Virus record (IMG/VR): IMGVR_UViG_3300020401_001152
Location: 1-22,723 of that record
Direction: 5' to 3' (one strand)
Source: a virus
DNA: 22,723 nucleotides
The notes beneath the pieces are model-generated. The model saw only the letters and a program-made list of their open reading frames with translations, did not search any database and was not told the origin of the DNA. Shown here one piece after another: positions 1-22,723 of this stretch (positions are counted from its first letter, which is position 1; the number at the start of each line of letters is the position of its first letter). The position numbers and the translations under genes were made by a program.

Positions 1-1
1 C

Positions 2-1024
2 TGTGGTATTGCCGCAGGTAAGACATACGGTTGGGCCAAGAATGCACAATTATTTTCAGTAAGATTATTTGGTGGTGGAACAGCGGCCATGTCAATGAAC
101 GATATATATGATGTAATTAGAGAATGGCATTTAAAAAAGCCTATTGATCCTAACACAGGATTTAGACGTCCTACCATTGTTAATCAAAGTTGGGGATACA
201 GTTGGTACTACAGCAACAATGCTGGTGCAGAATTACAATCAATTTATTTCAAAGGTGTAGATCAAAATATTACACCAGCAAATTTTTCAAGTGCATTTGT
301 AAACTATGGAATGACTGGTACAAGACATCCTACACAAAATAGTTTTGCAGACACAGAACAAGAAATGTTAACTGATGCAGGTATTATCTGTGTTAAGGCG
401 GCAGGCAACGGATATCATCCATGTGCATATGGAGTAGCAGGATCAGGTGAATACGGCAGTGACATTTATAACAGCTATTACACAATAGACCAATACCATA
501 CAGGACAAGGTGTTGCCGCAGGACAACCTGTGTATTATAACAGGCCGAGCTCACCGCATAGCACAGGTACAATATTTGTTGCAAACATGGATTCAGCACA
601 GTATGGTAGTGATGAGAAAGTAAGAGTTGACAGTGAACGTGGACCAAGAATAGATGTTATTGCCGCTGGTGATGATATTTCTAGTGCAACTAGTCAAACA
701 AGCATATACGGAACTAAACAACTTTATCCAGGAAGTTCAACACACTACATGGCTAAGATAGGTGGAACTAGTATGGCGGCTCCACAAATAACAGGAATGG
801 GTGCATTATGGTTACAAGCAAATCCAGGTGGTACTGCACAACAATTCAAAGACTTTTTAAAAAATAATTCTGACGCAACAGCATATGACAGTGGTACAGC
901 AGAAAGCTTCAGTTACAGCAACAGCTATCCACGTTTATATGGTGCTCCTAATAGGGTAGCACACTGGCCTTACAGCAGTCCAAATCCTATTAAATTTAGA
1001 GGTACTAGCGGGAACGATCAATAG
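2..1024 (+). CDS. Subtilisin-like serine protease (S8), 5'-truncated
   Basis: The reading frame is open from the first bases of the window, so the gene starts upstream; about 340 residues are visible. The visible part matches the second half of an S8 subtilase. It opens with CGIAAGK, the segment that normally follows the catalytic His motif (HGTHxAG). It then has VNQSWGY, an oxyanion-hole Asn in AAGNG (codon 407-409) and the nucleophile Ser in GGTSMAAP (codon 770-772). The catalytic Asp and His lie off the window. An in-frame ATG at 89 is internal, because homology extends upstream of it. The gene precedes a run of tail or fibre genes and is followed by a late-type promoter, so a virion-associated protease is likely. 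It could process phage proteins or attack host surface proteins; the sequence does not say which. Confidence 0.85.
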   Translation, partial: CGIAAGKTYGWAKNAQLFSVRLFGGGTAAMSMNDIYDVIREWHLKKPIDPNTGFRRPTIVNQSWGYSWYYSNNAGAELQSIYFKGVDQNITPANFSSAFVNYGMTGTRHPTQNSFADTEQEMLTDAGIICVKAAGNGYHPCAYGVAGSGEYGSDIYNSYYTIDQYHTGQGVAAGQPVYYNRPSSPHSTGTIFVANMDSAQYGSDEKVRVDSERGPRIDVIAAGDDISSATSQTSIYGTKQLYPGSSTHYMAKIGGTSMAAPQITGMGALWLQANPGGTAQQFKDFLKNNSDATAYDSGTAESFSYSNSYPRLYGAPNRVAHWPYSSPNPIKFRGTSGNDQ

Positions 1025-1031
1025 ATAAATA
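1024..1031 (+). promoter_or_regulatory. Late promoter, GATAAATA
   Basis: Exact GATAAATA overlapping the last base of the protease stop codon, 17 nt before the next ATG. It resembles the T4 gp55-dependent late element TATAAATA. A Shine-Dalgarno-like AGGAAG lies between it and the ATG. Confidence 0.7.
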
Positions 1032-1048
1032 TAGTATAGGAAGAGAAA

Positions 1049-1753
1049 ATGGCAGTACAAACAATTAACATAGGAACACTAGCAAACGACGGTACAGGTG
1101 ATGATCTGCGTGAAGCGTTTATTAAGGTTAATCAAAACTTTGATGATTTAGATTTACGTTCTCCAGAATCAACAACTGTTACAAATTTAGGTAATGCTGG
1201 TGAAGGTGTTTTTGCACAAAAAGTCGGTTCTCAACTACAATTAAAGAAACTAGTACAAGGTTCAAATGTAACACTAACTAGTTCTACAACAGGAATTACG
1301 ATTAATGCTACAGGTGGTTTACAACAATTAAACGTTGTTTCCGATAGTGGTAGTATGCAATTAGCAGACGGAGGCACACTTAATATATTTGGTGGTGCAG
1401 GTGCTAATACAAGTGTAAGTGGAAATGTATTAACAATAGCTTCACAGGCTGAAGTCAAGTCAGATACTACTCCAGAACTAGGTGGAAATCTAAATGCTGG
1501 TGGAAATGATATTTCAAACGTAAATACACTTACAGCAAGTAACTTCAGCGGTGCTTTAACTGGTAATGTAACTGGTTTGGTACATGGAGTTGATATTAGA
1601 AACATTGAACCTAATACAGCAGGGTTTGACTTTGGAAGTTTAAGTAATGATGTTAGAGGCTTATCAGATTGGTTAATATACGAAACTGATATAGACTTTG
1701 GAGCAATACTAACACCAGATGCTAGAAACTTTGATGCAGGGGTTTTAAGTTAA
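1049..1753 (+). CDS. Fibre-like virion structural protein
   Basis: A 234-residue protein. Its N-terminus (INIGTLANDGTGDD, then REAFIKVNQNF, residues 6-31) is a module I recognise from tail or fibre proteins of marine T4-like phages. The middle is rich in Gly, Asn, Thr and Ser, with the low-complexity beta pattern of phage fibres, including DTTPELGGNL, NVNTLTASNF and GALTGNVTG (residues about 138-177). There is no signal peptide or membrane segment. It follows a GATAAATA late promoter and a good Shine-Dalgarno, and the next gene starts 9 nt after its stop. The virion role is inferred from composition and neighbours; the exact position in the particle is unknown. Confidence 0.65.
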   Translation: MAVQTINIGTLANDGTGDDLREAFIKVNQNFDDLDLRSPESTTVTNLGNAGEGVFAQKVGSQLQLKKLVQGSNVTLTSSTTGITINATGGLQQLNVVSDSGSMQLADGGTLNIFGGAGANTSVSGNVLTIASQAEVKSDTTPELGGNLNAGGNDISNVNTLTASNFSGALTGNVTGLVHGVDIRNIEPNTAGFDFGSLSNDVRGLSDWLIYETDIDFGAILTPDARNFDAGVLS

Positions 1754-1762
1754 GGATAAAAA

Positions 1763-2638
1763 ATGGCAACACTAACAATTACATCAAACGGTTTACCTAA
1801 TCCGGCGGCATTTGGAAAGCCATTCGGACAAAATGCTTTTTCACCAAGTGCTAACGTTGTATCTGCACAATCTTATAATTATTCATTTACTTATAGAGGT
1901 GGAGAAAATACAAGTAATCCGCAGTTAGTTACATCACTTACTCCATTAGGTATTTTTAATAACGGTGTTGTTTTCTTTAGTCCAAGTGCAGGCGTAGGAC
2001 AAGTTCCTCCAGGATTGGATCCAACATCAGATGCACCAGGAACAGGTTTTGAATACAATGCTGTACAATTTAGAACAAACTACGGCGGAGACGATGCAGG
2101 TGGTTGGCCAGAAACAAATGGTCAGTATCACTATATGTCAGGACAATTTTTAAACTTACCAACGGGTTCATCAGAGTCAACAGCAGGTTGGAGTACATCA
2201 ATGGTAACTAGTGCTTCACCGGCCGCAACATACTACACAGGAACTAACTTTGGCGGTGATCACTTTAGACACGCAGATGGACACAGTAAAATTTTAGGAT
2301 ACTGTTTCGATGGTTATCCTATTTACGGACCTTATGGCTATTCAGACTACAACGATCCAAGTTCAGTAGTAGTTAGAATGACAAGCTCTTATCAGTACTT
2401 TTCAACAGAACCAACAGGTAGAGGATACTTGTATGGTGCCAAAACAGCAGGTACATTTATTAACGATCATGAGTATCAAATAGGTACAGGATTATTAGAT
2501 GAATACAATGGTAGATTTGAAAAAACACCTGAGTATGTAAATGGTACATATTGTTACCATGTTACTGTAGATTCTAGTTTACAGCCCGTATATCCATACA
2601 TTGTTGGGCCTAGCACAAAACAACAAAGAGCATTTTAA
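1763..2638 (+). CDS. YHYH-domain protein, probable virion component
   Basis: A 291-residue protein resembling the YHYH family. Residues about 120-127 contain GQYHYMSG. The second half has the family's ordered motifs: HSKILGYCFDGYPIYGPYGY, then LLDEYNGRFEKTPEY, then NGTYCYHVT and PYIVGP near the C-terminus. In bacteria such proteins are secreted and of uncertain function; the His, Tyr and Cys clusters suggest metal binding, but that is inference. No signal peptide is visible, as expected for a phage structural protein. The ribosome-binding site AAGGAT overlaps the preceding stop codon, so the gene is probably cotranscribed with the fibre-like gene before it. Its place between fibre genes suggests a tail-tip or adhesin-type domain. 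Confidence 0.75.
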   Translation: MATLTITSNGLPNPAAFGKPFGQNAFSPSANVVSAQSYNYSFTYRGGENTSNPQLVTSLTPLGIFNNGVVFFSPSAGVGQVPPGLDPTSDAPGTGFEYNAVQFRTNYGGDDAGGWPETNGQYHYMSGQFLNLPTGSSESTAGWSTSMVTSASPAATYYTGTNFGGDHFRHADGHSKILGYCFDGYPIYGPYGYSDYNDPSSVVVRMTSSYQYFSTEPTGRGYLYGAKTAGTFINDHEYQIGTGLLDEYNGRFEKTPEYVNGTYCYHVTVDSSLQPVYPYIVGPSTKQQRAF

Positions 2639-2652
2639 TAGCCATCAATTCC

Positions 2653-2660
2653 GATAAATA
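2653..2660 (+). promoter_or_regulatory. Late promoter, GATAAATA
   Basis: Exact GATAAATA in the 44-bp gap before the large tail gene, 22 nt before its ATG, followed by the ribosome-binding site AAGGAT. Confidence 0.7.
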
Positions 2661-2682
2661 CTGTAAAGTTTAAGGATTTGAT

Positions 2683-5600
2683 ATGGCAGTACCACAGTGG
2701 ACACAAAATTCAGGATATAAGTTAGCAACTCTACAAGAGAGGGTTACGACTTCTATTACTTTACCTATTGCTCCAGGTTCATCTAGCGGAACAGGATTTG
2801 ACCCTGGTACTACAGAAATCAGTTTTCCTGCACAAAGTAGAATTTCAAATACAACTGTAATAAACATAGAAAAAACATGGACACAGGGTGGTAATCAAGT
2901 TACTTACACTTATCCTATAGCAATCAGAATCCCTACAATTACTGCACTTAATAATAAACGAATTCCTGTTGCTATATTATTGCACGGTGCTGGCGGCAAT
3001 GGTACTAATGAAATAGGTAGTTGGCAAAATTATTTAGGTGATCATATTCTTGTTGCTCCAACTGGTTACAACAATGAATGGAACGTTGCACACGAAAATA
3101 CAAAAGCACCAGATATAGAATTTTTACAAGATTTAATTACACAACTAAAATTGTTTAGTAATGTAGATAACACTAAAATAAGACTAGTTGGTTTTAGTAA
3201 TGGTGCGGCATTGGCTAACAGAGCATACGTACAAATAGATGACACAGCAGTAGATGTTATCTGTACAATAGGTACACAGTTCTTTGACCCTATGTTTAGA
3301 AATGATACATTTTATATTCCATCAGGTGAAACTGGAATTACAACAGCAGAATACAATACTGCAAAAACACCTTACAAGCCTAGAAAGTTTTTAAACATAC
3401 ATGGAACAGCAGATGCAACTATTCCTTATGCAGGTGGTTCACATTCATTTGGTTACAGCTTCTTAGAGGCTCAACAAAGTGTTTATGAAGTAGCAAAGTC
3501 ACAAGGATACACAGGAGCAATAATTCCAGACGTAGGAGGAATATATTACGGTGTAACTGGTGTATATTATTACTCATATCTTGCAGGACAGGTTACACAT
3601 TATAAAACACCAGCAGGACATGGTGTAGAAGATTATATGAAAAACATCATTGGTTTGTTTTTAGGTTACACACAGGAATCTGCTCCAAATATATTTTTAG
3701 AACAAGGTTCAGTAACAGACATTAATTTAAACACAGATGTAATAACACTTATAAGTGGCGAACTTCCACCAGGTATGCGTTTAGTGGATAACAAAGTTGT
3801 TGGTACACCATTTGAAGTATCTAGAGATACAGAGTACGAGTTTGTTTTAAGAGCAAAGAACAATGATGGTGTTAGAGATAGAACACTAAAAATAGAAGTA
3901 CAAGGACCAGACATTCCTGTTTGGACAACAGCAGAAGGTAAACTACCATTAGGACCTAATAATAGTTTTTATATTTTAGATAGTAGTGTTGTAGACTTTC
4001 AACTTTCAGCCATAGATGCAGATTTACCAACAGGACAAACTTTAGAATATTATATTGCAGATCAGGACGGAACGCTACCACCTGGAATAACGCTTACCAC
4101 AGATGGTAAACTAGTAGGTATAGTAGATCCTATATTAGCACTAGATGAAAGAGCTGGTAATGGATTTTACGACTCTGCACAATATGATTCATATGCTTTT
4201 GATTTTGGTATGAGAAGTGCAAACGGTTTTGAAAGTTATTATTATGATACACAGGGATATGATTATGCTATTCCAACACAAAGTCCTAAAAAGTTAAACA
4301 GAACATATGAGTTTACTGTAAGCGTCAGTGATGGCGATACTATAACAAAAAGAAAGTTTCAAATATTTTTAGTAGGTGATGATTTCCTACGTGCAGATAA
4401 TACTATCATGCAAATAGGTACAGGCATATTTACTGCGGACAATACATTCATTAGAACACCTATGTGGTTAACACCTGCGGATTTAGGTTTCAAAAGAGCA
4501 AACAATTATGTAACAATTTTCTTAGATGTGTTTGATCCTAATTCACTTGTAGGAGAATTAAGGTACTTACTAAAATCAACTAATCCAGATAACTCAACAA
4601 GTACAATACCACCAGGTATGTCACTAGATGTAACAACAGGTGAAATTGCTGGCCGTGTTCCTTATATGCCTGCGGTAACCAAAGAATATAAATTTACAGT
4701 TTCAGCACAGAGGTTTATAGATCAAAGTTTGTATGCTGAAAAAGAAAAAACATTTACAGTAAAAATATTAGGTGAAGTTGAAAGCACAATAACTTGGAAT
4801 ACTGCGGCGGCACTTGGTAGCATCAATGCAAACTTTATTAGTACGTTTGCTGTTAGTGCCACAACAACAGTAACTGACACAGCATTATTGTATGACGTGA
4901 CAACAGGTACTTTACCACCAGGATTAAAACTCAACCATAACGGTGAAATAGTTGGTAAGGTTAGACAATTTGCTGAAGGAACCAATTTAGGATTGACAAC
5001 TATAGATGCAAATGATTTTAGTTTGGACGGTGGTACTACAAGTATTGATAGAAAATTCAATTTCACTGTAAGAGCTAGAGATAGATTTGGATTTAGTGCA
5101 ACCACTAGAGAATTTAATATAATTGTAAGTGATCCAGACAACGTAACGTATAGTAACCTCTACGTAAAACCCCTTCTTAAAGCTACACAGAGGTCTGCAT
5201 ACAGCAACTTCATTGGTGACCCTAACGTGTTTACACCCTCATCAATTTATAGACCAAATGACGCAGAATTTGGTTTACAAAAAGAAGTTAAGATGCTTGT
5301 ATATTCTGGATTGGAAACAAAAGAGATAAGAAACTATATTGCGGCAACTAGACTTAACCATAAAAGAAAAAGATTTAAAATGGGCGAAATCAAAACAGCC
5401 GTTGCTAAGAAGTCAGGAACCAACACAACTATATATGAAGTAGTTTACGTTGAAGTAATTGACCCAAGTGATATAAACAGTGGTACATTAAAAGTTAGAA
5501 CAAAGGATACTATTAGAAGTAATAGAAAAATTACTGTTGATAGTGTAGAATATGAAACAAGAGATGATGCATCTAAGGAAGGTGCAGGGTTGGCAGTATT

Positions 5601-6165
5601 TACTATTGTTAACTCCATTGGTAGAAATGTTATAGTTAGGGCGTTCGGAAATGATCTTTCTATTTTAGCTAGAAACGGTGGTAGCATAATTGTTGATGCT
5701 AATGGTATTATACAGGTTACTACTAGAACTGGTACTACTCTAACTGCTGGGCAAATTGCAACTACTTCTAGTGATCCGTTTAGATTTAGACCAGATGGTA
5801 CACCTATTAAAGTTTCAAGTACTGCGGTAAACGTAAGTGATCCAAATGATCAAAGTAGATACATTAGCAACATAACAAATATGCGTGATAATTTAAGCAA
5901 AGTAGGTACTACAGAACAGAACTTCTTGCCTTTATGGATGTCAACTGCACAGACCAATTCAGTTGAAGAATTAGGCTATGTAACTGCTATACCGCTATGC
6001 TATTGTAAGCCAGGTACAAGTGCCCAAATACTATTAAATATACAGAATAACGGGTTTGATTTCCGTCAATTAGACTTCGAAATTGACAGATATATCATAG
6101 ATAATACAACAGGAAACAGCAACGAGCAATATATTCCTTTCGGGAATTATAGCTTTAATGTTTAA
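2683..6165 (+). CDS. Giant tail protein with esterase domain and Ig-like repeats
   Basis: A 1160-residue protein. Residues about 90-330 form an alpha/beta-hydrolase of the LpqC/feruloyl-esterase type: an oxyanion-region motif VAILLHGAGGNG, nucleophile elbow GFSNGA (Ser172), acid HGTADATIP (Asp244) and GHGVED (His313). It is followed by at least four He_PIG-like putative Ig modules, each with an LPPG or IPPG core followed by a G-x-(I/L/V)-x-G-type strand (near residues 361, 466, 644 and 745). The C-terminal third (about 830-1160) is a separate domain I cannot name, with a basic patch HKRKR. No signal peptide is seen. A GATAAATA promoter and AAGGAT precede the ATG. Known logic: He_PIG modules are common spacers in surface and phage proteins. 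Inference: the esterase may deacylate host surface glycans during adsorption. Confidence 0.8.
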   Translation: MAVPQWTQNSGYKLATLQERVTTSITLPIAPGSSSGTGFDPGTTEISFPAQSRISNTTVINIEKTWTQGGNQVTYTYPIAIRIPTITALNNKRIPVAILLHGAGGNGTNEIGSWQNYLGDHILVAPTGYNNEWNVAHENTKAPDIEFLQDLITQLKLFSNVDNTKIRLVGFSNGAALANRAYVQIDDTAVDVICTIGTQFFDPMFRNDTFYIPSGETGITTAEYNTAKTPYKPRKFLNIHGTADATIPYAGGSHSFGYSFLEAQQSVYEVAKSQGYTGAIIPDVGGIYYGVTGVYYYSYLAGQVTHYKTPAGHGVEDYMKNIIGLFLGYTQESAPNIFLEQGSVTDINLNTDVITLISGELPPGMRLVDNKVVGTPFEVSRDTEYEFVLRAKNNDGVRDRTLKIEVQGPDIPVWTTAEGKLPLGPNNSFYILDSSVVDFQLSAIDADLPTGQTLEYYIADQDGTLPPGITLTTDGKLVGIVDPILALDERAGNGFYDSAQYDSYAFDFGMRSANGFESYYYDTQGYDYAIPTQSPKKLNRTYEFTVSVSDGDTITKRKFQIFLVGDDFLRADNTIMQIGTGIFTADNTFIRTPMWLTPADLGFKRANNYVTIFLDVFDPNSLVGELRYLLKSTNPDNSTSTIPPGMSLDVTTGEIAGRVPYMPAVTKEYKFTVSAQRFIDQSLYAEKEKTFTVKILGEVESTITWNTAAALGSINANFISTFAVSATTTVTDTALLYDVTTGTLPPGLKLNHNGEIVGKVRQFAEGTNLGLTTIDANDFSLDGGTTSIDRKFNFTVRARDRFGFSATTREFNIIVSDPDNVTYSNLYVKPLLKATQRSAYSNFIGDPNVFTPSSIYRPNDAEFGLQKEVKMLVYSGLETKEIRNYIAATRLNHKRKRFKMGEIKTAVAKKSGTNTTIYEVVYVEVIDPSDINSGTLKVRTKDTIRSNRKITVDSVEYETRDDASKEGAGLAVFTIVNSIGRNVIVRAFGNDLSILARNGGSIIVDANGIIQVTTRTGTTLTAGQIATTSSDPFRFRPDGTPIKVSSTAVNVSDPNDQSRYISNITNMRDNLSKVGTTEQNFLPLWMSTAQTNSVEELGYVTAIPLCYCKPGTSAQILLNIQNNGFDFRQLDFEIDRYIIDNTTGNSNEQYIPFGNYSFNV

Positions 6166-6169
6166 CGTG

Positions 6170-6177
6170 GATAAATA
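6170..6177 (+). promoter_or_regulatory. Late promoter, GATAAATA
   Basis: Exact GATAAATA just after the stop of the giant tail gene and 22 nt before the next ATG. A GAGAGGAAC ribosome-binding site follows. Confidence 0.7.
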
Positions 6178-6199
6178 TATACACTAGAGAGGAACAAAA

Positions 6200-6766
6200 A
6201 TGGCAAGTAATATTAGTACTACAGGTGTTGACGCAACATTTCCTATAGCAGGTCAGGATAATGACTCGCAAGGATTCAGAAATAATTTCAACACTATTAA
6301 GAACAACTTTACAGCGGCCAAAAGTGAAATAGAAGCACTACAGACTGATACTGCAAAGTTAAATGCCGCAAACAACTTTCTAGGTAATGACGTTAGCGGA
6401 GCAAACTTAATAGCTAACACTGAAAAAGTATATCCAGGTGGAACTGTAACAAGTCCACAAAACGTATCATTTACAAATGGTAACTATCAAACATTTACTA
6501 TTGGTAATTCAATTACACTTACATTTGCTGATTGGCCAACAAACAACAAAGTAGGTAAGATTAGACTAGTGTTGTTAGACACACTAGGTGACAGTACTGC
6601 AAGAACAGTAACTTGGGCAACATCAGGTGGTGGAACAATTAAATATGGTCCAGGCTTTCCAAGTCCTTGTGTAGTAAGTTCAAATGTCAACCCAATGGTA
6701 TTAGACTTTTGGACTGCTGATGGTGGAACTACTGTATTTGCTGAGTACGTTGGCGTCTTTAGTTAA
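6200..6766 (+). CDS. Small fibre-like virion protein
   Basis: A 188-residue protein. Residues about 22-48 (NDSQGFRNNFNTIKNNF and the following helix) resemble in pattern the N-terminal module of the fibre-like protein at 1049: a G-x-x-x-R-x-x-F-x-x-I/V-x-x-N-F type signature. This suggests a shared attachment domain. The rest (about 75-188) is Thr, Gly, Asn and Val rich beta sequence with repeated TFTIGNSITLTF-like strands and ends in EYVGVFS, a typical fibre-tip style. It has no membrane segment or catalytic motif. It has its own late promoter and a strong ribosome-binding site, and it closes the tail block. The assignment rests on module similarity and context, not on a specific family match. 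Confidence 0.6.
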   Translation: MASNISTTGVDATFPIAGQDNDSQGFRNNFNTIKNNFTAAKSEIEALQTDTAKLNAANNFLGNDVSGANLIANTEKVYPGGTVTSPQNVSFTNGNYQTFTIGNSITLTFADWPTNNKVGKIRLVLLDTLGDSTARTVTWATSGGGTIKYGPGFPSPCVVSSNVNPMVLDFWTADGGTTVFAEYVGVFS

Positions 6767-6783
6767 TAACACAGGATTAAATT

Positions 6784-7008
6784 ATGGATCATCCGTTAGG
6801 CGAAGATACTGCTAATCTCTCAGATGAACAATTAGACGAAAAGATTGTTCTACTTACAAAGAAATTTTTTCAAACAAGAAACCCAGATGCCAAAGGGCAA
6901 ATAAACTTACTACTCGATATGTATAAGTTGGAGCGTCATACCCGTATAGAGAAAAAACGGTTAAACGGATCCAATTCAGATCTTGACAAATTAATCAACA
7001 TCGAGTAA
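6784..7008 (+). CDS. Small uncharacterised protein
   Basis: A 74-residue, mostly helical and charged protein. It starts 17 nt after the fibre-like gene, behind a weak AGGATT ribosome-binding site. The sequence LSDEQLDEKIVLLTKKFFQ followed by INLLLDMYKLERHTRIEKKR predicts two amphipathic helices with no membrane segment, signal or Cys. I do not recognise a family. The proximity suggests late co-expression with the fibre gene before it. The end of the gene carries the -35 element of a possible promoter for the next gene. It could be a small chaperone or scaffold-type protein, but nothing in the sequence demonstrates that. Confidence 0.6.
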   Translation: MDHPLGEDTANLSDEQLDEKIVLLTKKFFQTRNPDAKGQINLLLDMYKLERHTRIEKKRLNGSNSDLDKLINIE

Positions 7009-7011
7009 AAT
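6983..7011 (+). promoter_or_regulatory. Possible sigma70-type promoter
   Basis: TTGACA at 6983-6988, a 17-bp spacer, and TAAAAT at 7006-7011. A second hexamer, TATAAT, lies at 7011-7016 but with an unfavourable 22-bp spacer. A start about 7 nt downstream would fall on the ATG at 7018, giving a nearly leaderless mRNA. No good ribosome-binding site is seen, so this is tentative. Confidence 0.4.
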
Positions 7012-7017
7012 ATAATA

Positions 7018-7539
7018 ATGCTGATGAAAACTGACGAACTAGGTATACCACGATTCTCTAATAAGGACTTACTCGATATGATCTATACAGGACATATTGA
7101 TAAGTGTCATGTGGTACTGTGTGATCCAAGTGATGACATAGAAAAGTTCAATCAACACGCAAAAGAAAATGGTATAGATACATTAAAGAAATACGTTCCG
7201 TTAGATGTTGATAAAAATACATTTGATGGTGTATGTCAAAGTGAATGGTTTATGCCTGATGAATATAAGGAGATGGATGTTGCCAATTATGTAATTGGTA
7301 AATGTAAAACTCCAGAAGAAATCCAAAGAGTAGAAGAAGAATTTAGAGAATTTGAAAAAAGAGATATGCTCAATTTATTACGTTATATGGTATATTTGGT
7401 AAACTATATGCGTGAGAACAAAATTGTATGGGGAGTAGGACGTGGCAGTAGTACGGCTAGTTATGTGCTATTCTTAATTGGAATACATAAGATCAACTCA
7501 ATCCAGTTTGGACTAGACTGGCGTGAGTTCCTTAGATAA
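7018..7539 (+). CDS. DnaE-like stub (Pol III alpha fragment homolog)
   Basis: A 173-residue protein whose C-terminus resembles the palm-entry segment of bacterial DNA polymerase III alpha (C-family). VWGVGRGSSTASYVLFLIG (residues about 137-155) matches the DnaE signature GPGRGSxxGSLVxYxLxI, and FGLDWREFLR matches the following LLFERFLN. In true DnaE the catalytic PDFDxDF aspartates come a few residues later, but here the protein stops exactly at that point. The PHP and polymerase cores are absent. No frameshift is needed: the stop codon overlaps a late promoter and the next gene starts soon after, so it looks like a finished small protein and not a decayed gene. Function unknown; decoy, regulator or clamp/tau partner are guesses. 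The start could be ATG 7018 or 7024. Confidence 0.65.
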   Translation: MLMKTDELGIPRFSNKDLLDMIYTGHIDKCHVVLCDPSDDIEKFNQHAKENGIDTLKKYVPLDVDKNTFDGVCQSEWFMPDEYKEMDVANYVIGKCKTPEEIQRVEEEFREFEKRDMLNLLRYMVYLVNYMRENKIVWGVGRGSSTASYVLFLIGIHKINSIQFGLDWREFLR

Positions 7540-7542
7540 ATA
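7535..7542 (+). promoter_or_regulatory. Late promoter, GATAAATA
   Basis: Exact GATAAATA overlapping the stop codon of the DnaE-like gene, 22 nt before ATG 7565, followed by TATAAT and the ribosome-binding site AGGAG. Confidence 0.7.
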
Positions 7543-7564
7543 CGTATATAATAGGAGAAACGTT

Positions 7565-7996
7565 ATGGCAGTAAAACAAAGCGGTCGTAAGCAATATAAA
7601 ACCATGCAAGGCAAAGCTATTGACATGGATTTGCTTAGACAAAGAAATGAACTTACTCCGGCTGTAGGAAATGCTCGTGTAAATGCACGTGGTGATGAAT
7701 TAGGCCCAGGTGGTAAGATTATTAAAAAACGCGAAGATGTTTTAGCAGAGTACTATAGAGATCATCCTCAAGCTGTTCCGGATGAAATTCCAGGACAAGG
7801 TGTTGTAAGTGCTGACGAAGAAACTTCAGTTGCACAAGAAAAAGTTGCTGAAGAAAAAGTTGCACCTGCAAAAAAGGCTTCATCAAAGAAGTCAGCAATA
7901 GAAGATGAGATGGCAGAGATTGACCAAGAAGCAGTAGATACAGGTACTGAGTGGGTTGAAGATGCCGATGGTAATTTTGTAAAAAAAGGAAAATAG
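7565..7996 (+). CDS. Charged conserved phage protein, possible virion component
   Basis: A 143-residue protein. I chose ATG 7565 because AGGAG precedes it and the GATAAATA promoter lies 22 nt upstream; a GTG at 7523 in the same frame would begin inside the previous gene and upstream of that promoter. The N-terminal part (KQSGRKQYKTMQGKAIDMD, RNELTPAVGN, ARGDELGPGGKI) looks like a conserved block of marine T4-like phages whose function I do not know. The C-terminal half is low complexity, rich in Glu, Lys and Ala (VAQEKVAEEKVAPAKKA), and probably disordered. It has no membrane segment. The late promoter suggests a structural or assembly role. Confidence 0.6.
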   Translation: MAVKQSGRKQYKTMQGKAIDMDLLRQRNELTPAVGNARVNARGDELGPGGKIIKKREDVLAEYYRDHPQAVPDEIPGQGVVSADEETSVAQEKVAEEKVAPAKKASSKKSAIEDEMAEIDQEAVDTGTEWVEDADGNFVKKGK

Positions 7997-8000
7997 GAAT

Positions 8001-8432
8001 ATGGATACTTCATCATTAGGTGCTGGGCCTAAGCTCAAACCTACTATGAAGGGCAAGTTGCGTCCTATCAAAGATCGTGTTCTAGCTTATGGCATGAACT
8101 TTGGTGAAAGAACTACTAAAGGTGGAATTATTATTACATCTGATGACGGACTAGAAAGAGGCATTCGCTCACGTTGGTGTAAAGTGTATGCAAAAGGTCC
8201 AAACAACAAAGACGAGTATGAAGTAGGTGATTGGATCTACGTAGAACATGGTCGTTGGAGTAGAGGGATAAAACTTGATGAGCCAGACTTAGGTGATATA
8301 GAAGTAAGGCTTATAGACAATAAAGATATTTTGCTTTATAGCAAAGAGATGCCAGACGATGACGGTATCGGACACACAACAGACTTATCTCAACCATCAA
8401 TCGATCCTAGCAGTTTTGTTAAGGAAGAATAG
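8001..8432 (+). CDS. GroES-like co-chaperonin
   Basis: A 143-residue protein. Residues about 20-117 follow the GroES fold order. KLRPIKDRVLAY matches the first strand (IRPLHDRVxV). ERTTKGGIIITSDDG covers the mobile-loop region with the GGI motif that contacts GroEL. EVGDWIYVEHGRW matches the VKVGDxVxF strand, and VRLIDNKDILLY the closing VLIMSESDILAIV. It is longer than cellular GroES (about 97 residues): there is a short N-terminal leader and an acidic C-terminal tail after about residue 118. T4 uses gp31 for the same role, folding the major capsid protein with host GroEL; this protein looks closer to GroES than to gp31. AGGAAT precedes the ATG 5 nt after the previous stop, so it shares the late promoter at 7535. 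Confidence 0.8.
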   Translation: MDTSSLGAGPKLKPTMKGKLRPIKDRVLAYGMNFGERTTKGGIIITSDDGLERGIRSRWCKVYAKGPNNKDEYEVGDWIYVEHGRWSRGIKLDEPDLGDIEVRLIDNKDILLYSKEMPDDDGIGHTTDLSQPSIDPSSFVKEE

Positions 8433-8438
8433 AAAGGA
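8433..8438 (+). promoter_or_regulatory. Ribosome-binding site that sets a TTG start
   Basis: AAAGGA directly after the GroES-like stop codon, 7 nt before TTG 8446. It favours this start over an in-frame ATG at 8359 that would overlap the previous gene by 74 bases and has no clear Shine-Dalgarno. Confidence 0.6.
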
Positions 8439-8445
8439 CACTATC

Positions 8446-8859
8446 TTGCCTAAAGTAGATCTAAACAAGTACAAGCAATTTGTACAAGAAGTAACAAGTA
8501 AAGAAAGCAATCAGTTGTCAGAGATGTTTTATGCAACTAAAGAGCTTGAAGCGAAAAACCCTAAAGTGAATATGTCCTTATTGCTAACTGGTGGCATTGG
8601 GTTATCATCAGAAACAGGAGAGTTTAATGAAATTATTAAAAAATGTATCTTCCAAGGCAAACCTCTTAATGATGAGACTGTATTTCATTGTAAACGAGAA
8701 CTTGGTGACATTATGTGGTATTGGATTAGTTCTTGCCGTGCTCTTGGTTTGGACCCTAACGAAGTAATAGAAGAAAACGTCAATAAACTAAAAGCTAGAT
8801 ATCCAGGTGGAGAATTTGATGTACACTACAGTGAAAACCGCCAAGAAGGTGACCTATAA
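8446..8859 (+). CDS. mazG: MazG-like nucleoside triphosphate pyrophosphohydrolase
   Basis: A 137-residue all-alpha NTP pyrophosphatase starting at TTG 8446. The metal-binding signature is clear: SSETGEF (Glu56, Glu59) and, after about 26 residues, RELGDIMWY (Glu85, Asp88), the ExxE...ExxD pattern of the MazG superfamily. NKLKARYPGGEF near residue 120 matches the usual C-terminal helix. MazG enzymes remove pyrophosphate from NTPs or dNTPs, and phage copies are proposed to clean nucleotide pools or lower the stringent alarmone ppGpp; which applies here is unknown. It has no partner domain, so it is a single-domain enzyme. It lies just after the late GroES-like gene and before a set of oxygenase genes. 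Confidence 0.85.
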   Translation: MPKVDLNKYKQFVQEVTSKESNQLSEMFYATKELEAKNPKVNMSLLLTGGIGLSSETGEFNEIIKKCIFQGKPLNDETVFHCKRELGDIMWYWISSCRALGLDPNEVIEENVNKLKARYPGGEFDVHYSENRQEGDL

Positions 8860-8883
8860 AAGATTGGCAGATTAAATACTGTC

Positions 8884-9672
8884 ATGGATCTGGAACTAGA
8901 AAAAATCAAAGTATTAGATAACGTTGTACCAAAATGGTTACATCGTAAAGCAGTAGAAACTGTACCCTTCCTCCCACTTAAATGGGGACACAGAGGACTA
9001 GGACCATCACAAGGTTATCAGTTCTTTAGCGATCAATGGAAACACGAAGAAATAGAAAAAGCACCCTGGGTGTTACAAGCCATCTGGATGGCATTTGAAG
9101 AAAAGAAACATCTAATTGGTGATGACGTTGGCGACATACAGCTTAATCAAATTCAAATAAATTTAACAACAAAAGATCACATAGGTGGTCTCCATGTAGA
9201 TGTACACGATGGTACAGAAGCATACACAATGGTTTATTCAGTTACAGGTGATAGTGGCATGGACTTCTGGAGTAATAATCCGGAACATATAAATCCACGT
9301 ATTGCAGAACTATCTGATATGGCAACTAGAGGAGAAGCTACGCAAGAACAAGTTGAAGAAGAATTACGTAAGACCAAAGAACGTGCAAAAGCTAATCAAG
9401 GTATGCGTACCAAAGATGAAACTTGGTATGAAGATGACTTTAGTAATCATGAAGGAGAGATGGACAGTTATAGATGGCATAGTGTTGAATATGGTGAAGG
9501 AAGATGCATTGTATTTCCTAGTAAATTTATACACCAAGGATTACCACCAAAAGAAGTAAGTCCAAGAGTAACAATAGGATATATTTTTAGTGGTAAATCT
9601 AGTAAGTTCGCTAGAGACAGAGGAGTTATTATGCCTATATTCAAAAAGGAGCAAGAGAAAATTGTCAAATAA
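8884..9672 (+). CDS. 2-oxoglutarate/Fe(II) dioxygenase
   Basis: A 262-residue protein of the prolyl-4-hydroxylase-like cupin type. Iron ligands are suggested by HVD (His104, Asp106) and the distal His in KFIHQGLPP; the Arg of SPRVTIGYIF probably binds 2-oxoglutarate. TGDSGMDFW follows the first motif. A charged insert, roughly residues 131-190 (rich in Glu, Lys, Arg), separates the two halves and is missing from the paralog next door. No strong ribosome-binding site precedes ATG 8884. The substrate is unknown; in phages such enzymes may hydroxylate proteins, nucleobases or sugars. It overlaps the next gene by 11 nt if that gene begins at TTG 9662. Confidence 0.75.
   Translation: MDLELEKIKVLDNVVPKWLHRKAVETVPFLPLKWGHRGLGPSQGYQFFSDQWKHEEIEKAPWVLQAIWMAFEEKKHLIGDDVGDIQLNQIQINLTTKDHIGGLHVDVHDGTEAYTMVYSVTGDSGMDFWSNNPEHINPRIAELSDMATRGEATQEQVEEELRKTKERAKANQGMRTKDETWYEDDFSNHEGEMDSYRWHSVEYGEGRCIVFPSKFIHQGLPPKEVSPRVTIGYIFSGKSSKFARDRGVIMPIFKKEQEKIVK
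9646..9651 (+). promoter_or_regulatory. Ribosome-binding site for a TTG start
   Basis: AAGGAG inside the end of the first oxygenase gene, 10 nt before TTG 9662. It supports the earlier start for the second oxygenase, because ATG 9683 has no Shine-Dalgarno. Confidence 0.45.
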
Positions 9673-10213
9673 TATTATAGTAATGGACGATATAGTTCCT
9701 GATTGGTTACGTGAACAATGTGAAGCAACACTACCTCATCAACCAATTACATTCGGACAAAAAGGATTTGCACAAACTTGGCATAACTTAAATGATTTAC
9801 CTTGGGAACTTAAAGCTCTATGGTGTGCATTTAATTATAGACGTGACGAAATAAAAGCAAAGATTCCTTTATTTGGTAAGGCAGGATTTTTAAGTTTACT
9901 AAACGTACAAACAAACATGGCAACAGAAGGACATTATCCCGATATGGTTGCTATGGACGAACCATACGATACTGACGGCTCAGGCAAAATGGTTTATTCC
10001 GCAAAGTCAAATTGGGTATTTTATTATATGCTACAAGGTGATAGTGGAATGGAATTTTATCATAGAGATGGAAAAACTGTTTTTGAAAAGGTTGATTTCA
10101 AACCAGGTAGAGTAGTAACCTTTCCAGCTCGAACTGTACATAAAGAATTACAACCAAATAAGATTACTCCAAGATTTTCCGTTTCGTTTCTTTTTTCCGG
10201 ATTATATGCTTGA
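9662..10213 (+). CDS. 2OG/Fe(II) oxygenase paralog, metal site possibly degenerate
   Basis: About 183 residues, homologous to the gene before it. IIVMDDIVPDWLRE aligns with IKVLDNVVPKWLHR, and QGDSGMEFYH with TGDSGMDFWS. Because this similarity runs upstream of ATG 9683, I place the start at TTG 9662; ATG 9683 remains possible. The distal His (ARTVHKEL) and the Arg (TPRFSVSFLF) are kept, but the proximal HxD motif is not obvious: the matching stretch reads GHYPDMVAMDEP. The large charged insert of the first copy is absent. The pair is most simply a tandem duplication. The copy may be an active enzyme with a shifted ligand set or a catalytically dead partner; sequence alone cannot decide. The stop codon lies in the -35 region of the next promoter. 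Confidence 0.7.
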   Translation: MSNNIIVMDDIVPDWLREQCEATLPHQPITFGQKGFAQTWHNLNDLPWELKALWCAFNYRRDEIKAKIPLFGKAGFLSLLNVQTNMATEGHYPDMVAMDEPYDTDGSGKMVYSAKSNWVFYYMLQGDSGMEFYHRDGKTVFEKVDFKPGRVVTFPARTVHKELQPNKITPRFSVSFLFSGLYA

Positions 10214-10238
10214 CTTTTATTAATCTTTATTGTATAAT
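10210..10238 (+). promoter_or_regulatory. Sigma70-type promoter
   Basis: TTGACT at 10210-10215, a 17-bp spacer, and a perfect TATAAT at 10233-10238, in the 46-bp gap before ATG 10260. The downstream gene has AGGAG 5 nt before its ATG. This would be read by unmodified host polymerase and suggests early or middle expression of the genes that follow. Confidence 0.75.
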
Positions 10239-10259
10239 AATAAACAATTAGGAGATTAT

Positions 10260-10427
10260 ATGAAACTTCCAACAACAGAACTACAAGGTATTGGTACAAC
10301 TGGTGCTACAGGTATAACACTAATGGTTCTACACGTACTTGGTTATTTGCACGGATGGGCTTGGCCAATCTTATATGTCATTTTAATTTTAATGGGCATT
10401 GGACAAGAACGTGGTGCAAAAAAATGA
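10260..10427 (+). CDS. Small membrane protein
   Basis: A 55-residue protein. ATG 10260 is chosen because AGGAG lies at 10250-10254 and the promoter ends at 10238; a longer reading from TTG 10230 would start inside the -10 box. Hydrophobic residues fill about positions 15-48 (ITLMVLHVLGYLHGWAWPIL and VILILMGIG), enough for one long or two short membrane helices with a Gly- and Trp-rich turn. The end is basic (GQERGAKK). I do not recognise a family. It overlaps the next tiny membrane gene by 4 nt (ATGA), so the two are probably translated together early in infection. Confidence 0.6.
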   Translation: MKLPTTELQGIGTTGATGITLMVLHVLGYLHGWAWPILYVILILMGIGQERGAKK

Positions 10428-10558
10428 TATTAGATTTATTTTTATTAATAACATTAATAATTGTATTAGGTATTGGATACAATATAGCATATACAAAATA
10501 CAAAGATAGAGAGTGGAAAAAAAATAATCCAGACGAATTTAAATGGCCTAGGGAGTAG
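10424..10558 (+). CDS. Tiny single-span membrane protein
   Basis: A 44-residue protein starting at ATG 10424, which overlaps the stop of the previous gene as ATGA. A longer reading from 10355 would lie wholly inside that gene and lacks support. Residues about 2-24 form one membrane helix (LDLFLLITLIIVLGIGYNIAY), followed by a hydrophilic tail (TKYKDREWKKNNPDEFKWP), consistent with an N-out or N-in single-pass protein. No family is recognised. The next gene begins 2 nt after its stop. The tandem of two tiny membrane proteins under an early-type promoter resembles host-takeover or superinfection-type small proteins, but this is inference only. Confidence 0.55.
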   Translation: MILDLFLLITLIIVLGIGYNIAYTKYKDREWKKNNPDEFKWPRE

Positions 10559-10560
10559 AG

Positions 10561-10974
10561 ATGACTGTAGGGATAACCTTTAGCACATTTGACTTATTTC
10601 ATACAGGACACGTTGCCATGCTTAAAGAAGCTAGTGGTAATTGTAATCACATGATAGTAGGATTGCAATCAGATCCTTCAATTGATAGACCCGAAAAAAA
10701 CAAACCAATCCAAAGTGTATTCGAACGTTATGTTCAACTAGCAGGTTGCAAATATGTTGACGAGATCATTCCATACGAAACGGAAAAAGATCTTGAGGAT
10801 ATACTTTTAACTTATAATATTGATAAAAGATTTATTGGTGAAGAATATAAAACCAAAGACTTCACTGGAAAGCAGATTTGTGTTGACAAAGGTATAGAAA
10901 TATACTATAATAAAAGACAGCATTCATTTAGTAGTAGTAATTTAAGACAAAGGATAATTGATGGACGCAAGTGA
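10561..10974 (+). CDS. TagD-like nucleotidyltransferase (cytidylyltransferase family)
   Basis: A 137-residue protein of the HxGH nucleotidyltransferase superfamily. TFSTFDLFHTGHVAML carries the His14-x-Gly-His17 nucleotide-binding motif. NKRQHSFSSSNLRQRI near residues 118-132 takes the place of the family's ISSTxxR motif. The length is typical of glycerol-3-phosphate or ethanolamine-phosphate cytidylyltransferases, which activate an alcohol phosphate with CTP. The exact substrate cannot be read from sequence; an adenylyltransferase acting on a sugar phosphate is possible. It may serve glycan or lipid modification. A ribosome-binding site GGGAG lies upstream of the ATG. Its 3' end contains a consensus promoter (10883-10911), and it overlaps the next gene by 14 nt. 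Confidence 0.75.
   Translation: MTVGITFSTFDLFHTGHVAMLKEASGNCNHMIVGLQSDPSIDRPEKNKPIQSVFERYVQLAGCKYVDEIIPYETEKDLEDILLTYNIDKRFIGEEYKTKDFTGKQICVDKGIEIYYNKRQHSFSSSNLRQRIIDGRK
10883..10911 (+). promoter_or_regulatory. Consensus sigma70 promoter inside a gene
   Basis: A perfect TTGACA at 10883-10888, a 17-bp spacer, and a perfect TATAAT at 10906-10911, within the end of the nucleotidyltransferase gene. The expected start near 10918 would give a leader of about 43 nt before ATG 10961 and would drive the coiled-coil gene and the clamp-loader gene. Confidence 0.7.
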
Positions 10975-11143
10975 TGTATTAGTTCTTGAGCAGATCAAGA
11001 AATTGAATAAAAAAATTGATAAACTTCAGGATAGCATTGACCAGCTTGATGCTAAACTAACTAAACATATAGGCTTTATTGATAAGACATATGAAGGACT
11101 ACGTAATCCAATTGATGCGGCAAAGAGGTTTTTAGGCAGATGA
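10961..11143 (+). CDS. Small coiled-coil protein
   Basis: A 60-residue protein, ATG 10961, with AGGAT 5 nt upstream; a TTG at 10958 is possible but unneeded. Residues about 4-42 form a heptad-like coiled coil (LEQIKKLNKKIDKLQDSIDQ then LDAKLTKHIGFI), similar in style to SlyX-type short coiled-coil proteins. There is no membrane segment. The end (NPIDAAKRFLGR) is basic and amphipathic. The stop is shared with the next gene's start as ATGA. Oligomerisation is predicted from the heptads, but the partner and role are unknown. It is the first gene after the consensus promoter at 10883 and heads the run to the clamp loader. Confidence 0.6.
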   Translation: MDASDVLVLEQIKKLNKKIDKLQDSIDQLDAKLTKHIGFIDKTYEGLRNPIDAAKRFLGR

Positions 11144-11292
11144 AAATATTTAATAGAAAAGATACAAGACCACATTGGGAAGTAATGTCAGATGACGGAA
11201 TGAACAAGTTCTTGAAGTTCTGTGTTACTATGGTATTTTTATATTTCGGCTATCACACAGTGATTGCAATAATTGAAAGGTTTAGTGGATGA
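11140..11292 (+). CDS. Tiny single-span membrane protein
   Basis: A 50-residue protein, ATG 11140 to TGA 11292. It is locked into the operon on both sides: its start overlaps the previous stop (ATGA) and its stop overlaps the start of the clamp-loader gene (ATGA again). Residues about 26-46 (LKFCVTMVFLYFGYHTVIAII) form one membrane helix after a hydrophilic N-terminus (KIFNRKDTRPHWEVMSDDG), with a short cytoplasmic or external end. No family is recognised. The double overlap is the best evidence that it is real, since a random frame would not be bracketed so precisely. It is probably translated before gp44 by coupling. Confidence 0.6.
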   Translation: MKIFNRKDTRPHWEVMSDDGMNKFLKFCVTMVFLYFGYHTVIAIIERFSG

Positions 11293-12203
11293 AAGAATTA
11301 TGGGTAGAAAAATATCGTCCTAAGACTGTTGACGGTTATGTGTTTAGAGATGAACATCAGAAAGCACAGGTTAAACAGTGGATCAAGGAACAAACTATTC
11401 CACATTTATTGTTCAGCGGTAATGCAGGTATAGGTAAGACTACACTTGCAAAATTATTGTTCAACGAATTAGAAATTAATGATTTAGATGTATTAGAGAT
11501 AAACGCATCTCGTACAAATAGTGTTGATGATGTAAGAGATAAAATTGTTAACTTTGTACAGATGATTCCATTTGGAGCATTTAAAGTTGTACTACTTGAT
11601 GAAGCTGATTACTTATCCCCTAATGCTCAGGCGGCGTTACGTGGAGTTATGGAAGAATATCACACCACTTCAAGGTTTATTCTTACTTGCAATTACCCCA
11701 ACCGTATTATCCCTGCTTTGCACAGTCGTTGTCAAGGTTTTCATATTGCTAAAGTAGACATGAATGAGTTTACTGCAAGGGTGGCAGAGATACTTATTGC
11801 AGAAGGTGTTACTCCAGACTTGGATACACTAGACACATACGTAAAAGCAAGTTATCCTGATTTACGTAAATGTATTAATACAGTACAAATGAATTCGCAA
11901 GATGGTAAACTACTTGCACCCAATGAAAGCGATAAGAATGAAGCTGACTGGAAACTTGAAATGGTCGAACTGTTTAAAGCAGGTAAGATCAGTGAAGCTC
12001 GTAAACTTGTTTGTGCAAGTGCTAGAGCAGAAGAGATGGAAGAAGTTTACAGATGGCTATATGATAACATTGAATTGTTTGGTAATGAAGAACAACAGGA
12101 CAAAGCAGTTATCATAATCAAACAAGGACTAGTAGATCACACACTAGTCGTAGATCCTGAAATAAATTTAGCGGCGACATTAATTAAACTAGCAAGGTTA
12201 TAA
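11289..12203 (+). CDS. 44: Sliding-clamp loader ATPase, gp44 family
   Basis: A 304-residue AAA+ protein of the RFC/T4 gp44 type. LWVEKYRPKTVDGYV is the conserved N-terminal box. GNAGIGKT (residues 44-51) is Walker A, VVLLDEAD (about 100-107) is Walker B, LTCNY (about 132-136) is sensor 1, and HSRCQG carries the SRC Arg finger motif (Ser146-Arg147-Cys148) that defines clamp-loader small subunits. The C-terminal helical domain ends at ARL. In T4, four gp44 and one gp62 load the gp45 clamp for the polymerase. No gp62 follows; the next gene is an oxygenase, so the partner is elsewhere or divergent. It is probably transcribed from the promoter at 10883. Confidence 0.9.
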   Translation: MKELWVEKYRPKTVDGYVFRDEHQKAQVKQWIKEQTIPHLLFSGNAGIGKTTLAKLLFNELEINDLDVLEINASRTNSVDDVRDKIVNFVQMIPFGAFKVVLLDEADYLSPNAQAALRGVMEEYHTTSRFILTCNYPNRIIPALHSRCQGFHIAKVDMNEFTARVAEILIAEGVTPDLDTLDTYVKASYPDLRKCINTVQMNSQDGKLLAPNESDKNEADWKLEMVELFKAGKISEARKLVCASARAEEMEEVYRWLYDNIELFGNEEQQDKAVIIIKQGLVDHTLVVDPEINLAATLIKLARL

Positions 12204-12794
12204 ATGGATAACAAGTTCGACGGGTTTGTAGGCATTTTTGATAATGTTCTTCCTGAAAATTATTGTACAGATATTATAAAATATTTTGAAGACCTAGATA
12301 AAACAGGCTTTATACAATCTACTAAAGACTTTGTTCCAGGCCATGAACGAGATATGGACGAAGTACAGTTTATTGAACCGCATATAATACATCAAGTTCG
12401 TGGAGTATTTTTACAAGAGTTTTACAGAGTACTATGGGAAACTATTTGGCCTATATATACAAATAAATTTAGTATATTAAAAAATACACGTATGAGTGCT
12501 GACGGACTAAAAATGAAACGTATTAAACCAGGCGGTGGATTTCATGATTGGCATTACGAAACAGGTGGTACTAACAACGATAGACGAGTTGTAGCACAAA
12601 TGTACTTAAATGATATCGACGAAGCAGGTGAAACAGAATTCTTATATCAAAATAAAAGATTTGCACCAAAGAAAAATAGAATACTACTATGGCCAGCTGA
12701 TTGGTCTCATACACACAGAGGTAATCCGCCAATTGGAAATACAAACAAATATATCTTAACCACATGGATACAGGAGGCACACACTGAAGATTAG
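12204..12794 (+). CDS. 2OG-Fe(II) oxygenase (prolyl-4-hydroxylase type)
   Basis: A 196-residue protein starting at the base after gp44's stop. FHDWHYETGG gives a HxE iron-binding pair (His117, Glu119), a common phage variant of HxD. RILLWPADWSHTHRGNPP holds the distal His (169 or 171), and NKYILTTWIQ the Lys that would bind 2-oxoglutarate. The N-terminus (FVGIFDNVLPENYCTDII) is the usual lead-in of P4Hc-type domains. It is a different subfamily from the two paralogous oxygenases at 8884 and 9662. Its substrate is unknown; a protein side chain is the standard case for this type. The last 11 nt overlap the next gene if that gene begins at CTG 12784. Confidence 0.8.
   Translation: MDNKFDGFVGIFDNVLPENYCTDIIKYFEDLDKTGFIQSTKDFVPGHERDMDEVQFIEPHIIHQVRGVFLQEFYRVLWETIWPIYTNKFSILKNTRMSADGLKMKRIKPGGGFHDWHYETGGTNNDRRVVAQMYLNDIDEAGETEFLYQNKRFAPKKNRILLWPADWSHTHRGNPPIGNTNKYILTTWIQEAHTED
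12772..12777 (+). promoter_or_regulatory. Full Shine-Dalgarno AGGAGG with no ATG/GTG/TTG in register
   Basis: AGGAGG inside the end of the oxygenase gene, 6 nt before CTG 12784. It is the best ribosome-binding site in this part of the window and fixes the unusual start of the next gene. Confidence 0.6.
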
Positions 12795-13029
12795 ATACTA
12801 TCATAAGATTGATGGTTGGAGATGGTTAGGGTTCGTACTAGCAATGGTAGGTGCCTTCATTTTAAGTGGAGGTGATCCTAGTGTACAATGGGTAGGTTGG
12901 TTAATTGCAACCTTTTCATGTTCAATTTGGATATATATGGGTATAAAAGACAAAGACCTTCCTCGTGCATTAATGGAGTTGTTTTATTTGTTACTAGCTT
13001 TGAGGGGTATATATAACTGGATAGTGTAA
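12784..13029 (+). CDS. Small membrane protein, probable CTG start
   Basis: About 81 residues if read from CTG 12784. The first ATG in frame (12844) has no ribosome-binding site and would remove a good N-terminus: [25 protein letters not shown] sits 6 nt before CTG. The protein is very hydrophobic with probably three membrane segments: [20 protein letters not shown], then [18 protein letters not shown], then [20 protein letters not shown]. The layout resembles short phage membrane proteins of the NMN-transporter-like kind, but I cannot name a family. A stop codon lies upstream in frame at 12757-12759, so no longer start is available. It is followed after 1 nt by the ferredoxin gene. Confidence 0.6.
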
Positions 13030-13030
13030 C

Positions 13031-13354
13031 ATGACGTACCTAGTAAATGATAAATGTGTAAATTGTAAACACATGGATTGCGTTGAAGTTTGTCCAGTGG
13101 ACTGTTTTTACGAAGGTAAAAATATGCTCGTAATTAATCCAGATGAATGTATTGACTGTGGTGTTTGCGTACCAGAGTGTCCTGTAGATGCTATTATAGA
13201 ACAAGGCTCAGATGATGGCACATGGATGGAATGGAATAGTAAATATAGTAATATATGGCCACAAATAACACAGAAAAGAGATGAAGATGTGTTGGCTGAT
13301 AAGATTCCGGTCGTAGATGTTACTATGTCCGAAGAACCAGGTAAGGGAGATTAA
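13031..13354 (+). CDS. fdxA: 7Fe ferredoxin (FdxA type)
   Basis: A 107-residue ferredoxin very like Azotobacter FdI/Fdx[19 protein letters not shown] (Cys9, 12, 17, 21, 25) and [16 protein letters not shown] give the Cys spacing for one [3Fe-4S] and one [4Fe-4S] cluster, including the extra Cys25. [10 protein letters not shown] in the C-terminal tail also matches the family. It carries low-potential electrons in the cytoplasm. Phage ferredoxins best known from cyanophages are plant-type 2Fe-2S, so this bacterial 7Fe type is a different choice. Possible partners are a redox enzyme that feeds ribonucleotide reduction, or host desaturation or nitrogen metabolism; none is seen in the window. The last residues (SEEPGKGD) are hydrophilic. 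The gene starts 1 nt after the previous stop. Confidence 0.88.
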
Positions 13355-13356
13355 TT

Positions 13357-13680
13357 ATGAAAATGAGAGCTTCACATATACTTTTTTCTTATGCCGGTGC
13401 GACAAACAGTACGCATAGCAGAGGTATTGCTTTCGCTATGAATGAAGCTAACCGTGTACAAAAAGATATTCAAGATGGCAAGTATTCTTTTGAGATCGCC
13501 GCAAAAGAAAATAGTGCTTGTCCAAGTGGCAAGAGATCAGGTGGAGATCTAGGTTGGTTTGAACCTGAAGAAATGGTTGTAGAATTTTCAACTGCTTGTC
13601 AAAGCATTCCTAAAGGCGAAATGGGGCCACACCCTATAGTATCACCATTCGGTGTACATATCATTTATAGAACAGGATAA
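13357..13680 (+). CDS. ppiC: Parvulin-type peptidyl-prolyl isomerase (PpiC)
   Basis: A 107-residue single-domain parvulin. MRASHILFSY is the first strand with the catalytic-site His. FEIAAKENSACPSGKRSGGDLGWF (split here as FEIAAKEN, SACPSGKRSGG, DLGWF) is the hallmark of the family. EFSTACQSIPKGEMG and FGVHIIYR give the last helix and strand with the second conserved His. Such enzymes isomerise Xaa-Pro bonds to speed folding. It has no signal peptide, so it acts in the cytoplasm. A 13-residue insert-like stretch (GATNSTHSRGIAF) follows the first strand. It starts 2 nt after the ferredoxin stop (TAATT-ATG) in the same operon. Confidence 0.85.
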   Translation: MKMRASHILFSYAGATNSTHSRGIAFAMNEANRVQKDIQDGKYSFEIAAKENSACPSGKRSGGDLGWFEPEEMVVEFSTACQSIPKGEMGPHPIVSPFGVHIIYRTG

Positions 13681-13684
13681 TAAA

Positions 13685-14344
13685 ATGCAAGTTAAGTTAA
13701 TCTCTTATAGCAAGGCGCCTGACAATACTGATTTAAGCGACTTGCAAGAACTAATTGCCTACTGTGCTAGGGTAAGTAATCCTAGCAATCAAATGAATAA
13801 GGAAACTAGTGAAAAATTAATCAAGTATCTAGTAAAACATAAGCATTGGTCACCATTAGAAATGGTAAGTGCTTGTTTAGAAATAGAAACTACAAGAGAT
13901 ATTGCACATCAGATTGTTAGACATAGAAGTTTTAGTTTCCAAGAGTTTAGTCAACGTTATGCAAATCCGCAGGACATGGAAGAAGCATTTACATATAGAG
14001 AACCTAGACTGCAAGATACAAAAAATAGGCAAAACTCAATTGAAGTTTATGATCAACAATTAGAAATGGATTGGGGTCATATGCAAAAAGAAGTAATCAA
14101 AACGTCCAAAGAAGCATATGATTGGGCAATTAGCAAAGGTATTGCCAAGGAACAAGCCAGAGTCGTACTACCTGAAGGCTTGACTAAGACTAAATTATAT
14201 ATGAATGGTACTTTAAGAAGTTGGGTACACTATATTGAGCTACGTGGTGCCAATGGTACACAAAAAGAACACATGGAAATAGCTCATGCCTGTGCCAAAG
14301 TTATAGCAGAAATATTTCCATTAATGAAAAATATAGATGTTTAG
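13685..14344 (+). CDS. thyX: Flavin-dependent thymidylate synthase ThyX
   Basis: A 219-residue ThyX. RHRSFSFQEFSQRY (residues 79-92) contains the signature RHR-x7-S, and KHWSPLEM (about 53-60) is the usual preceding helix. TLRSWVHYIELR near residue 178 matches the substrate-binding NxRxxxHFxxLR region. It methylates dUMP to dTMP with methylene-tetrahydrofolate, FAD and NAD(P)H, supplying dTTP for phage replication. ATG 13685 follows the PPIase stop by 4 nt; a longer reading from 13652 would lie in that gene. The last 8 nt overlap the next gene. With MazG, it forms the nucleotide-pool part of this module. Confidence 0.92.
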   Translation: MQVKLISYSKAPDNTDLSDLQELIAYCARVSNPSNQMNKETSEKLIKYLVKHKHWSPLEMVSACLEIETTRDIAHQIVRHRSFSFQEFSQRYANPQDMEEAFTYREPRLQDTKNRQNSIEVYDQQLEMDWGHMQKEVIKTSKEAYDWAISKGIAKEQARVVLPEGLTKTKLYMNGTLRSWVHYIELRGANGTQKEHMEIAHACAKVIAEIFPLMKNIDV

Positions 14345-15101
14345 TAAAAAACAAAAACCAGTAGTAAATTTTGAAACAGAGAATTGGGCTGTACGTAAAT
14401 ATGCACCCATTAGACCTGCTTCAGAATTTATGCCAGGCCCTTGGAAACAAATGCCTACATTTACTGATAAGAAACAACACAAAATAGACAGCGATCAAAC
14501 TGTAAAGGCTTGTCCGGGTATAGGCGACTATATGAAAACAGGCTTTGTTATTCCTGCTTGGTGCGATATAGAAATTATCCCAAGCGAAGATGGGCAGATG
14601 GTTGAAACTAGATATTCTGATCCTGAATACAATAGTGCATTTCACCCAGCAGATCAAGTACACAATGAAGTAAGTTCTGTTATGCAAAAGTTTGGTGTTA
14701 AGTCAGCAGTAAAATTAGACTGCCCTTGGAAGATATGGCAACCTAAGGACTGGAGTTTATTGTATTTGCCTATGTTTTTCTTTGAAGGTAGAAACTATGA
14801 AGCTATACCAGGTATGATCGATCATGACTTAGGTGCTTTGATTAGTCCTATTAATATAATGTTACTTGAAAAGAAAATTACAAGAATTAAATTAGGTGAA
14901 CCACTAGTACAAGTGATACCTATTAAACGTGAAAAAGTAACTGCACGTACAAGTGCATTAAGCAAAACTGCCGTCGATAGGCATAATGCTATAATTCAAA
15001 CTAACAAGATTACATTCAACGGTTGGTCTAAGTGGCAACACGCCAAGAAAACCTATGTTGTTGATTCACACGACACAGATCTTCCTGGCGACGAAGACTA
15101 A
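14337..15101 (+). CDS. Conserved-looking phage protein of unknown function
   Basis: A 254-residue soluble protein. It overlaps thyX by 8 nt at its start, and its stop codon overlaps the phoH stop codon on the other strand. Motifs include KYAPIRPASEFMPGPWKQMP (residues about 20-39), CPGIGDYMKTGF and IPAWCDIEI (about 58-80), KIWQPKDWSLLYLPMFF (about 132-148), and GEPLVQVIPIKRE (about 195-207). The order of a GxWV-like edge, an LxxP strand and a GEPxxQxxP strand recalls DUF6065-type beta-sandwich proteins, but this is a recollection of layout, not a confirmed match. No catalytic motif is clear and no membrane segment is present. The C-terminus is acidic (DSHDTDLPGDED). Confidence 0.65.
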   Translation: MFSKKQKPVVNFETENWAVRKYAPIRPASEFMPGPWKQMPTFTDKKQHKIDSDQTVKACPGIGDYMKTGFVIPAWCDIEIIPSEDGQMVETRYSDPEYNSAFHPADQVHNEVSSVMQKFGVKSAVKLDCPWKIWQPKDWSLLYLPMFFFEGRNYEAIPGMIDHDLGALISPINIMLLEKKITRIKLGEPLVQVIPIKREKVTARTSALSKTAVDRHNAIIQTNKITFNGWSKWQHAKKTYVVDSHDTDLPGDED

Positions 15102-15811
15102 TCTCCGTAAATATCTAATACTTCACTAACTGCTTTGTGTCTTTCAATGTCACTGTTTTGAAATCTAACAATATCAATACATGAAGTTTCTCTATATCCC
15201 TCTAGTTTTTTTACAAATTCTAAAAGACCGTTGTCAGATGCTCTATCTGCCTGACGCAGATCTCCTGTAACTACCATATATGATTTCTCACCTATTCTAG
15301 TTAACAGCATTTTCATTTGGCTTGGAGTTGCATTTTGCATTTCATCTGCTACAATGAATGCTTTCTTAAATGTTCTTCCTCGCATATATGACAATGGAGC
15401 AATCTCTACTATGCCTTCTTGAATCATACCTTCTACTTCTCGTGGAGAGTAGTATTCTTTGAATACATCAAAGATAGGTCTTGTCCAAGGAGCCATTTTG
15501 TCTTCCATGGTTCCTGGTAAAAACCCAAGATCTTCATCAACAGACACAGCTGGTCTAGTAATGATAATTTTATCAACCAATCCGTCCTTAAAATTCTTAA
15601 TAGCCACCTGCACCGCTAATAGCGTTTTGCCGGTTCCCGCTGGACCAATACCAAAGACTATGTCTTTTCTCGGGTCTAACAGTTTTAGCATATATGTTTC
15701 TTGATTTTTATTTCTGGGTAGTATGTGTACTTGTTTTGATTGATGTGTGTTGAAGTTAATAATGTTCGAACGTTGCTGTTCGAAACGCCTTTTGGCACGT
15801 TTTGCACCCAT
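15098..15811 (-). CDS. phoH: PhoH-like ATPase
   Basis: A 237-residue P-loop NTPase and the only clear minus-strand gene. GIGPAGTGKTLL (Walker A at about 56-63), VADEMQNATPSQMKMLL (Walker B Asp156-Glu157 with the family's QN-T-x-x-QMK pattern) and VVTGDLRQAD identify the PhoH family. The basic N-terminus (GAKRAKRRFEQQR) suggests RNA or DNA contact. PhoH is very common in marine phages and named for phosphate regulation, but its role is uncertain; RNA helicase or nuclease partner activity has been suggested. AAAGGAGAT precedes the start. Its stop codon (TAG) overlaps the TAA of the convergent gene by 2 nt, so there is no room for a terminator between them. Its promoter is not clear. Confidence 0.9.
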   Translation of the reverse strand: MGAKRAKRRFEQQRSNIINFNTHQSKQVHILPRNKNQETYMLKLLDPRKDIVFGIGPAGTGKTLLAVQVAIKNFKDGLVDKIIITRPAVSVDEDLGFLPGTMEDKMAPWTRPIFDVFKEYYSPREVEGMIQEGIVEIAPLSYMRGRTFKKAFIVADEMQNATPSQMKMLLTRIGEKSYMVVTGDLRQADRASDNGLLEFVKKLEGYRETSCIDIVRFQNSDIERHKAVSEVLDIYGD

Positions 15812-15853
15812 TAAGTATCTCCTTTATGAGTTAATCTACTATAAAGGCACCGT

Positions 15854-15875
15854 AAAGTTGCAAGAACACAACTTT
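15854..15875. other. Hairpin, 7-bp perfect stem
   Basis: AAAGTTG (15854-15860) pairs with CAACTTT (15869-15875) around an 8-nt loop. On the minus strand it would lie in the phoH leader about 43 nt before the start codon. There is no T-run on the plus strand beyond TTTT, so it is not a clear terminator. Confidence 0.5.
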
Positions 15876-15905
15876 TCAGTGTCCCTATGCTAATACTTAT
15901 CAGGT

Positions 15906-15930
15906 AGTGGAGCAGACATAACTGCTCACT
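15906..15930. other. Hairpin, 9-bp stem with one bulge
   Basis: AGTGGAGCAG (15906-15915) pairs with CTGCTCACT (15922-15930) with one bulged G and a 6-nt ACATAA loop. It lies 15 nt before the late promoter. It could insulate the two divergent units or act in the phoH leader. Confidence 0.5.
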
Positions 15931-15945
15931 TATGTTTGTAAACCG

Positions 15946-15953
15946 GATAAATA
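15946..15953 (+). promoter_or_regulatory. Late promoter, GATAAATA
   Basis: Exact GATAAATA 26 nt before ATG 15980, with TATAAGG and TATAGGTG between them. It is the apparent start of the late unit running through the endolysin and spanins. Confidence 0.7.
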
Positions 15954-15979
15954 AGTGTATAAGGTATAGGTGAAAACAG

Positions 15980-16498
15980 ATGCACGATGTAATGGACATA
16001 GTTAAAAACGTAGAAGGTATATATGAAAGCGATACTGCTTTTAGTATACTAAAAGACTTCGAACGTGTTTTAGATGAATTAGATCTATATGTATATGAAA
16101 ACTGGGAAGATGGCGAATTAGTGTCAGGCCCTAATATAGAACGTCATTGGGTATCATGTGAATTTATGTGGCCTAAAGATAAGATGCCAGATCCAATGGG
16201 TGGCAAAAGACTATTAGATTACGACTGTAAAGTTGCATACAAAAAGACTTCAGTAATTAAACCACGTAAAATACGTAAACCAGACGATATTAGACCAGGT
16301 TCTAAAAAAGGTAAGCTAGACAGACATCCTGTTTGGACAGTTGAAATTACAATGCCTAAGGATTTAATACTCAACATATACAGCGGTTACAAAGAACAAA
16401 CAGACTTTGTAAAAGAACCAGCAGTAGCATCAACACAACCAGCAGTAGATGATGTTCCACAAGATGCAGAAGTAAGTGCAGAAGGCGGAGCAGTTTAA
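15980..16498 (+). CDS. Conserved phage protein, probable virion component
   Basis: A 172-residue protein. MDIVKNVEGIY, SILKDFERVLDELDLYVYEN (residues about 23-42), HWVSCEFMWP, DPMGGKRLLDYDCKVAYKK and HPVWTVEITMPKDLI look like a conserved block I associate with T4-like marine phages, though I do not know its role. The tail (about 145-172) is disordered and rich in Ala, Val and Pro (VKEPAVASTQPAVDD). It has no membrane segment, signal or catalytic motif. It leads the late unit, and its stop overlaps the next ATG (TAATG), which implies coupled translation and possibly a stoichiometric pair. A baseplate or tail role is inferred from the late promoter and its neighbour only. Confidence 0.6.
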   Translation: MHDVMDIVKNVEGIYESDTAFSILKDFERVLDELDLYVYENWEDGELVSGPNIERHWVSCEFMWPKDKMPDPMGGKRLLDYDCKVAYKKTSVIKPRKIRKPDDIRPGSKKGKLDRHPVWTVEITMPKDLILNIYSGYKEQTDFVKEPAVASTQPAVDDVPQDAEVSAEGGAV

Positions 16499-17211
16499 TG
16501 GGATTACAAACAGGCGATCTTAAAGAATTAGTTTACGATGTCTTTGAAGTTGATTCATTTAAATCAAAAATGGGTGACGATAAGAACATAGTTGTAATGA
16601 GCTTTTCAGCAAGAACAAGAGAATCAGCAAACGACTTGATGAACTTTATAGAAAAAGGTTATCCTTTTGTTTTAGATGCTGATGTAACATCAGGCGAACA
16701 ACCAGATGGTACATACAAAGTATTTGTTGAGATGGAAAGATGTAAAGAATGTCCAGAGCAGATAGTAGAAGTTGTAGACGGTGTTCAAAAACTAGCTGAT
16801 CTAGATAAAATGCGTTTTAGATATTACAAGAGTTTCAAAAGCAATGATGTAAGTGTTGAATCAGTATCAAATACTGTACCATTAGACAACGATGCTTATG
16901 ATATAAAAGTAAATGAAAATAACATGGAAAATTACAAGAACTTTTTTAACAAAAGCTACTTAGACAGTATTGAAATGTTACAGGACAACATTACATTTAA
17001 GAAAAAATACAGTGGTGATTTAAAATTAGAAGTTGTTGATTTTGGTAAAACTGAAGATATAAACAAGTCAGTTACAGAGTCTTACAATATCAATTCTTGG
17101 GCGGAAACAATTTACCTTACTAAATACTTAGGCGACTATGATATTGAAAAGTATGGAGATAAGATACTTATTTCCAATAATGGATACACAGCCGTAACTA
17201 AAAGGAATTAA
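16498..17211 (+). CDS. Conserved phage protein, probable virion component
   Basis: A 237-residue soluble protein that begins on the last base of the previous stop codon. GLQTGDLKELVYDVFEVDSF (residues 2-21), then KSKMGDDKNIVVMSFSA, YPFVLDADVTSGE, KVFVEMERCKECPEQI and RFRYYKSFKS look like a conserved block of marine T4-like phages. The C-terminal third (DIKVNENNMENYKNFFNKSY and DISN-type stretches) seems more variable and ends in a beta-like GYTAVTKRN. A CxxC pair (MERCKECPE, about residue 81-84) is visible. There is no membrane segment. I cannot name the fold. Translational coupling with the gene before it suggests the two products act together, most simply in the particle. Confidence 0.6.
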   Translation: MGLQTGDLKELVYDVFEVDSFKSKMGDDKNIVVMSFSARTRESANDLMNFIEKGYPFVLDADVTSGEQPDGTYKVFVEMERCKECPEQIVEVVDGVQKLADLDKMRFRYYKSFKSNDVSVESVSNTVPLDNDAYDIKVNENNMENYKNFFNKSYLDSIEMLQDNITFKKKYSGDLKLEVVDFGKTEDINKSVTESYNINSWAETIYLTKYLGDYDIEKYGDKILISNNGYTAVTKRN

Positions 17212-17212
17212 A

Positions 17213-17722
17213 ATGCAATCAAATTACGATAAATGCTTGGAGACTATTCTGCACCACGAAGGTGGATACGTTAATCACCCAAAAGATCCAGGCGGGGAAA
17301 CAAACCTAGGTGTTACAAAAAGAGTTTATGAAGAATGGGGCGGAACTAAAGACATGAAAGACTTAACAGTTGAAGATGTTGCTCCAATTTACAAAAAGAA
17401 TTATTGGGACAAGATGAAAGGCGATGACTTACCAGGTGGTTTAGACTTATGTGTATTCGACTTTGGTGTTAACGCAGGTCCAGGACGTTCAGCAAAATAT
17501 TTACAAACAATGATTGGTACAGTTGCTGACGGAGGAATAGGTCCTAATACATTAGCAAAGGTGGCTGAGTATGTTGATGCACACGGCATTGAGTCAACTA
17601 TTGAAAATTTCCAAGCTGAAAGACAAAAGTATTATGAGTCTTTAAGTACTTTCGACACTTTCGGAAGAGGTTGGACTAGAAGAGTAGACGAAACTACAGA
17701 ATTAGCCAAAACAATGATATGA
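17213..17722 (+). CDS. GH108-type endolysin (muramidase)
   Basis: A 169-residue endolysin. ILHHEGGYVNHPKDPGGETN, followed by LGVTKRVY, is the N-terminal signature of glycoside hydrolase family 108, with the catalytic Glu16 in HEGGY. KKNYWDKMKGDDLP and CVFDFGVNAGPGRSAKYLQ match the rest of that domain. GIGPNTLAKVAEY begins the small peptidoglycan-binding-type C-terminal part. It cleaves the glycan backbone of peptidoglycan. There is no signal peptide or anchor, so it needs a holin to reach the wall. AAGGAAT precedes the ATG, 1 nt after the previous stop. It starts the lysis cluster, in which the next gene overlaps it by 4 nt. Confidence 0.88.
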   Translation: MQSNYDKCLETILHHEGGYVNHPKDPGGETNLGVTKRVYEEWGGTKDMKDLTVEDVAPIYKKNYWDKMKGDDLPGGLDLCVFDFGVNAGPGRSAKYLQTMIGTVADGGIGPNTLAKVAEYVDAHGIESTIENFQAERQKYYESLSTFDTFGRGWTRRVDETTELAKTMI

Positions 17723-17859
17723 TCAAAGTCTGCCAAAATTGTGGTAGAGCTCACGAAGGCAGATTGATCGAAGAGTTTAAAGATGGAGACAACAAACCAA
17801 TAGAGATAGTGGTTTGCGAACATCCACGTTACGAGGAAGAAGATGGAAAAAGTAGTTAA
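17719..17859 (+). CDS. CxxC mini-protein, possible zinc ribbon
   Basis: A 46-residue protein. ATG 17719 overlaps the endolysin stop (ATGA), and the stop lies 14 nt inside the ACP-like gene. It has KVCQNCGRAHEG (Cys5, Cys8, His12) and VVCEHPRYEEE (Cys33, His35), which together could hold one zinc ion in a small ribbon-like fold. It is acidic at the end. No family is recognised. The reality of the gene rests on the exact overlaps and the Cys and His pattern. It lies between the endolysin and an ACP-like gene in a lysis cluster, so it may be a regulator or adaptor of either, but the sequence gives no direct clue. Confidence 0.6.
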   Translation: MIKVCQNCGRAHEGRLIEEFKDGDNKPIEIVVCEHPRYEEEDGKSS

Positions 17860-18067
17860 AGCAATAGCAGAACATTTAGACGTTGATCCGTCTAAGGTAG
17901 TACCAGAAGCATCATTAATAGATGACTTAGGTGCTGACGACTTTGATATCGTTGAGCTTACCATTGCGATTCAAGAAGCAACAGGTACAAGCATTTCGAG
18001 TGAAGAAGAAGCTAACGTAAAAACAGTTGGCGACTTTATTAAAATAGTGGAGAGTAAGAGTGTTTAG
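17843..18067 (+). CDS. Acyl-carrier-protein-like, phosphopantetheine Ser replaced by Asp
   Basis: A 74-residue protein with the ACP fold pattern. VVKAIAEHLDVDPSKVVPEA is helix 1 and the first loop, LIDDLGADDFDIVELTIAIQ is helix 2, and SSEEEANVKTVGDFIKIV is the last helices. In normal ACPs helix 2 starts with GADSLD, whose Ser carries 4'-phosphopantetheine. Here the codon at 17939-17941 is GAC, giving GADDFD (Asp33). All else around it is well kept (DLGAD, VEL, the VxTVxDFI end), so it is unlikely to be decayed. Without the Ser it cannot carry acyl groups by the known route. The Asp might mimic a phosphorylated state, or the protein may act as a partner decoy. It overlaps genes on both sides (17 nt and 8 nt). 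Confidence 0.8.
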   Translation: MEKVVKAIAEHLDVDPSKVVPEASLIDDLGADDFDIVELTIAIQEATGTSISSEEEANVKTVGDFIKIVESKSV

Positions 18068-18545
18068 TTCTATAAAAATTGCATTAATGTTAGTGGTGTT
18101 AGCAGGTGCTGGCGGAGGATTTATGTATGTAAAAAATCTAAAAGCGGACTTGGCTACATCAGAGGCTAACAATGCCAAGCTAGAGCAAAGTGTTGAAAGT
18201 CAGAAAGCTGTCATTAAACAGATGAAAGCAGACTTTGAAGCAATGACTAAAATAAAAGCTGAAATAGAAAAACAAAACAAAATTCTTAAAGCCGAATTTG
18301 AGGCTTTGGATAAAAAGTTCAATAAGATAAACGGAAAAGGCGAAGTACGTGATATTGGTGATCTCGCAACGAAGAGGCCTGAGTCCGTAGAGAAGATAAT
18401 TAATAAAGGAAGTACCAATGCAATGAGATGTAGTGAAATTGCAATGGGAAGTCCATTAACGGAGAAAGAGAAAAATGCAACTAAGAAGTCTGAAATCAAT
18501 TCTGAGTGTCCTAGTATTGCTAACCCTAACTACGTTCCTTACTAG
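18060..18545 (+). CDS. i-spanin (Rz-like)
   Basis: A 161-residue protein starting at GTG 18060, 8 nt inside the ACP-like gene, after GGAG. Residues about 5-24 form an N-terminal membrane anchor (IKIALMLVVLAGAGGGFMYV). A long periplasmic coiled coil follows (LKADLATSEANNAKLEQSVE to about residue 90), then a Cys-containing end (MRCSEIAMG, SECPSIANPNYVPY). This is the usual inner-membrane spanin layout: it would bridge to the lipoprotein o-spanin and fuse the inner and outer membranes after peptidoglycan breakdown. The o-spanin gene overlaps its last 71 bases in another frame, the classical Rz/Rz1-type arrangement. The assignment rests on architecture and order after the endolysin. Confidence 0.75.
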   Translation: MFSSIKIALMLVVLAGAGGGFMYVKNLKADLATSEANNAKLEQSVESQKAVIKQMKADFEAMTKIKAEIEKQNKILKAEFEALDKKFNKINGKGEVRDIGDLATKRPESVEKIINKGSTNAMRCSEIAMGSPLTEKEKNATKKSEINSECPSIANPNYVPY

Positions 18546-18867
18546 TTGCGGTACAGCAGTTAAGCAGTTAGAAATCTTCTCAGTAAAAGAAGAGAGACAA
18601 CCTCTTGAATTACCTGCACCGTTAACACCTAAACTAGAAGAACTTAAATGGACTATTATTACATCTGATAATGCTGACGAAGTGTTTGAAAAACTTAAAG
18701 CAGGTGGCGTTGATCCTGTGCTATTTGGCTTAACAGATGAAGGCTACGAAGCATTAGCTAAAAACTTCGCACAGATACGTGCTTATATGCTACAACAAGA
18801 CGAAATAATCAAGTCTTACAAAGAGTACTACGAAGGTACTGACAACAAACCCAACCCAAAAGACTAG
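18475..18867 (+). CDS. o-spanin-like lipoprotein (Rz1-like)
   Basis: A 130-residue protein. Its N-terminus is a lipoprotein signal peptide: basic start (MQLRSLK), hydrophobic core (LSVLVLLTLTTF) and lipobox LTSC with Cys25 as the lipidated residue. The mature part has a Pro-rich segment (LELPAPLTPKLEEL), then LKWTIITSDNADEVFEKL, FGLTDEGYEALAKNFAQI and RAYMLQQDEIIKSYKEYYE, which ends in a helix. It begins inside the i-spanin gene (71-nt overlap, different frame), as expected for an outer-membrane spanin. It is longer than most Rz1 proteins. ATG 18475 is preceded by GGAGAAAGAG. The cell envelope implied is Gram-negative. Confidence 0.75.
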   Translation: MQLRSLKSILSVLVLLTLTTFLTSCGTAVKQLEIFSVKEERQPLELPAPLTPKLEELKWTIITSDNADEVFEKLKAGGVDPVLFGLTDEGYEALAKNFAQIRAYMLQQDEIIKSYKEYYEGTDNKPNPKD

Positions 18868-18875
18868 TAATATCA

Positions 18876-18883
18876 GATAAATA
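18876..18883 (+). promoter_or_regulatory. Late promoter, GATAAATA
   Basis: Exact GATAAATA in the 39-bp gap after the o-spanin, 23 nt before ATG 18907. TATAAT and a GAGGAG ribosome-binding site follow, nearly the same layout as the promoter at 7535. Confidence 0.7.
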
Positions 18884-18906
18884 CACATATAATACGAGGA
18901 GTATAT

Positions 18907-19188
18907 ATGTGGGAAATGATAGAAAGAATGGCTACAGATAGACTGTGGATCTACACAGCTCTTGTAGGGTCTTTATTTGGTCTTGCTTTTTCAACTTATT
19001 TTAAATCAACAAGACTTGGACTTTGGATGTACGGCCACTTTGACCGCATAGCAGACTACCTTGTTGAACGATGGGGTTGGACATGGTTACAGCAACCAGA
19101 TGATGCTTGGAGAAAGAAGTATCCATACGTTACAAAAAAGATTGACGAGCTAGAAGCACGTCTCAAGAAAATAGAAAAGAAGAAGTAA
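18907..19188 (+). CDS. Single-span membrane protein, C-terminal charged helix
   Basis: A 93-residue protein. Residues about 12-33 form a membrane helix (RLWIYTALVGSLFGLAFSTY). The rest is cytoplasmic or periplasmic, with a Trp-rich middle (RWGWTWLQQPDDAW) and a Lys-rich helical end (DELEARLKKIEKKK). It has its own late promoter and GAGGAG Shine-Dalgarno. The next gene starts 1 nt after its stop. I do not recognise a family. It is the first of three membrane proteins that follow the spanins, so a lysis accessory or anti-holin role is possible but not shown by the sequence. Confidence 0.6.
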   Translation: MWEMIERMATDRLWIYTALVGSLFGLAFSTYFKSTRLGLWMYGHFDRIADYLVERWGWTWLQQPDDAWRKKYPYVTKKIDELEARLKKIEKKK

Positions 19189-19189
19189 A

Positions 19190-19621
19190 ATGTTTGATCA
19201 ATTAGGAATGGAACTTACAGATATTTTAGCACCTTGGATAGCAATATTAATATCCATATCGGCGGCTTTCTGGTTCAAAGACTTTGCAGTAAACCTAATG
19301 TCTGGATTAAAGTTTAAATTTAATCCTGCTTTTAACGAAGGTGATCACATAATATTAGATGACTGTGATGCAATAATTGTAAAAATCGGACTACGTGAAA
19401 GTGTGTTTGGTGTGTACAGTGACAAAGGATATGTTTGGAGATTCATACCTAACGATAGATTAAAATTTCATAAACTTGAAAAGATAATTAACAAGGATTT
19501 ACATCTTGATTCAGATGCAGAAAAAGGACGTAGAATGCAGGCAATGATTGATAAGGCACAAACAGACGCTATAGAAAAAAATACAAACGAAATAAAGAAT
19601 ATTAAAGATGGAAAAAGATAA
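19190..19621 (+). CDS. MscS-like mini membrane protein
   Basis: A 143-residue protein. Residues about 10-30 are one membrane helix (TDILAPWIAILISISAAFWF). Residues about 30-95 read like the pore-helix end and beta domain of MscS mechanosensitive channels: FKDFAVNLMSGLKFKF compares with the SLSNLAAGVLLV-type pore helix, FNEGDHIIL with the FRAGEYVDL strand, and YVWRFIPNDRLKF with the IIVIPNGKI strand. The usual TM1-TM2 and the C-terminal cage are missing, replaced by a charged helical tail that overlaps the next gene by 14 nt. It is thus a minimal MscS-like unit; it could still oligomerise to a pore. Its place after the lysis genes makes a holin-like role attractive but unproved. Confidence 0.6.
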   Translation: MFDQLGMELTDILAPWIAILISISAAFWFKDFAVNLMSGLKFKFNPAFNEGDHIILDDCDAIIVKIGLRESVFGVYSDKGYVWRFIPNDRLKFHKLEKIINKDLHLDSDAEKGRRMQAMIDKAQTDAIEKNTNEIKNIKDGKR

Positions 19622-19943
19622 TAAAATAGATAAGGGGGCAAAGCCTGTGGCAGATGTCAAGAAAAAAGTAAATGTAGAGTTAGAAGTAGACACTTCTGTT
19701 AAGGACTTAGGTCCTAATCCGTATGCAAAATTAATACATATGGCAAGAGCCGTGGATGCTTGGAGAATTTTTCCAAGATTATTCCTAACTGTTTACATAG
19801 TGCTATTATATAAATGTGTGATTTGGTACATGAACTTACCTGCACCTACAATGGAACAATCAGGTTTGATTAGTATTGTAGTTGGTGCTGGTGCGGCATG
19901 GTTTGGATTATACACAGGAACCAGCAAGAAGAACGACAAGTAA
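19608..19943 (+). CDS. Two-span holin-like membrane protein
   Basis: A 111-residue protein. After a charged N-terminal tail (residues about 1-45, rich in Lys, Asp and Val), an amphipathic stretch (KLIHMARAVDAWRIFPR) leads to TM1 (LFLTVYIVLLYKCVIWYM, about 58-75). A short PAPTMEQSG loop leads to TM2 (LISIVVGAGAAWFGLYTG, about 87-104), ending in TSKKNDK. Size, two hydrophobic segments, the Gly/Ala-rich second segment and a Lys-rich end are common in phage holins. No family is certain. It overlaps the previous gene by 14 nt. Given the endolysin without signal peptide at 17213, a holin is expected nearby and this is the best-looking candidate. Confidence 0.55.
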   Translation: MEKDNKIDKGAKPVADVKKKVNVELEVDTSVKDLGPNPYAKLIHMARAVDAWRIFPRLFLTVYIVLLYKCVIWYMNLPAPTMEQSGLISIVVGAGAAWFGLYTGTSKKNDK

Positions 19944-19963
19944 ACTAGCTGATAAGTAATAGT

Positions 19964-20839
19964 ATGGACTATTACGACAGCCTAGGTGTCTCACGAAACG
20001 CCTCTAGTAAAGAAATAAAGAGTGCATACAAAAAACAAAGTATGCAACACCACCCTGATCGCACGGGTGGCGACGATACCAAATTCAAAGAAATAAACGA
20101 AGCATATCAAACATTATCTGATCCTGAAAAGAAACAGATGTATGATCAATTTGGTACTACTGATCCACAACAAATGCACAGAACACATCGAGGTCAACAG
20201 TTTCATTTTAACATGGGAGGCAATGGCTTTGAAGAAGTGTTTAGCACATTTTTTGGAGAAGGGTTTGGACAAGCTGATCCATTTACAAGACGCAGACAAA
20301 TGCGTAATACAGACATAACGATTGCCGCAGATATAACATTAGAAGATATTATTAATGGTAAAGAAGTAATAGCAACATATAGACTACCAAGTGGTAAGGA
20401 ACAAACAGTCAATATTACATTACCAAAAGGTGTACGTCCTGGAGATACTATACGTTACTCAGGAATGGGTGGTGACCAAGTTCCAAATATGCCAAGAGGT
20501 AATTTGTTTGTAAAAGTAAGAGTCAGAAGACATCCTGACTATGACGTAGACGGCATAAATTTATATATAGAAAGAAACGTAAGTGTATTCGATCTATTAC
20601 TAGGCACAAACATCAGAGTTAAAACATTACACGGCAAAGAGATTAGTGTAAGTGTTCCTCCAGGCTCCAATTCAGGTACAACTTTTAGTATAAGTGGACA
20701 AGGCTTACCAGACCAAAGAAGTGGTAGAACAGGTAACTTGTTTATGAAAGTTATTGGTATAACACCAAACATTACAAACGAACAAATTAGAGAAAGACTA
20801 GCGAAGATAAAAGATGAAATTGATATATCACCCAAATAG
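19964..20839 (+). CDS. DnaJ-like co-chaperone, class B type
   Basis: A 291-residue protein. The J domain is clear: YYDSLGVSRNASSKEIKSAY, the HPD tripeptide (His30-Pro31-Asp32) in QHHPDRTGG, and DPEKKQMYDQFG. A short Gly/Phe-rich linker (residues about 75-100) follows, including HFNMGGNGFEEVF and FFGEGFG. The zinc-finger domain of DnaJ is absent, so it is a CbpA/DjlA-like class B architecture with two beta-type C-terminal substrate domains (VRPGDTIRYSGMG, NLFVKVRVRRHPDY, FSISGQGLP, GRTGNLFMKV). It would stimulate host DnaK. No Shine-Dalgarno is seen before ATG 19964. Its end overlaps the deformylase by 26 nt. Confidence 0.88.
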   Translation: MDYYDSLGVSRNASSKEIKSAYKKQSMQHHPDRTGGDDTKFKEINEAYQTLSDPEKKQMYDQFGTTDPQQMHRTHRGQQFHFNMGGNGFEEVFSTFFGEGFGQADPFTRRRQMRNTDITIAADITLEDIINGKEVIATYRLPSGKEQTVNITLPKGVRPGDTIRYSGMGGDQVPNMPRGNLFVKVRVRRHPDYDVDGINLYIERNVSVFDLLLGTNIRVKTLHGKEISVSVPPGSNSGTTFSISGQGLPDQRSGRTGNLFMKVIGITPNITNEQIRERLAKIKDEIDISPK

Positions 20840-21353
20840 TTGGTTAGAAAGAAAAGTAGATCCTTTTGATTTTAACAATCTAAATGCCAAAGAGATTGAA
20901 GAACAAATGATTGAAATTATGGAAAAGAACCAAGGTGTTGGACTTGCGGCTAACCAAGTTGAACTCAATGCACAGATTTTTATTATAAAACCAAACGGGT
21001 TAGAAGGTTACGAAGATGATAAACCTTTTGCAATTATCAATCCTAAAATTACACAGGTGTCTGAAGAGATGGTTGAAGGTGAAGAAGGGTGTTTAAGTTT
21101 TCCATTACTTTACTTTAAGGTCAAAAGACCACTTGGATTGGTAACAGAGTGTCTTGACTCTAGCGGAAAAGAGTGTACAATAGAGTTAACAGGTTGGAAT
21201 GCTAGAATCTTTGGTCATGAATATGATCATCTATACGGAATCAACTACATAGATAGAGTAAGTAAATTGAGATTAGATATGGCTAAGAAGAAGCAGAACA
21301 AATTAATGAAACGAATATCGAGACAAGTTAAGGATACTAAATTATATGGTTGA
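20814..21353 (+). CDS. def: Peptide deformylase
   Basis: A 179-residue deformylase with all three motifs: GVGLAANQ (41-48, motif 1 GxGLAAxQ), EGCLS (91-95, the metal Cys93) and HEYDH (135-139, the HExxH metal His pair). It removes the formyl group from nascent protein N-termini with Fe or Zn. Phage deformylases are known from cyanophages and other marine T4-like phages and may help mature phage or host proteins. The C-terminal basic tail (MAKKKQNKLMKRISRQ) is longer than in many short phage versions and could contact ribosomes. It starts inside dnaJ (26-nt overlap) and ends 8 nt inside the Clp-like gene. Confidence 0.92.
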   Translation: MKLIYHPNSWLERKVDPFDFNNLNAKEIEEQMIEIMEKNQGVGLAANQVELNAQIFIIKPNGLEGYEDDKPFAIINPKITQVSEEMVEGEEGCLSFPLLYFKVKRPLGLVTECLDSSGKECTIELTGWNARIFGHEYDHLYGINYIDRVSKLRLDMAKKKQNKLMKRISRQVKDTKLYG

Positions 21354-22722
21354 ACCGAGCGAACAGTTACAGTTAGTTTTTGATAAAGCAGTAGAAGTTG
21401 CAAAGAAATTACATCACGAGTATGTAACTATTGAACACTTATTATTTGCGATGTTATGCGAAGATAGTTTTGCTAAAATTATAGAAGGCTACGGAGCAGA
21501 CCCAGAGTTCCTTAAGAAGAACGTAGAAAATTATTTAAAAACACAAACAGAAACTATTCAATTAGACAAAGCACAAGCTAAAAAGTATAAGCCTAAGAAG
21601 ACACACGCAGTTGAAAGAGTGTTGAATAGAGCATTTACGCAAGTATTGTTTAGTGGACGTAATCATATTGATTGTTCAGATGTATTTTTAAGCATCATGA
21701 ATGAAAAGAAAAGCTGGTCATACTATCATATAAGCAAATGCAATATTGATAAAGATAAATTTGCTGATTACTTGAGCAACGAAGTACTAGAAAGCTACGA
21801 AGATGAAGAAATGCAAGGTATGGCTACTAGAGCTTTACGTTCATTTACAAGTAATCTAAATTCAGAAGTAGACAAAGGTAAGATTGATCCTGTTATAGGA
21901 CGTATAGACGAATTAGATTCTATTGCACTCGCTTTAGGTAGACGTGCAAAGAATAACGTTTTGCTAGTGGGTGATCCAGGTGTAGGTAAAACAGCTATTG
22001 CTGAAGGCCTTGCCTGGAACATCGTCAATAAAACAGTTCCAGAATTTTTATTAGAGTATAGTGTTTACAACTTAGACATAGGAAGTATGTTAGCAGGTTC
22101 TAAATACAGAGGTGACTTTGAAGAACGTTTTAAACTTGTTATGTCAGCACTAAAGAAACGTGGTAAAACTATTGTATTCATAGATGAAGCACATATGATG
22201 AATGGTGCTGGTGCAGGTGGCGGACAAAGTTCTAATGATTTAGCTAATATGTTAAAGCCTGTACTAACAAAAGGTAATATTAAAGTAGTAGCAAGTACAA
22301 CTTGGGAAGAATATAGAAAATACTTTGAAAAAGACCGTGCATTAATGCGTAGGTTTGCAAGAGTAACTGTTGACGAGCCAAGTAAAGAAGTAACTAAAGA
22401 TATCTTAGAAGGTATCAAGAAGTATTATGAGGAGTTTCATAATACAGTTATTACAGAACAAGCTATTGATAGTGCAATTAAATTGAGTGTTAAGTATCAA
22501 GCAGATAAGAAACTGCCAGATAAAGCAATTGATTTGATTGATTGTGCTTGTAGTAGATTTAATTTAAAAGATCCTAAGGCAGAAAAGATAATTGGTGAAG
22601 AAGAAGTTCAGTTTGAACTTGCAAAAGCAGTAAACTTACCTGAAGAGCAAGTTAAAGAAAAAGAAACTAACAATCTAGCTAAACTTGAAAAGAATCTTAA
22701 AGGCGAAATATACGGACAAGAC
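21346..22722 (+). CDS. clpA: ClpA-like AAA+ chaperone, 3'-truncated by the window
   Basis: 459 codons are visible and no stop is reached by the window end. ATG 21346 overlaps the deformylase stop by 8 nt. Residues about 5-150 form a ClpN-type repeat domain (LQLVFDKAVEVAKKLHHEYV, TIEHLLFAMLCED, VLNRAFTQVLFSG). The first AAA domain has GDPGVGKT (209-216, Walker A), GSKYRGDFEERF (about 251-262, pore loop), TIVFIDEAHMM (about 275-285, Walker B) and LMRRFARV (Arg finger region). LPDKAIDLIDCACSRF leads to the start of the second AAA domain (GEIYGQD). It unfolds proteins for a protease or reactivates them. No ClpP is in view, and whether the ClpP-binding loop exists cannot be seen here. Confidence 0.88.
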   Translation, partial: MVEPSEQLQLVFDKAVEVAKKLHHEYVTIEHLLFAMLCEDSFAKIIEGYGADPEFLKKNVENYLKTQTETIQLDKAQAKKYKPKKTHAVERVLNRAFTQVLFSGRNHIDCSDVFLSIMNEKKSWSYYHISKCNIDKDKFADYLSNEVLESYEDEEMQGMATRALRSFTSNLNSEVDKGKIDPVIGRIDELDSIALALGRRAKNNVLLVGDPGVGKTAIAEGLAWNIVNKTVPEFLLEYSVYNLDIGSMLAGSKYRGDFEERFKLVMSALKKRGKTIVFIDEAHMMNGAGAGGGQSSNDLANMLKPVLTKGNIKVVASTTWEEYRKYFEKDRALMRRFARVTVDEPSKEVTKDILEGIKKYYEEFHNTVITEQAIDSAIKLSVKYQADKKLPDKAIDLIDCACSRFNLKDPKAEKIIGEEEVQFELAKAVNLPEEQVKEKETNNLAKLEKNLKGEIYGQD

Positions 22723-22723
22723 A

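Follow-up and report, generated by a model that had tools for sequence, protein, structure and literature searches.

The DNA stretch analyzed here (the window; 22,723 nucleotides of the viral record IMGVR_UViG_3300020401_001152) encodes, at positions 17843–18067 of the forward strand, a 74-aa protein having the ACP fold without the phosphopantetheine serine, as indicated by the open reading frame, profile search, structure model, and Foldseek comparison. By fold this protein is a member of the ACP superfamily, yet at the defining serine it does not qualify as a carrier protein. Sequence comparisons with its relatives from marine phages showed purifying selection on the ACP fold and on the docking face, acidic and hydrophobic, that helix II provides, while nearly all of this family has lost the serine. 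The best overall explanation, which we advance tentatively, is that the gene encodes a phage ACP-like docking protein without cargo, a candidate decoy for host enzymes.

The acp-like gene starts with ATG and consists of 74 codons ending at a TAG stop. The product scored 33.9 bits against the PF00550 (PP-binding) profile (cut-off 20.8, E-value 3.9e-8), and all 28 related records were above this cut-off. The nearest PHROG was the phage ACP family phrog_5934 (E-value 3.8e-10), and the best sequence match in PDB was the Aquifex ACP 2ehs. With 59.4 bits, the product was under the 70.45 cut-off of TIGR00517, the equivalog of ACPs of fatty acid synthesis, and it was also under the cut-off of PRK00982. 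The AlphaFold2 model, built from an alignment of 35 sequences, represents a four-helix ACP with a pLDDT of 89.8 and predicted helices at residues 2–12, 33–47, 53–57, and 62–72, so that helix II begins at residue 33. In Foldseek the model matched the holo-ACP 4zjb_G with TM 0.92 and rmsd 0.9, and holo- and apo-ACPs were found at TM of about 0.9. The usual ACP motif, DLGADSLDxVEL, is replaced by DLGADDFDIVEL, in which codon 33 (GAC, 17939–17941, forward strand) encodes Asp instead of the universal serine; in the model, helix II opens with this residue. The recognition face of helix II (17936–17956, forward strand) is composed of D32, F34, D35, and E38, corresponding to D35, L37, D38, and E41 of E. 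coli. Therefore, the profile, the four-helix fold, and the D35/D38/E41 equivalents of an ACP were found, while the modifiable serine and a TIGR00517-level score were missing. Relative to canonical ACPs, F34 stands in the docking face in place of Leu throughout the family, and in the window clade Q44 takes the place of Glu. The ORF, PF00550, PHROG, and the model all agree with the original prediction of an ACP frame with Asp at the serine codon.

The window is a piece of a T4-like marine myophage encoding a clamp loader, baseplate-related proteins, PhoH, ThyX, DnaJ, and peptide deformylase. The acp-like gene is located in a forward-strand lysis cassette comprising a GH108 endolysin (Glyco_hydro_108, PF05838, E-value 5.6e-31; 17213–17722), a 46-aa CxxC ORF (17719–17859), the acp-like gene itself, an Rz-like i-spanin with a GTG start (phrog_739; 18060–18545), and an Rz1-like o-spanin lipoprotein overlapping Rz (phrog_812; 18475–18867). 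This order is conserved in the window clade. Two virion structural genes (phrog_12928 and phrog_13138; 15980–17211, forward strand) precede the endolysin in the same gene run and are conserved neighbours of the acp-Rz pair. The 46-aa ORF (MIKVCQNCGRAHEGRLIEEF...VVCEHPRY), which contains CxxC and a further Cys and is possibly a zinc ribbon, overlaps the end of the endolysin gene and the first 17 nt of acp; its place and sequence are kept clade-wide (54%–96%). The stop of acp in turn overlaps Rz by 8 nt, and the gene is thus enclosed by two overlapping genes of a lysis cluster, as originally described. In 35 contigs acp lies immediately upstream of Rz with ends overlapping by 1–26 nt, and these stop/start overlaps suggest coupled translation. 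In the isolate closest by its Rz protein, Pelagibacter phage HTVC008M (52% identity), no acp adjoins the Rz gene. A similar Cys-rich ORF of 54 aa was observed in another record (L132, 5435–5599), 2.4 kb downstream of acp. The window also contains genes of protein folding and quality control, namely a weak Cpn10 (GroES) match (8001–8432), DnaJ (19964–20839), peptide deformylase (20814–21353), and a ClpA-like ATPase (GDPGVGKTAIAEG; about 21345–22723), the last assigned by reading the sequence and running past the window end.

Alignment of relatives at the serine position, a safeguard against sequencing error, revealed D or E and no other residue in 27 further viral contigs of the window clade (72%–96% protein identity). 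Since the acidic residue is encoded there by all four codons, GAC, GAT, GAA, and GAG, a sequencing error or frameshift is ruled out. The wider marine-phage family was defined as proteins from viral contig scans with at least 54% identity to three seeds; one of the scans used search patterns not touching the serine region. It comprised 40 distinct proteins, 36 of them without Ser, and site 33 was occupied by E (11), D (10), P (9), S (4), V (3), N (1), I (1), and A (1), counts that do not represent frequencies in nature, as some scan patterns favoured D/E and one S/D. The predicted Asp substitution is real, but Asp is only one of several residues at this site, and other members of the family have Glu, Pro, Val, Asn, Ile, Ala, or, in some cases, Ser. 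ACP-like proteins outside the family had Ser in 90 of 101 cases compared. A further viral ACP-like protein, unrelated to the marine family, has Phe at this site (L093, 4001–4216; DLGADFLE). Ser was kept in all 17 annotated-phage ACPs examined, and no isolated-phage homologue carrying the substitution was found in the phage collection. Among the matches listed in the bacterial genome scan were Ser ACPs of Rhodobacteraceae and of one Oscillospiraceae MAG, as well as four stray Glu versions (L199, L200, L202, and L203) originating from Streptomyces, an actinomycete MAG, a gammaproteobacterial MAG, and a Ruthturnera MAG, the Ruthturnera copy having a gap in helix II. Some short unannotated records named as "Listeria", "Staphylococcus", or "Enterococcus phage" (including OR846852, OR846814, OR849347, and PQ520329) also matched the ACP query and may be host contamination. 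The Ser-less family is a variant new to an otherwise known fold family: in the literature on Ser-less, pseudo-, or phage-encoded ACPs, searched with most subscription journals outside coverage, the substitution was not found described.

The ACP serine is required for 4'-phosphopantetheine and is the residue defining carrier proteins. The usual phosphopantetheinyl transferases are not known to accept D, E, P, V, I, A, or N in its place; therefore, we infer from the sequences that the carrier role is dispensable in the marine-phage family. The known transferase route is indeed closed to the window protein, as had been proposed, because the modifiable serine is absent. The IMG/VR records, which are fragments, carried one ACP each and no second ACP. 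The PPTase domain PF01648 was absent from the window and from 27 other IMG/VR records (fragments of up to 204 kb) and present in cyanophage MED4-213, which has a Ser ACP.

The gene itself is maintained. The omega value was about 0.29 for the acp of the window clade and ranged from 0.18 to 0.29 for the gene, and pairwise values against the window acp were mostly 0.1–0.3, with one group at 0.62. This purifying selection bears out the earlier view that the gene is kept as functional, and a degenerate pseudogene is ruled out by omega of 0.18–0.29 together with the conserved overlaps. Residues D32, F34, D35, and E38 are invariant across both the window clade and the sister clade. Among the 23 proteins of the latter, no column varies more than site 33 (2.52 bits), where canonical ACPs have an invariant serine; parsimony counts 10 changes there against 6 in the next highest column. 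Codon parsimony gave 13 nonsynonymous and 3 synonymous changes at this site and zero nonsynonymous changes at sites 32, 34, 35, and 38; the ratio of dN at site 33 to mean dS was 1.21. Site 33 of the sister clade thus behaves as unconstrained, about neutral, within a frozen motif. The recurrence of D, E, P, and S, all usual at helix starts, can be explained by the position of site 33 at the beginning of helix II, which leaves V and I unexplained.

The window clade differs in that codon 33 underwent about 6 nonsynonymous changes, all of them between D and E. If any residue were acceptable, the chance of this pattern would be about 4e-4 to 1e-5 (uniform to transition-rich mutation), and an acid is therefore selected at site 33 in this clade. 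Where acp directly precedes Rz, D or E was found in 35 of 35 contigs, against 7 D/E and 25 other residues in the 32 contigs with acp elsewhere; the contigs are not independent events, and the link amounts to one independent pair on the tree. A second, distant clade (L162, L254, L256, L258, L259, L261, and L264) also has only D/E, and there too acp lies immediately ahead of Rz. Joining the two acidic clades linked to Rz into one, as expected from a single origin of the Rz-linked form, was not rejected (p-AU 0.095). Next to Rz, site 33 is additionally held acidic, and this acid could be a helix-start or salt-bridge residue as well as a mimic of the holo form.

Retention of the fold and docking face without the serine is why we read these proteins as docking proteins lacking a prosthetic group, and protein binding is, on the sequence evidence, the most likely function of the family members, although Ser is still present in some of them. 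The acp product would be neither primed nor acylated and would work by binding via the D32/F34/D35/E38 face. It is probably made late in infection, alongside virion and lysis proteins. As a permanently apo ACP, it could compete for the sites at which ACP docks on host enzymes of lipid synthesis (acyltransferases, AcpS), and such competition would hold back envelope lipid synthesis while lysis is prepared. An acid at site 33 would extend the acidic patch and start helix II well. We consider such action as a host-enzyme decoy possible rather than probable. In ACP, the D35/D38 pair contacts an Arg of AcpS (PMC3447402) and Arg112/Arg116 of IscS (PMC13343975). According to one report (PMC3896788, citing Keating 1995), E. 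coli apo-ACP stops growth and inhibits glycerol-3-phosphate acyltransferase more than holo-ACP does, and replacement of the ACP active site is toxic (PMC10607373). Apo-ACP is not bound by SpoT (PMC3896788), and the S36T change in E. coli ACP abolishes binding to IscS, the stimulation of which requires the acyl chain (PMC13343975), which speaks against SpoT and IscS as partners. Overall, these published facts point to a target for which apo-ACP is acceptable or even preferred. Decoy binding of ACP partners, suggested in the original prediction, fits the acyltransferase inhibition, while the known route makes SpoT, named there among the partners, an improbable target. The F34 and Q44 changes count against the decoy, since they set the docking face apart from that of a host ACP. 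The more far-reaching scenario, in which marine phages turned a fatty-acid carrier into an apo inhibitor acting on host lipid enzymes, with the acid selected wherever the gene is spanin-coupled, seems somewhat unlikely.

The partner could instead belong to the phage, and a role in assembly or lysis is nearly as likely as that of a host-enzyme decoy. The armless ACP fold would then be a putative adaptor or assembly factor that serves virion or lysis proteins as a small acidic subunit or as a chaperone, comparable to mitochondrial ACP in its structural role with LYR proteins, which we regard as a rather doubtful but serious option. Most acp settings are late-gene runs. Apart from the endolysin/Rz/Rz1 cassette, the gene is found flanked, with its ends overlapping, by a gene for a virion structural protein and one for a T4 gp15-like tail sheath stabiliser (L024 group), directly after putative tail-tube genes assigned by reading (L214), and downstream of Rz1 (L067 group); the Ser members L064 and L132 have neighbours of no clear role. 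Expression in late-gene runs would fit virion assembly or lysis as well as inhibition of a host enzyme, and the overlapping stop/start and the surface residues, nearly invariant without the serine, are also consistent with an adaptor. Against an adaptor, no single phage neighbour is common to all contexts.

It is improbable that Asp/Glu mimics the charge of phosphopantetheine-Ser or phospho-Ser, the protein posing as holo-ACP. The occurrence of only D/E in the window clade and in the second Rz-linked clade, with frequent exchange between D and E and no other changes, is what such mimicry would leave. However, close sisters with the same invariant neighbours hold P, V, I, A, or N, and hence imitation of a charged or phosphorylated holo form, offered in the original prediction, is not the general reason for the substitution. 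Moreover, a carboxylate is unlike the arm and thiol recognised by partners, and D, E, P, and S are ordinary at the helix start occupied by residue 33.

Even less probable is an Fe-S assembly helper acting on host or phage IscS/IscU via the D35/D38 face, as E. coli and mitochondrial ACP do. Three phage records have IscU-like scaffold genes a few kb or less away from acp, with IscU/IscS-like loci in L012 (6386–6769, minus strand), L256 (5058–5486 and 6514–6882), and L264 (5008–6671), the last including an IscS-like cysteine desulfurase, and the reported contacts of D35/D38 with IscS (PMC13343975) are in line with this role. But only 3 of 40 records have such genes, and Fe-S genes are thereby rejected as a constant partner of acp; the loss of IscS binding by S36T and the need for an acyl chain (PMC13343975) are also unfavourable. 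The gene is very unlikely to be a decaying relic of an acquired ACP that lost its carrier function: the serine site is about neutral in the sister clade and some phages of the group, such as HTVC008M with its Rz, have no adjoining acp, but omega of 0.18–0.29, invariant D32/F34/D35/E38, intact frames, and overlaps conserved in dozens of contigs contradict decay. ACP has a known divalent-cation site, and equally remote is a putative metal-binding or purely structural acidic protein without a protein partner, in which the DD(E)xD cluster of the window clade (D32, D/E33, D35, and E38) enlarges this site, as P, V, I, and A of the sisters break the extended cluster.

With site 33 released, even hypervariable, between frozen docking residues, docking and carrying become separable roles of the ACP fold. 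The idea of ACP as a pure protein-binding module becomes testable on one small protein that occurs naturally with S, D, E, P, V, N, I, or A at this site. Annotation of phage ACP-like genes as fatty acid metabolism from a Pfam match alone is unsafe, because family members pass the PF00550 cut-off although the known route leaves them no means of acting as carriers. If the decoy is true, phages would have a previously undescribed means of interfering with the lipid synthesis of their hosts.

The window protein resembles bacterial type II AcpP (PF00550; TIGR00517) in fold (TM 0.92), DLGAD motif, Asp35/Asp38/Glu41 equivalents, size, and acidity, but it has no equivalent of Ser36 and thus no 4'-phosphopantetheine, has F instead of L37, and is encoded among phage late genes rather than fatty acid genes. 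The ACP of cyanophages P-HM1, P-HM2, and MED4-213 (T4-GC457) likewise has the ACP fold and is encoded by T4-like marine myophages near structural genes, but, unlike the window protein, it keeps Ser (DADSLD). In P-HM1 and P-HM2 the Ser ACP is accompanied by the ACP synthase/PPTase T4-GC500 (PMC3037559). An Sfp-like PPTase (PF01648, E-value 1.8e-9) and a Ser-type ACP were also observed in MED4-213, both annotated as "hypothetical protein"; the loci of this pair are L205 1058–1516 (CPMG_00044, minus strand) and L029 2342–2809 (CPMG_00087). The phage ACPs of PHROG 5934 and prophage acpP (PMC8224337) are also phage-encoded and ACP-like, but the annotated-phage examples examined keep Ser. E. coli apo-ACP and active-site variants are armless as well, although this is an experimental or overexpressed state and not a natural viral gene (PMC3896788, PMC10607373). 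Mitochondrial ACP in complexes with LYR proteins and NFS1-ISD11 similarly employs the ACP fold as a protein-binding subunit (PMC4381221, PMC13343975), but there, unlike in the window protein, Ser and the acylated arm normally join in binding.
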